From assembly GCF_011745365.1 (NCBI RefSeq), contig NW_024468917.1:992001-1056000 (forward strand): a stretch of 64,000 bases of DNA, given 5' to 3'. Position numbers and translations under genes: made by a program. The notes below the pieces were generated by a model. The model was not told the DNA's origin and did no database searches. It saw nothing but the letters and a program-made list of their open reading frames with translations. Below are positions 1-64,000 of the stretch, piece after piece. The stretch's first letter is position 1, and each line of letters opens with the position of its first letter. The stretch comes from Cryphonectria parasitica EP155 (lineage: Eukaryota; Ascomycota; Sordariomycetes; Diaporthales; Cryphonectriaceae).

Positions 1-1105
1 TTGTGATTCCGCACTGATCTACTGAGAGCCGCACGCAGACCCCTTTGTGCCGCGTGGCTTGACTCTATTCCGAGCTGAGATGACTATCTCGGAATTTCTC
101 CTGCTCATGAATCGTTCCTGTTCCCAGTGCTGAGAGGTCTCAGCCGAGCTTCTGTTAATAAGGTCATCGTGGATTGATATTGCGATTCAGGGTACATCAT
201 TCATGCCAATCCTGGGCTTCACAAGGCTATCAGGAGAAAAGAGGCCGTACGGATTATCTACCGCCAACAAAGCTAGGTCTACTTCAGCAATACGCTCATG
301 CAGTTAGTGGTGCCAGAATTTCAAATCTTTGTTGCGGCTGTGACGAACGTGGACACCGGTAGGCTCGATACCTCAGACTACAGATTTGTCCTTCGCAGCA
401 GTCGTTTCCAAGGTCAAACGTGTCCATACCAGTGGTCCAGTCGACACAAACAGCTCGAGTCGTACTCGCTGCGCTACATTCGTCCTCAAGATTGGTTTAG
501 GTTCAAGAAACTTGAGGGGAACGTTTAACTACGATTGCTTTGCCACGGTAGATTTCTTGTGCAGTCTGCCGTCTAAGGCGTCTGTCTAGTCCAAGCTCAA
601 TAACTCCTGTGTCGCCATCTGACCCCGATTCATTCACAACTTGCACTTCATATCCTCGATGATTCCCATAAAATAGACATTGATGTCGGCCGGATCGTTA
701 CCCGAGCATCCTGTTACGGAAGAGAAAAGATGGTTAGTAAAACCTTTGCATGCTTGAAACAGCACCTTTCCCCTTGATTTCTTCAGCAGAAAAATGATCT
801 TTACATACCCAGCTTTAGCCGATGCACAGATAAATTGTAAGACCGCAGCAGCAGGACAACTACTCAGTCTTTTGCAAGCTGCATAGACATGCTGTGTTTC
901 TTCAGCCAGAACCAGCCAAAGAAGTCGGTCAATTCCCAAGATTTAGACACTGGATGATTTCATTCAAAATCGGCGGCGGTGGCGGTGATGCTGTGCGTTT
1001 CATGCAACAAGATATTGATCTCAAGTTTGCACATGAATTACAAAGAACAACCTTTCAGAGCCAGCCAAGCCTTGGCCTCGTCGATACCCATTGCTAATAT
1101 GCTAG
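1..1105. other. Intergenic, no gene supported
   Basis: Only short open frames with no recognisable domain occur here on either strand. The stretch lies downstream of the Zn2Cys6 gene that ends at 1106. I see no tRNA or long repeat. Confidence 0.5.
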
Positions 1106-2728
1106 TCAGCGCATAATCTGGTACCGCCCGAAAAGGAAATCTGGGTATATTTCTTCATTGGAACGCTTCCCCAATCTCCAAGCTATGCTCTGTTGAATCC
1201 TGACCGCAGGCAAGGCAGATACGTACCGACGGTGAGCAACATCTTCCCAAACGACTCAACATCATCTCCCTTGGCATCAGCCATCGTGCTCAAGATGCTT
1301 CGCCTCTTGACCACATAATGCTTCTTATCCCGCCACGCAATCGCAAATTCGTACGGATCCCGCGCATGCCATAAATGCGCAGAGAGCGTCCAGTTCCGCC
1401 CCACGAGGTTCGCACGAACATCCTCCCCACACTCGGCGACCTGGCGCCCCGTGAGCAGCTTCCACACCTTCATAAAGAAACACGCGATGAGATGCGTCCG
1501 CCGCGCGGACTCGTGCAGCACCCAGTCCCTCCAGAACTGCCGTAAGGCCTGCAGGCTCAGGAGTGAGGAGGCATCAACTCCGCCGTCGCCGCCGAGGTGA
1601 ACTGTTTCGCAGGAGCCTGGAGGGCCGGTGGTAGCGTGCGCATCCCAGTGGGTGTAGCTTGCCAGGGCGAGGGCGGAGGACTGCAGTTCGGTGAACATGG
1701 CGTCTGCAGAGCAGCGGGCGACGATGTCACCGTCGAAGAATCTGGTGATCTGGTAAAGCATCATGGCGTGAGTGCGAGCTAGGGCGTGGAGGAGGTCTCT
1801 TGGTGTCTCTGAGTTGAGAAGGCCGTTTACTTTGGTGTCGATGCAGCGCATGATGACGGGGCCGTTGATGGCATTCTTGGATGTGTATAGGGCACATGCT
1901 GCTATAGCCCCTAAAGTAATACAGGGAAGTCATGAAATACGTTATCAACTACCAAGCCTTGATCGTCGGGGTGCACGGGTACTCTTGAGCAATGAATCAC
2001 CCACCTTGCATGACCTGGGGCACCTCGTCTCTATAAAGTGCAGGGTGACACCATGGGGTCTGGAGCTCAGCTAGCATTGTCTTGGGCGCAGATTTGATCT
2101 GGTCCATGGCATACAGCAGCCTGTTCTGGACCTCTTGGTTGATGGCTTCGAGATTGAAGTGTCTCGGAGGGGCGACTTGCAGAGAAGATCTAGGTGAGAC
2201 GCCCCTCGTGGGATACACTGGTTTGTACATATCTGTCGTTGTGGAAATCAACCCTGCCTCTCCGCTCTCATTCTCGAAAAGAGCTGTAGTTGAGTCCGTC
2301 CATGATGGTACCGACGACAGTGCCGGATCTTGAATGGTCCCAAAAGAATCCACGGTAAGATCAGTATCAAAGTGCTCGTCTCCCGGCCAGGACGCATCCA
2401 GAACAAGCGTGCTCGCATGCGTATCCATCCAAAGTTCTTGGCCGGCTGTCTCAGCCGGGACTAGTTGACTCTGCACAGGCGGCTGCCCCGGCTGCTCCAC
2501 GAACATGGTGGACGTGGGCGTGGTTGCATCCAGCATGGGCCGAGCCTCCTGGGCTCGGCGGGACATGCGCGCCTGAGAAGGATATCGGCAAAGCAACTTC
2601 CGCTGCGCGCAACGGAGACATGTTGGGAAGGTCTGGCTGCACCTTCTCTTGGCCTTGACACAGTCCGAGCAAGACTTACGGCGCGGTGGTGGATCCCCGC
2701 GCTCGAGATGAGAGAGTGGCGGTGACAT
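1106..2728 (-). CDS. Zn2Cys6 transcription factor (AflR-like layout)
   Basis: Predicted sequence-specific RNA polymerase II regulator acting in the nucleus. Three exons are inferred: 2728-2005, 1910-1227 and 1182-1106; all phases close and give 494 aa. Residues about 19-48 form the zinc binuclear cluster, with cysteines spaced CX2CX6CX6CX2CX6C and basic residues KAKRRC after the second cysteine. The middle is acidic and S/T-rich. Exon 2 encodes a helical C-terminal region containing HESARRT, common in stand-alone fungal regulators that lack the PF04082 domain. The last small exon (ending YQIMR) rests on the donor after LLTVG and a CATAG acceptor. The C6 cluster at the N-terminus and the alpha-helical tail resemble AflR-type regulators, but no polyketide or peptide synthetase lies nearby, so targets are unknown. 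The start is the first Met before the cluster. Confidence 0.85.
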
Positions 2729-3228
2729 GGTTGGTAATGGTGTGTTGAGTCGTTGTCATGAGGTCAAGCTCAGCAGTCCAGCAGCACGGCCTGGGTGGAC
2801 AACAGGCAGCAGGTGGTAAGTACTTAGTGAGTAGAAATGTGAGCATTCAGGATTCGCAAAGAGGGTTAGGGTTCCTTGTGTAAGAATATCTGGGCCACCA
2901 GTGTTCCCAGTCTTTGCTCAGCAGGCAAACCTGATCATATCTTGAAGGAGAAAGTCGTAGATCCCAACTGATATCATATTATGGCGAATTTGACTAGGAA
3001 GAGTGCGACCGGAACAGAGTGATATTCAAGTATCAGGGACAAGCAGCAATTGGTAACTTCCCAGAGGGGAAAATGGGGGATGCAAAAAGAAGCACCTGTT
3101 TAGGCTCGACATCTCCACCACATAAACACTCAACGAGCAATCAAACAGAAAACTACTGCTTTTGAACGGGTTTCACAAATACAAAACAATGATCCAAAAA
3201 GTATTGTGGAGGGAGAACTGAAAAAGAT
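2729..3228. other. Promoter-side intergenic region
   Basis: Non-coding stretch between the Zn2Cys6 gene start and the tRNA gene. It should hold the promoter of the regulator; no individual site can be assigned by eye. Confidence 0.4.
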
Positions 3229-3299
3229 GATCTGCACAGGGGTCGAACCTGTAATCTCCTGATTCGTAGTCAGACGCCTTGCCATTGGGCCAGCAGACC
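3229..3299 (-). tRNA. tRNA-Arg (anticodon ACG)
   Basis: A 71-nt cloverleaf without an intron. The acceptor strands GGTCTGC and GCAGATC pair over 7 bp with one G-T. The D arm starts GGCCC, the anticodon loop is CTACGAA with ACG at 34-36, and the T arm carries ACAGGTTCGACCCCTGT (B box). ACG (inosine at 34) reads CGU, CGC and CGA arginine codons. Confidence 0.95.
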
Positions 3300-3681
3300 A
3301 ATTTGATTGGGAGCCGTCTTAATCGTGGGGTTTATAACTCCAATGTTTGTGAGCATGCTCCATTTCATTCTTGGATGCCTCTATGATTAATGAGGAACAA
3401 TTCCCTTTACTGTCCTCTCAAATTTATAAAAAGACTTTTGTGTTAACTTCATCTCTTCCTCGTAGTATTGTAGATATGCTCCCTTTCACCAGTCACGGAC
3501 CACTAGTTTTGTCTGCGATCAGCCCCTAACCCTCATCCAGAGCTCAGCGCACAGACCACCCTGACGACGTCGAGACCAATCCCGCCCTTGCGGTTTGTCA
3601 AGTGCATCCGACAGACCTCTGTGCATCAACCCCAAACAAGCAACCCCAAGGCGCAAGATCACCACCAATTGCCCCGTCAAG
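3300..3681. other. Intergenic between tRNA-Arg and NDUFB7
   Basis: AT-richer spacer without an ORF of note; it should contain the NDUFB7 promoter and 5' leader. Nothing else recognised. Confidence 0.4.
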
Positions 3682-4190
3682 ATGGGTGGACACGACGATT
3701 CATTCGAGATGCCACAGAGTAAGGCAACCCCCCCTCCCTTTTCTACCTACGGCCCACCAAGTCACGCCTCACTGACCTCGAGTTGTAGAGGCGACCCGCG
3801 AGGAGATGCGCGACGCCAAACTCCCCATGGCATACCGAGACAGCTGCGCCAGCCTCCTGATCCCCCTCAACCGGTGTCGATTCGAGACATACTATCTGCC
3901 GTGGAAGTGCGAGGTACGATTGGAAGAAGCCCTACCAGCACCCCCTGCCCAGAGGCGAGAGAGAGAGAGAGAGAGAGAGGACAAGCCGCACGTTACGATT
4001 CTGCGGCCCTTCAGCTAGGACACGTTACGTCAAACATTTCTTGACCGACGGACAAGTGCTGACATTGGACGATTGTTACTTACAGCAAGAGAGACACACA
4101 TACGAGAAGTGCCAATATGTCGAATTCAAGAAGCGGGTGGCCAAGATGGACGAGTTGAGGGCGGCCAAGGACGGTGCGAGGAGCAACTAG
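3682..4190 (+). CDS. NDUFB7: NADH:ubiquinone oxidoreductase B18 subunit (NDUFB7)
   Basis: Accessory subunit of mitochondrial complex I, on the intermembrane-space side of the membrane arm. Exons 3682-3718, 3789-3913 and 4086-4190 give 88 aa with all phases closing. The family signature is clear: MAYRDSCASLLIPLNRCRFE followed by YYLPWKCE and HTYEKCQYVEF, i.e. a twin cysteine pattern (CX8C and CX9C, CHCH fold) for Mia40-type import. No cleavable presequence is expected or seen. The length fits fungal homologues, shorter than the animal protein. The second intron holds a short GA repeat near 3957. An ATG with N-terminal MGGHDDSF begins the model and fits fungal orthologues. Confidence 0.93.
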
Positions 4191-6536
4191 AGCATGGAAG
4201 ATATGGGCCGCAATTGCGAATGTCCTTGGCTTTGCACTTTGTATGTCATCGGCCTATTGATTACAAGAAAGAGAACAAAATAGACGACTCAAGAACACCA
4301 CTGCTCGTTCCAATTGACGCCGTCAGTGGAGATATGTCGACAAGAGGGGGAGAACCCCCCTCTCCATCTGGACAGAAACTGGTCTGCGGCAGCATGTTTC
4401 GATGGAAGCCATACGCCATCGAGGATTGGCGAACATAGCATTTCTGGCCAACTGAGATCTGCTTCTTGACCTGCCTACTCGGCATGCGCGACGTTTCTTG
4501 GTCTCGACTACTGCCACTTTTCTCTTTGCCTCGTCGACGATATACCAGATGAACTAGGTGAACCTTCCCCCAACAATGATTCATGCTTCAACCAAGAGCA
4601 TCAATTGGACTGTGTCGCATGGTTCAAGCATGCCTGGCAGCCAACAATTTCCGAAGCACAATGGCTCGCTCTCCTCAGGGCTGAAGAAGCTAGGAAGTAG
4701 GATACGCCTGGTGCCTCATCGGGGAAGGCGTCATCATTCCCAAACGCTGGGCCTATAGCGTCAAGATGTCTACAGATCCCAATGTCACCTCACCCCAATC
4801 CTTTTCATTTGCCCATGTCATGGTTCTGGCCGAGGGAATCGCACCGCCATTGCATTGTTCAGGTCCTTTGCCATGCCATATCATCACGACAAGCCGACAA
4901 GGTCACACTCGAGGCCAAGATAGACATGATGAAAAGGATGCTACTAGCATGAAATCAGAAGTTGTTGAGCAGATGGGCAAGGGCACGAAAAAGAGCCTCG
5001 CCGTGCCGAACAAGCCTTCCACCAAGAAGCGCAAGACCGGCGACGACAGCAGTTGTTCAGCATCCCAAGCTTCAACGCACCGCTCTCCTCCCGCAGCTGC
5101 CCCAAATACAGCCAGCGGAACAGCAGGTTCTCCATTGCTTTCTCTTCTCGGACGCAGTGGAACAGTGCCGCCCAGATGACGAGGCGAAAGACGTAGACAA
5201 GACGGGGCTCCCAAGAAACCCTGGGGGCCTAGAATAAGGTCATTGACCAGTATTGGGGACACACCCAGACCGTGGAAGCTACCCAGCGGCGACCAGACGC
5301 CGGCCAAGCGGAGGGCGTTCGTCGTCGTGTGTGATCGCGCAATCAGCGAGGATCTTCGAGGCAAGGCAAAAGTCCCTTGCTTGAGGTCTCAGCGAAATCT
5401 TGACGACAAGTGAGTGAGCACGGACGACATAACTGCTGTGGCATGCATGGCCCATCGTTACTTGGAACATGTTTCTATTCTGCTAATCTGCAGGCATTCT
5501 GTGGTATAAGGGGGGTTGGTCCGTACGAGGTTGGCGCGGATCTATTTTCGGGAATTTCAAGCACTACATTGAGGCGAGTTGTCAATAGTGTTCGCTTTCT
5601 AGGTGTTTCTCTCTGAAAAGGAACTGGGAGATTTGCGGTTGCCTGAGCCTACCAGGTCACACATGTTATGATATATTCCTGCTGTGAAAAGAGCGATCTC
5701 TGGGAGGATTGTATTGCATGTTCCTCAAGGCTCAAGAAGAGGATCGAACTCACTAGGAAGTCTCATAGAACAAGCTTGCTCCAGCCAACAAAACAAACAG
5801 GGGCCTGGCCTGATCTTGGTCAGACCTTTCGAGCCTTCCGACGCCCCGTACAAGATTGGGTGACAATCATATGTACAGATAGAGCGCCCTTGTCCTCATG
5901 GAATGATCCTGATCAGGGATGGGAGACAAGGCCTTTGCAACCTTGTGTGACAGCAAAGCTCCCGATAACCTTGTTCTGCAGATCGTTGTTGAAATTCCCA
6001 ATCCTCCCCTGGCGGGCGGCTCGACCCCTGGTTGAAACATTTGAAACAATTTTTAGGCCTGGGCTGTGCCGTTTCGAGCCAAAGGGCTCTTCCGGTTGAG
6101 GATTCAGGGTTGCAGCGCTTAAGTACCTACTGTACTATGGTAGATCCTACCAAATCTCCAATGGTGTGAGTATGTGCCTTGAGCCATTTCGACTGGCTGG
6201 GGCAATGTAGCGCGACTGGGAGGATGTCGGCCCCCCGACTCGACTAGGGACGAGATTTGATGAGTGTCGATCTGTGTAGCCGGAATCTCACCACTGGGGC
6301 CGCCCCCCCTCCCAAATGCCCTGGGCGACCCGCTTTTTGAGATCCCGTCTGCACTGAAGTTGGGTTCGTATTCAGGGGTGGGCTTGGTCACTGAGCATGA
6401 ATAAAGCTCGAGGTCGGTTATATAATCCCAGATATGTAGATCATTTATCGCTGTCCTGAATGTCCTTTTCTCGTCTTGACGGTGTGCATTGTTGATCTCT
6501 TCGTCCTTCCTCCCAGACCTCCTTTCGTTTTTCGTT

Positions 6537-6572
<36 letters not shown>

Positions 6573-6663
6573 CAGTCACTCTCTCTCTCTCGCTTCAGTC
6601 CCAGGATCGGATTTACATTCTTTCTATTTTCTTCATATAAAGGAACAAAAACTCTTCGACAAG
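4191..6663 (+). other. Decayed coding fragments, no intact gene
   Basis: This 2.5 kb has protein-like stretches in changing frames but no complete gene. Examples on the plus strand are a fragment ending ALLRAEEARK near 4595-4692, one containing IIPKRWAYSVKMSTDP near 4705-4790, a lysine- and serine-rich fragment at 4947-5180, one with AKRRAFVVVCDRAIS near 5225-5410, and WYKGGWSVRGWRGSIFGN near 5498-5550. They are separated by stops and frame changes, and only a few plausible splice sites exist (for example GTGAGT at 5410). I cannot name the family. It could be a relic of a gene or mobile element, or a gene with an intron pattern I could not solve. A further frame at 5668-6099 shows nothing recognisable. 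Confidence 0.35.
6541..6571. repeat. (GT)n microsatellite
   Basis: About 15 GT units about 90 bp upstream of the ATG at 6664, followed by a CT tract. It lies in the promoter or 5' leader of the secreted-protein gene. Confidence 0.9.
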
Positions 6664-7533
6664 ATGCAGTTCTCGATTGTAGCCGCTCTCTCCCTCGTCG
6701 CGTCCGCCGGCGCTCTCCCTGCGAAATCGTTCAGTCACAAGGCTAAGGTCCTCGAAGCCGCGGCGTCAAACTACACATGGACTCTCACGGACTTCAACGC
6801 CGCCGGCGGTTCGAACAGCTCGTACAGTAAGTCTGACTGTCTGAAGCAGCCCCCTGCCCCTCCTCCTCCTCCCAAGAGAGGAGGGGGGAGAGACAGAGAG
6901 ACAGAAAGAATAAGACACTGATACTCAGGGGATAGGTTTCGACGTCAGTGCTCCTCCTACGACTGAGAGTGGCCTTGCCATACCAGCCTTGTAAGTTTTG
7001 CTGTTGATTTATATGATACAAGTCTCCCGCCAGAAGATATCGACAGATCCAGAGTTACATGAGCTGTCTGACTAGACAGCTCTGGTATGTGCTCATGGAG
7101 ACAAACAAACCCTGTCGAGATACTCGTCCAGAAGCGCTCCCCTCCACAGCAATAGCAGCTGACACTTAGGTCCAATCCCACAGCACCGCATCCTGCACAG
7201 GCAGCGGCATCGCCACCGGTCCCTGGCCCTGTACCGGCACTGCCATCACCAACACCAGTGCAGCCCTCGTCAATGCCTACCTGCAGGCTTCCAACGACAC
7301 CACATCTGCCCACCTGGCTGTGAGCTACCAGTACTCCACGATCGAGGGCCAGTAAGTTTTTGTCCCTCCCGACTCCCCCCCCCCCCCTCTTCCAGCAAGA
7401 GAATCTCCTAGTTGACCGCATTGGGAATTCTAGGTGGGGTGTGGAGTTCAACTGGACTGCATTTGCGACCGTGCCTTGGGGGTCTGGAATTTCTTTCACC
7501 ACGAGCCCGTCCCAGGTTTGGGGCGTCGAGTAA
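6664..7533 (+). CDS. Small secreted protein, unknown function
   Basis: Predicted extracellular protein. Exon 1 (6664-6826) encodes a signal peptide (MQFSIVAALSLVASAGALP) and an NYTWTLTDF segment. Exon 2 (6936-6990) gives FDVSAPPTTESGLAIP. Exon 3 (7170-7351) carries two cysteines in TASCTGSG and WPCTGT plus several N-glycosylation sequons. Exon 4 (7434-7533) ends SQVWGVE and a TAA. Three of the four exons are consistent, but the exon 2/3 junction is one nucleotide out of phase with the canonical GTAAGT donor and TTAG acceptor. Either there is a microexon I cannot see, a one-base sequence error, or a real frameshift. The layout (signal peptide, short beta-rich repeats, Trp near the end) resembles small fungal secreted proteins of the AA1-like type, but I do not claim that family. 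Confidence 0.6.
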
Positions 7534-8093
7534 AGAGCTGCGTGTGTATATTACCCTACCTTGGAGTAGGAGTTTATTTCGACATGAAGAGTAAGCTCAT
7601 AGGAGCTGATCGTGCAGGCTTTCTGGCCGCGACTTGCGGACTCTGAGTCTTCGTTTGGCAGACAGCCGTGTTTGTCTTTCTTTCTACTTTGACCTCTTTG
7701 ACGCTGGACAGATTAGACTATGACAAGGCCCTTGAATGCCTTGATGTATATTAGTTCATCAGCTATTCAGTCTGGCGTCACAAAACTCTTACGAATCTAA
7801 GATAATCTTAAGATCTTAATTCAGGCTTGGCCCAGTAGTCAATGAATTGTGAAAGGCCTCTACAGCAGCAGTAATTATGCTAAGACTATGAGCATGGCCA
7901 TCCCAAGTGCAAGCTGTAAATGATGTGACCTATATATACAAATTGTCTCTATAACATTGACGACAAATAGAGGTTAAATCCCAGGTTTCACGGCCTGATA
8001 GCAGCTTGCGGTTGCAATAGCAACGGGCGATGGATTATTCTCTCAAAGATAAATGTCAAGCTTTTTTCAGCTGGCCGATACCCACATGATCCC
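7534..8093. other. Intergenic, convergent 3' ends
   Basis: Lies between the 3' ends of the secreted-protein gene and the DUF1308 gene. AT-rich, with no ORF worth calling; it probably holds both 3' UTRs. Confidence 0.5.
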
Positions 8094-9680
8094 TCAAGAT
8101 GGAGAAACATGGTCAGTCTCATTGTTTGACGTCTGGCCTGGAGCCCAGATTCCTCTCCGCTGAAGCTCCCGTGCTCTGTCGGGGCTAGGTCCACAGGTCA
8201 CCAGGGCCCGATTGTACGGCAGCGCACATATACGAGGCCCGCCCTCGTAGTCTTCCGCCAGGCTAGCCTCCACGGTCCGCACGATCTTGCTCGTGAGAGC
8301 TCTATTGCTCGTGACGACCGTCAGGCCCGAAGCCCAACCGTACAGGTGCGTGGCTCTGTTGCCGGCGACACTCTCGAGATGCTTGTCCACCTCCAAGGCT
8401 ACCTCGGGAAGGACACCATCGCGGACGAGCGATTCGGCACACAATGCCGTCTCCTCGCCAGGAAGCACATGCAGAGGTAACATCAGGTCGTCGGAGATGT
8501 GGTGGATGGAGAGCTTCTGGAGATTAGCCGACACGCCCTCGAGAAGCACTCGGGCCCTTTCCACCTCTGTCGGACTCCCTATCGTCCTAGTGATGTCGGT
8601 GAAATGGGCGATGGCTTGTTTTGTGCAGATGAGCTTCTTTCCCCGCAGCCGTGAGGCGGCAAGAGACGGGATGAAATTATTCCCCTTGTTTTCGTCTTCG
8701 ATATGGGTTTGCAGATCTCGCTCCATCCAGGGCATTTTGGCAACCTTTGTGTGACAAATGTCCGACACCAAAGCGATCAGAACACTTGTGTCAAGCAGAA
8801 TGGTCTCACCCACATCTTCCTCCTGAGGCAAAAGGTTGGAAATCGCCGTGTCGACAGGTACGGGAGGCTTGTTGGTGACCCAATTGGACTCTGCGCAATA
8901 GACTTTGACGTTGATATCGCTGCCACCAATACCACGCAATTTCCCGATGAGCCTATCGATCTCCTCATTCTGGCCTTCTTTTACCCTCGTCAGGATGATT
9001 CGTATCCTTGGATGCCGGTAGTTGTGCCATTTACTGCGGGCCACGTCGATTATCTCCTTGGTTTGTCGAAGGGTTGCGACATCCTCATACAGTGCGCTGT
9101 CATTGTCGTCGTCATTGTCGTTCGCTTCTCCATCGGAACCCCAATCCCAGCCACCCTCAGCCATCTCGATCAACAGCCGTTTCTGGTCCTTGGTAATGAT
9201 ACGGATCCATTCTGCGCCTCCATCCACAACGGCATGGACGCATATCAACCCCTTGACAGTCTCCGCCTTGCCGGATGTGCGGCTAGTTTTGGCCGTGGAC
9301 ACAGCCTGGCCTGCAGCCTTTGGGAGCTGCTGGTTGACAGACACCAGGTGGCGGCATCGTTTTACTATATTCCAGTGCAACTCGACTGCATGCACATTGC
9401 TGCTACGGAAGCGCGCCGCTGCAGAAAGAGGGCTTCCCTTTCCAGGCTTCCACTTGATAGCAGGGTTTGCCAACGAGGCAAGATACGATTCTGCAGCCTC
9501 GACGTCAGATCTCATATTGTCCATGAGGCTACGCAGGCCCTTGAAATGTGCATTTCGGCCCTTGGTAGTGAAAAGTTGTTGGCGTAGTTGCTCCATTTCT
9601 CGTAGCAAATTATGGCTTCGCGCAATAATATCGGCAGCCATTCCAGGCGCGCTAGAGGATTCTTCTTCATCAGTATTCAT
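8094..9680 (-). CDS. DUF1308 / UPF0415 (C7orf25-like) protein
   Basis: Homologue of the eukaryotic UPF0415 family (PF07000), whose C-terminal half looks like a PIN-like nuclease fold; the biochemical role is not established. I see an N-terminal helical segment (ADIIARSHNLLREMEQLRQQ), a middle acidic patch, and the conserved block ETILLDTSVLIALVSDICH followed by KQAIAHFTDITRTIGSPTE, which is diagnostic. The C-terminus ends in a short polar tail. The gene is a single exon. The open frame extends upstream to about 9905, with in-frame ATGs near 9863, 9800 and 9680. I chose the one before NTDEEESSS (528 aa) because the family's conserved region begins shortly after it; the longer forms add low-complexity sequence. 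Confidence 0.85.
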   Translation of the reverse strand: MNTDEEESSSAPGMAADIIARSHNLLREMEQLRQQLFTTKGRNAHFKGLRSLMDNMRSDVEAAESYLASLANPAIKWKPGKGSPLSAAARFRSSNVHAVELHWNIVKRCRHLVSVNQQLPKAAGQAVSTAKTSRTSGKAETVKGLICVHAVVDGGAEWIRIITKDQKRLLIEMAEGGWDWGSDGEANDNDDDNDSALYEDVATLRQTKEIIDVARSKWHNYRHPRIRIILTRVKEGQNEEIDRLIGKLRGIGGSDINVKVYCAESNWVTNKPPVPVDTAISNLLPQEEDVGETILLDTSVLIALVSDICHTKVAKMPWMERDLQTHIEDENKGNNFIPSLAASRLRGKKLICTKQAIAHFTDITRTIGSPTEVERARVLLEGVSANLQKLSIHHISDDLMLPLHVLPGEETALCAESLVRDGVLPEVALEVDKHLESVAGNRATHLYGWASGLTVVTSNRALTSKIVRTVEASLAEDYEGGPRICALPYNRALVTCGPSPDRARELQRRGIWAPGQTSNNETDHVSPS

Positions 9681-10364
9681 GGCGTCTGTGAAGGAAGATC
9701 TAGGTGTGGATGGTGGAAGATGAGGAGGAGAGGTTGTGTGATGGCAGACTTTTGATGGACCGAGAAGTTCGAATGCAAGAAAAGAGTCATGGTCATTCAT
9801 AGTGTGGATGCTGAGGGTTAGGGTGCTAATACAAAGACTAGTGCATATACAAGGCGCGGACATTGGCTGCTCTGGTGAATCAACAGTTGGAGAGTTATAG
9901 GACAAAAATAATAATCAGCACATTCAAACAAACTTATTAGCGAAGAGTATCAAATGAATTTCTATCTCGACAACATAATGATGAGGGATCTTTTAATTAC
10001 TGTGTCCGTCTGTATATTCGACAGCGCATTCTGGCTTTAGGTGCTTCATCCGTCAAGAGCTGGAAGCAACAATATCTACCTTGAGGAAGAATCTATAACC
10101 AGTCTAGAGAGAAATTGAAGACTTCGAGATTATTGCTCAGCCTCAGCGGCCAGGATAAGCCTGGTTTTCATTAATAGTAGAGCAAGATTTCATTAACACC
10201 CCACAATGGCAAGAAGAGATGGTGTGCGAGGCCAGGTGGGTCACTGGCCCCACTATCGCCAGCCAACCTATCTATAGCCCCAGTTAGCCAGCTTTTTTTT
10301 TCCTTCCTTTCTTTTCCTTCCTTTTCCTTCCCTAAGCGCAGTCCAATACAGTTCATTTCCCATA
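9681..10364. other. Intergenic with pyrimidine-rich tract
   Basis: Divergent promoter space between the DUF1308 gene and the epoxide hydrolase copy. A T/C-rich tract (TTTTCCTTCC-like) lies at about 10290-10335. If the DUF1308 start is farther upstream, its first part is coding. Nothing else recognised. Confidence 0.4.
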
Positions 10365-11828
10365 GATGGTCACGGTATGAGTATTTGCTTTTACTCGCCT
10401 GGCAGCTGGCACATAGTTAGACCCAAAATGTTTATGTCAGTCGGTATGTAAACCTGTCATCTCTCTTTCAGCCTCTGTAAGATTTCAACAACTCTTTTCT
10501 CCATTGTGAAAAATATTACTTGGATATCCTCCGGCAGAAACTCGAGTTGGCTCGACTGCCCGACCAACCCGAAGGTTACGACATCCAACAAGGCGTCCCT
10601 GTCCCACAGATGCAGGGGCTTCTGCATCATTGGAAGACTGAATACTTGCCCAAGTGGCGCCAGCACGAAGCCAAGCTCAACGAGCTTCCAATGTTCACCA
10701 TGCCCGTAGAGTCTGACGGCTTCGGAACGCTCGACATCCACTTTGTCCATGCCAGGAGCAACAACCCCAACGCAATACCACTGCTGTTCGTCCACGGATG
10801 GCCTGGCAGTTTCCTCGAGGTGACCAAGATGTTGAAGGGTCTGACGAGCCCTGAGGATGCCAGCTCGCAAGCATTCCATGTCGTTGCGCCGAGCTTGCCC
10901 AATTATGGCTTTAGTGATGGCGTGAAGAAGGTGAGGTGACTGTTGTTCAAGACTGCAATAATTCCACGAATAGGGCAGGTCGGATTAACTACCATGACTC
11001 CAGAGAGGTTTCAATATTTGCCATTATGGGTTTGTACTGAACAAGCTAATGCTGGGTTTGGGTTACAACCGGTAAGTCGCTCAAGGCGGTGACTGGGGAT
11101 CCATCATCACACGGACGATGGGTAGGCACCACGACCAAAGTCTCCGCGGCAATCTTGCCATGTTTGATTTCCTGAACCTGCTGAAGAAGCCTTGGCTCAT
11201 CCTGCTCGCCATGCTGTGGCCGCCGTTCTGGCCATCCAAGGACAGCATTGCGGGGTTACGCCGAGGGCTAAACTACGCATCCGGCGGCAATGACTATTAC
11301 AGATTGCAGTCCACCAGGCCGCAGACGGTTGCATTTTGTCTCGAGGATCCGCCGGTCGGTCTGCTGGGATGGATGTATGAGAAGCTGATCCACTGGACGG
11401 ATGAGTGCCAGTGGACAGAGGACGAAGTCTTGACATGGGCCTCCATCTACTGGTTCTCCCGCGCCGGGCCTGTTGCCAGTGTTCGGACGTATTTCGAAGC
11501 CGAGAATCCAGCCAGGGCGTGGAATGGCTTATCGACTGACAGGAAATTCTGGGACTGAGTCAGTGACAGCCGTGGACCATCCTGGGTTTCCTCGGGTGCT
11601 AATTTCTGTTTCTATTCGTCCCAGACCAGTCAGTTCCCCAAAGATATTGTCGCGATACCCGTCATCGCAGCCAGGACCCTAGGCGATATCACTTTCCATA
11701 AGTTCCATGCTGCAGGCGGGCACTTTGCTGCTTGGGAGAAGCCAGAGATCCTGGTGCAGGATCTGAGGGAGATGTTCGGACCTGGAGGTGGAGCTCACTC
11801 TGTCGTTGGAGACGTGAAGAGGGACTAA
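10365..11828 (+). pseudogene. Microsomal-type epoxide hydrolase, disrupted copy
   Basis: Related to alpha/beta-hydrolase epoxide hydrolases with an N-terminal EHN domain (PF06441), which convert epoxides to diols. Visible are the EHN part (LRQKLELARLPDQPEGYD to LNELPMF), the oxyanion motif HGWPGSF, the nucleophile motif GGDWGS (Asp), the lid Tyr in RTYFEAENP and the catalytic His in AAGGHFAAWEKPE. One normal intron spans about 10930 to the acceptor before AGAGG near 11005. Between YNR and VAQGGDWGS an in-frame TAA (near 11072) replaces a residue that is usually Tyr in the family; the GTAAGT there cannot be a donor because the next AG is only 14 nt away. A TGA follows KFWD near 11556, before the last segment resumes in another frame around 11623. 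The 5' end also lacks a clear start exon. I infer a pseudogene, or less likely sequence errors. Confidence 0.75.
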
Positions 11829-12729
11829 ATGCCATCTTTTGGGAAGTAAGCTGAGGTGTCGACGAATGTGTGTTGGGTCGAGCGACGAGAGACGTGATCA
11901 TGTCTACAGATCCATCCACACCATGTCTCCAAAACTAGAAATGCATCCAACTTATATAGTATGCACTTTGTTGTCCTACCATGTGGATCGATCACTTTTG
12001 TTGCAACCTAACACTCATTCTATTGGCTTTCTACGTGGTTGGAGAACATGTACGCTACATGCAAGTATGGAGTAGCTCACACACACACAAACCGCACACA
12101 TGCATGCAGGACAAGATCGGGTTATATGTGCGCCGTATCAAATTGCGTGTCCGAGACGTGCAGGATTTTAGTCTCCCGTTGTATGACTTAGTCGACAAAA
12201 GGACCGTTTCTTGTCGAGACTCCACTATGCAGGTGCCCCTGCTCAGCTCGGAGCCGATAACATGGGTAAAAATATTTGCCATAGAGGGCATTAAAGCATG
12301 ACCGTCCTCAGCGCCAATAACTATGTGCGGAGTGCAGATGACAGTACCCTCGTGGGCACCCACAAGAGGCCTTGGCCTGTCATTCCCACCCTTTTGATTT
12401 GCATCCAAAGCTGATCTGCAAGCCAAAAGGACCCGGCTGCCTCGCCGTGCGCCAGCCACGGGTGCTGTAATCTGTGCTTATTGCACCCACCAAGCGGTCA
12501 TACAAAAAGCTCCCAATTAAGTATTTATTGGCCTTGAACCGTGCCATCCGAGTTTTGTTTTCACAGCTCGTCTCGACTTGTCTTTCAACAACCCAGCCTC
12601 GTCACCACTTGTCAAGGCGAAACCCAGCGAAATCATACACAGCCGGCGAGGCGAATTCATTACACACACAGAACATATTTAAAATACTCCTTCCAGCAAG
12701 CAAAATGACCAAGCCAAAGTCGGGAAAGC
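11829..12729. other. Intergenic, no gene supported
   Basis: No convincing coding sequence. A short CA repeat lies near 12080. An ATG at 12705 in good context opens a frame (MTKPKSGKHGSSRSG) that does not splice in phase into the next exon, so it may be a short upstream ORF or an alternative start of the following gene. Confidence 0.4.
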
Positions 12730-13199
12730 ATGGTAGCTCGCGCTCGGGACGTACCGCAGATCGCTCAGTCGCAGGCCAGAGCCACCAAACATATACGCAT
12801 GCACCGTAAGTATTTCCCACAGAAGTCCCACCGGTCACTCGCCGACCACCAATACAGGCTAGGAACAATCACTGACCCGGATCCACGACCAGCCACCTTA
12901 CAGCCGAAGCACGCGCCGCACACGCCCTTCAGGTCTTCGAGGCCCAACTGACGCTGCTAGAAGAGGAGACCCAGAGCAGAATGTCGTCGAATCTGCAGGA
13001 GGGAGCGGTTGGTGCTGGTTCGAGCATGACTTCTGCAGCAGGCGGACATCATATCTTCTCATCCTTCCCGCCGTCCACGCACACCTCCTCCGCCTACGGC
13101 ACCACAGTACAATTCGGAGACTCTTCGTCTTCCTGGCCGATGACGCCTGCGCAGGGCTCCTCAGGGTCAACTAGCATGACACGAGACAAGAAGCACTAA
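12730..13199 (+). CDS. Small hypothetical protein, helical then S/T-rich
   Basis: Not a family I recognise. Exons 12730-12805 and 12904-13199 (donor GTAAGT, branch-like CTGAC near 12871, acceptor TTACAG) close in phase and give 123 aa. The N-terminal half is an amphipathic helix (HALQVFEAQLTLLEEETQ), and the rest is Ser/Thr/Gly-rich, ending TRDKKH. No signal peptide or membrane segment is seen. An alternative ATG at 12705 would give a more typical basic N-terminus, but then the intron phase does not match the helix frame. Exon 2 is well supported by codon character; the start is uncertain. Confidence 0.5.
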
Positions 13200-14539
13200 T
13201 ATCGGTCCCCGGTCGGAGGTGCACCACGAGAGCCTTGTCAGACCGCCCAATCTTTGCTGGGCCCAATCAATCCATCTCACCATCACGGCCCCGCAACATT
13301 TTAGACTTGGAGAAAAAGCCAGTCGTATTGTTCAAGAACAACAATTTCGCCCACGAACGGTTCTCTCTTCAGGCAGAGCGGCCCAGCTCGGTCATGGCTC
13401 TGCCAGCAACAATTATAAAGAAAGCAAGAAAGGAGAAAAAGAAAAAGAAAAGCATCGCAGTATACGGAGTCACCTTTCGCCTTCTCGAGAGAGCAGACAT
13501 CCTGCATAACGAAGATAGCCGGTGCTGCGTATAGCTGCACTCCCAAATGGGGATCGACCACGTTGCCGACCGCTACCATGTGTTCGCACAAGTTGTGCGG
13601 CGCATTCGAGACTCATGTGGACCGCCAGGAAATCAAACCAAAGAGTCTCCAACAGCTTGGGCATGTCGACCGTTTGGGAAGTTGTGGCGTCGCAGACTGT
13701 GCTGCTAATGTTGCAAAGACATCTAATGAATTACACGATAGCGAATATTGATTTCAGGGGAGGCGTAGAAGGAGGAGTGTGCAGTTCGAAATAATAAACG
13801 GCGGAAACAATAGAGTCTCATGAGTTGGTCACGGCAGACAAACTCTGCCAGCCACTATGGCTGCTGCTCGTAACATAGTAATTAGAGGAGGAAAGAAAAC
13901 ACCGAAGAAGACGTGGCATTTGATCGTCGATTGTATCTAAGCATCGTGGCATGCGTCACGCTAATTTTATTGGTATGAACACTTTCGTTGTGGTAGCCTA
14001 GTAGGCACTTAATCATTCATAGTCCTCCTTCTTAGACAATGCTATCTACGTAGGGATTCCATTCCATCCATATCATGTCTTGCATCCCACATTTCTCAAG
14101 CCCAAATGTCTGGACTTCGGATCCTACAAATGACTAAAGTTCCGACTAGATGAGCTTGCTAGCCCTTAGCACACGTGGGGGGCATATCGTAAAACACTGT
14201 GCAGTAATCTTTTCGCCCGGTGCTTAGATCTGAGCCTCAAATGTGTAAACAAAACTGATTGGGAAGTCCTAACAGGATTGCGACGCTTCGGCGACCGAGA
14301 GCTTGGCATCGCAGGTCGCGATGGCATTGGAATGGATAGGATTCGCGTATCCAAAAATTCCTAGAGTGGGTGTGCCGCTCTCTCGTTCAGGACGTAAACA
14401 TTTTCTTCATTAAAAGGATAAAGGTCCTGCTAACCATACCTGCCCTGGAAACCAGAAAGAGATAGAACAAAACAACACAAGATCTACTTTCTCTTCACCC
14501 AACCTGCGTCTTGCATCGTCCCAATCAATCACAACAAAG
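13200..14539. other. Intergenic, no gene supported
   Basis: Downstream region of the small hypothetical gene and promoter of the saposin-like gene. A lysine-rich open frame near 13410-13500 comes from an A/G-rich tract and is not credible as a gene. Confidence 0.45.
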
Positions 14540-14956
14540 ATGGCCGCCCGTGTTGCCCGTATGCTGGGACTCTTCGGTGCCATGGTGGCGTTCTCCACGA
14601 CGCCTGTCTCCGGACAACGTACAGTCCCCCCCCCCCCCTCTTCCCGCCTCTCCCTCAAGAAGTTTTTAGAAGCAGCAAGGCACTGATTAGACGGCCCTTA
14701 CACAGTCTTCGGCACGGTGAACTGCGTTCTCTGCCAAGTCCAAGCCGAGACGGCTCTCGCCTCGCTCGACGCGGGCGTGAGCGAGCCTGTGGCCGTGGCC
14801 GAGCTGAAGAACTATTGCAACGGGGGGGTTATCCAAGCCCTCGACCTCGCTGGCCCATGCGATGCGTTTCTGGACGCGTTTGGGTTCCAGTTGGTGCAAC
14901 TGGTGGCTGAGCATTTGGACCCTGAGACGGTTTGTCGGCTGCTGGATGGGTGTTAG
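14540..14956 (+). CDS. Saposin B-like small secreted protein
   Basis: Predicted secreted 114-aa protein; exons 14540-14618 and 14691-14956 close in phase (donor GTACAG, acceptor ATTAG). A signal peptide of about 26 residues contains the hydrophobic run MLGLFGAMVAFST and a VSGQ end. The mature part has exactly six cysteines in saposin B order: CVLC, a Cys after LKNY, a Cys after LAGP, and CRLLDGC at the end, with amphipathic helices between. SapB folds bind lipids or membranes (established for saposins, pore-forming peptides and plant aspartic protease inserts), so lipid binding is an inference. The intron begins just after the signal peptide and contains a C run. Function in the fungus is unknown; an effector or lipid-transfer role is possible. 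Confidence 0.75.
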
Positions 14957-16183
14957 GTGGCTATTGAGAGAAAATGGACGGCACAGGGGAGAGAAGAGAT
15001 ATTCAGATTATTGGTCAATACTTCATGACTTATATGCAGTCTACTAATGAGAAGGAGGTGAAATTTGAGTAATCTGTTTGACCACTTGACTCGGAGAGGC
15101 GAGAGGGCTTGCGTATGATTATAGGCTTGAAGACACGTGTGCTGGGGTTGGCTTACCTGGAGAAGGAGAAGAAAGGGAATAACAGAATAGAATAAATCCT
15201 AAATATAATATTGTACCTGCTGTAGCTTTAGCAATCTAGAAGGGGTGATATATCATACCTTTTGTAACCTCATCATCTGGGTGGGAATTTGAGAAATGGA
15301 TCTGCAGATGCTTCTGCGCCACACAAAGCCTTATCTAAGATGCGTATCTATCAGTGTGTCCGAAAACAAGGGGAGGACTCACCTGGTAAATCCATAAGCT
15401 TCTCACCTGCGAGGTTGAGGCTGAGGCTCGGGCGAGGGCGCGTTGGAACGGCGGCTACGCTCATCCTGCTCGGCACCCATTGCAATGTGGGATTATAGTA
15501 ATAGGTTTCTACTACAGAATCTTGTTAGTGTCTGAGTATATATAATAGGATGATGGAGGTAACTCAAGTAGTCAACGTCGTCTCCTCAACTGTGGAAGAG
15601 GAGGAGTAGTTCAAAACAAGGAAGTGAGTAGATTCCGGTGACCACTTCAGCTCATAATATAAGATTTTGGAACCCTTGTTCACCATACATACAATCACAT
15701 TGTTGACGGGTACAAGTAGAAGGTCAACAAGGTGGATAAAGAAGCTTTGTTGGCAGAAATAGGCTCAAGACGACAAAGATCACCATTAATTACCACCACT
15801 TCAATTCCTTATGAGCTCGTCTTTGGAAAAGAAGTTCCAAAGCATTGTCATGTTCGTCGAACAATGTCTGCTTTGTCGTGATTCGCATGTTTGTATTGTC
15901 CGACTGGCTCCAGTCAACCGTATTGGATGAAAAGTAGCCAATTGTAAACGCGTAGAGAAAAGGAGGAAAAGTCATGACGCTAATCAATTCCTGTTCTGTT
16001 TCCATTCTTGGGCCATTCTGACTGACTATGACTCTACATGTATGAGGTCTGTTTACTTATCCATCTAGAAAAGATACAAAAGAAGAAGGAAAGAAAGAGA
16101 AGGGGGGGGGGGGGATAGAGAGGTGGACAACAAATAAGACTTTGTTCATCATCTAATGGACACGAAAACCACCTTTCCAGTCC
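14957..16183. other. Intergenic, convergent 3' ends
   Basis: Convergent region between the saposin-like gene and the MFS gene. No ORF is convincing. A G run occurs at about 16103-16114. Confidence 0.5.
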
Positions 16184-18184
16184 TCACTTCTTCCTCTGCC
16201 CCAACCTAGGCAACTTCACAGGCAATAATACCAAAAAGCTCACCACCGCAAACCCCACACAGCACAAGAACGTAGTCCGCACAGCCGCCTCGTAACTCTC
16301 CACAACCTGCTCCCGCACCATGCCACCCAGTTTCGCCACAGCCTCGACGCTCTCCCTCACCCTCTCCACGACCTCCTCTCGGCCCACGAACCCAGCCGCG
16401 CGCGCCGCCTCGTCCGTGACATACAGGTCCAGATACCGCCACAGGGAATTCTGCACGACAAGGCTCGACCCGGCGATGCCAAGCACCATGCCGACGCTGC
16501 GCCAGAGGATCAGGGTGCTCGTGACGGCGGCCTGCTCGCGCTGCTCGCTGGCGGCGAGGATGGCCATGAAGGTGCCTGGGAACTGGAACCCCTGGCCCAG
16601 GGCGTGCGGGACGAGACAGAGGAGGTAGGCGGGCATGGGCCAGCCCCTCTGCATGGAGGAGAGCGCGATGGTGCCGAGGAAGAAGCCGTAGGTGCCCAGA
16701 GACATGGGCCACTTGAGGCGCCTGGTCCAGCTGACGAGGAACCCCGTGGCTGTGCCGGCGGTGCTGGACACGACGGTGATGATCATGAGGCAGAGGCCCG
16801 AGGTGGTGGCCGAGGTGAGGAGGACGGCCTGGAAGAAGAGGGGCATGTTGAAGATGATGGCGTTCATCATGAAGGCGGCGAGGGCGTTGCTGAAGATCAT
16901 GTTGGCGTGCGGGCTGCGGCGGATGAGGTACAGGGGCATGATGGGGCGGACGGCGTTGGTCTCGGCGCGGAGGAAGAGCGGGAAGGCGATGCAGAAGATG
17001 GCGAGGGAGGCGAGCACGAAAGGGTGGGTCCAGGGGAGGACGTTGCCGCCGAGGTTGAGGCCCAGGATGAGGAAGGTGATGGCGCTGGTGAGGAGGAGGG
17101 AACCCTGAAAGTCAAAGGTCCTCATGGCCTGGAGGAAGGTGGCCTTCTGGGTACCAGAAGTGAGGCCGAGGTCGTGCGGGATGGTGAAGATGGTGAGGCC
17201 CACGCACAAGAGCAGAGGAGGCACCTGGATGCCAAATTCCCAGCGCCAGCCCAGATAGTCCGCCATGAACCCCCCCAGCGCGGCACCGAGGGTCGAGCCC
17301 ACGCCATAGACCGCATTGATATAGCTCTGGTAGGCACCACGATGCTCTATGGGCACCAGGTCGCTCACGATGATGCTGCCCAGGATCATGACGCCTCCCG
17401 CCCCCAGACCACAGACCGCCCGCGCCGCGATGAAGCTCACCATGCTCTGGGCGAGGGCACACCACAGCGTGGCCAGGGCAAACACCAGCATGGTGAAGAT
17501 GTATGGCGTCTTGCGCCCGATGGTGTCGGACAGGCTTCCTAGGAGCGGCTGGAAGGCCGTCGAAGTCAGGAGGAACGCCGTCGACAGCCACGACGCCGAG
17601 TTGGAGCTGTGGAAATAGGACGTGATGACAGGGTGCGAGGACGCCATCAGCGTCGAGTCAAAGTTGGAGACGAAGTTGAGCGCCAGGACGTTGCCGAAGA
17701 TCAACCAGAACCGCCCGTATGACATGCCTCCGTGAAAGGGGCTCAGAGCAGCCTCCTCATCACTATCATCGTCATCATCCACAGCCTCCTCTTCCCCGTC
17801 CCCGCTGCACACAGACGTGCGTCGGCTAAACAACACCTTGTGCGAGCCATGGCTTGTGCTGTATTTGCGCTCACCCCTCAGCAGCGGCGTTTCGCTCGAC
17901 TCGGGTCCCAGGAGAGGGCCTGGCGTGTAGGATGTCGATTTGGTCAGGAGCAGGTCGAAGTCGTCCGGGTCGATAATGTCGTCGGGCTCGGCCCGCTCAT
18001 CGTCATGGGCCTGTTCTTGTTGCCGCCTCTCAGTATGCACTGATGCGCTGGCTCCAATCAGGGGCGTCTGCTCATCTGGAGCAGCATTGATCCCATGCTG
18101 CTGCTGCTGCTGCTGCTGCTGCCGCCGCTGCAGCGGACCGATCCCGTTGTGGATATGATGACTGCTTTTGCCTGGAGAACTCAT
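16184..18184 (-). CDS. MFS transporter, DHA2 type, Fnx1/Vba-like
   Basis: Predicted multi-spanning drug:proton-antiporter-like transporter of the vacuolar basic amino acid group (Fnx1/Vba-like), by similarity of FDSTLMASSHPVITSYF and the following SASWLSTAFLLTSTAFQPLL. The signature loop SDTIGRKTP between TM2 and TM3 is intact. About 14 membrane segments run from residue 155 to the C-terminus. The N-terminal 150 residues are cytosolic, with a polyglutamine run (CAG repeat, 18093-18121) and acidic clusters. Single exon, 666 aa, normal length for this family with an extended N-terminus. The substrate (basic amino acids at the vacuole, or a toxic compound) is an inference. The start is the ATG before the Q run. 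Confidence 0.9.
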   Translation of the reverse strand: MSSPGKSSHHIHNGIGPLQRRQQQQQQQQHGINAAPDEQTPLIGASASVHTERRQQEQAHDDERAEPDDIIDPDDFDLLLTKSTSYTPGPLLGPESSETPLLRGERKYSTSHGSHKVLFSRRTSVCSGDGEEEAVDDDDDSDEEAALSPFHGGMSYGRFWLIFGNVLALNFVSNFDSTLMASSHPVITSYFHSSNSASWLSTAFLLTSTAFQPLLGSLSDTIGRKTPYIFTMLVFALATLWCALAQSMVSFIAARAVCGLGAGGVMILGSIIVSDLVPIEHRGAYQSYINAVYGVGSTLGAALGGFMADYLGWRWEFGIQVPPLLLCVGLTIFTIPHDLGLTSGTQKATFLQAMRTFDFQGSLLLTSAITFLILGLNLGGNVLPWTHPFVLASLAIFCIAFPLFLRAETNAVRPIMPLYLIRRSPHANMIFSNALAAFMMNAIIFNMPLFFQAVLLTSATTSGLCLMIITVVSSTAGTATGFLVSWTRRLKWPMSLGTYGFFLGTIALSSMQRGWPMPAYLLCLVPHALGQGFQFPGTFMAILAASEQREQAAVTSTLILWRSVGMVLGIAGSSLVVQNSLWRYLDLYVTDEAARAAGFVGREEVVERVRESVEAVAKLGGMVREQVVESYEAAVRTTFLCCVGFAVVSFLVLLPVKLPRLGQRKK

Positions 18185-19400
18185 TATGATGCTATTGTTG
18201 GCGAGGAATCATGTGAATGTATGGCACCATGTGTTGTACATGTATTGTATACACTTTCCCCCCTCTTTGTTTTCCTTTTCTTCCTTTTTCTTCCTCCTAC
18301 TGTTTATCCGAACCCAAGAATGATGAGGCTATGTAGCAAAAGATGACTCTCCAGCAAATATACAATAAATGTGTTTACACCCGTGACTCAAGCAGTGACC
18401 GATGCCGGGACGGTGTGATGCTTGACCTCGGTTGATGTTGACCCGGATTGAGTGGTGAGTAGAAGCCAGAGACAAAAACGCAAGGATTGGTGAGTGGTTA
18501 TTCACTGAATGAAGACATCGTAGAAGAATTGGATTATACGGTGACTTTTTCCCTCCGAAAACTCTTTTCTTGTTTGGTTCACCGTAACTTGGAACCACAT
18601 GAAGAAGAAATTACCAAGACGTTATAGAAACCAAAATGCGGGGCTTTGGCTAGGAACAAGAATCTACCGATCTCTTTTGTCAGATTTATGCGGGTCCTCG
18701 TGATTGAGGCACATTGAAAAAGAATGGGGTGGTGTGAGGAGAAGGGGAAAAGGCTGCTTAAAAACGGGGCCCTAGTTTTCCCTCTGTCTTTACGATCGAT
18801 TATGGGGCCTCCTTGTTCGGTAATAGCATCCATCTATCTTGGCTACTGTCTGTCGTGTTTTGAGGACGAGCTGCGGTGACAGACGACAAACATAACGAGC
18901 CAAGTCATCATAAGACATGCATGCCAGATCGCAATCGATTTCGAAATTCTTTCTGCTATTTTTGCTATGGCCATCATCCATTATGTTGTGTTACGTTGCA
19001 TTTGTTGCTCGATGTCCACACTTATGGACAAATCTCCTCGTCTTCTCTCACACACAGGTGGGGGAACCTTGAAACCTGTAAAGAATGGTGTTATACGGAA
19101 CACAGAAGGAAAAAAACAATGCTACACTCTTTCTTTCCTTTGCGGCCATGTTTTCCTGCAAACACAAGCCGTGAACGCCGCCCAAACCGCAAGTAGTCAC
19201 TCCCCTCCCCTTCCCGTGTTGATGCATATTGTTTGAGTACGATAGGTCAGATGGCCATAATTCAATCAGGCCCCCGCATAGCAAGCGCGTGCCAGTAAGT
19301 TTTGTTTTGTTGTCTTTTGCCATCCCGAACGAAGGTCCCGGCATTCCTCTTTTCCATCCACCAAATGTTCCTCTTCCTCCACTTCCCACCACGATCATCA
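18185..19400. other. Intergenic, no gene supported
   Basis: Spacer between the MFS start and the NUP133 stop. Short frames on both strands show nothing recognisable; it should include the MFS promoter and the NUP133 3' UTR. Confidence 0.45.
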
Positions 19401-22400
19401 TCAAGAGATCTCGTCCATCTCCTCGTCCTCCTCAATGCTGTCTACTACGTGGCCGTTAGCCACATCATTGCCGTTGGCAAGGTTGCCGTTCGCGCCATTC
19501 GTGCCATTAGCGACAGCGTCGACCTTGTGGAATCGCACGGCCCTGTCTGCCGCCTCGTACGCAGCTGAAGCCCACTTCACCAGCTGGTTCTTCTCGGCAA
19601 ACTTCTTCAAGGCCGTATCCTCCCAGCGCATAGCCTCTGCACGCTTCTCGAGCAGCGCCGGGTCATCATTTTCGGAGCCAAAGCGCTCCTCCGAGGCCTC
19701 TGTGAAGACACCCTGAGCTTCTTCAGGAGAGGTGATATAGATGTGATCTCTGTCGGTTCCGTTCATTTCTGAGAGAGCAGATAGAGCAGAATGACCGTGC
19801 AGACTGGGCGCCTGAACCAGGGGATCGCTTAGTCGCCATCGGATGCACGCCACCATGGTGCAGTAAGCCTGTGTCTGCCGCAGGATGTGCAGCACCGCAC
19901 CGTCGTTCATGTTCTCTGTGTGGTTCACCTTGGACCAGTCATCACGGATATAGCACCGTCGCCAGACGAGCCGCATGGCCTGCTGCTTCAGGGGGCCATG
20001 AAGGGCCAGGTCAGCGATGCGAATAGCGTCCGAGAACAGGTCCGTCTCCTGGCCACCAATCTCGTCCAACCGAATTAGTGTAAGAAGGTTGATCAGGGTC
20101 AACGGTGCCATTGCTTTGTGCGCGACAAGTGAGCTCATGGCGTCCTGGAGGTCGTCCTGGAGCACCTTGTACTTCTTAGGAATCTTAGGTGCAAAGGTCT
20201 GCATGGCGAGCTCGACGGCTGCCACATCATCCACCGCATCCTGGAAGGAGGGAGACAGGACTTGGTAGAGCCTGTCTTGTATGCGGATGATCTCCAGGTC
20301 TTTCTCGATCCGGACGAGCTCGGCGTCAAACTCTGCGGCCTTGCTGCGATCCTCGGCTGTTGCTTGTTCAGGATCTGCGCCTGCGCCATCGGCCAGCAGT
20401 GTCAGCTTGCCCAGGCTCAGCTCGATCTTCTTGCTCCAGACCTGTTCCTCCCTCTCGCCGACATCAACAAGCGTCTGGGCCGCCCTCTTGAGATCCTTCT
20501 CGTGCTCAATGTCGTTGATCCACGAGACCTTGCCAAGCCGCTCATCATTCCGCAGGAACATGGTCGCAAAGCCTTGTTTGTCCAAGGACGAGAAGTTCAA
20601 GATTTCCTGGGGGCCACCATGTTCCAGGAGCAGTTTGTAGGCCTCAAAGGCAAAGCTGGCACCGTACTCATCCATGTACTGCATCAGCTGCTGTTTCTTG
20701 CTGTCCAAGCTGACGCGCAGCTGATCAGGTTTGCGCGACTTGGCGATTTCCGCCCTGAGATCCATCATCTGGGTGACGACCAACTGTGCCATGGCCTTGT
20801 TGATGTGATACTTCTCGGCAATAGAGAGGGCTTCATCGGTGAGCCCGTACTTAACGAGCTTCATCAGCAGGTCGGTGGTGCTGAGAATGACAGATCGGCA
20901 CTTTTCGCTGAAGGGCGTCCCGTTGTGATCGATGCCCTCGTCTCCATTCCCATCTGACCACCGGATGAACTCGTGCAGGGTGAGAAAAAGCTGGTCTATG
21001 AGATTTGGGAAGATGCCTCGGATCGATTCGAGTAGGTCTGCGGTCGGTCCTCCATTCCTGGCGTCTGCAGGCCGGTGGTTATCAAGCCAGAGCTCGCACA
21101 GCTCGATGAGGCGGTAGAAATACTCGCAGATGAGTTCTGTCGATGTCCAGAACTTGGGCAGGCTCTCATAATCTTCGGTCCTTAGGAGGATTCCTAGCTG
21201 CATGACCTCGCCGCTGAGGCCGTAGAGGTCTAGCTTGCGTGCACGGTATTCTCGAGCCCCGCGAAGGGTCTCGTAGAAGACGGTCACAGCCTCGTAGAGC
21301 AGCCGCGTCATGGCTGCAGCGTCGGCGAGCTGGTGCTTTCGGAACTGCTTGATCACCTGGTAATTCCAGGGCAGGAAGACATCCAGGTTGCCCGTATCGT
21401 AGATGAACCACGTGCGGGCGCGATCAAGTTCCCCAGATGACCGGTCGGGGGCCTTCTTTGCCTCCTCGTTGATGCATTCGATGGCTTCCGACACGATCGT
21501 CTTCTTCTCGTGGCTTGGGCGCTCGTTCAAGAACATCTCATGCAGTCTCCAGACCTCTCGGGCCGAGTGCAGCTTCTCGGCATTGGCAAGCAGGTACCAT
21601 TTGGTGCGACGATTCAGAGCCACCTTCTGCGCATTGAGATGCGACATGAGCTTGTCAAGCCAGATGCTCCGCTGCCGCAGGTTGGTGTCCGTCGAGGCTG
21701 AGCCTCCTGATAGAGCGGCCGGCTTGGACGCGAGGATCTCATCTGACAGCGCCACGGCTGCGTCTGCCACTTGGTCGTCAGAAAACTGCGTATTTCTCCG
21801 GCCTTCGAACGCCAACGGGTTGTCGTCTTTCAGGCCATAGAAAACGGCCTGTTCCAGCTTGTCTTTTGCCGTCACTTCTGGGGGGTCCTCGCTGGCGAAG
21901 CGGTCCACGTCCGGGAGGGCAATCTTGACGACCCCGATGCCTCGAACCAGTAGCAACGCAGTCGGGTTCTTTGTTTTGGGCCGGTGAGATCTCGAGGTCT
22001 CAAGTTCTTGACCTGGACCCTGTGGTTCTTCCAGTCCCGTGCCCACAACCTCCAGAGAGTCCTCACTCCTTAGATCTACGACATCTTCGAAAGTCGCGGG
22101 GATGACGTGATTTTCTTCCTGTAACTGCGAATCGGGTGTCTCTGGTGGCGCGGCCACCGAGGCGACGACAACAGCACGGTCAAAGATGATGAAGGCGACC
22201 AGGGCTGGCCTCGGGAGGTAGAGCCGTGGCTTGCAGGTCGCTGAAGGGTTGACGGGGGTGGTGTATGATGAGATCGTCCTGATCATACCGACTTGCGAAG
22301 CTTCACCCTGAATCTCGATCTCGACAAGAGCATACTGCGACTGGCGCTTGTTGCTCAGAGAAACCAAGAGTAGGAGGTGCTGCGTAGAGTCATCGTCCTT

Positions 22401-23785
22401 GAGAAGGGCGTCGCTCAACCGGCTGGCCTGGGTGTATTTCTCTTCGATGTTTCTTGGCACGTACGTAAAATCGACAACCTCGAAGTCGAGGCCTGAAGTA
22501 AGCCCTGGGAGGATCTCGTGGAGGCCATACAGAATGGCGTCACGTGTATCGACGCTGGCAATGATCTCGTGAAGCCCTCCACGTTGTACCCGCCAGGCGT
22601 GCAATCTGCCCGCTTTTGTCGCTGCCACAACATTCCTCGGGCCAGCTCGGACAGCAGGATCGACCCTCACAGCTGCGAGATCGCCACGCTGGACGGCTGA
22701 CTTCAAGGCGTTTTTGATCCCCCCAAAGAAGCTGTCTAATACACCAGATGATTGGCCCCATGTGGTCCGGAGGAATTGAATGGATATTGCTGGCTTCCCC
22801 TGGCCGTCACGGACGCTGAGATGTGCCAATCGCCCACTGCTGAGAGCTAGTATGAAGCCTGCAGAGTCGGCCCTGGTCACCTGTACAACGTGCTCGCCTC
22901 CGAACAGGCCAGGGATCGTGTCTTCGACGCCAGTTCTCTGCTGTGTGAAGTAGTCGAGGGTCGCTGCGCTGGATATGTGTTCCCAGAACGAGATTTTTCC
23001 GCTCACGGGCATAACCACTACGAGACCAGGCTCTTCGTTCGAAGTTCCTGGCGAGACAAAGGCTCCAAGGGGTAGCGGGTCGGACGTGTGCTTCGAGGGA
23101 TATGGTAGGGTGAATGTGAACGTCTCGGGCGAGGGACTTGTTGAGGCATACTGCCAGACAAAGGCGTGCGTGTGCGTCAGGCAGAGGGCGAATCCGTTGG
23201 AGGCATCGAGTACACCGTGTTGACGGCCTAAGTTGCCTGTGTCAGTCCCCTCTAGGGGTCTCGTCAGATCTTAATTGGCAATACTCACCAGCAGTTTCTG
23301 CGCGAACCCTATCCGGTAGTGCTTGCAGCTTGCTCACGGTATACGCGCTTGTTTTTGTCTATGGAAAGACCTTAAAGTTAGAGAAATATAATAAAGCGCA
23401 ACAGGTCGACAGTCTACATGTAGGCTAGGACACCACTCACCAATTCAACGCTGCCGTCGCTCTTGCTTGTGCGCTCGCCCTGTTTGGGCTTTTTCGACCG
23501 CACTGTGACCTCTCGACGGAATGTTTTTGTGGCGGCTGCCGCGCTGTCCAGGCCGTCAGGCTTCGAGGGCAACCGCGCAATCTTATCGTGCTTGACCTCG
23601 AGCATCTCCGGCTGAGAGCTCTTCACCTCGGGGTTGGTAAAGGTGGACTCGGTCAGGGGGCCGCGCTGTCGCTTCGCCTTGGGCTGTTGGGTCAGGCTGT
23701 TGTCACCACTCGGGTTGCGCTGTCGTCGGCGGCTGCGGGTTGCCATGGCTGGGCCGCCAGCGCTGTTCTGAGATGGAGAGAACAT
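19401..23785 (-). CDS. NUP133: Nucleoporin Nup133
   Basis: Scaffold nucleoporin of the Y-shaped (Nup84/Nup107) complex of the nuclear pore. Exons 23785-23441, 23358-23289 and 23227-19401 close in phase and give 1413 aa. The N-terminal about 80 residues are basic and disordered (RSRRRQRNPSG). Residues about 100-560 have the Nup133 N-terminal beta-propeller pattern, starting with NGFALCLTHTHAFVWQY and LVVVMPVSGKISFWE. The remainder is alpha-helical solenoid, with AREVWRLHEMFLNERPSHEK and MRLVWRRCYIRDDW in expected places. It ends in an acidic tail (EEDEEMDEIS). A second in-frame ATG lies at codon 14 of exon 1. The three-exon start is well supported by splice signals (GTGAGT donors). Confidence 0.92.
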
Positions 23786-25087
23786 GGCGGCGGTGAGGTG
23801 CGGATGGATGGCCTAGCTGCCGACGCGGGTGGCGATGGCTACGAGGAGCAGCACAGAAGAGCTCCAGAAGCCGCAGGAATGATGAAGTCGAAGGTATTGC
23901 GATGGGAGAGCGCGCCTATTCCATGCTCGAGAAGTGGATCGTGACGTGCAAGGTAAGGTGTAAGTTGTCGGACGCGAACCCAAGTGGAAGAAAGAGGATG
24001 TGGAGTGTTGTTGACGGTTCGCGGTGCCGTTGAAATATCTGGGAACTGATGCGCAAAGTCGTAGTCGACCGATAGAGCGCGCACCTCTCCAGTGACTGTA
24101 GGCGAGCAACTTGAGGATGAGCAGAAGCAGATCAAGTCAGATCAGGCCAGGCAGGCACTGAAAAAGGTTGTTGTTTTGATGGTGAAAAGCCGTCGAGAGA
24201 AAGATTGGTCTCCCAACTTTTCCAGGTCCGAGAGATCAGGTCAACACTCAGTTGGTCTGTGCCCACCTGGCCAGGTACAGTGTGCTACGGGACTAAGGCA
24301 GCAGGGTATTGGCTCTGAGTGGCCTATTGCTGAATGGCCTATAGCTGGCAGGGCAGCAGGGCAGCTGGGGGGCGGGCACAGGAGCTCTTCCCCACACCGC
24401 TAAGCTTCAAATAGTCACTGGCTAGCGCAGACCCAGGACCATGGGCCCAGGGTCTTTAGTAGTTACAGTGCTACTTTCTGTTTCCCGAACGCAAACATAC
24501 ACGTAACAAGAAGAGATGAAAGAATGATCCTTTCAAGGCCTTGTCTAAGCATCCAATGAATTTGATGAATCACCATCAAAGAATATTCGGAAGAACAAGA
24601 GCGATAATACATATTGTATGTACAATATTACTAGAAGCCTGGAACCTACTTATTATCGTAGGAGCTATGGTGGTTGAGAGTACACAGTATGTAATGCACA
24701 GTACTTGATTGAGCAGGACAGGACCTACCTTGGGAGTAGATTACATCAGATACTGCTATGGCGTACTATAATCGCTGCGTATGAAACGGCAAAAGAGGTG
24801 AGTGTTGATATCATCACCATTCAATATCTCCAACGTTTTCATTCTCACCACCACCATCATCATCGCCGCTGCCGCCACCACCATATCAATGGTTTCAGTG
24901 ACGGCTCCGTGAGCTTACCACGAAATTCTGTGCATATTGTATTTCTTTTATTATCATTTTCATAAAGAGAATGTATTGCAACCGCTCATAAATTCCTTTT
25001 CTTCATTGTGCCATCTCGCTCTCATCGTTGTATTTTCGTCGTGGCACATACGAACATACATGCGATATATACTTGACTCCGTTGAGG
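23786..25087. other. Divergent promoter region NUP133/AFG1
   Basis: Both flanking genes are transcribed away from this 1.3 kb. A CAC/CAT-rich patch lies near 24840-24880. No ORF is convincing. Confidence 0.45.
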
Positions 25088-27082
25088 ATGAATCGCCTGG
25101 GAACGGCGGTAACGATCACAGACCCCCTTGTCAAATACAATGCCCTCATAGCCACCGGCCTATTTTCTCCTGACCCTGCACAGCATCGGCTGGCCCTTCA
25201 CCTCCAGAAACTCTATGTGCGTCTCAAAGACTACCAGCCTCTCTCAGAGTACCGCAGCAGGATACATCAGATCACGCAGGCTATTGACGGCGCCAGAGGA
25301 AATGAGACAGACCAGCTGGCAGTCAAGAGCCATCCCATTCGGCGCAACCCCCTCTTCTCGAGATTTTTCCGATCCTCAGAAGGTCCCCGTGACAGCTTAG
25401 CCCTGACACGCGTCCTCACGAGCCATCAGGCTGCGCTTGATGTGGACTCTCCCAAGGGTCTCTTCCTCTCTGGAGAGGTGGGCACCGGAAAATCGATGCT
25501 GCTGGACCTCCTCGCCGACGGTCTACCCACGAGCCGGAAGAAACGGTGGCACTTCAACACATTTATGCTCTATAGCATCTCACGATTGGAGAAGTTCCGC
25601 AAGTCGCATCCCTCCTTCGCCCGCGACGATCGGGAGTGGTCCTTGTTATGGCTGGCCAAGGAAATGATCGAGCAGTCGCCCATTTTATTTCTGGACGAGT
25701 TCCAGCTGCCAGACCGGGCATCGAGCAAGATCTTGAGCAATCTCTTCATCCCTTTCTTCCAGCTCGGAGGGGTCCTGATTGCCTCGTCAAATCGCATGCC
25801 CGACGAGCTGGAGAAGGCCGTGGGTGCGCAGTATCCGGCACCTGTGACGGGAGGGCTTGTAAAACAGCTATTAGGTACCAGGAACAAGCAACAAGGAGAG
25901 TTGTATGGGAGCACCAGTGACTTTGCCGCCTTTGTCGAGGTGCTGAAGGCGAGATGTGATTTCTGGCACATGGAGGGAGCAAAAGACTGGCGTAGGCGAG
26001 ATCTCACGGAGCAGGCTGAAGCCCTAGGGCGGTCCTCAGATATTACTGAGCACACAGGTGACAGCACAGAGGTTCCGGCTGAAGGGCCGCTGTTGTTGAA
26101 AGATGACGTCGGCGACTCGACCACACCTCGGAAATACGGTCTAACGGTGGACGAACCTGAGGTCTGGAATCGAATGCTGCTCGACACCATCAACAACCCA
26201 GTTAGTCAATCCGTCCCATGGAAACCGACAAGACTTGTCGTATACGGACGGGCGATCAATGTGCCACGACAGTACGAGGGCGTGACCCACTGGGACTTCA
26301 ACGAGCTCGTGCACGCCTTCGGACCAGCAGACTACATCACGCTGGCCTCCAACTTCCACACCTTCATCATTGACAAGGTGCCAGTGCTGCCAGTTGCTAT
26401 GAAGAACGAAGCACGACGCTTCATCACGCTGCTCGATGCTCTGTACGAGGCCCGCTGTAAGGTCCTCATCCGCGCCGAAGTTGGCCCGGATAACCTCTTC
26501 TTCCCAGAGCAGAACCGGCGACAGCCAGGCAAACCAGGCCTGACAACTGTGACCCGCACCACAACACGAACCACAACAACTAACAGCACTGGGGAGCACG
26601 AGGACGCAACCTACTCCGAGACGGTGTCTGAGGTCTTCCAGGACTCTGCCGCGCCCTTCCGCCCCAACATTTCCAGCTACACAGACGCTCCCAAGTCCTC
26701 CACCCGAACCTCGTCCATTCACGCCGAGATCGATTCCGATTTTGGCATCGTCGGGCAAAAAGTCGACTTTGTAAACACGGCCGCGTTCACAGGCGAGGAC
26801 GAGCGTTTTGCATACAAGCGCGCCGCCAGCCGGCTCTGGGAGATGTGCAGCGCGTCATGGCATGCACGTCCCGGACCGCCAGAGAGTTGGTGGACGCCGC
26901 TCCCCGTAGAGGCAAGACACTGGGAGGGAAGGGAGCCGACGAGGCCCCTTGGGAAGCAGTATGCGATGGGAGGGAAGGTTGGGCCAGGGGATGTGGCCTG
27001 GGGACCGTCAGTGGATCTAGACGAGCCGGCTGGATTGTCAAAGTGGAGAGTTGATGATCTTAGGAAAGGTGCACAGGAATGA
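25088..27082 (+). CDS. AFG1: AFG1-like mitochondrial AAA ATPase
   Basis: Homologue of yeast Afg1 / human LACE1 (PF03969), a mitochondrial inner-membrane ATPase linked to turnover of cytochrome oxidase subunits. The frame has Walker A GEVGTGKS at residues 129-136 and Walker B ILFLDEFQ at 199-206, followed by IASSNRMPDELEK (sensor-type segment). The start at 25088 gives the conserved TDPLVKYNALIATG block at residue 11; the frame is open farther up to 25028 without improving homology. 664 aa is longer than yeast Afg1; the excess is an insertion after residue 300 and a Thr-rich segment (TTRTTTTNSTGE) near 500. The N-terminal presequence is not obvious, so an alternative upstream exon is possible. 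Confidence 0.9.
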   Translation: MNRLGTAVTITDPLVKYNALIATGLFSPDPAQHRLALHLQKLYVRLKDYQPLSEYRSRIHQITQAIDGARGNETDQLAVKSHPIRRNPLFSRFFRSSEGPRDSLALTRVLTSHQAALDVDSPKGLFLSGEVGTGKSMLLDLLADGLPTSRKKRWHFNTFMLYSISRLEKFRKSHPSFARDDREWSLLWLAKEMIEQSPILFLDEFQLPDRASSKILSNLFIPFFQLGGVLIASSNRMPDELEKAVGAQYPAPVTGGLVKQLLGTRNKQQGELYGSTSDFAAFVEVLKARCDFWHMEGAKDWRRRDLTEQAEALGRSSDITEHTGDSTEVPAEGPLLLKDDVGDSTTPRKYGLTVDEPEVWNRMLLDTINNPVSQSVPWKPTRLVVYGRAINVPRQYEGVTHWDFNELVHAFGPADYITLASNFHTFIIDKVPVLPVAMKNEARRFITLLDALYEARCKVLIRAEVGPDNLFFPEQNRRQPGKPGLTTVTRTTTRTTTTNSTGEHEDATYSETVSEVFQDSAAPFRPNISSYTDAPKSSTRTSSIHAEIDSDFGIVGQKVDFVNTAAFTGEDERFAYKRAASRLWEMCSASWHARPGPPESWWTPLPVEARHWEGREPTRPLGKQYAMGGKVGPGDVAWGPSVDLDEPAGLSKWRVDDLRKGAQE

Positions 27083-27842
27083 TTTGCTATGACGGATGAT
27101 CGAAATAGAGTGCATCTTAGGCCAGCGAGGTCAGAAGTTTCAGGAAAGGACCTACTTGCTCACACATATTCCATGCATGCACGCTGACACATCTTCTCGT
27201 ATTGCACATACCTTTTCAGCATCTTAGAAACAACATGCTTTACGAGTTCATGATTCGACAAGTTGACAGTCACACGCAAAGCCCATGGAGCGGAATCGGG
27301 CATTGTGCTCGTTCTCAATAGGCCGTGTAAGATGATTGGTGGATCTCTCTGGGTGAAGGTTGAAACCAGATGTCCGTACCACGAAAGCTTGACAACAACA
27401 GCCTCAGGAGTGTATACTGTAGGCAGGATGAAGCCAAGCACGGTCAACCATTTTTCCTCAATGTACAGTGTTCCTACTAATTCTACCAACCAGAAATACT
27501 GGGGACAAGCACTTTGTTTTCATGTACACCGTGTATTTCCCGACAAAAATTCAGTCATCAATAGCGGAGAAACGGGCCCCCTGCAATTATCCCGGAGCAT
27601 CATCCGCCGTGGTTCTATTTCAGGGGCTGCACCTGCAACACCGCCGCCACAGCAGCGATAGAATCTCGCCAGCTCACCTTCTTCTATTCACAAGTGGATG
27701 ATGGTGGTAATGAAGAAGATGATGATGATGATGATGAGCCAGGTTTGAGGTCTCATACCTTGTTTATTTCACATCGTCTAGGGCTGGACTCATGAGAACA
27801 TCCATACGGAGACACTTCGCAATGTGAGATGCTTCAGCAGCC
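27083..27842. other. Intergenic, no gene supported
   Basis: Spacer between AFG1 and the GT90 gene, both on the plus strand. A short GAT repeat lies near 27717-27737. Nothing else recognised. Confidence 0.45.
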
Positions 27843-28543
27843 ATGATTGTCGATAAATCCATGGGGCCCAGGCAGAGGCGGAGGGTGCGAGCTGGGCTCT
27901 ACATCACAGGGTTCCTCTGTCTGATATACTACCTCTTCTTCACGGGCAGAACACCACGCAGCTCACGGAATGGCAGTCTCACCTCGAACCCACACCGTCA
28001 TACTCCTCCTCCTCCTCCTCCTCCTCCTCCTCTCAACGACCTCACTCTCACAGCCACACAGTGCTCGGCCTCATTCCCCAACCTTACTTGGTCCATAGAC
28101 GACGTCGTCTCCCAGGGCCCCTTCCACATCAACACCAAGACCGCCCCCGTCCTGGTCCGCATCCGCAACGGCCAGCTCACCATCCTCAAGTCCCAGCGCA
28201 AGCGCGACCTCTCGACCGAGATGCTCGCCTCGCGCACCGCCTCGCTCCACCAGATCCACCGCGCCCTGGTCACCGCACCACCACAGGAACCCCTCCCAGA
28301 CACCGTCTTCGCCCTCAACTTCCAGGACCAGCCCTTCGGCACCGCCTGGGCCTACTCGCGCCAGGCAGACCCGCACTCCCGCCCAGGCTACGACGACGGC
28401 AACCCAGACGCCCGCACCTTTCTCATGCCGCACTTCTCCTTCTGGGCCTGGAAACTCCCCTTCATCGGCTCCGTGCGGCGCGCCGCAGCAGCCATCACGG
28501 CCATCGAGGAGGAGAACGACGACGACGACGACGAGAGTGCCTC

Positions 28544-28580
<37 letters not shown>

Positions 28581-29333
28581 TTCGCCTCCAAGATCCCGCG
28601 GGCCGTGTGGCGTGGCACCACCTGGTTCAACAGCGTGCAGAACCCGCGGCTGCGGCAGAACCTCATGACCACGACGCGCGACAAGCCGTGGGCGGACGTC
28701 GAGGCTCTGAAGTGGGACACGGCGCCCGACGCCAACGGGGAGAGGACGGCCAGCAACTCGCTGCGCATCGAGGACTTTTGCAGGTACAAGTACGTCCTGT
28801 ACACCGAGGGCGTCACGTACAGCGGGCGGTTCCCCTTCCTGCAGATGTGCGGGAGCGTTGTGCTCAGCCCGCCGATCGGGTGGATGATGCATACCACGCA
28901 CCTGGTGCGGCCTGTCTTTTCGTTTGACCTGCCTGCTGGTGAGATTAGCGGCAGCAGCGGTGGCAGTGGCAGCGGCAGCGGCAGCGGCAAGAGCCTCAAG
29001 GGGCGGTGGACGCCGAGCGAGATGGTGACGAGGGCGTGGCCTGTGAGATATCCCGCCGAAGAGGCAAACATGGTGTTTGTGAAGCCCGACTGGAGCGATC
29101 TGGAGGACACCATCATGTGGTTGGAGGAGCACCCTGGTGTGGCGGAGGGGATCGCCAGGAGGCAGAGGGAGATGTTTGTGGGGGAAGGGTATATGAGCCC
29201 TGCGGCGGAGGCGTGTTACTGGCGGGCTTTGATCAGAGGCTGGGCTGAGGTTGCGAGGTGGGATGAGGGAGCGCTGGAGGAACTGGGGCCTGGGCAGACA
29301 TATGAGGCTTTTGTGTTGACGAATGGGGATTAG
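27843..29333 (+). CDS. GT90 family glycosyltransferase (CAP10 domain)
   Basis: Type II membrane protein of the CAP10/KDELC/POGLUT-like family. Family members transfer xylose, glucose or other sugars in the Golgi or ER; the donor and acceptor here are unknown. A single transmembrane anchor lies at about residues 17-36 (LYITGFLCLIYYLFF), followed by a proline-rich spacer encoded by a CTC repeat. The catalytic part runs from about 70 to the end. Diagnostic segments are AVWRGTTWFN, EDFCRYKYVLYTEGVTYSGR and, near the end, AWPVRYP and a helical tail. A polyserine run (AGT repeat, 28548-28576) and a Gly-Ser linker interrupt the domain. Single exon, 496 aa. Low-complexity runs inside the catalytic domain are unusual. 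Confidence 0.85.
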
Positions 29334-29556
29334 ATGGCCAATCAAGAGAGAACACAGGGCTGGCCAACCTTGGATATGATATAGAAAACTTCTGGGCTTC
29401 CATCATCATCATCACCATCATCTCTCGGACCAAAACGACTTCTTCGTACACGTTGCAATATTGCAGGGCTGAATATAGAGAACCAATTTCGATTCGAGGT
29501 TTGTCAAGCATCCAATCGGAGGGTATCAACATTCGCTACCGCTCAAAATCATCTTT

Positions 29557-31182
29557 TTAACACCGTATCTCTACTCCTCCCTTGGACACGGTGAGGTATT
29601 TGACGCCCTTGTAGGGCTTCACCCCTTCCCCGAGCCCTCTGCTCTTCCTGGTATCAAGCAGGATGCTCTCCACCTTGATACCGCTCGGCAGCCACCCCTT
29701 CACCGTGAAGCTGACAGATGCCGAGCTGGGCATCAGGATCTTGTTCTGTGCCATCTTCTTCGCATCCCGGTCCTCGTCCGTCTCCTGGCCCCCCGAGGTC
29801 TTGTCTACTAGTCTGGCCGACGCAGGCTCTGCCTGATACGGCTCGTCATAAGCATAGTCGCTCTTCATCGGCGCGTCATCAACATCCTCTCCTGTGGGCT
29901 GACCCACGACAGTACATCGGAGGCTAAAGTATGTCGCACCCGCGCTCAACTCCTTGCCGTGGATATACCACTGCAGCTCTCGGTCGCCCGGGTTGTACGT
30001 CGCATCGCCCTTGGATGGTCGTATCTCAGGCAGGTTTCTGACGTCTTCGGGCAGCGGGACGGAAATCACCATGTCGTCCATGATTGGCGAGGACTGTGCC
30101 GCGCCTCGTCCTCCAGCGCTGGCGCCTCCTCGGCCAAACCCTGTGGAACTCGAACTGCTGATGCTGCTGCTGCTGGCGCCGAAGATCTTGTTGAGATTGA
30201 CCCTGACCTCAAAGTCCGACCCCGTCGGCCCCAGCCCCGTCTTCATCTCGATGTTGACAGGCAGCTTGAGGCTGCTCGCGCTCAGGTTTCCGCTCTTGGT
30301 GAAGGGCAGCAGGTCCACCTCATACCCAGCCAGTATGAACCTCCCATCCGGCGGTATAAAGCTCAGCACCCCAGGCTGCTCCTTCCACCTCGCCAGCCTC
30401 ACGCACGGGTGAAACACGGGCAGCTCCAGCACGCCCCCCAGGTTGTGTTTGCCCGACGGCCCGTTCAGCGTCACGGTGATGTCCGGCACGCCCGACACCT
30501 TGCTCGTGAAGGCGATGGTGCCATTGGCAAAAGCAGCAAGCGGCCTGCCGCTCGGCGCAAGCGTGACGCTCAGCGTCTCGACCACGTCCGCGTACAGCTC
30601 GTTGCTGGTGTGTCGAACGTTGGCCCGTCTCCACGGCAGCGCGGGGGCGGTTGTCTGGGCGAGCGAGGGCATGCCCGGGCTGGGAGCTCGGCCCAGGGCG
30701 CTCAGGTCCTTGACCTGGCCGGGGAGGGTGATGGAGCCCAGCAGCTTGCCCATCCAGCCCTCCACCTCGACCATGTCGCGCAGGGCGTTGGGCTCGGTGG
30801 TGGCGACAGTGCCGGCGTCGCACATCTCGGTGAGGAGCTGGGCGACCACATCGTAGCCGGCTTCGATCTTGTGGGAGATGAGGGGCGCGCCGAGGAATTC
30901 TTCGAGGGCATCGATGGCACGATGGAGGAACTCGAGAACGAGGAGAGGTTCGACCTCGCTGGATGTGGTCAGGAGGAAGAGGAGGTTGCCGTGGATGAGG
31001 CTGAAGACGAGCGTCGGCGGGTTGGTATTTGGGACGAGGAGGACGTTTGGCCGCGGCGCAGGATGGGCCAGGTACAGCGGTAGGAGGTGTGCGGCGGAAA
31101 TTGGTCGGGATGTGTAGCTATGTGACAGGATTGGCGAGTTCCTCTCATCAAAGATGTGTATTGCTTCTATCACGCCATCCAT
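29557..31182 (-). CDS. APM3: AP-3 adaptor complex mu subunit
   Basis: Medium subunit of the AP-3 clathrin-adaptor-like complex, which sorts cargo from Golgi to vacuole. Starting at the ATG for DGVIEAIHIFDE gives 541 aa. Residues 1-140 are a longin-like domain (LVFSLIHGNLLFLL, FLHRAIDALEEFLG). The mu homology domain starts near residue 190 (PWRRANVRHTSNELYADVVE) and continues to the end (GVKYLTVSKGGVEIRC); it binds tyrosine-based sorting signals. A Ser-rich insertion lies near residue 345. The frame continues 38 codons upstream of the chosen ATG, but that sequence has no counterpart in the family. Single exon. Its 3' end is close to that of the GT90 gene on the other strand. Confidence 0.93.
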   Translation of the reverse strand: MDGVIEAIHIFDERNSPILSHSYTSRPISAAHLLPLYLAHPAPRPNVLLVPNTNPPTLVFSLIHGNLLFLLTTSSEVEPLLVLEFLHRAIDALEEFLGAPLISHKIEAGYDVVAQLLTEMCDAGTVATTEPNALRDMVEVEGWMGKLLGSITLPGQVKDLSALGRAPSPGMPSLAQTTAPALPWRRANVRHTSNELYADVVETLSVTLAPSGRPLAAFANGTIAFTSKVSGVPDITVTLNGPSGKHNLGGVLELPVFHPCVRLARWKEQPGVLSFIPPDGRFILAGYEVDLLPFTKSGNLSASSLKLPVNIEMKTGLGPTGSDFEVRVNLNKIFGASSSSISSSSSTGFGRGGASAGGRGAAQSSPIMDDMVISVPLPEDVRNLPEIRPSKGDATYNPGDRELQWYIHGKELSAGATYFSLRCTVVGQPTGEDVDDAPMKSDYAYDEPYQAEPASARLVDKTSGGQETDEDRDAKKMAQNKILMPSSASVSFTVKGWLPSGIKVESILLDTRKSRGLGEGVKPYKGVKYLTVSKGGVEIRC

Positions 31183-31543
31183 CTTCAAGGGCTGCGAGGG
31201 CGGGTGTGTAGAGGATATTGGAGGGGGGGCGCACCAGGAAACGTGAGGTGGTTCACATGTGTGGCGGGGGGTTTCGCATAGCACACTGGGAAGCATAGGC
31301 TACAGTAAGTTGGTATGACGACTTCTGCAGAGCGGACAGGGCTACCCCTGGTCAACCCTGTGCAGTACCTCAGCCCCTAACCCTTCCTCATCAACTGGAC
31401 CCTGACATTCAACCAAGGTGATCTCGAATCCTTTGCATTCCTGCGTAATTGAATCAACATATATCAAATAGTCCGATAATGAATAAAGAAATGAAATTTC
31501 AAACCAAAAAAAAAAAAAATTAAAAAAAAAAATTAAAAGGATT
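31183..31543. other. Intergenic with A/T runs
   Basis: Upstream of APM3 and downstream of the tRNA-like locus. Contains the A-rich block at 31507-31538 that would serve as a Pol III terminator on the minus strand. Confidence 0.5.
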
Positions 31544-31621
31544 TGCCGGGCCCAGGATTCGAACCTGGGGCTCGACGTCCCCAAGGGGCACACTACAAAC
31601 GTAATGTGTGCCATTGCCGGA
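31544..31621 (-). tRNA. tRNA-like locus, possibly a decayed or atypical tRNA
   Basis: On the minus strand a perfect T-arm/B box (CCCAGGTTCGAATCCTGGG) is followed by the 3' acceptor strand CCCGGCA and then long T runs, as in a Pol III gene. The 5' acceptor strand reads TTCCGGC and has two mismatches. The D arm is not recognisable: instead GGCACAC and GTGTGCC pair around a 12-nt loop containing TTTGTAG. A CCCCTTGGGG hairpin sits where a variable arm would be. I cannot assign an anticodon. It may be a degenerate tRNA or a tRNA-derived element. Confidence 0.4.
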
Positions 31622-32077
31622 AAAAATTTGAATGGTTACGGTGCTTAGTAACTATATTCTTTTCTAACTCCAGGAACTAGCATAGCAGCTCGAAAGCGTG
31701 AGTATTAAACTGTTACCTAATCTATATATTCCAATACCAAGCAATTTAAACTGAAAGAGAAATTATTTAATAACGAAATAGTGTTACCATGCTCATTTAT
31801 ACCAGTAAGCCTTTCCAGGTTGTATAAAATATTCAGGTATTTCTTATCCAATTATTCACTGCTATGCATAGCATAGCAGGAAAATGCTGTGCTCAGGGCT
31901 ACTGTATTGTCAAGCCTAGCGGCTAGTATCCCTGTCGGTTTGTTAGCACTAAAGCCACCCAAAGGGGGTCCCCAAGGCTACTCTGAAAGGCGCAATTGGC
32001 GCTGGGATTTCAAGCCTTGACTGCGAGCCAGCAAAGTAGAAACGACCAGCTCTTCTTCTCAACCAAGATTACCAAAC
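31622..32077. other. AT-rich intergenic region
   Basis: Upstream of the tRNA-like locus (minus) and of the DMAC1-like gene (plus). A short GCATAGCATAGCA direct repeat occurs near 31865. No gene seen. Confidence 0.45.
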
Positions 32078-32489
32078 ATGGCTGGCAATTCGCCATCAGT
32101 CCACTCTCTCCAACAGCCACTCAAAGCTGACGACCTCCTCAAGCAGGAGCGACGGGATTATGATTGCACCTCGTGTCGCATCGTCGGTAAGTTTTTTTTT
32201 GCTGTCTTGTCACATGCCCCGCAAACCACCAGGCCTCTGTACAATCAATGCCCACCCTCCCTCCTGTGAACACGTTGCGCTGAAAAGAGTGACTCGGCTT
32301 CATTCAGGCGGCACGGCATTCATCGGTCTTGCGGGCTACAGCTACTGGGAGGGCATGAAGCAGCTCGAGAAGAACCGCGCGTCGATTCTCAAGAGCAAGC
32401 CGTGGATTGGCATACGAGGGCGAAAGGCGGGACTGATTGGGACCTCGGTTGGGCTGGCCTGGATGGGCATCTATCGACTATTTGGATGA
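32078..32489 (+). CDS. DUF4536 / DMAC1-like mitochondrial membrane protein
   Basis: Small protein of the PF15055 family, whose human member DMAC1 helps assemble the distal membrane arm of complex I. Exons 32078-32186 and 32308-32489 close in phase (donor GTAAGT, acceptor TTCAG) and give 96 aa. The signature is DYDCTSCRIVGGTAFIGLAGY, with the paired cysteines and a first membrane helix. A second hydrophobic segment, AGLIGTSVGLAWMGIYRLF, ends the protein. The N-terminal 30 residues are polar. Target membrane is inferred from the family. The T-run just after the donor is unremarkable. Confidence 0.82.
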
Positions 32490-33035
32490 GCTCAAGGAAA
32501 TTGGACGGATGGTGACCTCGAAAAAGTACGACATCTCTGCTCAACATCAATACAATAAGTATCGTTTGGCCTGGGAAGATCTGGTCCATGAGAGACAACT
32601 TCCACGCTACCCGCAGCTGGTCGGCAGCTGGCTAGGTACTGTACCGATAAGATAAGCCGCTCTAGAGTGAAAGAGCTCTCAGTTGATGATGAGCCTCTTT
32701 GCATGGGCATGGCAACTTTCCTTCTCTAAAACCGGCGCAATAAACAAGATACCCCCCTTTCAATTCCGACGCCTACCAAGACTGTGAACTTGTTGCTTGA
32801 GGATTTCATCCTTTAATTGAACCTCAACAACTCTCAGAGTTAACAAGTTCAAAAAAAGAAAACCCGTCTTAGACCCCGCTACAAACCCCCCAAGCTCTCA
32901 TCTCGACGGCAAAATTTCATCGCTCAAGCAGTTCAGTCGCATCTTGCGCATCTCACCACAGAGGAGCGCAAGCAAAGCCATTCATATCCCAGCGGCCTTG
33001 GGCATCCCGATAGCCCCAGAGGCCACATAGCAATC
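32490..33035. other. Intergenic DMAC1-like/RRP4
   Basis: Spacer between two plus-strand genes, with AT-rich sequence before RRP4. Nothing else recognised. Confidence 0.45.
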
Positions 33036-34249
33036 ATGCCCATAACAATCATACAGCCCAAGCCCGTCCCCAGGTGGTCAAGTCGAGATGATGAAGCCAG
33101 CTCATCCGACTCAGACTCAGACGGCGGCGGCGGCGCTCTCGACGTGGAAGGGGACATCCTCATGAGCATAGGCGGCAGGCCATCCAAGCGCGCAAAACAC
33201 TCCAGCGACATTGTGACGCCAGGCGAGGTCGTCACTGACGACACACAATACATGAGGTAAGTGATCCCTCCGTCCTCCCCCCCCCCCCCTCTCTTAGGAC
33301 AAACAATGGTTGCAACATGAGGTAGCTAACCCGCCACAACCACAACCCAAACAGAGGCCACGGGACCTACACCGTCTCCAACACAGACACGACAGCCATC
33401 ACCTCGTCCCTGGCAGGCGTCGTGACGCGCACCAACAAGCTCATCTCCGTGCGGCCCCTGCGAGCGCGCTACACGCCCGAGGTAGGCGACCTCGTGGTAG
33501 GCCGCATCGTGGAGGTGCAGTCGCGGCGGTGGCGCGTCGACGTCGGCTCCACACAGCTCGCCGGCCTGCCGCTGTCGGCCATCAACCTGCCCGGCGGGAT
33601 CCAGCGGCGGCGCACCGAGACGGACGAGCTCGCCATCCGGTCCTTCTTCGCCGAGGGCGACCTGCTCGTCGCCGAGGTCCAGCAGATCTACCCGGACGGC
33701 GGGGCCGTGCTGCACACCCGCAGTCTCAAGTACGGCAAGCTGCGCAACGGCGTGTTTCTGACCGTCAGCGGCACGGGCGGCGGCGGGGGCGTGGTGCGGA
33801 GCCGCAGGCAGGTGTGGACGATGCCGCTGGGCACGCTGGGGTCCGGTGCTGGGTCCGGGGCGGCCAAGATTGATGTCGTGCTGGGCGTCAATGGGTATGT
33901 CTGGATCAGCAAGCACGTCGAGGATGCGAGCCTGGCGGCGGCAACAGCGGCGGCGTCGTCGTCTGCAGGTGGGGGGGTGGGCGCGACGAACATGGAGGAC
34001 ATCGTGAGCCAGGCTGTGTACAGCAGCCAGAACGACTACATCGAGGTGGAGGTCATGAGGGAGATTACGAGGATCAGGGGCGTCATCACGGCGCTGGTGG
34101 AGAACGGGCTCAGGGTGGATGAGGATATGGTCATCAGAGGGTACGGCGAGGCGTTGGAGATGGCGAGGATGTCCCTAGAGGGCGAGGAGGATACGTATCT
34201 GGGTGGAGAGAAGGGACAACAGCTGGCAGCTATACTGGTGGCGAGATAG
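33036..34249 (+). CDS. RRP4: Exosome complex RNA-binding subunit Rrp4
   Basis: Cap subunit of the nuclear and cytoplasmic RNA exosome (3'-5' RNA processing and decay). Exons 33036-33256 and 33355-34249 close in phase and give 371 aa. After an acidic Ser-rich N-terminus, residues about 64-160 hold the N-terminal domain and the S1 fold (DLVVGRIVEVQSRRWRVDVGS), then EGDLLVAEVQQIYPDGGAVLHTR, and the KH-type domain follows with IDVVLGVNGYVWISK. The protein is longer than human RRP4 because of a Gly-rich insertion after LTVSGT and an Ala/Ser-rich insertion after EDASLAAA. Intron 1 contains a C run. A frame farther downstream in exon 2 could look like an internal start but is only the continuation of this gene. 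Confidence 0.93.
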
Positions 34250-34429
34250 CCGCGCCCTCCAACCTTTATTCAAGATGTTGATTTGGTTTTTTCCATCTCA
34301 ACCCAAATTTTGCCTGTCCCTGACCAAGCATTGATCACTTCAAAAAGCCCAGACTATGAGAGAAAGGCAAGGCACACAGACAAAACCACAAACGCCATGC
34401 TGTTATTATACAATCAATCATCGGCATTC

Positions 34430-34476
<47 letters not shown>

Positions 34477-34477
34477 C
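34430..34477. repeat. (AAC)n microsatellite
   Basis: About 16 AAC units in the convergent 3' region between RRP4 and OMA1. Confidence 0.95.
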
Positions 34478-34506
34478 GACCAGGAGGCTCACGCAGGGAA
34501 CAAAAA

Positions 34507-35733
34507 CTACATGCCACCACCACTGATAATATCTCCCCTTGCCATAGCCCGCCTGAACATCTCTGCGAAGCCCTGGGTACCGACACAGTCGCTAGCATCC
34601 CTCTTCTCAGTTGCCTCGGGCAGCCACCCGGTGATCCTCTCGATGCGGTGCAGGTTGGACGGGTGGGTAGACAGGAACTCGGGCGGCTCGAGGCGGTGGA
34701 TGGCCTCCATGCGCTGCCAGAAGGTGACGGCCTCGCGCGGGTCGTAGCAGGCCTCGGCCATCATCATCAGGCCGATGTAGTCGGCCTCGCTCTCCTGCAT
34801 GCGGCCCATGGGGCGGGAGAAGAGCAGGTCGAGGAGCTGGCCGCCGAACAGGTAGCCGGCGACAAAGGTGAAGGGGGTGGCGGCGAGCAGCATGAGGGCG
34901 GAGCCGAGGAAGAAGGTCTCGCCGACGCTCTGGCTCAGGCGCTCCGAGATGTGGTCGGCGAGGTTGTGCGCAATCTCGTGGCTCAGCACGGCGGCCAGCT
35001 GGGCGTCGGTGCGCGCCAGGCGCAGCAGGCCGCTGTAGACAAAGACCTTGCCGCCGGGCAGCACAAAGGCGTTGGCCTGGCGCAGGTCGTCGTTGTCAAT
35101 CACCCGCACCTCCCAGCCGCCGTTCTCCTCGTCCTCGCCCATGCCGCTGACGGGGATCAGCCGGGCCATGACCCTCTGCACCATGCGCACGCGCGCGTCG
35201 CGGTCCGGCAGGAACCGCCCGCCCTGCTGCTCCATCTCGTACAGCACGTGCTTGTACTGCATGGCGCCGAGCTCGCGCACCGTGGCCTCGCTGTAGCAGT
35301 TGAAGCGCCGGCGGCCCGACACGGGAACTACCTCGAGGTTGTACCAGTAGAAACCCAGCGCGAGGGCGACCGAGACGACGATGACGGTGTGTGTGCGAGG
35401 GGATCGGATGATCTGGCCGGGTGTGGAGGAGAGGAGGGGTTTCGCGGTGCGTAGGCGGTGGTGGTACCATGGGTCGCCGAGGGAAGGGTCATAGTCGTAT
35501 TCGGGAGATTGTTGTTGTTGCTGTTGTTGCCGAGGGTCACGCTGGTGGGCGCGAGGGCGGGTCTGGGAGAATAAACGGTGGAGGGGTCGTTGTCGAGGTG
35601 GTAGTATGTATTCTGTCTGTGGTATTATGGGCGAGAGGAGGCGGGTTTGTCGGGCAGAGGAGGAAGCGCAGGAGGAGGAGGTGATGGAGGCGATGCTCCT
35701 TGGTCGGACGAGGCAAAGGCCTCGCAAGGCCAT
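34507..35733 (-). CDS. OMA1: Mitochondrial metalloendopeptidase OMA1
   Basis: M48 zinc metalloprotease of the mitochondrial inner membrane, involved in quality control and stress-induced processing. The ATG before ALRGLCLVRP gives 408 aa and a basic, Ser/Arg-rich presequence. A transmembrane segment lies at about 114-132 (HTVIVVSVALALGFYWY). The zinc site HEIAH is at residues 252-256, and the third ligand is the Glu in QESEADYIG. A second hydrophobic stretch (FFLGSALMLLAATPFTFVAGYLFGG) follows the active site. The polyglutamine run near residue 69-75 is extra. The frame is open 60 codons farther upstream without homology. Single exon. Confidence 0.93.
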   Translation of the reverse strand: MALRGLCLVRPRSIASITSSSCASSSARQTRLLSPIIPQTEYILPPRQRPLHRLFSQTRPRAHQRDPRQQQQQQQSPEYDYDPSLGDPWYHHRLRTAKPLLSSTPGQIIRSPRTHTVIVVSVALALGFYWYNLEVVPVSGRRRFNCYSEATVRELGAMQYKHVLYEMEQQGGRFLPDRDARVRMVQRVMARLIPVSGMGEDEENGGWEVRVIDNDDLRQANAFVLPGGKVFVYSGLLRLARTDAQLAAVLSHEIAHNLADHISERLSQSVGETFFLGSALMLLAATPFTFVAGYLFGGQLLDLLFSRPMGRMQESEADYIGLMMMAEACYDPREAVTFWQRMEAIHRLEPPEFLSTHPSNLHRIERITGWLPEATEKRDASDCVGTQGFAEMFRRAMARGDIISGGGM

Positions 35734-36704
35734 GGCTATGGGCGCGACGGGCTCAAAGAAGATGTTGTTCAGAAGAAGGGTGCAGGATCTGCAGTACGAT
35801 CGTCTTGGCAGCACAGAGATCAATACGTATTGTTGAGAGAGGGGAGGGAGGAGGAGGGCAGCGTGGGTTGAGTAAGGGTCCGGCAGTGTGGTTGAGTTGA
35901 GGTCATCAAGCAATGAAGTACCAAAGTACCAAGATATTTATTGGCGGGGCATCCACTAATCATTTTCAACCCTCCTCCCTCCTCTTTGATCTCAACCTTG
36001 GGGCCTACAGCAACAGTAAGATCAAATGTTTAAATCTAAATCACACTTGAAAAGGTTGCAGATTTGTGACCAACAGGCTGAGTGGTACTGCATTTCCTCT
36101 GTCTCAAATTCAAACACTCATTACCTCGTGCTGATGACCAGTCAATGCTGTCTTTTGTGCTGCAGTTACTCAGGGTTAGGGTATTTTTGGTCTTGAGAAT
36201 AATGCTTCATCATAAGCCACATATGTGCACTCTTATACTTCTAATATTAATGCTAAAAGCATCCAGCTGCTGTCATCAGAATACATACTGTAGTGATGGG
36301 AAGTATAAATGCAGTAATTATGACACTTGGCTCCTCCTCATCATGACCATGATCCCGCAGCGAGACCTTCTTCTTCTATATTAAAAAAAAAAAGACCCAC
36401 TGTCAAGGTCAGGGTCACAGTCAGGCCAGGTCATGCATGAGCCGAGGTCCATTTTACCCCAGATTCCCGGGCCTCTTCTTCTCTCTGGTTGACTTCACCC
36501 ATTGAAAGGCCCAGCATTTCCAATCTTCCACTTCTCTCTTTTCAACCTCAACATCAACATTGGCCCCTGGTAACAACGCCACTCATATACACATACACAT
36601 ACATATACATATACACATTCAAGACTCAGAAAGAAGTCATAATCCCCTCTATTATTTCAAGTCAGCAAAACACCACCCAACTTCCTCACAGCAATCCCTC
36701 CAAA
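35734..36704. other. Divergent promoter region OMA1/cytochrome b5
   Basis: Non-coding space between two diverging genes. A CATATACA-type repeat near 36580-36620 lies in the cytochrome b5 leader. Nothing else recognised. Confidence 0.45.
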
Positions 36705-37046
36705 ATGGCAAAGCAATTCACCACCGCCGAGGTCGCCCAGCACAAGGATGAGAGCAACGGCTTGTGGATCATCGTAGACACGGGCGTGTATGACATTACA
36801 AGTACGTCTTCCCCTGCTCAATACCCTCTTCTCTTTCTCCGTCCTTTCCCCGTTTTCTCCCCACCAACTAACATGGTTCCCGGCCCAGACTTCCTTGACG
36901 AGCACCCCGGCGGCCCCAAGATCCTCAAGAGGATGGCCGGCAAGGACTCGACCAAGCAGTTCTGGAAGTACCACAACGCCAAGGTGCTGGAGAAGTACGG
37001 GCCCAAGCTCAAGGTCGGCGAGGTCAAGGAGGCGGCGAAGCTGTGA
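36705..37046 (+). CDS. Small soluble cytochrome b5-like protein
   Basis: Heme-binding electron carrier of the cytochrome b5 fold. Exons 36705-36801 and 36889-37046 close in phase (donor GTACGT, acceptor CCCAG) and give 84 aa. The core motif is FLDEHPGGPKILKRMAGKD with the first axial His in HPGG; the second axial His is in FWKYHNAKVLEKY. The N-terminus has the usual TAEVAQHKDESNGLWIIVDTGVYDIT. There is no C-terminal membrane anchor, so it is a soluble, single-domain form, unlike microsomal b5 of about 130 aa with a tail. The electron donor/acceptor is unknown. Confidence 0.9.
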   Translation: MAKQFTTAEVAQHKDESNGLWIIVDTGVYDITSTSSPAQYPLLFLRPFPVFSPPTNMVPGPDFLDEHPGGPKILKRMAGKDSTKQFWKYHNAKVLEKYGPKLKVGEVKEAAKL

Positions 37047-37592
37047 TGACGTTTTTGTCGTCGAGGTTCCTCACTGCCGTTGTGCCACCAGAACGGCAAG
37101 GGGGGTGAGATGAATGTGATTTTATAGAAGCGATCTTGAATTTTTTATTTTTTATTTTTTATTTTATTTTTTTTTGCGAGCAGATTTCTCAGATTTTCTC
37201 TCCTTTTAGGCTGTTGGAAATAGACCCGTCATATTGAATGTCAACCTTCAATTTGGTTATGTCATCCAGATACAGCACACACCGTCAGTGCCATAACCAA
37301 AGAGTATGACATTTGAAATTCAAAGAAAAGAAACATTAAAATCCAACAATGTCACGACATAGACTTTCCAGGGCAGACCACATCGAAATTGTCTCAAAGT
37401 GTCAAAGTTTTCTTCTTTTTCGTTCTTCATATACTTTTCTCAATCATTTGTCGCCCTGAGCGGTCTACCTCTAATATGCTACCCCAACCCAAAGTCTCAT
37501 GAGAAGCCTGTCCTTTGTCGCCATGAAGCCTCAAATGAGGAAATAAACCATTTGCAATCCAAAAACAACTAATAACCAACTATTAGAACCTA
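37047..37592. other. Intergenic, convergent 3' ends
   Basis: T/A-rich tract near 37140-37175 ([14 protein letters not shown]) just after cytochrome b5. No gene seen. Confidence 0.5.
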
Positions 37593-37879
37593 TTAGAACC
37601 TAGAGCTCAACCGTGAATAAGCCCTCCTACTCCCAACGCCTTCCTCCAACTCCACGCCCGACGCATTCCCGCCCATCAACGGCGTGCCTCTAGCACTTAC
37701 TCTCCCAGCCTCTTCAAAGTAAAAATGGTCTCCATCCTCCCGATACGACAACCTATACGGCACCCCCAGGTTCGCCTTGTGGTCCAGCCGCACCGACCTC
37801 TGGTCCATCTCCGGCGTCCTGGCCCCTCCTCCTCCTCCTCCTCCTCCTCCTCCTCCTCCAGCCATCCCACCAGGCCCTG

Positions 37880-37914
<35 letters not shown>

Positions 37915-39179
37915 CCCGGCCCAGAAACCGCCGGGGCCGGTGGCCGCGACGTCGCCAGCGCAAACAAGCTCGTCGGCTCCAGAAAGTCCCGCACGATCCC
38001 GACCCTGCAGAGGTAGGCCAGACACAGCAGGTTGAGGAGGAAGCAAAAGGCCAGCACGGGATAGAACACGCCCTGCCAGGGCTCGGTGTGCCACGAGGCG
38101 TACTCCTGCGAGCGCACGCGGGCGTGGAAGCTGACCTCGGCCGGGGCGGCGAGGATCTTGGTGCCCGCGGCGTCGTCGTCGTCGTCGTCGTCGTCGTAGT
38201 CCCAGTAGGGGTCGAAGGGGGTGTTGATGGCCCCCGTCACGAGGGTGTTTGCGACCATGGCGGCGAGGGCCTCGGCGAGGGAGGGGAGGGTGGCGTTGAG
38301 GGTGGGCTGGTGCAGGGCGAGCTCGCTGAGGATGCGGGCGTTGGAGGCGTTGTTGCTCTCGATGCCGCCGTTGAGGCTGATGGACAGGGCCCAGAGGGCG
38401 GCCATTGTTTTCCAGTCCTGGTCGAGGGTCAGGGTGTAGCTGCTGCTGCTGCTGCCGGTGTCCTTTTGCTGCATAAAGTGCACGTAGGCGTCCGGGTTGG
38501 ACTTGTAGTAGTCTGCGGCGTTGGCCGGGGTGTAGTCGACGTCCTGGGCGCAGTCGACGCTCATGGCCATGCTCGCCAGCCCGCTGACGTTGAAGCGCGT
38601 GCTGCACTGGATGGCCTGCCACGACTGCAGCCCGCACAGGGTGTAGTCGGCCGTCGTGTTGCCCTTGCTGAGGACGTAGATGGCGTCCGTGGCGTTGGCG
38701 TAGTCCGGGCTGAGCGAGTTGACCATCGTGTTGAAGGCGATGGGGTACCGCTGGAACACGGGCGGGCGGCGCTGGTACTGGGCGCCCCACCTGAAGACGT
38801 CGTCCACCACGGTCGCGTTGAGCCAGTTGCTGGCGTCGTCGTCGTCGGCTGCGCTGTTGTTGAAGGCGGGCACGTCTAGCTCCCAGCCGCTCCACCCGAC
38901 CAGCCCGTCACCTGTCGTGGGCTTGTTGACGATGGCGTTGGGCCAGGTCGTGTAGACCAAGGGCGCCAGCTCGGTTTGGTTCATGTTGACGCAGAGGACG
39001 TTGACTGCTGGGGAGATGACGCTTGCGGAGATGTTGTAGGAGCCTACGCCGTCAAGGTCGGAAGGCTGCAGGATTCCGTTGAGGGTTCGGTTGGTGGCAG
39101 CTTTGTAGACGCCTGTTACAGGTTCATTGATGAGTTACTTTGAGTGTCTTTATATCCCTTCTTGGGTGAGGTTGAAGAA

Positions 39180-39232
<53 letters not shown>

Positions 39233-39249
39233 AAGAGAGAGAAAGAGAG

Positions 39250-39324
<75 letters not shown>

Positions 39325-40827
39325 AAGAGGCCTTATTTTTGGTATGCTTACCTGGATGTGGCATCGCCAACGAGACATTGTTAATCACCCGCTGATGAGT
39401 TTGATAATTCTGCTGCACATCCGAGTACTGCGTCTCGATCCACGTCCCGACCATGGTCACGTTGTCATACAAGACAGACTGCACCTGTGGTCGATGCTTG
39501 ATCTCCAGGCTCGAGTTGCGCGTGTCCCGCCACGTAGTGAAGAAGGTCACAAAGTCGGAGAAGGAGTCGCCCGAGTACTGCACGGCCCGGCAGGACGAGC
39601 CCGCATTCACGTCAAACATGGTCGAGATGGGCGTGGCGCAGTCGTCCTGGACGTAGGTGGGGTTGGCATAGGACGCGAGGATGGTGCTCTTGAGGGTCTT
39701 GTGCTGCCAGCGGCTGAACTGCAGCTTGGGCCGGACCATGGTGTCCGAGGCTGTCGTGTAGAACAGGGCCACCAGCGTGGCCAGGATGCAGGTGATGCCG
39801 AGCAGGGTGCGGCCCACGTAGCGGAGGGCGCGGAAGCTGGCCAGGACAGTCCCCGGCTGCATGATCCACGTGCGCATCGTCACCTCGGCCATGGTCATGC
39901 CCTGGTGCGTGGCAATCGCCCGCCTCGTCAGCACCTGGCCCACAAAGGCCACCGCCACGGTGACAAAGGAGATCTCGATGGTCTTGGCGATGATGGCCGT
40001 GAGCACGTTGGCTGAAGACAGCGAGATGGGCCCGTTGGTCGACACGATGCGGCCCCAGCGAGGCTCCACGATGGCTGTGACCAGCCACACTCCGCTCAGC
40101 AGCGTTGAGTAGATGGACATGCCGAGGAGCCACAAGGACCGCCAGCTGGTGCGCTTGATGCGGAAGTGCGTCGATGGTGTCCGAAAAGGCAACTTGGCTT
40201 GCTCGTTTAGAGTCGATCTGAAGGCGCCGTAGTCACCGTCCTGGCCAAGGCCTTCTTCTCCTCCTCCTCCTCCTCCTCCTCTTCCTCGGCCAGTCGTGGG
40301 CAAGTTGTTGTGGATGGTGTTATGCTCATGATCCTGTGGCCCATCTTGATAGTCCTCGTTGCGCATCTGAAGAGAGTCCATGCTCACGGCGTCCATGTCT
40401 CGCTCCCTGTTGCTGCCTCTGGCATTTCGCTCGTCGTCCAGCGGCGTGTACACGCCCCTCAGCGCGCCCTTGTCCCAGGCAGTGTGGATCGAGCTCCCAA
40501 AGTCAACAGGACCACCACTGTGTTCACTCCTCGGGCTCAGGTCGGGTGATCCATCTGAAGTGAGCACGTAGCCTGCATTAGCTGGGGTGACGCTTTATAT
40601 ATCTTCCTCCAGGACTTCAGAGAGCGAGAAGACAGACCTTCAGAGGGATCACGCGCTTCTTGTTCCGTGGCACCATCTATCGGAGCTGCGTTCTCGATGA
40701 GGCCATGATGAGACGCCTTTCGGGCGATGGGGCCGGGGTCTACTTCGATCCCCAGGCCTGAGATGGTGCGTGCCGGTTTTGGTGAGCTGAGAAGGTGGTG
40801 GCGGTCGACATGGTCGGCCGACGCCAT
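37593..40827 (-). CDS. Large glycosylated multipass membrane protein, unknown function
   Basis: Three exons, 40827-40638, 40572-39352 and 39112-37593, all in phase, encode 976 aa. The N-terminal 180 residues are hydrophilic. Membrane segments follow at about SLWLLGMSIYSTLLSGVWLV, a second at LTAIIAKTIEISFVTVAVAF and a third at LLGITCILATLVALFYTT; a fourth (YPVLAFCFLLNLLCLAYLC) is near the C-terminus. Between the third and fourth lies about 500 residues of probable extracellular sequence with many N-X-S/T sequons and paired cysteines. The C-terminal tail has poly-Thr and poly-Gly runs. The second intron (39113-39351) is largely a GA repeat. I do not recognise an enzyme or named domain; the topology resembles fungus-specific cell-surface proteins of unknown role. 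Confidence 0.8.
39179..39329. repeat. (GA)n/(GAAA)n polypurine repeat
   Basis: About 150 bp of purine-only plus strand, lying inside an intron of the membrane-protein gene, so its transcript carries a long CU tract before the 3' splice site. Confidence 0.95.
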
Positions 40828-42579
40828 CACGAGTGAAGAACGGCTTGGTGGTGATGAAAGTCCTTTTCAAGTGTCCATGCCCATGCTAAAATAAAATACA
40901 AGTTATTAGTCAAGCACACGGTTTTCTCCAGCATGTATGATCAAATCTTGAAATAAACTGCACCCTATAACATCTCAGCTGAGACGGAATAGGTGGTAGT
41001 GTTTCCTCCACATGGGGTGGACGACATTGATGAGGACATTGATGATGTTAGGCAACGTCCAGCCCAAGCATGCCTCGCACGATTGTCACTCGACATCTTG
41101 TGTTTGCTCTAGAGTCATTCATGGCCAAGAGCGAGAGAAGGAGATTCCAAAGCTAGATCAACATTCATATCCCACAGCAGGTTCGGGAAATGATCTGCTA
41201 TGCTGCCGCTTTTCCCCTGACAATCTACCGGCATGCTCACTTGAGACGGGGTCTGGAACAGGAAAAAAAAAAGAAAGGGAAAAAAGATGCAACTTGCAGA
41301 CCAGAGCTAGAAATCGACGTACAAGCAGGAATTGAGAGGTACAGCAAGGAACTGAACTGTATATGGACGCACCCAGCACCCACCCGCGTCCAATGCGACA
41401 CGAACTGTGGCGTCGGAGTCAAGGCGAGATGAACCAACGAGGGTCGGGTTCGGGTTCGCAAAATGACAAGCCCAAGCTCGTCGTAGGCGATGAAAAGTAA
41501 ACTCAAGACAAGGAAGATAGACACCAACAGCAGAATGAGGACTCAAAAAAAAAGAAACAGAATAAAAAAAGGAAAAAAAAACCTTTAAGCGGGTGACAGC
41601 GTGTGCACAAGGGTTGATCTGCAGGAGTGAGTGGTCAAGGTAGACCCAGAAGAACACACCCACACCCAATGCACATCAATGTGTATTTCAACTCTGCTGG
41701 CACCGCTATAAAGGGGAATTGCTCACTTGTGCTGTGCTGTGGCTCGGGAAAACTTCTGGATGCAGGTAATGCCAAGGATTTCCATCCCGACCAAATTTAT
41801 CTTGAAGGGATTCGGGACTTGGCTCATCCTTTTTTTTTCTTTTCTTTCTTTCTTTCTTTCTTTTCTTCATGGAAAAAAAAAAAAGGAGACTTGTTCTCTG
41901 ACAGGCAGAGAAAGACATGGGCCCCTCCCCTGTGGCGCGGTCATGCTGGCACCACTCGACTACCAATTGCTGACCAGCCAGGTGGGCTTGGAGGAGGTGT
42001 CTTTGGTTCAGCTCTCAGATTCCCCACATTTTATCTTACTCGTCTTACCTCTCGGTCTCGCAGCCACGGATTGGAAATCCTCTGGCTGAGTGGTGCTTAT
42101 AATGCTGTGCAGGCAGAGAGCAACAAGTAAATAAAGGACGAGGAAATTATGTCGAGCTTGCGGCGGGCGGGAGAGAAATTAGACGGGTTCACTAACTGAC
42201 TACTGTCTCGGCCCGGCTTTGTCTCGGCCATGACAGCCAAATTCTGAAGAAGAGACTGGCTGTGCTGTTGAGCTTCAAAAGTCGTGTTCCAAGTATGTGA
42301 ACAGACGCTGTAAAAATGCTGTCCAGTAAGTAAACACAGTACTGTTGCTGATTTCTAACCCTGCTGCATGATTATACCAACATCTCAGACGACAGATAAC
42401 TAGGTGGGAAACGAAACCCCTCTCCTCCAACCCCTCATCTGTTCTCACCTGGATCAGGTGTGTGTAAAATGTGGAGCGAACAGCAAAAGCCATGCTAAGA
42501 CGCTTCTGCTCCAGACAAGTCACCACTCACCCTCCTCATACTCATACTCATCTTCATCTTTCATCATCATTTCTCCAAA
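40828..42579. other. Intergenic, divergent promoters
   Basis: Between the membrane-protein gene (minus) and the LigI-like gene (plus). Several A/T-rich tracts (41520-41582, 41828-41884). No convincing ORF. Confidence 0.45.
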
Positions 42580-43535
42580 ATGACACCCTCTCGATCCACC
42601 TCCACCACCACCAAGGATCCAGGCTGGCTCGACTTCCACCCAGCCCCAAGCAAGCCCTCCTTCCGCCTACCCCCCGGCGCCGTCGACGCCCACTGCCACG
42701 TCTTCGGCCCAGCCCACCTCTTCCCCTACGCCCCCGAGCGCAAGTACACGCCCTGCGACGCCTCGGCCTCCCAGCTCTCGGCCCTGCGCGACCACCTCGG
42801 CTTCTCGCGCAACGTCATCGTCCAGGCCACGTGCCACGGCACCGACAACGCCGCCCTGGTGGACGCGCTGCGGTCGTCGGGCGGCCGGGCGAGGGGCGTC
42901 GCCTCCGTCAGGAGAGAGGTGAGCGACGAGGCGCTGGACGAGCTGCACGAGGCCGGGGTGCGCGGGGTGCGGTTCAACTTTGTGCGGCGGCTGGTGGGCG
43001 GTGGCGGTGGTGGTGGCTTCGGCAGCAAGCTGGACGAGGTGCGCGAGGTCGCCGCCAGGATCCACAGGCTGGGCTGGCACGTCGTCGTGTACTTTGAGGC
43101 GGCGGACCTCCCTGCGCTCGAGCCCCTGCTGCGCTCGCTGCCGACGCCCGTCGTGGTCGACCACATGGGCACGCCCGACGTGCGTGCTGCCGTCGACGGG
43201 CCTGCCTTTGCCAGGTTCAGACAGCTTGTGCGGGACGTGCCGCGTGTCTATGTCAAGGTGACGTGTCCGGAGCGGCTGAGCTGGTCGGGCCCGCCTGCGC
43301 TGGGGGTGGAGAGGGCGGCCTATCGGGATGTGGTGCCCTTTGCGAGGGTGCTGGTCGAGGAGTTCCCCGACCGTGTGCTGTGGGGCACGGATTGGCCGCA
43401 TCCGAACCTGAAGAAGCATATGCCGGATGATGGGCTGCTGGTGGACTTTATTCCGAGTATTGCGCTGCGAGAGGAGGTGCAGAAGAAGTTGCTGGTGGAT
43501 AACCCGGTTAGGTTGTACTGGCCTGAAGATGTCTA

Positions 43536-43536
<1 letters not shown>
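42580..43536 (+). CDS. Amidohydrolase, 2-pyrone-4,6-dicarboxylate lactonase-like
   Basis: Amidohydrolase_2 (PF04909) protein of the LigI group; bacterial LigI hydrolyses 2-pyrone-4,6-dicarboxylate in lignin-aromatic breakdown. The frame gives 318 aa in one exon. The metal/substrate motif VDAHCHVFGP is at residues 35-44 (His38 and His40), an active-site His/Asp pair occurs in VVVDHMGTPD, and the C-terminal Asp is in LWGTDWPHPN, all intact. A Gly repeat (LVGGGGGGGFG) interrupts one loop and is probably tolerated. No signal peptide. In fungi such proteins often lie in catabolic or secondary-metabolite clusters; no such partner is adjacent, so the substrate is unknown. Confidence 0.88.
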
Positions 43537-43567
<31 letters not shown>

Positions 43568-45323
43568 CCGATCCTCGTGGTGTGAATGAGTTTCTATATT
43601 GTGTGATTGATTGGAACGGTCAGCAAGCAATGTTACACGACAGATGAGTAAGAGCAGGCGCAATATGTGATAGGGTCAAAGCAGGTCGTCCTCTCTTTCT
43701 AGTATACACTTGATAACATAGAGTCTTCATCAAGTTCCCCCCTCTTCTTCTTCGTATCGCCACACTAGGCGGCGAGTACGATGAAAGAAAAAAAAAAAAA
43801 GAAAAAAAGTGTACCCGCCATCCACCCGGACTCCGACATGTCCGCTACACTTTTTGAGCTTGTAATCATGGCCTATCACAATTAGCAAACATACAAACGG
43901 CAAAGAGTGCCCACCAAGGAGAACAAAACACGAAGGCCCGAGAGCAGGAATCGAAGTAGGTAGTTGAACTGATGACAAGAGTCGTGAGAGGCACTTGAGC
44001 TGCCCTAGGAGACCAGTACGATGAAAAAAGAAACAAAAGTAAAGTAAAAAAGTAAAAAGTGTACCCGCCATCCACCCGGACTTCGACATGTCCGCTACAC
44101 TTTTGTCAAGTAGATTGATTCTACCAAAGTCAGCCGACAAGCACAAAGACAAAGAGACTTACAACAACAAACAAGGTCTCGAGAGCAGGAATCGCGAGAG
44201 GCAGTTGAATGCTCCCCCGAATTCCACAACATGCGCCGGCACACAAACACGGGGCAGGCTTTCCAAGGGACATAGGGGTCCCGCGTTGAGGCAGGGCGCT
44301 TCGACCCTTGAAGCCAGGTACCCAGCACATGACGACCCCGTCCGACGACTCGACTTCAAGTCACCAGCTCCACAGTCTCCCTCCATTGCAAAAGAAAAAG
44401 AGATGAAGAAGAAGACGAAGAAGAGGAAAGAAAAAGTGGGGAGGGAGGGAGGGAGAGGCTGTGGAACTGGACCTCCCTTGTGTGCAATGGGGTGGGTGAG
44501 CCAGCGGTGGTCGACACAACCAAGGAGCCGTCAGACAGTGTCGTCCGGGTTCGACAAAAACACCTCGGCCTAGAGTGGTGTTATCGCGTAAACAGCCCGA
44601 CCTCCAGGAGGTGTGCCTACTGCGCGTCGTGCCATGGTCAATGCGAGCATTATCTCCTCCCCAGGCTTGGTCAAGTGGGAGGGAAAGGGGGGGGGGGTGT
44701 GGAGGAAGGAGACCGCGCCAAGGGGAGGGTTCAGGGACAGATGCAGAGAGGGGGGGGGGAATACATCGTCGCTTTATGGGGTCAAGAGACAAACCCACCA
44801 GGACCAGACAGGGTAAGTGCCAAAAAAAAACAACCAAGAGAGGCTTTTTGGGCGACCTGGCGAGCCTAACATGTCCTGGTAGAACGACGGTGAAGTGATG
44901 CATTATGATGGATGGGATTTCAAGGGGGAACCACTCCTCCGGTGCTGCCACAAGAGGCTGTGATGTGTTATGGGAAGGGCATGGGTGGCCCTCCCACTGC
45001 AGGTTTATCTGTTTGAGTGTGCTTCGCCAGTGTGTGAGGTACGGCGCATGGCTCTCGTGTTGAAGAAGGGCCAGTCGCTTCGTTGTTGTTGTTGATGATG
45101 TCTGTTTGTTGATGGGTTGACGTGTTATTAGCGAGTGGTTGCGCGCGTGCTGGGCGGTTGAGAGACTAAGGAGGGAGGACGAAGGAGGAATGGTAAAGAT
45201 GGAAGAAGTTGTTGAAGGAGGAAGGAGGAGAGCAAAACAGATGGGTTGATGGTTGGTTCTCAGGAGTTTGGATGGTTGAGAAAAAGTAGGCTGGGAACGT
45301 GAGTTGGGGTGGGGCATGGAAAT

Positions 45324-45362
<39 letters not shown>

Positions 45363-45517
45363 ATATAGAAGCTTCCAGTTCACGTGGGAAGCTGGGTGAA
45401 GGAAAACAATGGCGACGCGTCCAACTCGCGCCCGTTTTGACGCGAACCAAGGCAAGGTAGGTAAAGCACAAACAGACCGCTCGGTCCAAGACTGGCAGAC
45501 GCTGAAGTGGGATCGAA

Positions 45518-45548
<31 letters not shown>

Positions 45549-47088
45549 GATAAATGATTCCAAGTGATGGTGCTTGGAGGTGTATGGAAGAGAGGCGGTG
45601 GCCAGGAATGGCTTGATGGAGGTGATCGAGGACCTATTGAGGGAGAGGTTGGAACTGTTGCTCGAGGGCATAGGAGGGCATACGATGCAGCGCACAATGT
45701 GTAGCAGTCAGGATTCTTAGGAAGATGGCAGTCCTCAAGGTCGAGACGATGATGATGAGGGCTGAAAGGCAAATGAGGGGAAATGAGCATACTTACCTGA
45801 TGTATTGTTGCTGCTGATGGATAATGGCCTAATATTTGTTGATGTTTTTTCGGTCGTTGATTGATTGTTGTTTGTGGGATGGGAGGAGTTGCAAGATGGA
45901 AAAAGAAAAGGAAAAAAAGAGGTCAGTCAAATAGCTCGAGTTGTTGGTTGACAACCAGATTGATGGCTGGCAACGAGGCTGCAGCCGGAGGCCCCACCAG
46001 AGGTTTTTCATCCCAAGTTGCCCAGGTGACAGGCAGCCGTCAAGTACAACCAAATCCTGTGACTTGATCAAGTGAAATGGCATTATTTTTTACCATAGTC
46101 ATCACAGCCCCCTTCCAGTTGCCAACCAACACACCAGTCCTGTTGATGCGCAGCCTGTCTGAGGGACTCCGCCCGTCCGCGAAGTGGCAAGGCTGAACTT
46201 GGACTATTCTGTGCTGAGATGGGCATCCTCGTGCAGAATTTCTGGTGGCCCTGCTGACCAACAGATAGACATAAATGGAAATGATTGAATCGTAAGTAGA
46301 CCAGTGACGAAATTTAACATGTTACTTGCACAGTATGACTTCACCTAGGGAAGACTCTCTACCGGTCTACTCGTCGTTCTGAGGCCATTCCCAGGCCTGT
46401 ACGACCCAAAGCTTCATGGATACCAGTCACACATAGAGATAAACAAACCATCAATTATTTTCATCTGTTTTGTGGCCTCTGTACCATAGTGACCGTCTGA
46501 CAATCCCATAAGTAGACAGATGCACATGTGCCGTCACTGGTCTGTTGGTCAACACGTAGCTCGTCTGACCTTGGAGTCCGTTCACATGCCTTTCCATAAA
46601 ATTCTGCTATGCTCATCTTGAACACCAACTTGGTTCTCGTCATCTATCAAAATGACCATATGTAAACAATTAAGTTTCAAGATCCACAAAAGAGACTGAT
46701 GGGATGTAAAATCCTGTCAGGACAAGCATGTTCGAATCAACAAGACTCGATTGGCGCAACGGTCTCCAGTTGGACACAAGTTCTACCAGCTGCGATCGCA
46801 TGAACAAACCAATGTGCCCATCTTTCAAGTGCTTTGCGGCAGGCATATATATTCAGGATCTCTTGATTAAATTCTCTGTATATTTATATGCAAGAAAAAG
46901 TCGCTTACCAATGCTACCAAGTATGTACACACTCAAACACCCCCCGCCCAGCCTGTCGCAAATGCCCCAAACCCCAATGTATCTATCACCCAGCCATCCA
47001 TCCATCCATCCATCCATCCATCCCACCAGGTATACCAATCCGTCAATATAATGACAAAAGAAAACAACTAAACATTCATGAGGAGGGC

Positions 47089-47123
<35 letters not shown>

Positions 47124-47130
47124 ACAAATG
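43537..47130. other. Repeat-rich gene-free region
   Basis: No gene is supported. It contains an ATG/GAT repeat at about 43536-43566, a 250-bp tandem duplication (43.8-44.2 kb), a GT repeat (45328-45357), a GA repeat (about 45526-45548), a CCAT repeat (46993-47024) and an AAC repeat (47087-47122). A minus-strand donor-like site (CAG then GTAAGT) near 45795 could belong to an unrecognised non-coding or 5'-leader transcript. Confidence 0.5.
43766..44210. repeat. Tandem duplicated unit with 50-bp hairpin-forming core
   Basis: Two diverged copies about 250 bp apart. The core occurs at 43805-43854 and 44055-44104 and differs at one position. It begins AAAAGTGTA and ends TACACTTTT, a perfect 9-bp inverted repeat, with an inner CGGAC/GTCCG pair. 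A downstream segment (CGAGAGCAGGAATCG at 43939 and 44180) and an upstream one (AGTACGATGAAA) are also shared. Confidence 0.85.
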
Positions 47131-50100
47131 TCACCGCTCCTCGGGTATCGTAGACCCCGTCCTATCCTGCCCACCACCACCAACCCCATCACTCGTCATC
47201 TCTCGGTGCTCACAACGAGGACAATCACTAACCGTCGACCCAGACCCTTTCCTCCGCCAATCCCTCTTCTTGCCCAGCGTAAGCTTATTCATCAGCTCCA
47301 TCGCGATAGCCCCGGCGCCCCTCTCCGCGCCCGCGCCCGCGCCCACCGACGACGACCCCGTCCGCTGCCTCCTCTGCTGCCTCTGCCGCACGACCTCGTC
47401 CGCGCTGAGGCTCTGGTCCCTCGTACTGCTAGGCCCGCTCTCCGCGCCCTCCAGCCCGCCCAGCCCGCCGCCCGCGCCCACAGGCCGCCCTCGGAACACC
47501 GGGTCGACCAGGACCCGCGCGTCGCGCACGAGCGTCAGGTACAGCGGGTAGGCCAGGGTGAACAGGAGCAGCACGACCACGACGATAAAAGCAAGCTGTG
47601 TCTTTCCGGCGCTGACGACGGCGTACATGACAAAGGGCCAGATGGCAGGCCCGCTGGCGCCCATGGTGAGCCAGGCGGCGGCGCGCTTGGTGCGGTCGCC
47701 CTGGCCCCTCAGGCCGATGGCGAAGATGAGCGGCCAGAGCGGGCCCTCGGCAAAGAAGAAGACCAGCACGGGGATGGCGATGATGTTTGGGTTGGTGCTG
47801 GTGGTGGCGGGCAGGACGACGCACACGAGGGCGGCGAGGGCCGAGAGGGCCGAAAAGAGGGCCAGCATGGTGCGCGGGGAGGGGACGAGGCGGGCGTGGG
47901 GGTGGCGCACGCCGTACCAGGCGATGTGGGCGGCGTTGAACCGCGAGACGGCAAAGACGGCGTGGGCGACGACGATGTAGTCGTTGATGGAGAGGGAGAG
48001 GCCCGGCGGCCCGGCGGCGCGCTCCTGCTCGCCGCCTGGGAGGAAGGCGTCGACCAGGCTGCCGAAGAAGATGGACATGGACTCCTGGGCGGCGACGTAG
48101 GTCCACTGGGCGAGCACGGCGAGGATGATGCAGACGGTGCGCAGCTGGAGGCCGCCGATGCTGCGCTTCGTGGCGTCCACGGGCAGGCGCTGGGCGGCGC
48201 GGCCCAGGTCGGCGTCGCGGACCTCGGGGAGCGGCATGTAGTAGAAGAAGAGGGCCAGGGCGACGCAGAAGAGGGTGATGGCCAGGTACGTCCACTGCAC
48301 GTCGAGCAGCTCGTCCGAGGTGGCCCGGGACCCGGTGCCGAGGTTGACAAAAAAGACCTTTTGCGCGAGCACGCCGCTGACGACGGTGGCGACGCCCTGG
48401 AACCCCTGCGCGATCAGGATGCGCACCTCGGCGTACATGGGCGGGCCGCAGAGGATGATAAAAGGGTTGGCGGCTGTCTCGAGCACGGCAAGGCCGAACC
48501 CGACGACAAAGTTGCTGATGAGGAACCCTGGGAACGAGGTGAGGACGGCAGAGGGCCAGAACATGATGGTGCCGACGCCGTAGATGCAGAGACCCAGGAT
48601 AAACGTCGCCTTGAAGCCGCCCACGGGGTCACGGTTCTTGTATCGCCGCCGGGGGTGGAACCGAGAGTGCTCGTCGTGCCGCAGAACCCACTCGCCAATC
48701 ATGAGCGGGCCAAAGAAGTAGCCGCCGCCAAAGTAGATGCTGGTGAGGCCGACGGTCTCGGCTGTGCTCATGTCGGCGATGTCGGCGATGACGTTGTTGA
48801 GCGTGTTGAGCAGGCCGTACGAGAACCCCCACAGCAAGAACAAGGTCGACACAATGATGCAGTACCGGAGCGAGTCGGCCGTCGACGTCTTGATCATGCT
48901 CTTGGGCCGTTTCATGTTGACGAACCCGAAATAGACTGCGCTATCGCGTCTCGTCCTGTGAGACATCCACGCCGTCGTGGCTGTCGAGTTGAATCGGTCC
49001 CTTGTGCCGGCCGTCGCTGTCGCCGTCGCCGTCGTCATGTCGGGCGTCGTGAGGAAGTCGAGCAGGTCCATCTCTTCTTGCTGGTGCTCATTTCCCGGGG
49101 AGAAAGAAGACGACTCCTCTGGCTGGGACTGAGGCTGTGCTCTAGCACTAGTAGCGGCAGCAGTAGGAAGAGGAGGAGAAGGCACAGGAGGCAAGGTAGC
49201 TGCAGCTGCAGCTGCAGGACTAGCAGGCGGTCCGTCGCGAGACATGGCGGGCTCGGTGCCGATCTGCGTTCCCGGGCTTGTCTCCTTGTCGCTTCCGGTG
49301 GCATACGTCGAGATGATGGAATTCTGCGTCCCATCTGGGCCGAGGATGGCGGCTGGGAGGATCTTGATGATCAGGGGCTTGAGGGTCGGCACACAGGCGC
49401 AGATCATGCCGATGTTCACCTCGACGGCGGACCACATCAGAGACAGCGAGGCGTTCCAAGGGAACTCGGGGCTGTCGCCAAAGATGGCGGACGGGTCGCT
49501 GGACGGGTCGGTAGACACGGTGGCGATGGCCTGTTGCAGGTAGTAGATGCGCACCACATCGACGATGGTGACAAAAATACCGAGCGAGAAGGTGATGACG
49601 AGTATGTACTTTTGCCGTTTGGGAAGCCTCATGCCGGTGAGCACAGGGATCGGCAGGGCCAGGATAGCGAGGTCCGTGACGATGTTGACGGGCGCGCTGC
49701 AGATAAACTCGGTTAGGAGGGGAATGCACTTGGGCTGGCCAGAGTAGGTTGTGCTGAAGGAGGCCGCGACAGGGTGGCATTGAAAGATATTCAGCATGGT
49801 GAGGACCACACCGGCGACGTTGACGATGACTGCCACGATCCAGGAGGCGATGCGGAGGATCTGCTGGGTATTCTTTGCGAGTCGCAAGTAAAAAATCAAG
49901 ATGGATGTCTTGAGAGCCATGAGAGCAGGATTCTGTATCATGTATAACAAACATACACAAGTATATATGGTCAGCATTTTGAATGATCCATACTTTTTCT
50001 GCTACACACAAAGACATAAACCTGGTGGATGATGAGTGAGGGGGCCACAAACGTAGAGCACAGAAAAGACATATTCCGTCTTTCTGAGCGGAAGAAGATC

Positions 50101-50352
50101 CGCATCTGCAATGTCCTCATCATGTCTACCCAGACCAAAACTGGTGCCGACATCGATGGTCGTGGTGAGGCCGGCCGCCAGAACCCAGGCGATAATGATT
50201 AAGTAGTCGTCCCAGCTAACTCTCTTGACGATCCATGCGCGACAGATCATCCTAGCCATGAAGAAGAGAGTCCCTACAACGAGCGTAGAGACGGTGACCG
50301 CAAAGACCGCGGGCCCGCGGTCCGGCGTAGACCCCGTTGACGCGATGGCCAT
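47131..50352 (-). CDS. Fusion: PTH11-like 7-TM rhodopsin domain + fucose-permease-type MFS transporter
   Basis: One protein of 1033 aa from exons 50352-50053 and 49932-47131 (donor GTTTGT, acceptor ATACAG, phase 0). Residues about 15-290 form the fungal rhodopsin-domain/PTH11-like membrane module: VSWDDYLIIIAWVLA, the post-intron NPALMALKTSILIFYLRL, CSAPVNIVTDLAILALPIPVL, and the last helix with WSAVEVNIGMICACVPTLKPL. A cytosolic linker (about 290-450) is Ala/Pro/Ser-rich and contains YFGFVNMKRPKSM, typical of the tail of such receptors. Residues about 455-960 are a complete FHS-family MFS permease: TLFLLWGFSYGLLNTLNNVI, FGGGYFFGPL, then NFVVGFGLAVLETAANPF. The C-terminal tail is basic and charged. 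Exon 2 is open across the join with no stop, so the fusion does not depend on a predicted intron. Ligand, cargo and membrane are unknown. Confidence 0.88.
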
Positions 50353-53023
50353 TTTTGGCTATGTCGCAGAGAGAGAAGAGGGGGGGGGGGGGGGAAGAGA
50401 GTTGTTGACCACAAAGGGTCCTGGTCTAAGGAGGTAGGAATCGATAGCTACGAGAGATAATTTGGAGGATCGGATGAAGGTGCCATGATCTTTTGCTGAA
50501 GGGCATCGAGAGTATATATCGAGAAGCTCTGTCGACGTGAGGGATCCTTCGTACCAGGAGCAAGGCTTACGACCTTGCGAAGCCAGTGTAATGAAGGTTT
50601 TCGACCAAGGAGCTGACGGAGATGTGCTCCGGTATGAAAGTATGCTTTAGTGTATGTGTGTTTGTGTGTGTGTTTGTGTGTGTGTTTGTGTGTGTGTGTG
50701 TGTCTTGACTCGGACCAGCAATTCACAGCAGGGGGATTTCAGCTCAGCGCGCGGGTGATATCCGGGCCGGCGATGGTCTTCTCTCACTCTCTCACTCACT
50801 CTCTCTCTCTCTCCTTTAAAGTCCCGAGTTTTGCACAGGGGTGAAGTTCATCATGAAGCTGAAAGAAGGGGGGGGCTTCTTCAATTCAAGGTACTGGTTG
50901 GTGGAGGCCGCGCTGATCGAGAACCAGTTGCCTGGCTCGTTAGGCGAACAATGAATGTGTCATGCAGACAAGACGAGACGTCGAATATATCCGCAAACGA
51001 GAGTTTGTTGCTCGACATTGACTCGTACCAGTGCTCGGATGCGAACAGGCTGAGACTTCTGACAGTTGAGGGGGTTGAGGGGGCGAGAGGAGGACCAGAG
51101 ACCAAGCAGGGCGAAAAAGAAGGGAGAGGAGAAGGAAAGGAGGATAAAAAGAGGCAAGAAACGACCTGGGGGCGACGGCTGACGTGTGTCCTCAAGGCAG
51201 TAGATGTCTCGGCGAAGGCGTCGTTGGACACGAGCATGGGTGGTAGCAGTGTGTTTCTAAAATTTTTTGTTTTTTTTTCCCTTTCCCTTTCGTCCTTTCA
51301 GGATTTGCGCAGTCTTTTCGTACGTAGCCTACATTGGCCTCGAGCAATTGTCACACATTGGCTGGCGGAGTAAAGTCGGTGTGGTCACGGTCGCATCGAT
51401 TAGTTAAGAATGGTATTAGAAGGGGGCGGGGCGGTAAATAAAAAAAAATAAGAAAAAAATTGGGAGAGGGTGGGTGTGAGAGAAAATATAGGTGACACGA
51501 GGTAATAATACTGAATAAGCAACAGGAGCGTGTATGTGTGACGGACGCAGAGGCCGTGCAGCTGTGAGAGTTGGGGTTGGGACAGGAATGTTTAGAAAGG
51601 ATTGATGATGAACACAGGGAATAGAAGGTACATCAAATCATGAACATGTACTCGCGGAGGGGACCCATGTGACCCGTCGCTCAATTGTGTCGAGAGCTGG
51701 GATCTGCCCTGTCCCATGGTTTGGATGCTAGCAGAAGAGAGAAGAAAAGAGATGCCTCAACGACGCGGATCGCTGGGCGCTGGGGCAGTGTGGGTGCCAA
51801 TGCGATGACCCGGATCGTTGATGGCAGGGCGATCAAGGCTTGCTGGGTGAAGATCTATACTGCTACGTACTTGGAGACGAGATGTACCATTGTAAAAATT
51901 CTTTTTCGTTCTATCTTTCTTCCCCTCCTCTTCCCCACACCTCCTTCTTCCCTCCATCAACTTTAGCCAAAGGCGTGGTCAGGTCGAGGAAAAGGGTTGC
52001 GAAGCTGCATTGGACCGGTCTTAGCGATTCAAGGCAGCAATGAGTGAATTTGTCTGGGAGGGGATGGGTTTGATTGAGGGTGAGTCCAAGCACAAGAGGA
52101 ATTAAGATTTTGATAATGCGCTTGGCCCTGTCCCCCCTCTCGCCCCCTCCCTGTCTCTTTTTTTTATTATTTTTCATTCCTTTTTCCCGTTCTGCTGTAC
52201 CGGCATGGCGGGTAAGGCAGCTGACTAGGACTTGGCCCGTCTGCTGGTCTGTTTGAGTCAGGCCAGACGACGTGCGAGATTGGTTACTTCCTGCGCCGCT
52301 TGTTTGCCGTTCAGCCGTTTGGGCGTCAAGGTACGAGTTCTATGGTACAATGTACGGTACTTTAAATCAGGGCCTGATCAGGTCAGGTCAGGTCAGGTTG
52401 CAGCAGATCGACGGAATCGATGAGCAGCAATGGACACGGGCCATTGGCAGGAATGAAGGTGCAGGATTTGTCGAGCCCCGGCCTGGCCCCCTGCTCAAAG
52501 GTGGGATGATGGCGATAACCGAATTGCCTCTTGCACATCGTGGTCCATTGGGCTGGAGGGTCTCAAGCCCCTGGGAAAGACAAGGTGCTGTGGAAACACT
52601 TCCGCACTGGTGACGATGGGGAATTGCGTGATGCCAAATGGCGCACATGTGCAAACAGAGTACGCCCCCCCCCCCCTACTACGTACTTTACCCGGGTACT
52701 GCACCGTTCAGGCGGATGAGGGGGCAGACGGCAGGGAAGCGGCGAGAGAAATATGCTTTTGTCTTCGATGGATTAGCTTGTGCCCCAGACAATTCAGTCT
52801 TTGAGGCTCGGACTCGGACAGCAGATTCTGTGGCTATAATTTCACGAGAGAGGAAGCTAAAAAGAAGAAGAAAAGGAAAATGAAGGGGAAAAAAAAAGGG
52901 GGAAAGTTTCACTTAAGGAACATTCGATCTGATCAGGTTTCTGAAGCCATTCCCTTCCATCTCTGCTTGGGAATCTAGACATCATATTGGCCCTGACCCG
53001 TAGACCCTGAAGAGCTGGGCATT

Positions 53024-53064
<41 letters not shown>

Positions 53065-54863
53065 GTTTTTTTTGGTTTTTTTTTTTTTGACTTTTGATAG
53101 TTGGGTCGATCCTCATCTTGACGCGAGCAGTAATGACGTCTGGCAAGCTTTGGTACGTAGGTACTTGGGTACTTAGGATGCCAAGGGAAAGATTTTTAGT
53201 GGCGAAACCCCGCACATGGCCTTTTCCCCAGACATTGGGGGGAAAGAGCCACCCGACCCTGTCCTCCACATCAAAAACCACCTTAGGTAAGCATGACAGC
53301 TCCCAGGACCCATATCATTACTTGCATCGGCCCGTCCTGATCCGGCTCCGCGGATATTTACTCAACCAGCCTTCTCTTCGCCTGACATCGTCTTTCGTTC
53401 CTGATTGAGCTCTCCTCTCTCGAAGGAGACGCCATGCTTCCACATTCCTTCGACACAGACCAGGAAAGTCTTTCATGGACAAGTTCAGCCGGGGTGATAC
53501 TACTTCCGTGCCTGCATACGACCAAAACTAAGCATGACACTACCACACCTCTGACGCTGTGTGCTCCTTGGCTTTGACGGCGTCCATTTCGAATCAGCAT
53601 CTAGATGGACCTGTCTCAAAGTCCATCTCAAGACCTTTCTACTTCGGTAGCGTGACGGGCAAACTTGCATATCCACGCGACAACGTACACCCGAGTTAGC
53701 TCCCATAGACACCGTTCTATCACACTGTTTTTGTGATGAACGCTGCTTTTGACGCCACAGGCGCACAGCGAGGACCGTGACAGAAGTCTTTTTGACGCCG
53801 GAAATGATGGGTCCTACCTGAGGGAGACGCTGCCGCGTGGTGCTCCTTGACCCTCCAAGAGCAGCGTGATGCCTCTCGTGGCAGACCTGCTGTCGAGATG
53901 ATGGCCGCTATGGCGGCGGCGGCCGCCGTGCAGATCAGACACTGTGGCGTACTCGGTATTTGCACCTAGTCGGTCTGTCCAACATACGCCACACAGGATT
54001 CTCAAACATTCATCCGTCATGCCAATGGCGTTTAAGGGTCCAGATTGCGTGACCGATCATGTGGTTTGTCTTGCAGGCAGACTGCACATGTGAGAACCAA
54101 CTGATTCATGTGGGCACAAGATGTATTGCCAAGAATAAAGAAAATAAAATAAAGTGCCCTCCACCCTAGACCAGCCAGCGGTTGATCACGGCCTGGCAGC
54201 CATTTTGAAATAGGTTCGCTTATGCATGTCGTGGTGAACGAATCTGCCAGCTGATGGACTGATCACAGAGCCCACTCGGCGCGGCTGACACCTCCTCGGG
54301 TTCCGCGGTCCAGTCTCCGCCTCGACCCTCGGCCGCCGGGGCTGGACCCATTATTACGGGCAACAGGCAGGGGGCCATTTCCGTGGGAAGGGCACTAAAT
54401 TTCTGTAATGAACGGCGCGGATGGATTGAATTCTGTCCGCGTACTCATTGGCGTAAGCATTTCAAATGTCCAGTTAATTCGGGACCCTGTGCGGGATGGA
54501 GCTGGAGGAACACGATCCCAAACCGTCCGTCTGACAAGTTACGTCCGTATTCTGATCTGACCATCCGACTTTTGACATTTTGGCTAGCCGGGGAACCTCG
54601 ACAAAGTCCATAAGGTTGATACATACGTGTATGTAAATAGGCGTTTCAAGCTCCTGAAAGATGGTCTTGAGAAGGTAGCAAAAAGATAAAATAGCGCCTG
54701 TCCCCTGGTCAAACCGAAGACAAGGCACCCATCAGGAGCCGCAAGATTCCTCACATGGCGTAGTAGTGAAGTCAGTACAAAGCAGCCAAACGCTGAGACG
54801 CTTTCGACTCTCTCTCTGCCCTTCTATCTCCTGTTTCTCTATTTTCCTTTGGACGTTGCAACC
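50353..54863. other. Gene-poor region with microsatellites and a long T run
   Basis: 4.5 kb without a supported gene. A G run at about 50381-50394, a GT/TTTG repeat at 50650-50702, a CT repeat at about 50780-50812 and a T-rich run at 53025-53088 occur. Open frames such as 50831-51373 are low-complexity and lack homology signals. The promoter of the fusion gene should lie in the first part. Confidence 0.5.
53025..53088. repeat. Long poly-T tract
   Basis: An uninterrupted run of about 39 T, then two GG-interrupted T blocks. Could be a retroposed poly(A) tail read on the other strand or replication slippage; no element is recognisable next to it. Confidence 0.9.
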
Positions 54864-56288
54864 ATGTCTGGTGGTGTCAGAGAAAGTGGTTCGTCTGGCA
54901 ACGAGGCTGAGCCCGTGCTGCTCAAGAAACTAGGATATCTGTTTGTATATTCATATCTAGCAAAGGTTATGATAGCCCGTGCTAACTAGTAGCAAGCGAT
55001 AACTTCCACTTGGCGTTGAACAGGCTTGATCAGATCCGTGGCACCGTCATCTCCTGTCGCTATACGATTCCCCAAGCACTCAGGGGCCAAGAACGTCATG
55101 ACGAGCTCAAGAGCGCCACGGAAGCTGCAGTCTGTGCCGTGGTCATGGACCATCCAACTCTTCAGGTTGGGGTCGCAAACCCCGACTCCAGGAAGCCTTC
55201 CTGGGTCCAGCTGGCGAGCCTCGACCTGCAGCACCATATACGCTGGCATTTTCTGGACGCTGAGGCAGACATCGACAAGACCCTGCTGCAAACCGCTGGA
55301 CTTCAAGTCGACACGAAGTTCACTGACCTGCAGCACAGGCCTGGATGGTTTCTCGACATGCTGCACCAAGATAATGCTGAGTTCTTGGACATTGTATACA
55401 CTTGGAACCACGTCCACCACGATGGGATGAGTGGGAAAATATTCCATGAAGACTTACTTGAAGCCCTCAACTCTCCAACCAAAACTCAGAAAGTCCACCA
55501 GCACATCAACAAGCACACCCTCACACTTCCAATACAACCCCCAAAAATGCCACCACCCCTCGAGGACGTATGCAAACTACCACTATCCTTCAAGACCCTC
55601 GCAAGGGGCGCCCTCGAAGTCCACGGCGCAGCCGTCTTCGACAAGAGCCCCAGCCTCGCGCACTGGATCCCAATCCACCTCACGCCCTTCCAGACGCAGC
55701 TCCGCCGCTTCACGATCGAGAGCGACGCCCTGGGCAAAATCGTGAGGGCATGCCGGCAACACCAGACCACAGTCACCGGGCTGCTCCAGGCCCTGGCGTT
55801 CGTGTCCATCGCCTCACAGCTAGACGAGCAGACCGCCACGGCCTTCCGCGCCGGGACAGCCTTGAACCTCCGCCGGCACATGCCAACGGGCCCGAGTACA
55901 TACCCCGACTTCCGCCCGCACCGCACCATGGCCTGTTATGTGTCCATGTTGACGCACGAGTTCGACGTCGCGCTTGTCAGAACCATCCGCGCCAAGCGTT
56001 CACCATCGGACGCCGCCGACGCCGCCGCCACCGCCAAAGGCCCAGCCCTGCTGCGCGAGGACCTTCTCAATGAGGCATGGTCCGGAGCCTCCTCCGTCCG
56101 CAGCGAGATCGCGACCAAGATCGAGAAACAAGGTCTCCGAAAGGATAACCTCAGCCTCATGCGGTTCATCTGGGACTGGCGCCAGTATTTCATGGACTTG
56201 GCCAAGCGGCCACGGCAGTTGTCGTGGGTGGTCAGCAATATCGGCGTGATCGATGGGACGAGATTCGAGGCTGGTACTACAGCGCCCT

Positions 56289-56320
<32 letters not shown>

Positions 56321-56557
56321 ACAACGGCTCCTGCAGCGGATGATGGGCCGGAGGAGTCGTGGTCGATCTGCCAGGGGCTCTTTGCGGTCAGCCCTGAGAC
56401 TACCAACGGGGGTGTTTGTATAGCGGTCTTGACGGCGGCGGGCGGGCAGACGTGCGTCACTGGGACTTGGCAGGACTGCATCTTTGATGTATCGCTGGGT
56501 GAGCGCGTCATGGATGATATGGAGAGGTGGCTTGGCCAGATCGCTTCCGAATTGTGA
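54864..56557 (+). CDS. Alcohol O-acetyltransferase-like protein
   Basis: BAHD/AATase-type (PF07247-like) acyltransferase; family members transfer acetyl from acetyl-CoA to alcohols to make esters. The main exon runs from about 54993 to 56557. The catalytic motif HHDGMSG is at about residue 138 of the main frame (HVHHDGMSGKIFHEDL). The C-terminal half contains TALNLRRHMP, RQLSWVVSNIGVIDG and GGVCIAVLTAAGGQ, as in this fold. A polyalanine run interrupts the last third. A first exon (54864-54944, MSGGVRES...KKLGYLF) fits the family's LGxLExY start, but its phase does not match any acceptor near 54990-54996, so the 5' splice is unresolved (short intron, sequence error or disruption). The main exon looks intact. 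Confidence 0.7.
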
Positions 56558-59500
56558 GGGAGTTGGGTAGAGTTGATGTCTGATATTGTTACTTGGATTA
56601 GCAGCCATTGCAGTATTTTGGAACACTTTACTTAATCGTCGTCGCCAAAAAGGCATCTTCTTAGCATAGCAAAGACTTCTGGCCTCTTGTCATTCCGGAT
56701 CATCGTAACTCCTGCCTGGTGATTTCCATGCTGCTCAAGAAGCCATTTTCCAAAAGATAGTTAACTCTCACATGTAGGCCTAGAGATTGTCACAACAGCA
56801 GTGTAACCTTGGCAGCTGGGCAGAGCCAATATTGACTCACTTGCTTCACTTGATTTGCTAGTATCCAGCCTGCTATAGCTGATCTACTGTATGTTCTACC
56901 TCAACATTAAAGATGCAAGATTTTGTATCATCAAGGCAAGGCCTCTTTTGTGTCTGACTTATGTCACTGACACACAGAGTCTGACGCTGGGGTTAACTTT
57001 GGGGACGATTGAAATGACCCATGCAAGGAAAAGGCTATGAAATTGAGAAACCGACCCGATTTGAGATTGTACTCAGTCATTCAACTTCTACTCGTACATA
57101 GTATCTCACTTATCGTGGCCTCAAGCTTTGTGGCTCAGTCTAGCTCAAGTAGCTTCAAACTTTGCGGTCTAAGCAGCTCAGATACTTTGATCTGTTTCAA
57201 TCTCAAATCAATCTTGATTTCCTCCCTCGGTTTACTCAAATACTCATCTGGCACCCCATGACACATCTGTATCGGATTATGCTTTTTGCAAAGATCGTGG
57301 GGCCAATCAACTCAGAAAAAAGCCACCGTCGTCATGGTCCAACGAGCTTGAGAACCTCTAGCATTCTATCATCGTCAGACCCCGCAATATTTTTAAACTC
57401 AGAAGGGCACGCAGATCACACAGGCCATACCAGGATCAGGGCTGGTTATGAGTATACTATGTTAGTGACCAGCAAGCATACTAAGAAAGCCCGCAGCCTT
57501 GCGCCAAGCAGGAATTGGACATCGTGTAAAACGTTCCCGAGTCAACTAGTCGGCTCGACGGTTCGAATTCGCTCTCGGTCTCGCAACTGTCACTTGTTAT
57601 TTTCAGAGGCGGGATGCCTCGCGAGAAACAAAGAACATTAGAAATCCCAAAATAGCCTGGTGCGAACATGGCTCGATTTCTGAAATGAATGCGTACAGCG
57701 GTCCTCGCGCGTGTATAACCCTTAATTTTTGTTAGTGTCTCAAGATTGCAGAAATGGAAAGCATGAGAGTTTCTTCGGTGGAGTTTCACAGAATCTGAAA
57801 CGATGCAACGTATGTTTGGTTTTTATTGTTGACAATGTCATCTTGCCCACAAGTTTTGGATCTGTGTTTATATTTAAAGTTGGGACTGTATATGTGTCCA
57901 CCATTCGAAACACCTTGTGCGGGTGCAGGGTCTCGGTAGATCGAGTCTGGATGAAAGATGGTCACACTGACACACCATTACGCAAATAAGTAAACCATAT
58001 CAGTTTGATTGTATTCTGACTTTTTGCAACCAGCAGTACGAAAAGAGCTGGTCTTCTAGTTACTTCAGTATTGTAAACTAATTTCAGCTTACGGAACATA
58101 GTACAAGTGTGCAAAAGGATTCATATTGTGCAACCTTGACAAAGGCCGAATCCATTAGTCGCATTATAAATTTACATTGACTACCTTAAGTACTTAAGGC
58201 AACTGACCACAACATATTCCTCACGACACACACGACACATATTAGAGGATGACTACCCTTATAACCCTTACTAGGCCAGTCCAAGTCCTATCAATACTTA
58301 GCAAAAGACCCAGAGAGCTTTACGTTCTACGTTTAAGGCTCGACAGCCATTTTAAGATTGGGTATTTCGCAACAGCATACAGCACGCTGCCAGCTACTTT
58401 TATGCTAACTTACCAAGAAGAACATACGCACAAGCTGCAAGGTCACAACGCACCAACATCTACGTACCAAAGTGACCGAGACATGCCCCCCCGGGATTAC
58501 GGCACTTTTAGGTCAAAAGCATCCTGTTTTCGCCATGACATCTGTGGATAGCGTTGCGGGCTCATTATTATGCTATTGAGCGGAAGCACCTTACTATAGT
58601 ACAAGGCAGCTCAGCTCGTCCCCCTTCCGCACTGACCTTTTGCGTTTATCTTTCAAGATCACACCACCTACAACTCATTACTTAATCAGCCATAGGGGGG
58701 TTTTTTTCTTTCTTTCTTCTTTTTTTTTTTTCATGGCGAAGAGAGTATTGAAATGGGATGTATGTGCGCGCATGAACACATTGACTACATGTAAGCTCGG
58801 CTCCTGCTTGGCCGATCAAACCAAGCCACTCAGAGCGAGGAAGCACGCTCGTTGTAAAATGTTTCTAGAACATACATCGTCTTGGGATGGGCAAGGAACA
58901 ATGAGCCATTCCCAGCCACACCACACCCCCCCCCCCCCTTTGAACTAGTCTCACCTGGCCCCCCTCCCCCAGCCATGACACCAATTGACAGCATCTCCTC
59001 AGCTCTAAACCAGATTTAAGTTGGGAGCCTCCACCGTGCAATGGGGCTGTCAACAAGCGCACCAATTCAAAAACCTCATTTCCTTGCCTTCCTTGAAAGG
59101 AAGAAGATGGACGAGTTCCCAGCTTCCTGCACCGTCCTAGTGTTTGGCTGGACAACTTTGGTAGCGACGATCGAAGGGGGTGGGAGCGTCACATCGGGTC
59201 GGCATGGTTTACCAGGTGCTTGCTTGCCCCCGCCCCCCCCTTCTCCCCTTCTAGAACCAGGTTTAGAGAGAGGAGGAGGAAAAGGGGTGGGGGGGGGGGG
59301 AGGGACTAAGACACAGAATTCTGGGGTGCAGGAGGAGCTAGACCTAGACCAACTATGATGGATGGGTTGGTGTCTGTTGATTTTTTTTGTTCCCTTTACG
59401 TATGTCTGTATGCACGAGCTTAGTTTGTACCGTGGTACTACTTCCGAGTTCGAGGAACCCTCTCATTTCGTCACATTTTCTCTTATAACCATCGTGTCAG

Positions 59501-60717
59501 CCTCAACCCACCCACACAAACCACCACCCCCTTGCCCTCTTCTTTTTTTTTTTTTTCCCAACCCAACCCCACTTCCCACAGGGTTTGACGGCCCGTTGAT
59601 TTGAGGGGGCAGGCCACATGCGGAACTCGTCACGCCGTGGTGCCAGGGTGTGGTTGAAGAAAGGGGGGGACCTCGACCTCGGGGACAAAACCAATTGCCA
59701 GGGTTCTGAGCAGCCCTTTGGGATTTGTATGCTCGGTAGTTTTGTTGCACGTTGATGTCAGTGCATGGTGTACTCGTCATAGGAGAAGAACACAGTTTGG
59801 TTAGGCCATTGACTTTTATTTATTTATTTATTTTTCAATTACTTTTTTGGGGAGGAGGAACGTGGTGCTTTGATCGGAGTTGCGAGATGATGGCAACTCT
59901 CGCCCGAGCGACCATGAAGCTGTCACGTTCCATCCATCCATCCATCCATCCATCCCCATCCATGGGCCCCCCCTTGCCTCCCCCAAAAACCCTAGCAAAG
60001 AAGAGAGGGAGGGGGGGAGGGAGGAGGGATCATGGGGAGAGGGGGGAAGAGGATATGCAAGTATGTACTGTATACTGCACACAGACTTTGTCTGATGAGA
60101 ACAACATGATCCATATCTCGTTCATCGTGTGCGCATACGTGGTTTGTCCTCCCTGGACCTTGGATCGAGGGTGGTGAACCGTCATCGGCCTTTTTCCAAA
60201 AAGTAGAACGTACATGGGAACTTCACGCCTGCAGTTCCTTTTTCGGGGCTGGGGGTTGAGGATGAAAGAAAGAGAGAAAAAAGGGAAAAAAAAGAATAAC
60301 AGGGAATAGAAACTCCACTCGATGCCACCCAAAGGGACAAAAAACACACAAATACAAGTTCCCTATAAACAAAACCCCCCTGCCATCTGGTTCCTTTTGA
60401 CACCTCATTTGATACCAAAACACCAGTGTTGAGTGAAAATGCTGAATGATCAAACCACATATAATATGTTGCTCAGCGGGACAGAAATGAAGACCATCGC
60501 AGATGTGTCTGCTTGAAAAGAATAATAAAATCCACCCAAAAAAGCATACTCATAAATAGCCGCCTCCGCTTGTGTGTGTGTCACATAGTCTTTCTTTGTG
60601 TGAAACGTTCCAAAGAAACCAAGATAGATGAGAAGAAAAGAAAAAAAATTCACAGTCCAAAGTGCGTTGCAACACATGTAGCAATCATCACCTCCCCTAT
60701 TTTCTCCTTTCTTTGCT
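56558..60717. other. Gene-free region, AT-rich in its middle
   Basis: 4.2 kb without a supported gene. 57.7-58.3 kb is AT-rich. A tRNA B-box-like word at 57560 lacks the rest of a tRNA. C/G runs (58928-58938, 59290-59300), a TTTA repeat (59815-59833) and a CCAT repeat (59931-59960) occur. Confidence 0.5.
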
Positions 60718-60931
60718 TCATTGTGACGAACCCGCAAAGAAGAAGTCAAACTCGTTGCCAGGACCCCTCGCGTTCTCGCTATCAGCCAGCTGCTCCAGCA
60801 GGGCCAAGAACGGATCCTTCTCCTCGCCGGGCCCGGTGCCGGTGCTGCCGCCCGAGGCGCTCATCCCACCGGGACTGTGTGCCAGCTGTGGCTGTTGCTG
60901 GGCACCAGAGGGACCTGTGGCAGAAGCAATG

Positions 60932-60965
<34 letters not shown>

Positions 60966-62914
60966 AGGCGGCATGGTTCGGTGTTGGTCGGGGTGTGGTG
61001 CCGTCGTTGCCGCCGTTCCAGGCAGCGGGGCTTGAGAAGGCATTAGTAGGTACTCCACCGAACATGGGATCATAGGAACTCGTGCTCGTGTTCGCGCAGG
61101 CTGGGTTGGAGTTGGAATTGGTATTGTTGTTGTTGGTGGTGGTGGAGGTAGTGTTGTTGCTGTTGTTGTTGTTGTTGTTGTTGTTGTTATTGTTGCTGGT
61201 GGTGGTGACGGTTGGGGAGGAAGGGCCACCACGTGCGCCGGGGGTCGAGGTGGGCAGGGCGGTGCCATAGTTTGTGTAAGGGGGGCTGAAGGGGTTGTGC
61301 ACCTGTGCTGGAGGGTGAGGATGAGGAGGAGGGTGGTGGTGGTGGGAGGGGATGGTGAAGCCGGCAGCAGCAGCAGCAGCTATGGCAGCCTTGTTGGCGA
61401 TATCGTCCGAGTCCTGCATACCGTTCATGTTTGCTTCCGAGAGGCCCTGGTGCGAGACAAGCGATGCCGGGCTGTGGAGCATCGCCGAGGTTTGGTATTG
61501 TTGTTGGTGTGTAGGGATCATGATAGTAGTAGGAGTGGTTGTCGTAGTGGAGAAGGGAGGGTGGTGTCGTTGGTGGTGGGATGGCGTCGGCAACCCTGTT
61601 GGGATGACGGTGTTGACGTTGCTGGCCAGCGGAGCCAGCGCTTTCGAGTCGGCCCTCCTCCGGCCGCCCTGGAGCATGCTCTTCCGCTTCAAGTTTGGCC
61701 TCTCGTGGCCCTGTTCAGCCGTCCTGGGCGAGTACAAATCGGGACCGGCATAGGCGGCTTCGGCGGTCAAGTCCACAGTCACATCGGTCAGAGAGAGGTT
61801 GGCCGCGTCAAAGCTGAAGCTGGGCCCGCCAGGCCCGCCGATGTTGGCATATCTGTCGAAGAAGTCCTCGAGGTGGAGCACAGGCGGGTAGTGCATATTT
61901 CCTAGGCTCTTGACCAGCTCCGAGTGCGCATTGAAGATGCCCTGGAGCGTCTCTCGCTGGTGCTGCACCGTGGCCCATGCAAACCGCAGCTCGCTGAGCT
62001 GCTGCATCTCCCTCGACAGGAACTCGGCAGAGGAGCAAAAGACACTCATCTCCCCCAGGGGCCCGTTCTTGCTGTAATGTGCGCCGTGGATGTGAACCGT
62101 GCCGGCGGTACAGATGCAGTATCCTACAAAGGCGGGCCACTCGATGGTTCCCGTCTGCTTGCCGAGCTCCACCAGCTCCGCGATGGCGTTGGCGTGCAGG
62201 AAGCACATGTTGGTGGCCTCGATCTGCCACGACTGGTGCTGGCCGTTTCCTGCGAGCTCGGCGAGGTCGATGGGGAGGAAGGGCCGGTAGATGAGGCAGT
62301 GCACCAGGTGATAGATGAGCTTGCTCAGGACGAGCACGGTCGAGTCATTCTGCCCAAAGAGCGTGTCGAGGCTGGAGAAGACGTCGTCGGTGCCCGACGC
62401 CCAGATGTCGAGATCTTGGCGGATCTTGGATAGATTCGAGAGCGTGTGCCAGGGGAAATGCGAGTCGCCCTTGACCCCTCCGGCGGCGAGATATCGGTTC
62501 GTGATGCCGAGGATCCTGCTGATCTCAATAAGCATGCCACTGCTGCCCTGTGACTTTCTTCCGGCGCCCTGCATGTATTGGTCGGCGGTCCCGCACTGGA
62601 AGAACTCGCCCTCGATTGGGAGTGCTGCTGGGTTGGGCGACCAGCACGGCAGCCGCAGGAGGATGGTCTTGTCTGCGATGAGACATGGTCTTTTGGATCC
62701 GCACGAGATGAATCGATCGAGCAGATAGCACGTCCAGAACAGTCTCCTTCGCGTCTCGCGCTCAATGGGCGTCACCGTGGCACGTGGGTCCATCTCTCGG
62801 TGCAGCTCCTGCGCCATGGTCATCCCGACAGCAGCAGCTACAATTCTTCGTGTTAGCCGTGACAAGGCAGTTCAAAAAGTGGAAAAAGAGAAATGGACGC
62901 GGAGAGAGAGAGAG

Positions 62915-62950
<36 letters not shown>

Positions 62951-64000
62951 CCTACTCAGAAGCATGTATGCCTTCTTTCCCTTTCCTGCCGCGGTGAAAG
63001 CAACGACCAGCAGCAGACAAGCTTGTAATGCATCAATAGACGGCTCATCGAGATCTATCTCAAGCCTCGCACGAGTAGCATGTTCTTCACTCAGCCTCAC
63101 CGCTGCTTGGTATCCATTTGGATGCGGCGTATACCTGTGTGTGTGTGTGTTGATTATGGTCAGCAGACCGATACAAGTACAAGAGAAGCAAGACGACCTG
63201 GGAACTTTGTTCTCTCACACATACCTCGCTGCTACAGCGTAGATGGCATGAACAAGATAATTAGGCAGCTGGTTGAGCTGAAGCCGTTGCCGGACAGAGG
63301 ACTCATCGAGTATGTAGAAGGGCTTGGCGTGAAATCTGGAGAAGTACGTATCCAGAAGAACATCGGGCTGCACCACCCCGGCTGGTGAATGGGCACTGGA
63401 GTCCTGGTTAGTCATTTGTCCATTAGGAAGTAGAATAATGATCCGCATCCTCCCCCTCGTCCTCCTCCTTCTCAGCTCGGGTGGGGATAAATTGATCTGG
63501 CGCACCTGCTCGGGCTGGGAGTATAAACAGCCGACTCGGGCACTTCTGTCGAGTGTGCCGCCTCTATGATGGTTTGAATCGGTTGTGGCTTCACTTCGAT
63601 CGACTCAACAGTAGCCGACTTTTCTGTCTCCTCGTTCTCCTCTTGCTGTTGCTGCTGCTGGGACCCGGCTGGGCCGGCTGGCGCTGATGCGGTGGTGGGA
63701 GTAACAGGAGCACTCTCAGAGGTTGGCGTTGCAGGCTGACCCTTCTTCTCTTTCAGTTTGGCCTCGAGCCCGTCGACCCTCTTCAGCAGAGCTTCCAAGA
63801 CATCTGTCTTGGGACCCCGCTTCTTCGGCACAGCATCTGTGCGTAGGGGAATAAAAAACACGGCTGGTCAGTCTTACGGGCCATCTCCTCCATTTCCCCC
63901 CTATGGCTCTTGGGGGAAAAAAGAAGAAAAAGAAAAGGTGGCACACATACCATAGATACAGGGACACTGGAAGACCTGGCAAGCCTCACACGATGGTCGT
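60718..64000 (-). CDS. Zn2Cys6 transcription factor with fungal_trans domain, 5' end outside window
   Basis: Nuclear regulator, cut by the window end. The minus-strand exons are: 64000-63951 (end of the zinc cluster, [13 protein letters not shown]), 63836 to about 63500 (basic linker [11 protein letters not shown] then a coiled coil, [19 protein letters not shown]), one ending at 63225 ([21 protein letters not shown]), 63134-62956 and 62837-60718. The middle-homology (PF04082) region is clear: [15 protein letters not shown], then [15 protein letters not shown] and [23 protein letters not shown]. The C-terminal 350 residues are low-complexity, with Asn, Thr, Ala and His runs (GTT repeat 61119-61195, GCT repeat 60930-60965). 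Junctions of the last four exons close, except the one between 63500 and 63420, where the frame shifts and the intron is uncertain. Target genes unknown. Confidence 0.85.
62903..62945. repeat. (GA)n repeat inside an intron
   Basis: GA dinucleotides in the intron 62838-62955 of the terminal Zn2Cys6 gene; the transcript has a CU tract there. Confidence 0.9.

What the first reader, a model, noticed from the sequence alone, without database searches (positions are those of the whole stretch)
47131..50352. Receptor-transporter fusion: PTH11-like 7-TM domain joined to a complete fucose-permease-type MFS
Seen: one reading frame runs from the last six helices of a rhodopsin/PTH11-like module through a low-complexity linker into a 12-TM FHS permease, with no stop or needed intron at the join. 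Known: PTH11-like proteins are candidate fungal receptors (Pth11 in Magnaporthe acts in surface sensing), and FHS permeases carry sugars. Inference: the protein may couple sensing to sugar uptake as a single-chain transceptor, or the receptor half may regulate or localise the carrier. Both halves keep their family motifs, which argues against decay.
Basis: partly seen in the sequence, partly recalled or inferred. Interest (0 to 1): 0.88.

Follow-up and report, generated by a model that had tools for sequence, protein, structure and literature searches.

The report
Conserved fungal receptor–sugar-carrier fusion protein
One fungal gene makes a single 19-helix membrane protein that joins a 7-helix receptor-like domain to a sugar-carrier-like domain; distantly related fungi share the join, and here the carrier lacks an acidic residue that its bacterial relative needs for proton-driven uptake, which hints that it may sense sugar as well as, or instead of, carrying it.

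Summary
The fusion is real. On the minus strand, 50352-47131, two exons (one 120-bp intron) encode a 1033-aa, 111-kDa protein: Pth11-like 7-TM domain (PF20684), 163-aa linker, 12-TM FHS carrier, tail. It is no local accident: all 120 listed hits carry PF20684 and 111 also PF07690; one search adds Eurotiomycetes and lichen fungi. Two linker motifs, without a significant match elsewhere in this genome, are conserved across these classes. Fused carrier domains form one clade with one single-domain row inside. A 3.5-kb contig encoding both halves without the intron suggests one mRNA (inferred). New: the residue aligned with FucP Asp46, its H+-coupling carboxylate, is Asn in the window protein and 112 of 120 hits, but Asp in 47 of 48 picked single-domain carriers and 115 of 120 hits. 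FucP D46N is transport-deficient yet responds specifically to fucose. I favour a sugar transceptor biased to sensing; an ordinary carrier with a regulatory domain is close behind. No held paper that I searched describes the fusion.

The parts
50053..50352 (-). exon 1: start codon, short N-terminus (predicted outside), TM1, TM2 and the first residues of TM3 of the Pth11-like domain
   Evidence: PF20684 match 37.3 bits in this frame; splice join VFSVLY|NPALM agrees with relatives
49933..50052 (-). intron, 120 bp, GT...AG, inside TM3
49354..49932 (-). exon 2, receptor part: TM3-TM7 of the Pth11-like (Fung_rhodopsin) domain
   Evidence: PF20684 E 2e-44; helices; coordinates
48865..49353 (-). linker, predicted cytosolic; mostly low-confidence (disordered) in the orthologue model; two conserved motifs
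   Evidence: no other significant match in the genome
49036..49059 (-). linker motif DFLTTPDM (short helix in the model of an orthologue)
48895..48933 (-). linker motif YFGFVNMKRPKSM; in the 57 of 67 rows where a regex found both this motif and WGF of carrier TM1, the spacing was 34 residues in 54 and 85 in 3
47539..48864 (-). FHS-type 12-TM major facilitator domain
48805..48807 (-). Asn476 codon, aligned with FucP Asp46 (H+ coupling)
48478..48480 (-). Glu585 codon, aligned with FucP Glu135
48082..48084 (-). Glu717 codon in TM7: by regex E in 119 of 120 and 116 of 120 hits, V in 47 of 50 picked single-domain FHS rows
47962..47964 (-). His757 codon in TM8: by regex H in 106 of 120 and 107 of 120 hits, Q in 49 of 50 picked single-domain rows
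47134..47538 (-). C-terminal tail, 135 residues (22 K/R, 17 D/E), low complexity, predicted cytosolic

Best explanation
The gene encodes one 19-TM polypeptide: a class XIV (Pth11-like) 7-TM domain with its N-terminus outside, a cytosolic linker, and an FHS carrier with both ends inside (that the frame encodes one fused protein, and that the fusion is old, follows from sequence; I put this part at about 0.97). Most likely mechanism (inferred): it is a nutrient transceptor. The carrier half binds a monosaccharide from outside; in most of the Sordariomycete relatives seen, this one included, loss of the Asp46-type carboxylate weakens or removes proton-driven uptake, so the carrier's substrate-driven movement serves mainly as a signal; the linker and/or the 7-TM half pass that signal to cytosolic partners, perhaps G-protein/cAMP signalling. 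In the Eurotiomycete and lichen forms Asp is mostly kept and uptake is probably still proton-driven. The confidence given is for the transceptor mechanism.
For: Fusion conserved: all 120 listed hits (898 in all) carry PF20684 and 111 also PF07690; of the 120 listed hits (1490 in all) 96 carry both, and the other 24 have 151-195 residues before the D46 column, ending in the fused-type linker motif. Named full-length fused proteins come from Aspergillus, Penicillium, Thermoascus, Xylographa and Pleopsidium. Fused carrier halves form one clade (SH-aLRT 100) with one row of single-domain type inside. Linker motifs are conserved across classes although the linker as a whole is not (0.22 identity between groups against 0.50 for the 7-TM half), as expected of docking motifs. 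Topology by K+R counts fits an N-out 7-TM joined to an N-in carrier. The proton site aligns without shift: FucP 46 and 135 fall in the columns of window N476 and E585. N in 112 of 120 hits; D in 47 of 48 picked single-domain carriers (the other, P0185, lacks TM1); S/G/A in 5 of 120 hits. The tree needs at least 9 D/non-D changes, and every non-D row lies inside the fused clade, P0180 counted in it. FucP D46N is called transport-deficient yet gives a fucose-specific charge movement (PMC8784342, passages); Asp46 is believed essential for H+-dependent transport and Glu135 perhaps involved in substrate recognition (PMC3824880, passages). In yeast Pho84, Asp358 to Asn cuts transport to 20% or less without affecting signalling (same passages).
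Against: No functional data for any member were found. Asp occurs inside the Asn clade in 8 of 120 hits (a 6-row clade with three named Cytospora species, Biscogniauxia marginata, and one JGI row), so the site switches. One search lists about 50 carrier columns that differ between single-domain and Sordariomycete fused forms, so D46N is not singled out by statistics. Nearly all fused forms carry an acidic Glu in TM7 that might stand in as a proton site. In FucP, D46N was studied as a mutant; that a natural Asn acts alike is inferred. No G-protein contact was tested.
Confidence: 0.42

Rival explanations
1. Ordinary carrier with a tethered helper: the FHS half is a working sugar transporter (proton-driven through Glu585/Glu717, or a facilitator), and the 7-TM half controls trafficking, turnover or clustering and is not a sugar-triggered receptor.
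For: Carrier TM1-6 is about as conserved as the 7-TM half (mean identity 0.71 against 0.72 within Sordariomycete rows); the Glu of FucP E135 is kept in 120 of 120 hits; a TM7 Glu is nearly universal in fused forms; Asp recurs inside the Asn clade; the model matches FucP best.
Against: Loss of the Asp46 residue in 112 of 120 hits and scattered loss elsewhere in the fused clade. The 7-TM half is as strongly conserved as the carrier, more than a mere tether would need.
Confidence: 0.38
2. The receptor half is the working part, with an unrelated outside ligand, and the carrier half is a retired scaffold.
For: Pth11-like receptors act in surface and host sensing, with unknown ligands (PMC13308352, passages); the carrier C-half is the less conserved helix block (0.58 within, 0.31 between groups).
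Against: The E135-type Glu, 12 helices and many invariant carrier positions are kept across three classes; a retired scaffold should have decayed.
Confidence: 0.12
3. Two separate products: an internal start, second promoter or cleavage in the linker yields receptor and carrier apart.
For: Methionines lie in the linker and near carrier TM1; most of the linker has low model confidence. RNA and protein were not examined directly.
Against: P0016 (Logan, 3507-bp contig, 996 aa) holds both halves with the intron removed and is 98.3% identical over 891 aa to P0021, whose 891-aa frame on a 10,018-bp contig starts right after the intron: read as a spliced transcript. This is inferred: the source does not say RNA or DNA, and two other joined rows lie on longer contigs (P0026, 16,224 bp; P0049, 10,667 bp), so intron loss occurs or exon-aware gene calls are mixed in. 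Linker motifs are conserved as parts of one frame.
Confidence: 0.05
4. Gene-model or assembly artefact: two neighbouring genes merged.
For: The opposite strand is open too, and the public model of this gene (P0002) drops 6 residues of TM3 and 38 of the linker, so models here are imperfect.
Against: The join needs no splice here and recurs in the 120 listed hits and in distant classes.
Confidence: 0.02

Closest known systems
Class XIV fungal receptors, Pth11 and Pth11-like (PF20684)
   Same: 7-TM domain, PF20684 match far above cut-off
   Different: no CFEM domain found; a 12-TM carrier follows the 7-TM domain. Term look-ups in four surveys showed no such fusion (PMC12842992, PMC13308352, PMC4683645, PMC5526305; passages or zero hits); PMC12842992 mentions MFS_1 only as a gene family that grows and shrinks along with Pth11-like genes
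FHS carriers, type FucP of E. coli (L-fucose:H+ symporter)
   Same: fold (3o7p/3o7q best PDB matches, TM-score 0.78 and 0.80 by target length), Glu135
   Different: Asn for Asp46, Glu for Thr275 in TM7, His for Met305 in TM8; fused; substrate unknown
Yeast transceptors such as Pho84 (and the sensors Snf3/Rgt2, recalled)
   Same: carrier fold with signalling; Asp to Asn at a proton site separates signalling from transport in Pho84 (PMC3824880, passages)
   Different: those signal through a lone carrier (Snf3/Rgt2 with a long tail, recalled); here a whole second membrane domain is attached
Neurospora cellobiose transceptors CDT-1/CDT-2
   Same: described as both sensors/transceptors and transporters, in a Sordariomycete (PMC12892961, passages)
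   Different: the passages seen mention no receptor domain; another MFS family (recalled)
Other natural receptor-transporter chimeras, such as algal bestrhodopsins (recalled, no call)
   Same: sensor domain and membrane conduit in one chain
   Different: opsin plus anion channel, unrelated families

Membership tests
Class XIV Pth11-like receptor | PF20684 profile match above gathering score | tested here: met
   152.4 bits (exon 2) and 37.3 bits (exon 1) against 27
Class XIV Pth11-like receptor | seven TM helices, N-terminus outside | tested here: met
   7 hydropathy peaks with K+R 4, 3, 4, 13 in inside and 1, 3, 1, 1 in outside loops; 7 helices in the orthologue model; orientation is inferred
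Class XIV Pth11-like receptor (Pth11 proper) | N-terminal CFEM domain | tested here: not met
   no CFEM hit in the Pfam scan; only 14 residues precede TM1. So Pth11-like, not Pth11 proper
Class XIV Pth11-like receptor | signals through heterotrimeric G protein | not testable with these tools
   no functional data
FHS permease | 12-TM MFS fold closest to FucP | tested here: met
   (model of the orthologue P0013)
FHS permease | conserved cavity carboxylate Glu135 | tested here: met
   E585; 120 of 120 hits
FHS H+ symporter | proton-coupling carboxylate Asp46 | tested here: not met
   N476; 112 of 120 hits N, 8 D; 115 of 120 hits D
L-fucose:H+ symporter (fucP equivalog) | TIGR00885 score above curated cut-off | tested here: not met
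   117.5 bits against 280.4
Nutrient transceptor | substrate binding triggers signalling | not testable with these tools
   needs bench work

The most novel reading that the evidence does not exclude
An ancient family of natural receptor-carrier chimeras, older than the split of Sordariomycetes, Eurotiomycetes and Lecanoromycetes, in which an FHS sugar carrier supplies the ligand pocket for an orphan class XIV receptor, and in Sordariomycetes has been turned from a proton symporter into a dedicated sugar sensor by losing its coupling aspartate.
Probability: 0.27. Interest if true: 0.87.

Novelty: new variant of a known kind. Interest (0 to 1): 0.62.

Why it matters
Pth11-like receptors are a large class of filamentous ascomycetes whose ligands are mostly unknown (PMC13308352, passages). 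A member welded to a carrier with a recognisable sugar pocket gives a concrete ligand guess and an assay, and natural Asp- and Asn-type orthologues offer a ready comparison of transport against signalling without engineering. It would also be a rare case (recalled) of a receptor-like and a carrier domain in one chain.

Tried and rejected
Searching the gene on the plus strand failed (stops): it is on the minus strand. A purely local fusion or model error was dropped. A normal L-fucose symporter was dropped (N476). A Sordariomycete-specific TM10 Glu (position 829) was rejected as a one-column alignment slip: read ungapped back from the conserved Pro, the Glu lines up with the Glu of the single-domain paralogues. 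Other columns of that list near gaps may be slips too. A sugar-catabolic gene cluster: ten of the 40 large frames listed were scanned and none was of that kind, though one (16184-18208) is another MFS/sugar-transporter-like carrier. Pams1 of Magnaporthe (PMC9500233, passages) is a 14-TM MFS protein, not this fusion. Viral structure library: generic MFS matches, of no use. The 7-TM half alone was not modelled (one of two structure jobs unused) and its fold was not compared with solved receptors; the PDB search of the full model is dominated by MFS, and the sequence search of the 7-TM part found nothing significant (best E 0.038). DNA of relatives was not available, so no dN/dS.

On re-checking: the one non-Asp (gap) row and the one TM7-Glu row in my single-domain pick are the same protein, P0185, which lacks TM1 and may be a truncated fused form; P0180, a single-domain-type row with Glu at the Asp46 column, was left out of that pick but is in the tree. 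One row labelled 'fragment with linker' (P0123) has no sequence before TM1 and another (P0126) only the end of the linker, so their label is a guess.

Full report
WHERE IT IS. The window is a 64-kb piece of a 43.8-Mb fungal genome, contig C9 of 2,924,153 bp. The nearest database protein, P0002 from Cryphonectria parasitica EP155, lies on a contig of the same length, so I take the source to be that strain (Diaporthales, Sordariomycetes). The gene is on the minus strand: exon 1 50352-50053, a 120-bp GT-AG intron, exon 2 49932-47131, giving 1033 aa and 111.1 kDa. The splice join VFSVLY|NPALM is the one seen in relatives. The public model P0002 (989 aa) lacks 6 residues in TM3 and 38 in the linker.

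WHAT IT IS MADE OF. The first ~290 residues are a Pth11-like 7-TM domain (PF20684, 152.4 bits in exon 2 and 37.3 bits in exon 1, cut-off 27) without a CFEM domain. Then come a linker of 163 residues and a major facilitator domain of the FHS type: MFS_1 itself is under its cut-off (24.6 against 33.4 bits), but TIGR00885 fucP gives E 8e-34 (below the equivalog cut-off), and the two FucP entries are the only PDB sequences matched up to E 10. A tail of 135 residues follows. Hydropathy shows 7 peaks, the linker, then 11 peaks, carrier TM2 falling under the threshold; positive charges fit N-out/C-in for the receptor half, which is what a carrier with its N-terminus inside needs. AlphaFold2 on a complete Diaporthe orthologue with 66 fused relatives (mean pLDDT 72.3, pTM 0.73; residues 302-416 under 50) gives 7 + 12 long helices, a linker without structure but for one short helix at the first motif, and FucP as best solved match.

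IS THE FUSION REAL. An open frame alone proves little here: the other strand is open for 949 aa as well, and 79 of 5000 shuffled linkers stayed open. Conservation settles it. A full-length search gave 898 hits; all 120 listed carry PF20684, 111 of them also PF07690 by my count of the list, from Diaporthales, Sordariales, Coniochaetales, Xylariales, Glomerellales and others (order names recalled from genus names). The 778 unlisted hits were not seen. A profile of 22 more distant fragments gave 1490 hits; of the 120 listed, 96 carry both domains, among them full-length proteins of Aspergillus, Penicillium, Thermoascus, Elaphomyces and the lichen fungi Xylographa and Pleopsidium (Xylographa checked as Lecanoromycetes), and the other 24 have the fused-type linker before the carrier. 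In 67 complete or near-complete fused proteins that I chose from the 240 hits, the linker as a whole is poorly conserved, but two short motifs, DFLTTP and YFGFVNMKxPKSM, are kept: F373 and L374 in 94%, F416 in all 67 (P0013 numbering). A regex for the motifs, stricter, found the first in 49 and the second in 63 of 67. The linker has no other significant match in the genome (best other E 0.2). Three other FHS loci in the same genome read as single-domain.

ONE MESSAGE? Of the 360 proteins returned, 57 start at the residues just after the intron, as expected of intron-blind calling on genomic DNA, and 125 have the upstream exon joined, many of them annotated gene models. P0016 is telling: 996 aa on a 3507-bp Logan contig, with exon 1 joined, 98.3% identical over 891 aa to P0021, which starts after the intron on a 10,018-bp contig. 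The simple reading is a spliced transcript across both halves in a Diaporthe-like fungus. The source does not state RNA or DNA, and joined rows on longer contigs (P0026, 16,224 bp; P0049, 10,667 bp) show that a joined frame need not mean a transcript, so this is an inference.

HISTORY. A tree of 93 carrier domains (hand-picked from the proteins of the three searches, plus the window protein and FucP; quick method, with warnings of long branches; the D46 column left out) puts all forms labelled fused in one clade, SH-aLRT 100, with 15 of 16 single-domain carriers outside. The sixteenth, P0180, has a single-domain N-terminus but the fused-type carrier; it sits on a long branch and its place is unsure. 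The labels are mine: two of the 14 'fragment' rows, P0123 and P0126, show little or no linker. The fusion looks single and older than the split of the three classes seen. I did not make a tree of the receptor half.

THE CARRIER'S PROTON SITE. FucP D46 and E135 align exactly with window N476 and E585. Of the hits 112 of 120 have N and 8 D; all 120 keep E. Of the hits 115 of 120 have D, 2 S, 2 G, 1 A, all with E. Of 48 single-domain carriers that I picked by eye from the 120 rows, 47 have D and 1 a gap; the gap row, P0185, lacks TM1 and may be a truncated fused form; the 72 others (fused fragments, short rows, rows not picked, and P0180, which has E there) are left out of that count. The three single-domain paralogues of this genome read LLDVLN or LLDTLN at this place. 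The tree needs at least 9 D/non-D changes; every non-D row lies inside the fused clade, and D recurs within the Asn clade, most clearly in a 6-row clade with three named Cytospora species. Fused forms also share a Glu in TM7 (119 of 120 and 116 of 120, against V in 47 of 50 picked single-domain rows; the one E is again P0185, two are C) and mostly a His in TM8 (106 and 107 of 120, against Q in 49 of 50; regex counts, so a few rows may be misread). So the ionisable residues of the cavity were rearranged in the fused line, perhaps before the fusion, since P0180 has the TM7 Glu.

WHAT THAT MEANS. Published passages: FucP D46N has inactivated steady-state H+ translocation and is listed as transport-deficient, but gives charge movements specific for L-fucose (PMC8784342); Asp46 is the putative H+ residue (PMC4882079); Asp46 is believed essential for proton-dependent transport and Glu135 might take part in substrate recognition (PMC3824880, citing Dang 2010, which is not held). 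In the Pho84 transceptor Asp358 to Asn leaves signalling and removes most transport. A carrier that keeps its binding Glu but has Asn at the proton site, welded to a receptor-type domain, is what one would expect of a sensor-biased transceptor. Against this: the site flips back to Asp, about 50 other carrier columns also differ, and the TM7 Glu may compensate. The mechanism is thus a lean, not a result.

LITERATURE. Searches of the held papers (listings) and term look-ups in four surveys of fungal receptors (passages only) showed no description of a Pth11-like/MFS fusion. Databases do show the two domains together, so the architecture is visible but, as far as I could search, undiscussed. Most subscription papers, preprints and supplements were out of reach.

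VERDICT. Observation confirmed with small corrections; interpretation partly supported; a conserved, apparently undescribed receptor-carrier architecture with a natural change at the proton site.

Noticed in passing
window 46867-49716, plus strand: A 949-aa open frame lies antisense to the gene; probably a by-product of the high G+C of the gene (0.62 against 0.54 for the window).
   Followed up: partly
P0180 (Logan protein, 522 aa; no window coordinates): A carrier with an ordinary single-domain FHS N-terminus falls inside the fused clade and has the TM7 Glu and a Glu at the Asp46 column; it may be a pre-fusion form or a later loss of the receptor half.
   Followed up: partly
window 50053-50070 and the linker 48865-49353: The public model of this gene (P0002) lacks 6 residues of TM3 and 38 of the linker; the 6 are present in relatives.
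   Followed up: yes
window 46990-47123 and 50650-50703: Simple repeats flank the gene: CCAT and CAA arrays beyond the stop codon and a GT array upstream.
   Followed up: no
window 16184-18208, minus strand: Another MFS carrier (MFS_1 148.8 bits, Sugar_tr 50.7 bits).
   Followed up: no
window 37593-40594, minus strand: Two overlapping large frames (513 and 492 aa) without any Pfam match at E 1e-4.
   Followed up: no
window 3226-3300, minus strand: tRNA-Arg (acg) gene, the only tRNA found.
   Followed up: no
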